Source: Chrysochromulina parva (taxonomy: Eukaryota; Haptophyta; Prymnesiales; Chrysochromulinaceae). Taken from it: a stretch of 10,968 bases of DNA. Positions within the stretch are counted from its first letter, which is position 1. Each line of letters begins with the position of its first letter. A model generated the notes under the pieces. The model had not been told where the DNA came from, did not search any database, and was given only the letters and a program-made list of their open reading frames with translations. Location: NCBI GenBank assembly GCA_002887195.1, contig PJAB01002017.1:1-10968 (forward strand). Direction: 5' to 3'. The position numbers and the translations under genes are program-made. This document shows positions 1 to 10,968 of this stretch, piece after piece.

Positions 1-89
<89 letters not shown>
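1..89. repeat. Poly-C homopolymer (89 nt)
   Basis: Every base from 1 to 89 is C, and unique sequence starts with G at 90. The tract adjoins the window edge and lies 85 nt before the first plausible ATG. It could be a genuine poly-C/poly-G tract, or an artefact of sequencing or contig-end assembly. It has no telomere-like unit structure. Confidence 0.95.
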
Positions 90-90
<1 letters not shown>

Positions 91-174
91 TGGTTACTCC
101 GGTGTGCAGGGGCCGTGGAGCAGAGGGTACGTGTTCCTTACCGTACACAGCTCGAGAACTGTGAACGTTCTGGC

Positions 175-1739
175 ATGGTCGGCATGAGAGAAGGCTCACC
201 GAGCGCCGTGATCGACTGGGCCGATGTGATCGCGAAGGTTTCGCTGGCCAGTCTCGCCCAGATCCTCAGCTCGCTCGAGCTTCCTCTGCAGCAGCACATC
301 GCCCAAGCGTTGCAGCAGCGGCATCAGAACGACGAGTCGCCATCACCGCCACCCTCATCATCACCGTGGAGCGTCGGGGCTGGCTCAGTCGCGTGGCTCC
401 TCGAAGAATGCCAGCTGACGACGCTATACGGCGAGACGTTTGACGAGTACGGGCTTGGCTCCGTGCAGGAGCTCATCCATCACGGCCGAGACGCCATGCA
501 CACGCTGCTCCGTGATCTCGGCGTCACCAGGGACCACCGCGACAAGCTCGAGCGGCTCGCCTTCTCTCCACGGCCGTGTGGCGCAAGCGGCGGCGCCTTC
601 GATGCAGGATTCCTCCGGGCGTGCCGTCCGCTGCACGTGCAGCACATGGGCTGCGAGAACATGGGGCCGCTCCTCTACGCCCTCACGCGCTTCGTCAAGC
701 CACGCCGTGTCCTCGAGGTCGGCGCAGGCTACACGTCCCTCTGGTTGCTGCGCGCGCTCGCGGACAACGACGCGGAGCTCGAGGCGTGCTCACAAGCGCT
801 GGCGGCCGACGGGTACAAGGTGAGCTCCGCCGATTGGATGGTCGACGGAATTGCGCCCGCGCTCTCGGCTCAAGAGGGTACCGGCGCTCTCGCGGGCACC
901 TCGTTTTGCTCGACGCTTCACACCTCGACGTTTCACACCTCGACGCTTCACACGATCGATGACATGGGTGCAGCCGAGGGCGGTAACCGCGGCTCGGCGC
1001 ATCTCGTGCGCGAGATTGCCGAGCAGCTCGGCCTGTGCGACCGGCTTCGGCTGCATGAGGGTGACGCTTACGCCTTGGCAAGTGACGCAGCATGGCTCGG
1101 CTCTTGCGGCAGCGGCGATGAAGAGGGGGCGGGCGCGGCGCACGCGTGCCCAGGTGCACAGCCAGGTTCACAGCTCTTCGATATGATGTGGCTGGACTTT
1201 GGCCTCGGCACAGGCTCCCGCATCGACAGCTTCTTGGATGCATGGTGGGCTCGGCTCCGACCGCTGATGACCGCTGATGACCGCTGATGATCGCTGATGA
1301 CCGATGATGACCGATGATGGCCGCTGATGACCGCTGATGACCGCTGATGACCCCTGATGACCCCTGATGACCGCTGATGACCTCCCTCATCAGGTGGGCT
1401 CGGCTCCGACCGGGAGGGCTTCTGCTGCTGCACTCGACGCTCACGAACGCGGTGACGCGTGAGTGGCTCGAGGCCCAGCGAGAACGCCTCAGGCCGCACG
1501 CGTGCCCCGGCGCCGTATCGGGCACAGGCACGCCAGCAGTCGCCGCCGAGGCCCCTGCACTCGACGACCTCCCAAGCAGCAGCAGCAGCAGCAGCAGGCA
1601 CACTCACACAAGGTCCCACCTGCTCGAGTACGAGACGCTCTCACTGCTAGAGCCGCACAAACGCTACCAGAACTCGGTCTCGATCTTTCAGAAGCGCGAC
1701 GGCGGCTGGGCGGAGCCCGTGCACACCATGTACCCGTGA
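175..1739 (+). CDS. SAM-domain plus class I methyltransferase protein, two exons
   Basis: Proposed CDS is join(175..1244, 1394..1739), 471 residues. Residues about 71-129 look like a sterile alpha motif domain (VAWLLEECQLTTLYGETF, then LRDLGVTRDHRDKLERL). Residues about 178-190 hold a Rossmann motif I, RVLEVGAGYTSLWLL, expected to bind S-adenosylmethionine. LHEGDA follows near 293 and FDMMWLDFG near 335. Splicing joins DAWWARLRP to GGLLLLHSTLTN, restoring the usual late strand of class I methyltransferases; the unspliced frame stops inside a minisatellite at 1285. The C-terminus EPHKRYQNSVSIFQKRDGGW ends at TGA 1737-1739. The frame is open upstream to a GTG at 115, but ATG 175 is the first in-frame ATG. 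A 15-bp repeat near 909-952 encodes STLHT-type copies, and AGC repeats near 1573 encode polyserine. The methyl acceptor is unknown. Small-molecule, sugar or protein substrates are all possible. Confidence 0.8.
1245..1393 (+). other. Intron of the methyltransferase gene, bounded by a 20-bp direct repeat
   Basis: Removing 149 nt (GTGGGC...TCATCAG, phase 2) joins two reading frames into one convincing methyltransferase sequence. The 20 bases GGTGGGCTCGGCTCCGACCG occur at 1244-1263 and again, identical, at 1393-1412. The first copy straddles the 5' splice site and the second straddles the 3' splice site, so the intron start is a copy of the exon-2 start. Between them are the minisatellite and a short pyrimidine-rich segment ending CTCATCAG. 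Confidence 0.85.
1261..1380 (+). repeat. 10-bp minisatellite, 12 units, inside intron
   Basis: Twelve consecutive units of CCGCTGATGA, with scattered substitutions (TCGCTGATGA, CCGATGATGG, CCCCTGATGA). Each unit has TGATGA, and period 10 rotates the frame, so any retention meets a stop. Confidence 0.95.
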
Positions 1740-2536
1740 CGCGCACGCGAACTTGCCCGGAACGTTCCGAACGGTTTTTCCAGATAAGTCCCAGAATTAA
1801 TCATCACACATGAAATGATGACAGTTAGACAGATGGACCGCGACGGCCACGTCGCAGGTTTCCGCAGGGTTTTTTATATTCGCATATGGTAGCACTGTCT
1901 CTTTTCGAGCCGAGGACCTTGTTCGCCGCCGCCGCCGCCTTCGCCGCCGCGCGCCGTAAGTAAGTAAGTAAGTAAACATCGCCAACAGGCAGCGTACACG
2001 TGGCGTTCGCCGCCGCCGCCTTCGCCGCCTCCTTCGCCGTTCTCTCCACCGCCTTCGCGCCGCCTTACCGCCATCCATCAAGCCCGAGGCCCGTGAAGGC
2101 CCGTGTTCTTCCCGAGGTCTCTTCACTCACTCCTGTACATTACCTCTGTTGTATCGTCCGCATGTGCCTGTTCAATATGGATGTTGGCGTTGCTAGAAGC
2201 CTTGCATCTGTGAGTCAAATTTTACCCTGTGTGCTGGGAGTGAGGGAGAGACCGACCTCACTGAGAGCGAAATTGAGTAACCCGAGCGAGCGAGTACTCA
2301 GTACTTGTGTAGACCGAGGGGTGCGGAGCCGTCCTTTGAGACTGTGTGGGGAGCGCGGGTGGACCGCGACGAAACTGTGCTGATGCTGTTCAACACAACG
2401 CGCGTACACGAAACTGTTTGACGAACCGTCAGGACGGCGCGGTCGGTCCAAGAGCGTCGCACCGCCCCACTGCGACCGCTATAGGGGGTGCAAGACCCTA
2501 GTCGGCGAGACACCGAAGGGCGTCGGGGATCACGCC
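1740..2536. other. Intergenic region, methyltransferase to transporter
   Basis: I see no credible gene here. Open frames on both strands are low-complexity translations (poly-Arg, Ala/Phe) of CCG/TTC triplets. Visible structure is a (GTAA)n run at 1953-1974 and an exact 25-bp direct repeat at 1921-1945 and 2005-2029. The last part (about 2160-2536) is less repetitive and probably includes the promoter and 5' UTR of the transporter gene. I could not identify a TATA box or initiator with confidence. Confidence 0.7.
1921..2029. repeat. 25-bp direct repeat flanking a GTAA array
   Basis: The same 25 bases, starting GTTCGCCGCCGCCGCC and ending TTCGCCGCC, occur at 1921-1945 and 2005-2029. Between them lie GTAAGTAAGTAAGTAAGTAA (1953 on) and a CAACAG at 1983-1988. 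The layout resembles the duplication-flanked introns elsewhere in the window, but it is not in a recognisable coding frame. Confidence 0.85.
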
Positions 2537-4707
2537 ATGGCGTCGAAAGTCGGAGGCAATTACGACTCCGTCTCTCGGCTCTCCTCCGTCTCGTCCAAGT
2601 CCGGACGGCCCACCATCAGCAGCTGCAGATCCTCGCGAAAGTCCACGACCCGAGACGGCACCGCAGAGTACAGCGCAGCGCTCCTCGACCAGGAGATGCC
2701 TGGCGCAGTGGAGGATGGCGGCGCCGTCGGCGCCGGCGCCGGCGGACTTGGCGAGAGCCGGCCAGTGCCCAGCCTCTTCGCGAAGGAGAACTGTGCTCTC
2801 GTCTGCCACTACATTTGCATCGGCGTCGTCAACGGGCTCCTCCAGAACGCGCTGCAGCCCTATTGCCAGTACGTGGTGCACGGCGCCCCCAACCAGTGCG
2901 CGACGCTGGCGACGTTTGTCAACCTGCCGTGGGGCTTCAAAGTCTTCTACGGCCTGCTCTCGGACGCGGTGCCCATCTGCGGGATGCACCGCAAGCCGTA
3001 CTTGATCCTCGGGTGGTTCCTCACCTTCCTCGGCTCGCTCTTCATCGCTCTGCTAGGCGAGTATGGCGTGCCGCTGCCGCTCGAGCTGATCGCGGGGATT
3101 TTCCTCGCGATCACGTTTGCGTACATCATCGCCGACTGCGCAGCCGATGCGGTGTGCGTCGCGTGGACCAACTTCGAACCCGAAGAGACGCGCGGCTCCC
3201 TCATCACGACGGCCTACCTCATTCGGTTCATCGCCAACATCCTCTCCTCCTCCGTGCTTGCGTTCATGTTCAACGGGCCGCCGACCGAGGGCTCGTTCTC
3301 ATGGGGGCTGACCACCTCGCAGCTCCTGTGGATCGTCGTGGGCACGGTGGCGCTGCTCATGTTCCCATCCCTAATTTGGATGAAGGAGCCCCAGGAGGAG
3401 CTGCCCGAGATGCCGATCTGCGAGCGGCTGATCCAGTTCCGCGACCTGATGGCGCAGCCTGCGGCGTATCGGATCGCGCTTTCGATGACCGGCCTCACGA
3501 CGCTCTCCCTCGTCACAAACAACGCCTCCAACAACGCGAACGCCGCGTGGTTCCACATGACCCCACTCCAATTCGGCTTGTCGTCGGCGATCAACTGTGT
3601 AGTGCTCTCGTATGGCATGTGGGCCTTCAAGCGCTATATGCTCAACGTCAACTGGCAGCTCTCTTTCGCCATCGGGATCATCGGCATGCAAATCCTCGGC
3701 CTCGTGTACCTGCTCACCATCTACGTCGGGATCTTCCGCAACGGCTGGTGGATCGTCTTCACGAGCCAGGACCAAGAGCTCGCGTGCGTGCTCCTCCGAT
3801 TTGCCTTCTGTGTGAATCTGAGCGCATCTGAGTGCATCTGAGTGCATCTGAGTGCAACTGAGTGCATCTGAGTGCATCTGTGTGCGTCATTAGGTACACG
3901 CTCATCTTTGCTATCGGAATCGTCATCATCCCTGAGATTGCCACCCCCGGGTTCGAAGGGATCGTGTACGGCGCGAGTACGCCTGCTCGCTTTCCACAGC
4001 CCCCCAATCGCATACGCGGGCTAGCGATGCTTCCCACAGCTCGCTTTCCACAGCCCCCCCCCCAATCGCACACGCGGGCTAGCGATGCTTCACTTGCCTC
4101 TAGCGGCTCACTCAGAACGGCTCCCTTGCCTTGCTTTCCCGCCGCCGCCGCTTCTGCCCGCTGCCGCTGCCTCCGCTGCCGCTGCCTCCGCTGCCTCCGC
4201 TGCTGCGGCGGCTGCTGCTGCTGCCGCCGCCGCCGCTGGTGCTGATGCTACAGACCTGCGGCCGCGCGAGCCACTTCGAGTCTCGTCATTTCAAGTCTCC
4301 TCACTTCGTCACCTCGCCTCTTCGAGTCTCGACCGTCCGCAGTCACCACATACCAAAACTGCTCACAAAACATCACGGCCGTGCTGAACAATCTGCTACT
4401 CGCGATCTGGCAGTCGAACACGAGCCAAGAGCAACTGGAGAGCGATACGCCGGAAGTGAAGCGCAATATGGCGTTCCTAACGGTGCTGACAGTGCTCGTG
4501 GCACTCTCTTCTCTCTTCGTCCTGCCGTTGCTGCCCTCGCAGAAGCCGGAGATCGCGCGGCTCAAGACGCAGCCGGGTTCCATCGTGATGGGCAACCTGA
4601 TGATGCTGCTGCTGGTCTTCATGATGGTCGTAGGCACCGTTTTCTCTTGCCTGCCCATCTTCCCGTCCACCGCATGCCTCATCATCGCCGGAGGCTCCGG
4701 CTGCTAA
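2537..4707 (+). CDS. BT1 / folate-biopterin transporter family membrane protein, three exons
   Basis: Proposed CDS is join(2537..3783, 3894..3976, 4343..4707), 564 residues. ATG 2537 has a strong context (GCCATGGCG). Residues 1-80 are a Ser/Gly-rich hydrophilic tail, and the rest is a polytopic major-facilitator-type membrane protein. Diagnostic for the BT1 family are WGFKVFYGLLSD followed by AVPICGMHRKPYLILGW (residues about 132-160), and TSQDQELA (about 409-416). Splicing joins QELA to YTLIFAIG and later GIVYGA to ITTYQN, both expected in this family. The final exon supplies hydrophobic helices (MAFLTVLTVLVALSSLFVLP; MMLLLVFMMVVGTVFS) and ends at TAA 4705-4707. Known members of the family carry folates or pterins, and plastid relatives occur in algae and plants. 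The substrate cannot be read here, and I see no clear plastid transit peptide. Confidence 0.85.
3784..3893 (+). other. Transporter intron 1 with 10-bp minisatellite
   Basis: 110 nt, GTGCGTG...GTCATTAG, phase 2. Removal restores QELA-YTLIFAIG, typical of BT1 proteins. The intron start (GTGCGTGCTCCTCCGATTTG) loosely resembles the exon-2 start (GTACACGCTCATCTTTG), a possible old duplication. Most of the interior is a minisatellite. Confidence 0.85.
3811..3886 (+). repeat. 10-bp minisatellite, about 7.5 units
   Basis: Repeated AGTGCATCTG units, with variants AGCGCATCTG, AGTGCAACTG and edge copies TGTGAATCTG and TGTGCG. Each unit boundary makes CTGAGTG, hence TGA. Period 10 places it in all frames. 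Confidence 0.9.
3977..4342 (+). other. Transporter intron 2
   Basis: 366 nt, GTACGCC...GTCCGCAG, phase 1. Splicing gives VYGA-ITTYQN, matching family expectation, while reading through gives a Pro/Arg/Ala low-complexity peptide. It holds a 54-bp tandem duplication with two extra TTTCCACAG sites, a CTG/CCG triplet block (about 4135-4250), and short TTCGAGTCTC-type repeats (4267-4332). Confidence 0.8.
3985..4091 (+). repeat. Imperfect ~54-bp tandem duplication in intron 2
   Basis: Two copies start GCTCGCTTTCCACAGCCCCC, at 3985 and 4039, and both continue through AATCGCAxACGCGGGCTAGC and GATGCTTC. The second copy has a longer C run. Each contains a pyrimidine-CACAG sequence that could act as a decoy or alternative 3' splice site. 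Confidence 0.9.
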
Positions 4708-5120
4708 GGGAAGACACAATGTACCATATTACCATATTTGGGGGGCTAGGGTTGGAGTTGCTTGGACCTTGGTCCGGAGCGAGGGAGCGTCGAGCTCGAA
4801 GCTTCGATCTCGATGCCTCGAATGTGCCCGAGTACATGGGCATGTCAACGCATATGCGCACCTTGTATGCGGCCTCTAATCCTAAGAAGCCTAAGTTCCT
4901 GACCACGTGTTCGCGCTTGGTCTGTTTTGTGTTTGTACGGTTAAGTGATCAAACACACAAACACACGTTCACATTCACACACGTTCACATTCTCCCCCGG
5001 TGTTTTCATATTGTCTCGCACATTCACATTCACACTCAATTTTGTGCCGTGCCCCCCATCGTCGCACGCGAGACCTCTTTATTCGCACGCGCCGCACAAC
5101 CCGCCGGCGCTGTGTGTACC
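4708..5120. other. Intergenic region upstream of the mARC gene
   Basis: An in-frame reading extends upstream from the mARC gene through this region. It is not protein-like and runs back into the transporter's third exon and second intron, so I treat it as noncoding. The region is more AT-rich than its neighbours. It contains repeated TTCACATTCACAC (4968-4980 and 5023-5035) within CA-rich sequence, likely promoter or 5' UTR of the next gene. Confidence 0.65.
4965..5036. promoter_or_regulatory. Repeated TTCACATTCACAC element upstream of the mARC gene
   Basis: The 13-mer occurs at 4968-4980 and 5023-5035, about 85-150 nt before ATG 5121. A 16-mer ACGTTCACATTCACAC is tandemly duplicated, with a partial second copy from 4981. 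A third copy lies at 10782-10794. It may be a promoter motif or merely CA-rich simple sequence. Confidence 0.35.
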
Positions 5121-6329
5121 ATGGAGATGCTGCAGGCCGGCCTTCGCGACCCCCCCGGCCTCTGGATTCTCGCGCTTTCAACCGCGCTCCACATCAAGAC
5201 CCACATCACAGGTGGGGATTGGCTGACGTATTCGATGATGTTCGCATTTGATGCGGTGTTCATCTGGTGGTGCTGGACCACACCTCAGCCGGTCGCTGTC
5301 GGCAAGGTGACGCAGCTGATCATCTACCCACTCAAGTCGGCGCGGGGGGTCTCGGTGAGCTCCGCAAAGCTGGATGCGTTCGGTCTGGCCTATGATCGGC
5401 GTTGGATGGTCGTGGACAAGGGCGGCAACTTCATGTCGCAGCGCCGCGCGCCGCGCCTGGCACTCATCGAGGCGCAGCTGCCCAAGTCGGACGACGAGCC
5501 GCTGCGGCTCCAGGACACCTCCGGCAAGATGAAGCCCTTGAGAGTGCCTCTCGTGCGCCACGCCGCGGAGGAGAGCCAAGTGCGTTGTTGGGATGACCAC
5601 ATTTCAGCCGTGGATCAGGGTGACGCGGCTGCCGCGTGGCTTGCAGCGGTGCTGGGCGTCGACGATGTTCGGCTGGTGCGCATGGCCGATGGCGCGACCC
5701 GACCGTGCAGCCCCAAGTACGCGCCCACGACGGCGCAGACGGCCTTCTCTGATGGGTTCCCCATCCTCCTCACCAACGACGCGTCACTCGCACAGCTCAA
5801 TGCCCGGCTCGAAGCGCGCGGGAAGGGCACCATCCCCATGGACCGGTTCCGACCCAACCTGGTCATCGGGGCCGCCAACGGCAGCGGCGAGGGCGGGGCG
5901 CTCGGGATGGCGCCCGGCCCCTTTGCCGAGGACGAGTGGGCGGCGATCACCATCGAACGAAATGGTCGAAATGAGGCGTCGTTTCGTGTCGTCAAGCCGT
6001 GTGCCCGCTGCAAGATGCCCACGATCAACCAGCAGACCGGCGTCCCCGACGGGCGCGGCTCGAGCGATGCCGTGCTCGGCGCCGACGACACCGATGAGGG
6101 GGGCGGACCCGTCGCGAGTGCGGAGCCGACGGCGACGCTGCGCACGTTCCGAACGGGTGAGCTCCTTGGCTACAAGAAGGCCGGGTGGAAGAACGACGTC
6201 TTCTTTGGTCAGAACCTGGTGATGCATGACGCGGAGGGCGCCACGATCCGCGTGGGTGACGCGGTCGTCGCCACGCAGCGCCGCCGACCGAGCTGGCTCG
6301 CTCGGGGCGTCCTCGGAGTTCACTATTGA
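5121..6329 (+). CDS. mARC-like MOSC-domain molybdenum protein
   Basis: Single exon, 402 residues, ATG 5121 in context TGTACCATGGAG, stop TGA 6327-6329. Residues about 12-52 contain two hydrophobic stretches (LWILALSTALHI; MMFAFDAVFIWWCW) suitable as a membrane anchor. The MOSC N-terminal barrel begins at VTQLIIYPLKSARGVSV, then AYDRRWMVVD and SQRRAPRLALI. The MOSC domain includes FPILLTNDASLAQLNARL, DRFRPNLVIG (about 241-250), KPCARCKMPTINQQTG with Cys294 and Cys297, and FFGQNLVMHDAEGATIRVGD near the end. One of the two cysteines should be the molybdenum ligand known in mitochondrial amidoxime-reducing components. That family reduces N-hydroxylated compounds with cytochrome b5 and its reductase on the outer mitochondrial membrane. 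A Gly/Asp/Ala-rich insert of about 30 residues follows the cysteine motif. Bacterial YcbX-type relatives are the alternative label. The compartment is inferred. Confidence 0.88.
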   Translation: MEMLQAGLRDPPGLWILALSTALHIKTHITGGDWLTYSMMFAFDAVFIWWCWTTPQPVAVGKVTQLIIYPLKSARGVSVSSAKLDAFGLAYDRRWMVVDKGGNFMSQRRAPRLALIEAQLPKSDDEPLRLQDTSGKMKPLRVPLVRHAAEESQVRCWDDHISAVDQGDAAAAWLAAVLGVDDVRLVRMADGATRPCSPKYAPTTAQTAFSDGFPILLTNDASLAQLNARLEARGKGTIPMDRFRPNLVIGAANGSGEGGALGMAPGPFAEDEWAAITIERNGRNEASFRVVKPCARCKMPTINQQTGVPDGRGSSDAVLGADDTDEGGGPVASAEPTATLRTFRTGELLGYKKAGWKNDVFFGQNLVMHDAEGATIRVGDAVVATQRRRPSWLARGVLGVHY

Positions 6330-6386
6330 GAGACGAAGCGCCACAGGGCGGCGCGATGTGACGGGGTTGCTGCTCATGGAAGTTGG

Positions 6387-6402
6387 GCTTGACATGTCAA
6401 GC
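6387..6402. promoter_or_regulatory. 16-bp perfect palindrome between the mARC and armadillo-like genes
   Basis: GCTTGACATGTCAAGC equals its own reverse complement. It lies 58 nt after the mARC stop and 68 nt before the next ATG, in a spacer of only 140 nt. A dimeric transcription-factor site is possible. A hairpin is less likely because there is no loop. Confidence 0.35.
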
Positions 6403-6469
6403 AGGTACCGGGTAGGGCTCAGGATTTCAGAGCCTCCAAACTGAAAATTTCGCGTCGTCCTGTGGCCAC

Positions 6470-9400
6470 ATGGCGACCGTACTGTGCGACCTCGTCAGCC
6501 TCCTCCCGAGGTGCCGCTGCTGCTGCTGCCTCCGTGGCCAGGAGGACCGAGAGCCCTTGCGCGCGGCGACCTTGACTGCCGGCATCTCCTCAAGTGATCC
6601 GAAACCCTTTGGCCACGGCCTGCAGCGCTCGGCGAACGAGGTGACCGCAGAGGCCATCCGAGCCCAAGAGTGGTGCTTGGAGAACCTCGCCGAGCCGCAG
6701 GCGAAGAACGCACCTCGTGAGGAGGACGATGGGCGGCGGCGGCATACGCATCGCAAGCAGCGCCGACTGGAAGCCTCGAGTGGAGTGGAGCTCGCTGCTG
6801 CGGCGGGCAGCAGCACGACGACGTGGGAGCTGCCCGATGGCCCGGCTGAGGCGCACCTGGATGCGGCAGTGGCCGCGCTGCTGCCGAAACTCGAGGCTAT
6901 CCCGAGCGGTGCGCTCATCACGAAGGTCAGCAGCATGAGCGGCAATCTATCCGAGCTCCTCGCGGTCGCGCAGCTCGTCGCGGACCGTGTGAGTACCGAG
7001 GGCGCGGTGCTCGTGCGTGCCGGCTGCTTCGCGTGGCTCGCGGCCGCACTGCGCCGCACCGACGTGCTGAGCAGTGCGGCCGCGGCGCACCGGCTGTGCT
7101 ACGCCACCCGATGCGTGCTCGAAGCGTGCGCCGCCACCGCGAGCGCTTCGACACCGACGGGAGTGCAGGCGACGTTGCTCGTACGCTCCCGCTCCGCTCT
7201 CCGACGCCTGCACGGCGAGTGCATGCAAGTGCTCACCACGGCGCCTTTCCCCACAGGTACGCTCGGCGCTCTGCGACGTCTCGACGATGAGTGCAAAGGG
7301 CGATAGCCCGACGAGCCTCGCCGTTGGCCTGTGCGGTCTCCTACGGCGTCACGACGACTTTGGACCTTTGTGCATGGACGCCTTGCATGCGTTGGCTCTC
7401 TCCATCCAGCTTGGTGGCGGCGGAGCGGCCACGGCAGCCCTGAGCGCTGCCCTGAGCGCTGGGGCCGTCGAGCTGTCGCTCGAGTGGGTAGGCCGACGCG
7501 GCGGCGGGGCGCTGGCGGAGCGGGAGATGCAAGCGGCGGGCGCGGCGGTGCTGGCTGCGACCTTCGGTGCGAGGACGGCCGTTGGGGGCTCCGCTGAGGA
7601 GGAGGGTGGCGCGGAGGAGGGTGGCGGGCGGCTCGCCCAGGCGCCCGCGACGGCGCTCGCTCGGGCGCCCGCGACGGCGCTGCGCTCCGCGTCGCCTGCT
7701 GCCGATGCGAGTGCGCCTGACGAAACGCGCCGCCGTGGGCACCGGGGCGAGCCTGACGAAACGCGCCGCCGTGGGCACCCGGGCGAGCCTGACGAAACGC
7801 GCCGCCGTGGGCACCCGGGCGAGCCTGACGAAACGCGCCGCCGCGCCGCTCTCCTCCGAAGCGCAGCGCAGCGCCTCGTGAGTGCGGGAGGCGTCGGGAT
7901 CATCGGGAGCGCGCTGCATGCGCATGCCAACCCGAGTGCCGCCACCGACCACTTGGTGCTCGCACTCCTAGGAGCGTACCGAGCGATCGCGCCCACGTTT
8001 GCGGACTGCTGGGCGCAGCTCGAAGACGCAAGGGTGCTGCAGGCCTGCACCGGCATTGTGCTGGCTGCGTCCTCGGGTACGCCTTTGGGCGGCGGTGCGA
8101 GCGCCGCATGTGCTGATGGAGTTGATGGAGCCCACCGCGGCAGAGGAGCACAAGGGATGGCCGTTACGTCCGTTGGTAACGGGCGCGATGCTTTGAGTGT
8201 CCTTCGATCCCGCGCGTCCCGCCATGCATGTGCTCACTACGGCGCGTCCCGCCATGCAAGTGCTCACTACGGCGCCACTCCCCCCACAGGTGCCTTGAGT
8301 GTCCTTCGATCCCGCGCGTCCCGCCATGCTGCCAAGGCCTCGCTCCACCTGCTGTGCGCCGCCCTCTTGATGCGCACGCACGGCGGCACTCCGCGAGGCG
8401 CCGTATCGGGCGTCTCGGGCACTCCGACGCACTCGTGCGCGCGCGGCGCTGGAGAGGGCGCCGTCTCGGGCGGGCTCGGTGCTCCTTTGGCGCAGTCGTC
8501 CGCGGCATCCATGGCCCTTTCCTCGGCCGTGCTGCAACTGCTGGCGGCGCTCGCGCGGCTGGCTGTGGAAACGCGCCACGACGCGCCCAAGTTGCTGGGG
8601 GATCTTGAGAGGGCGGCGCCGGCAGCCGCGGCCGTGCCGCACGTCCTTCGTGGCGATCGCGAGGGTGAGGGCACCTAATGACCCTCGATTGCTCTCCTAA
8701 TGACCCTCGATTGCTCTCCTAATGACCCTCGATTGCTCTCCTAATGATCCTCGATTGCTCTCCTAATGATCTTTGATTGCTCTCCTAATGACCCTTGATT
8801 GCTCTCCTAATGACCCTCGATTGCTCTCCTAATGATCCTCGATTGCTCTCCTAATGATCTTTGATTGCTCTCCTAATGACCCTTGATTGCTCTCCTAATG
8901 ACCCTTGATTGCTCTCCTAATGACCCTTGTGCGGATCGCGAGGGTTCGCTGCATGCGAGTTCTGCGCGCTCCTCGAGGCTAGCATGCAAGTGCTCACCAC
9001 GGCGTCATTTCCCCACAGGTGCGCGGGCTGCATGCGAGCTCTTCGCGCTCCTCGACCCCTCAGCGGCACCGCCCAAGGGCATCGTCAATGCGCTGGTCGC
9101 CGCGGCCCGAAGCACTCGAGAGGATCGAGAGGATGAGGACGAGGGCGGCCAGGGTGGCCAGGGAGGTAAGGGCGGCAAGGGCGGTTTGACGGACTGTGGG
9201 AACGCGAGTCGCGATGCGCACGTGGCGCCGCCCTGCATGCAAGTGCTCACCACGGCGCGATTTCCCCACAGGTGTGTGGTGTGCCGCGCTTCTGAGCCTG
9301 TGCTGTCGCCCCCGCCCTATCGAGTCGGCCGCCGCCACGTCGCAGTCTCATCAGGCCTTCGAGGCGTTGGCGAGCATTGCGCTTCACAAGAGCGACACGT

Positions 9401-10667
9401 CTTCACAGCAGCGCTACACGTCTTCACAGCAGGCGCTGCCTCTGAGCTTGCTGTCGGTGGCGGCATGCCTCGCTGTGCTGCCACCGACGCGAGCGGCCGA
9501 GCTGGCCGACTCTCTCTGTGAGGCCGAGATCGATATCTGCTCTCGCCCCGCATGCAAGTGCTCACCACGGCGCCCTCCCGTCCCCACAGGTGAGGCCGAG
9601 CTCGGACTCCTTGATATGATTCGATGGGCTCTCGGCCCCTTAGCCGCTGGCGTGCGCACGGGCGGCGCGGCTGTTAATCGGCACGCTGTGAATCGGCGCG
9701 CCGCCGCCCCCGCTGCCGCCGCCCCCCTCGGCGCCGCCGAGGGCAGTGATGCGCCGGGGGAGCTGCCTCTAGGCACAAGCCCCCGTGCTCTGGCTGCCTC
9801 ATTGCGCCTCGTGAGCGCGCTGCTCCGATATGACGGCGCACCGCGCCGGCAGGCTTACATCGAGTTGCCCATCCTCGGACGACCCGCAGCGCTCGCGAGC
9901 TTATTGGGCCGTGCCGATCTGAGCGCCGTCCCGAGCGTGCAGGCGGCGGGTTGCGCTCTTGTGCGCGTCCTCCTCACCAATGCAGGCAGCGGCGGCGGCG
10001 CTGGCGGCGGCGGCGGTGCTGGCGGCGGCGGCGGCGCTGGCGGCGGCGGCGGTGCTGGCGGCGGCGGGCTCCGCCACTCTCTTTCAGAGGGGGGGAGCTG
10101 TTGCGGCCTGTCGTCGCGCCGTGGCTGCGAAACTTCGTCAACTGCTTCGTCAACTGCTTCGTCGGCGCTCGATGAGTACTTCGAGGCCGCGCTCGCGGCG
10201 CTCGTCGCCCATGGCCATGATGGCCGGAGCGCCGCGTCCCTCGAGATCGCGTGCGACGCGTCGGAGGTGCTCGGCCTCTTCGCACTCCTCGAGCCTTGCA
10301 TGCAAGTGCTCACTACGGCGCCATCCCCCCACAGGTGCTCGGCGTCTTCGCCACCCGACAGGCGGGCGCCCTCCATCACAAAGGCGCCCTCGTCGTCGGC
10401 GCCGTCGTGGGCGCTCTCGAGGCTCACGGGCGCACGTCGACCGAGGCGGCGCGCGCTGGCTGCTACGCGCTGCGCGCCCTCTGCCTCGCGCGCAGTGACC
10501 AGGGCGATAAGCGAGCGCGCCTGGCGGCACGGCAGCGCCTCGACGAGCTGCGCTCGATGGAGGGGGCTCGACACCTCAAGGCGACACTCGACGCGCAAGG
10601 GCACAAGCTGCCGCGCCCGCTGCGCACGTCATGCGTAGAGCTACTCCAGGATATGGGCGCAAAGTAA
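6470..10667 (+). CDS. Large armadillo/HEAT-like helical repeat protein, seven exons
   Basis: Proposed CDS is join(6470..7180, 7257..8175, 8290..8664, 9019..9165, 9272..9517, 9590..10266, 10335..10667), 1135 residues, stop TAA 10665-10667. All junctions keep frame. Examples are GDREG-ARAACELFALLD, DSLC-EAELGLLDMIRWALG and CDASE-VLGVFATRQAGAL. The product is dominated by short Ala/Leu-rich helices typical of ARM/HEAT solenoids (residues 124-220, and VVGALEAHGRTSTEAARAGC near the C-terminus). The N-terminus has a Cys cluster (PRCRCCCCLRG, residues 13-23), which might be lipidated. Other traits are a charged segment (80-100), a 12-residue repeat PDETRRRGHxGE in exon 2, an acidic GGQ/DED linker and a period-6 Gly/Ala linker (about 9998-10070). 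ARM/HEAT proteins usually act as scaffolds; I cannot name a partner or ortholog. The start has good context (CCACATGGCG). Exon 2 has an unresolved frame problem at 8077-8182. Confidence 0.7.
7181..7256 (+). other. Armadillo-like gene intron 1 (module copy A)
   Basis: 76 nt, phase 0. The 5' site GTACGCTC at 7181 is repeated as the exon start GTACGCTC at 7257. The likeness continues for about 40 bp with small gaps, both copies ending GAGTGCA. The 3' half is the shared module at 7221-7256. The join gives ATLL-VRSALCDVSTMSAKG in the frame that stays open downstream. Confidence 0.8.
7221..7256 (+). repeat. Introner-like 3' module, copy A (36 nt)
   Basis: Starts GCATGCAAGTGCTCACCACG, then GCGCC and TTTCCCCACAG. 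CTCAC fits a branch-point consensus, with the A 21 nt before the intron end. Confidence 0.92.
7715..7845 (+). repeat. 36-bp in-frame tandem repeat, 3.6 copies
   Basis: Units begin at 7715, 7751, 7787 and 7823 (the last is partial, 23 bp). They start GCCTGACGAAACGCGCCGCC and encode PDETRRRGH(R/P)GE. Copies are almost identical, so the expansion is recent. The last unit runs directly into the helix AALLRSAAQRLVSAGG. Confidence 0.93.
8176..8289 (+). other. Armadillo-like gene intron 2 (module copy B, doubled)
   Basis: Called as 114 nt from GTAACG (8176) to CCCCCCACAG (8289), phase 1. The exact 5' site is uncertain. Segment 8191-8227 is a copy of the downstream exon start 8293-8329 with 36 of 37 bases identical. 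By that alignment the expected 5' GT would fall at 8188, where the sequence reads AT. GTAACG at 8176 and a GC site at 8183 are alternatives. The length is a multiple of three without stops, so retention is also possible. Confidence 0.6.
8223..8289 (+). repeat. Introner-like 3' module, copy B with a partial extra copy
   Basis: The complete module is 8253-8289 (CATGCAAGTGCTCACTACGG, then a C-rich end with CACAG). A 5' fragment with one change (CATGCATGTGCTCACTACGG) lies at 8223-8242. A 30-bp tandem duplication including GCGCGTCCCGC made the two. Confidence 0.9.
8675..8929 (+). repeat. 22-bp minisatellite, about 11.6 units, with higher-order pattern
   Basis: Units begin CTAATGACCCTCGATTGCTC at 22-bp spacing from 8675. 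Four types differ at the CCCTCG positions (CCCTCG, TCCTCG, TCTTTG, CCCTTG). Units 3-6 show these types in that order and units 7-10 repeat the order, indicating an 88-bp block duplication. Every unit carries TAATGA. Confidence 0.95.
8982..9018 (+). repeat. Introner-like 3' module, copy C (37 nt)
   Basis: Same GCATGCAAGTGCTCACCACG start, spacer GCGTCA, end TTTCCCCACAG. Confidence 0.92.
9166..9271 (+). other. Armadillo-like gene intron 4 (module copy D)
   Basis: 106 nt, GTAAGG...TTTCCCCACAG, phase 1. The join is GGQG-GVWCAALLSLCCRP, moving into the frame that stays open for the next helices. The 5' part sits in GGC/AAG-rich sequence and, unlike its neighbours, shows no clear copy of the downstream exon. 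Confidence 0.75.
9235..9271 (+). repeat. Introner-like 3' module, copy D (37 nt)
   Basis: GCATGCAAGTGCTCACCACG, spacer GCGCGA, end TTTCCCCACAG. Confidence 0.92.
9518..9589 (+). other. Armadillo-like gene intron 5 (module copy E)
   Basis: 72 nt, phase 1. The 5' site GTGAGGCCGAG (9518) is identical to the downstream exon start GTGAGGCCGAG (9590), and similarity continues for about 10 more bases. The length is a multiple of three with no stop, so a retained form would add 24 residues. The spliced form reads ELADSLC-EAELGLLDM. Confidence 0.82.
9550..9589 (+). repeat. Introner-like 3' module, copy E (40 nt)
   Basis: GCATGCAAGTGCTCACCACG, a longer pyrimidine segment (GCGCCCTCCCG), end TCCCCACAG. 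Confidence 0.92.
9998..10070 (+). repeat. GGC-rich 18-bp repeat encoding a Gly/Ala linker
   Basis: Units GCTGGCGGCGGCGGCGGT/C, about four copies, encode AGGGGG within the armadillo-like protein. It is likely a flexible linker between helical blocks. Confidence 0.85.
10267..10334 (+). other. Armadillo-like gene intron 6 (module copy F)
   Basis: 68 nt, phase 0. The 5' site GTGCTCGGCCTCTTCGC (10267) matches the exon start GTGCTCGGCGTCTTCGC (10335) with one difference. Splicing moves to the only frame open to the end of the gene (SE-VLGVFATRQAGAL). Confidence 0.85.
10298..10334 (+). repeat. Introner-like 3' module, copy F (37 nt)
   Basis: GCATGCAAGTGCTCACTACG (T where most copies have C, shared with copy B), then GCGCCATCCCCCCACAG. 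Confidence 0.92.
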
Positions 10668-10968
10668 TCTTCAACTCAGTAGAGGTCCCGAAGCGAATAG
10701 CGCTTTCATGTATCTTTGACACCCAGAGTGTCTTTCTTTTGAGTAGGATCCTTGTTGACAAAGAAGTCACACAGACACATATTCACATTCACACGTGTGG
10801 CGTTCGTGTGGATGCGTTGGTGACGTGGCCGCGCTCGAGAGACGCTCGATAATCAAAGTTAAGTACTTAACGCGGTTATGAGAGGGAAGAGGGAGGCGAG
10901 AAACGATGAACCCACAATCAGGTTCGCGTAACGGTAAGCCCAAACGCCGCGGGCGTTTCAGGGTGTGA
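10668..10968. other. 3' flank of the armadillo-like gene, possible next promoter
   Basis: No complete gene is visible. It contains a third TTCACATTCACAC (10782-10794) merging into a CACACGTGTG palindrome (10790-10799), and a 14-bp palindrome GTTAAGTACTTAAC (10858-10871). An ATG at 10906 opens a 20-codon basic frame (MNPQSGSRNGKPKRRGR) to a stop ending at the last base. GTAAGC at 10935 could be a 5' splice site, so this may be a first exon. No homology supports it. Confidence 0.4.

Follow-up and report, generated by a model that had tools for sequence, protein, structure and literature searches.

Short insertions sharing one core and flanked by long target duplications appear to become introns or in-frame codons in the haptophyte Chrysochromulina parva

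The host gene and its six introns

The window, by which we mean the whole stretch of 10,968 nt analysed here (contig PJAB01002017.1), holds a gene interrupted by six introns (Table 1), with a BT1-type transporter and a MOSC protein as its neighbours in the Pfam annotation. The nearest named relatives of the MOSC protein include the prymnesialean haptophyte Haptolina brevifila (48%) and, also at 48%, a pelagophyte, and the other window protein searched has Prymnesium polylepis, likewise prymnesialean, among its nearest named relatives (56%). An Rfam search of the window gave no match, and PF00016 (the rbcL family) gave none in the assembly. The contig begins with 89 C (positions 1–89), possibly an assembly or sequencing artefact.

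Table 1. Coordinates of the host gene, its introns and the repeats within them
Feature	Position	Strand	Description
Host gene	6470..10667	+	1135 aa with six introns removed; 278 aa unspliced
Intron 1	7181..7256	+	7181–7220, gapped copy of downstream exon; 7221–7256, core, tract and acceptor
Intron 2	8176..8289	+	donor uncertain; core doubled in 30-bp tandem (8212–8275); acceptor 8289
5' copy of 39-nt duplication	8189..8227	+	copy of 8291–8329, 97% (repeat family D10)
Intron 3	8665..9018	+	donor 8665 by reading frame; core 8982; acceptor 9018
Intron 4	9166..9271	+	core 9235; acceptor 9271; donor 9166 one of several open choices
Intron 5	9518..9589	+	15-nt exon copy (9518–9532 / 9590–9604); core 9550; acceptor 9589
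Foreign 19-nt stretch in intron 5	9524..9542	+	identical to exon downstream of element copy on C1387 (L120)
Intron 6	10267..10334	+	17-nt exon copy (10267–10283 / 10335–10351); core 10298; acceptor 10334

The 1135-aa reading sets the donors at 7181, 8176, 8665, 9166, 9518 and 10267. This protein matches no family in a Pfam search, and the protein search returned P0001 (741 aa) as its single relative, in two segments of 45% and 37% identity. Against P0001, junctions 2 and 3 are aligned ungapped, junction 1 shows as a gap of three residues, and a long gap ends directly past junction 4. The alignment reaches junctions 1 to 4 and is colinear at three of the six junctions with this one relative.

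The first-pass annotation had reported a shared 3' module in each intron, and all six are present, the core of intron 2 starting with CATGC and not GCATGC. It had also held that introns 1, 2, 3, 5 and 6 begin with a copy of the downstream exon, so that the donor GT duplicates the first GT of that exon. The exon copy exists in all five (gapped in intron 1), and the donor claim holds for three of the five: within the window, a duplicated donor is seen only in introns 1, 5 and 6, where the donors 7181, 9518 and 10267 are frame-compatible. The intron 1 duplication is gapped, with a score of 12, and about 1% of re-paired flanks are equally good. In intron 2, the upstream copy has AT where the exon's first GT would be, frame-compatible donors include 8176, 8197 and 8230, and straight read-through is also open. 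In intron 3, positions 8948–8976 duplicate exon 9027–9055 (29 nt, 93%); when all GTs up to 340 nt from the core were enumerated, the frame was kept only by those at 8643, 8650 and 8665, and all three precede both the duplicated stretch and a minisatellite (22 bp x 11.5). For intron 4, a comparison of the flanks found no exon duplication, in agreement with the annotation. Because stops are rare in the GC-rich host gene, frame enumeration in the window alone is too permissive.

The minisatellite inside intron 3 occupies 8674–8927, and two others, with units of 10 bp each, lie at 1259–1382 and 3807–3885. The units of the arrays at 8674–8927 and 1259–1382 hold CTAATGAC / CTGATGACC, branch-site-like in look, and the unit of the third reads TCTGAGTGCA.

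One core and three layouts across the genome

The family core is about 24 bp long (GCATGCAAGTGCTCACCACGGCGC) and contains CTCAC, which we take to be a putative branch-site-like motif. Its 16-mer, GCATGCAAGTGCTCAC, occurs exactly at 720 places in the 45-Mb genome (386 + 334), the 24-mer with up to three mismatches at at least 1791 (at least 896 + at least 895), and the core followed by CCCACAGGT within 8–34 nt at 319 (167 + 152); the reversed control gave 0 for each pattern. The expectation that a genome search for core and acceptor end would find further copies was thereby borne out. The copies are spread over many different contigs, and similar introns stand at many unrelated gene positions, as in introners (319 core-to-CCCACAGGT places; frame test on 54 read copies).

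Including the window, 127 copies were read with their flanks, some of them selected for an acceptor or for layout B. Of the 720 places, 100 were taken up, and C68 was dropped from these at a contig edge; the core-only sample comprises 99 copies (L009–L092). Copies L093–L108 came from the list requiring CCCACAGGT, and L109–L118 from the layout-B list, in which six of ten loci are without the exact 16-mer and so fall outside the 127. Since L093–L118 were chosen for acceptor or layout B, layout proportions refer to the core-only sample alone.

Three layouts can be told apart. In layout A the element ends in a pyrimidine tract and CACAG, and the duplicated exon would supply the GT; in layout B the element would bring the donor and the duplicated exon the AG; in layout C the duplication is present with neither site, and the net length would have to be a multiple of three. 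By label, the 99 core-only copies comprise 61 with tract and acceptor (52, plus 9 with another core nearby), 9 of layout B (8, plus 1 with a core nearby), 1 with both sites and 28 with neither (23, plus 5 with a core nearby). These labels come from a regular expression that misfiled several copies: L058, L072 and L091 were placed among C and three L042 copies among tandem A, and L061 and L110, labelled as having both sites, were read as B with the AG possibly in the duplication.

An element made of branch region, tract and acceptor, completed by a long duplication that serves as donor, was the architecture proposed in the first-pass annotation, and it is the commonest layout genome-wide; as a general account of a half-intron introner, it covers one outcome, the same core having two others besides. 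Of the 127 read copies, 95 have an acceptor-like AG no more than 45 nt away. When the 5' intron part is aligned with the downstream exon, 65 of these 95 have an anchored duplication, that is, one starting exactly at the AG boundary, vs. 0.6% for re-paired exons and flanks, and the duplicate starts with GT in 54 of the 65. In the core-only sample, an anchored duplication is found in 46 of 70. With tandem-flagged copies removed, 59 anchored copies remain, 51 of them starting with GT, with duplications of 10–47 nt and introns of 57–99 nt; the extremes of 56 nt and 121 nt are one tandem copy (L048). Perfect duplications reach 47 nt in L052, 30 nt in L102 and 35 nt in L106. Window intron 4 is among the 30 of 95 acceptor-bearing copies in which the anchored duplication is absent.

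Lengths modulo 3 are evenly distributed in the 65 anchored copies (23/21/21). The codon model used for phasing was trained on the neighbouring genes and also on long ORFs from the tested loci themselves. Among the 31 copies with a confident phase and a length not divisible by three, 26 agree with excision and 4 with retention; for all 35 phased copies of such length, the figures are 28 and 6. From codon phase, A copies are predicted to be spliced out of the mRNA, with the element predicted to give the acceptor and the duplication (10–47 bp in non-tandem copies) the donor. The ends of the element, GCATGC... and ...CCCCACAG, are not inverted copies of each other on reading. The tract before the acceptor varies even among young copies, and a test of local copying by same-contig tract similarity was not significant (p = 0.08), so neither points to a master copy or a local source. 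An acceptor variant, ...CCCTAATTAG replacing CCCCACAG, is common to two neighbouring copies at L044 (2892 and 3015, reverse strand) and to one on another contig (L071, C184). The element also turns up in a second data set: a layout-A module with acceptor and GT lies at 4495–4545, right at the end of a contig catalogued as viral (L119, IMGVR_UViG_3300027760_000958), which may be a misfiled algal or a chimeric contig.

Layout B reverses the division of labour. Here the element starts GTACGTTGATTGCC / GTACGTTGATTGCCACTGATGACC and carries a donor, and what is duplicated is the last part of the exon upstream, supplying the AG. Heads of this type number 132 genome-wide with up to two mismatches, and the duplications measure 27–34 bp (27 nt in L013, 33 nt in L087, 34 nt in L114). 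The exact pattern of donor, core and acceptor in one element occurs at three places genome-wide: L110 is a B copy with its acceptor in the duplication, C486 looks like a full element, and the end of the third match departs from the pattern. L024, with a donor-like GTACGT start plus an acceptor, may also carry both sites, so that such elements are not entirely missing. The layout-B intron of L072 holds an internal array (ACTGATTGAC) similar to the window minisatellites.

Copies of layout C are apparently kept as codons, in either orientation. Among those with a clear duplication, the net length is a multiple of three in 13 of 16 (p = 1.2e-4), vs. 21 of 60 A copies (Fisher p = 0.0014). The exceptions are L058, L075 and L091. 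Visual reading finds B signals in L058 and L072 and an A signal in L091, and without these three the count becomes 12 of 13 (p = 1.7e-5), L075 being the exception. At the C loci, taken as 6-kb pieces, the long core-spanning ORF that codes best runs sense in L015, L021, L022 and L045 and antisense in L018, L023, L027 and L029; L047 and L019 have no clear ORF through the core, the duplication of L045 is weak, and L019 is without one. These best ORFs read the core in two of the three sense frames and in two antisense frames. The firmest antisense in-frame case is L023, where the core stands at residue 994 of a 1535-aa ORF; a SAM domain precedes it, as does an SH3 match below threshold, and EF-hands follow it. 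At the other antisense loci, Pfam gave a marginal ABA_GPCR match for L018, a low-complexity match for L029 and none for the L027 ORF.

The codons of the flanks place 7 of 13 C copies in antisense, vs. 3 of 35 A/B copies (p = 0.0018), by strand calls with some noise in them (antisense for 2 of 29 A copies and for 1 of 6 B copies, with the tie L042 counted as antisense); without tandem copies, 5 of 9 C copies are antisense (p = 0.005). For L018 and L021, flank codons and best ORF give opposite strands. At L022 (2227–5859), in an SMG8/9-like host, a 48-bp duplication has ACAG|GT in both copies and the net length is 84; it could be a spliced intron of AGGT type or 28 added codons. Rickettsia palindromic elements are also short mobile sequences kept in frame in proteins, and they resemble this family in that retention; they are bacterial, palindromic and not introns.

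Junctions, descent and possible mechanisms

The junctions bear on how the copies were made. At the 3' junctions of C copies, target and element end overlap by 2.27 nt on average vs. 0.32 at random (11 non-tandem copies, with L021, L029, L058, L072, L075 and L091 left out; p = 5e-5), and for 14 copies in which filler is scarce the overlap on the 5' side is 1.43 vs. 0.49. The stretch just before the core tends towards GCC(C/T)T in 45 A copies. In intron 5 this stretch is a mosaic, joined to the foreign piece where both the window and C1387 read CCGAG, and about 15 nt are similarly shared by L042 and L058 upstream of a B-type head. Judging from these shared stretches, the sequence before the core can be inherited, intron 5 being the one firm case, for which we infer the direction of transfer. 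In L021, L029, L042, L048, L070 and L088, the element and its duplication are repeated in tandem, as if minisatellites or intron doublets grew from an initial insertion.

We consider it probable that the family consists of very short copy-and-paste insertions, an introner family, made with duplication of the target, found in three layouts and subject to selection after insertion. The sequences themselves show the duplication, the three layouts, the way the duplicate begins precisely at the splice boundary and the predicted continuity of frame after excision. Copies sit between two target copies of 10–47 bp, as would be expected at a staggered cut that was filled in. Insertion would come first, at the DNA level and blind to orientation, and selection would then keep those copies that leave the mRNA unchanged (A, B) or the length in frame (C). 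Where an element has one splice site and the duplication contributes its partner, splicing would give back the original mRNA without change. With both sites in the element, a long duplication would stay behind in the mRNA; half-introns alone would thus be invisible, which would account for the near absence of full elements. Under such selection, A and B would be common, the full form rare and C mostly in frame.

Among the alternatives, template switching during repair or replication, in which a broken or stalled end copies part of another intron copy via microhomology and rejoins upstream of its point of departure, so that a duplication with a templated insert results, is one that we hold possible though doubtful. 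It accords with the overlaps at the C 3' junctions, the variable element ends, the presence of both orientations and the join of intron 5 at the shared CCGAG. Taken alone, however, it does not explain hundreds of uses of the same 24-bp core, nor why A copies (61 of 99) outnumber C copies (28 of 99, tandem-flagged copies included in both), although the exact 3' end of A should be the rarer product.

A cut-and-paste DNA transposon, that is, a MITE-like introner with target-site duplication, would also leave a direct duplication on both sides and occur in both orientations, and such elements are known for other introners (in the available text of PMC9860276). We regard it as unlikely, in that the duplications here are variable and measure 10–47 bp in 59 non-tandem anchored copies, vs. 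3–9 bp in the part of PMC9860276 at hand, and the ends are variable with no inverted termini on reading. Slightly less likely again is local tandem duplication of an existing intron end with the start of its exon, as in the potato precedent described in the accessible portion of PMC4974935. Nine core-only A copies do have another core within about 100 bp (L039, three on L042, L048, two on L070 and two on L088), but the other 52 core-only A copies stand without a neighbouring core, and the family is scattered over many contigs. A route in which excised introns are spliced back into mRNA, reverse transcribed and recombined, as proposed for Micromonas (PMC3879977, in the text available), is the least likely: A and B ends do coincide with splice sites and 32 of 35 A/B copies are sense, but it predicts whole introns, in sense only and with no exon duplication, vs. 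the halves, duplications and antisense in-frame copies observed, and insertion appears to be tied neither to splicing nor to strand, which argues against it. Rogers-type duplication, with both sites from a duplicated AGGT segment and no foreign insert, does not fit, as every copy has a foreign core (by construction of the search), L022 being the nearest case.

Within the preferred reading of copy-and-paste insertion with target duplication, there is roughly an equal chance either way that the copied molecule was an end-fragment of an intron, with its splice-site end fixed and its other end variable, placed by target-primed reverse transcription rather than by switching between DNA templates. 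Variable duplications, truncated 5' ends and a fixed 3' end are LINE-type target-primed features; layout A fits them, and B and C end elsewhere. A profile search for RVT_1 gave five matches in the genome. More speculatively, intron end-fragments, either excised or as their DNA, may be re-pasted continually at staggered cuts in either orientation, with tens of bases duplicated, the survivors being introns completed by their target or new codons, which pass on part of a host exon. If so, a single kind of mutation would lead either to a new intron or to an insertion in the protein.

Versions of the locus lacking the insertion were sought with two DNA queries, and among the best 40 of 658 and the best 40 of 81 matches none spans an empty site; these matches are element copies, one low-complexity stretch and other short partial matches. 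Phage records queried in the same way held no such version.

Known introners and the meaning of the family

Splice-site co-option from target duplications, at the 5' or the 3' side, and elements with no site are both described in the accessible text of PMC9860276, in different species and families and with duplications of 3–9 bp. Symbiodinium introners carry the 3' site and Chrysochromulina introners the 5' site, with 4-bp duplications in both (same source, same portion). Our family is like these in that one site lies in the element and the other comes from the duplication, the spliced mRNA would be unchanged and many unrelated positions are occupied; it is unlike them in its duplications of 10–47 bp and in the one core that serves both modes as well as in-frame insertions. 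The first-pass annotation did not know this architecture as a described type, yet a 5' splice site drawn from the target duplication was already known from Symbiodinium; its emphasis on a long duplication is upheld by the comparison with the 3–9 bp of earlier introners (both from the part of PMC9860276 available).

The nearest match to layout A is the potato RdRp gene, where one intron arose by tandem duplication of the 3' part of an intron and the 5' part of an exon (Rogers model), such that the new intron holds copied exon; that is a single locus beside its parental intron, whereas here the family is dispersed (PMC4974935, available text). Daphnia neointrons, attributed to staggered breaks, share a direct repeat between intron end and adjacent exon, but their repeats are 4–12 bp and, in the available portion of PMC4202315, the new introns are not described as one repeated family. 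Micromonas introner elements are likewise repeated introns in an alga, and what is accessible of PMC3879977 reports them only in transcribed regions and in sense orientation. Amoebophrya introners are also repeated introns with direct repeats at exon boundaries, though of 3–5 nt and with inverted repeats of 8–20 nt (PMC7789003, in part), unlike this family.

In the available text of the literature searched, which included PMC9860276, PMC12768974, PMC7789003, PMC4202315, PMC4974935, PMC11453091 and PMC3879977, we found no introners with duplications longer than about 12 bp, and no dispersed family in which long duplications, in-frame copies and a single core for every mode come together. PMC9860276 surveys Chrysochromulina families among others, and this family may be listed in its supplementary tables. 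What looks new here is the length of the duplications and the mixture of modes.

The bulk origin of introns is an old open question, and in this genome introns appear to be arising in large numbers along an uncommon path. With hundreds of insertions of one core, many of which, among the copies read, still show the duplicated target, the birth of introns, the choice of splice sites and the in-frame alternative could be compared within one genome. If the reading is true, the length of the target duplications would be the reason for elements to bring no more than half an intron.
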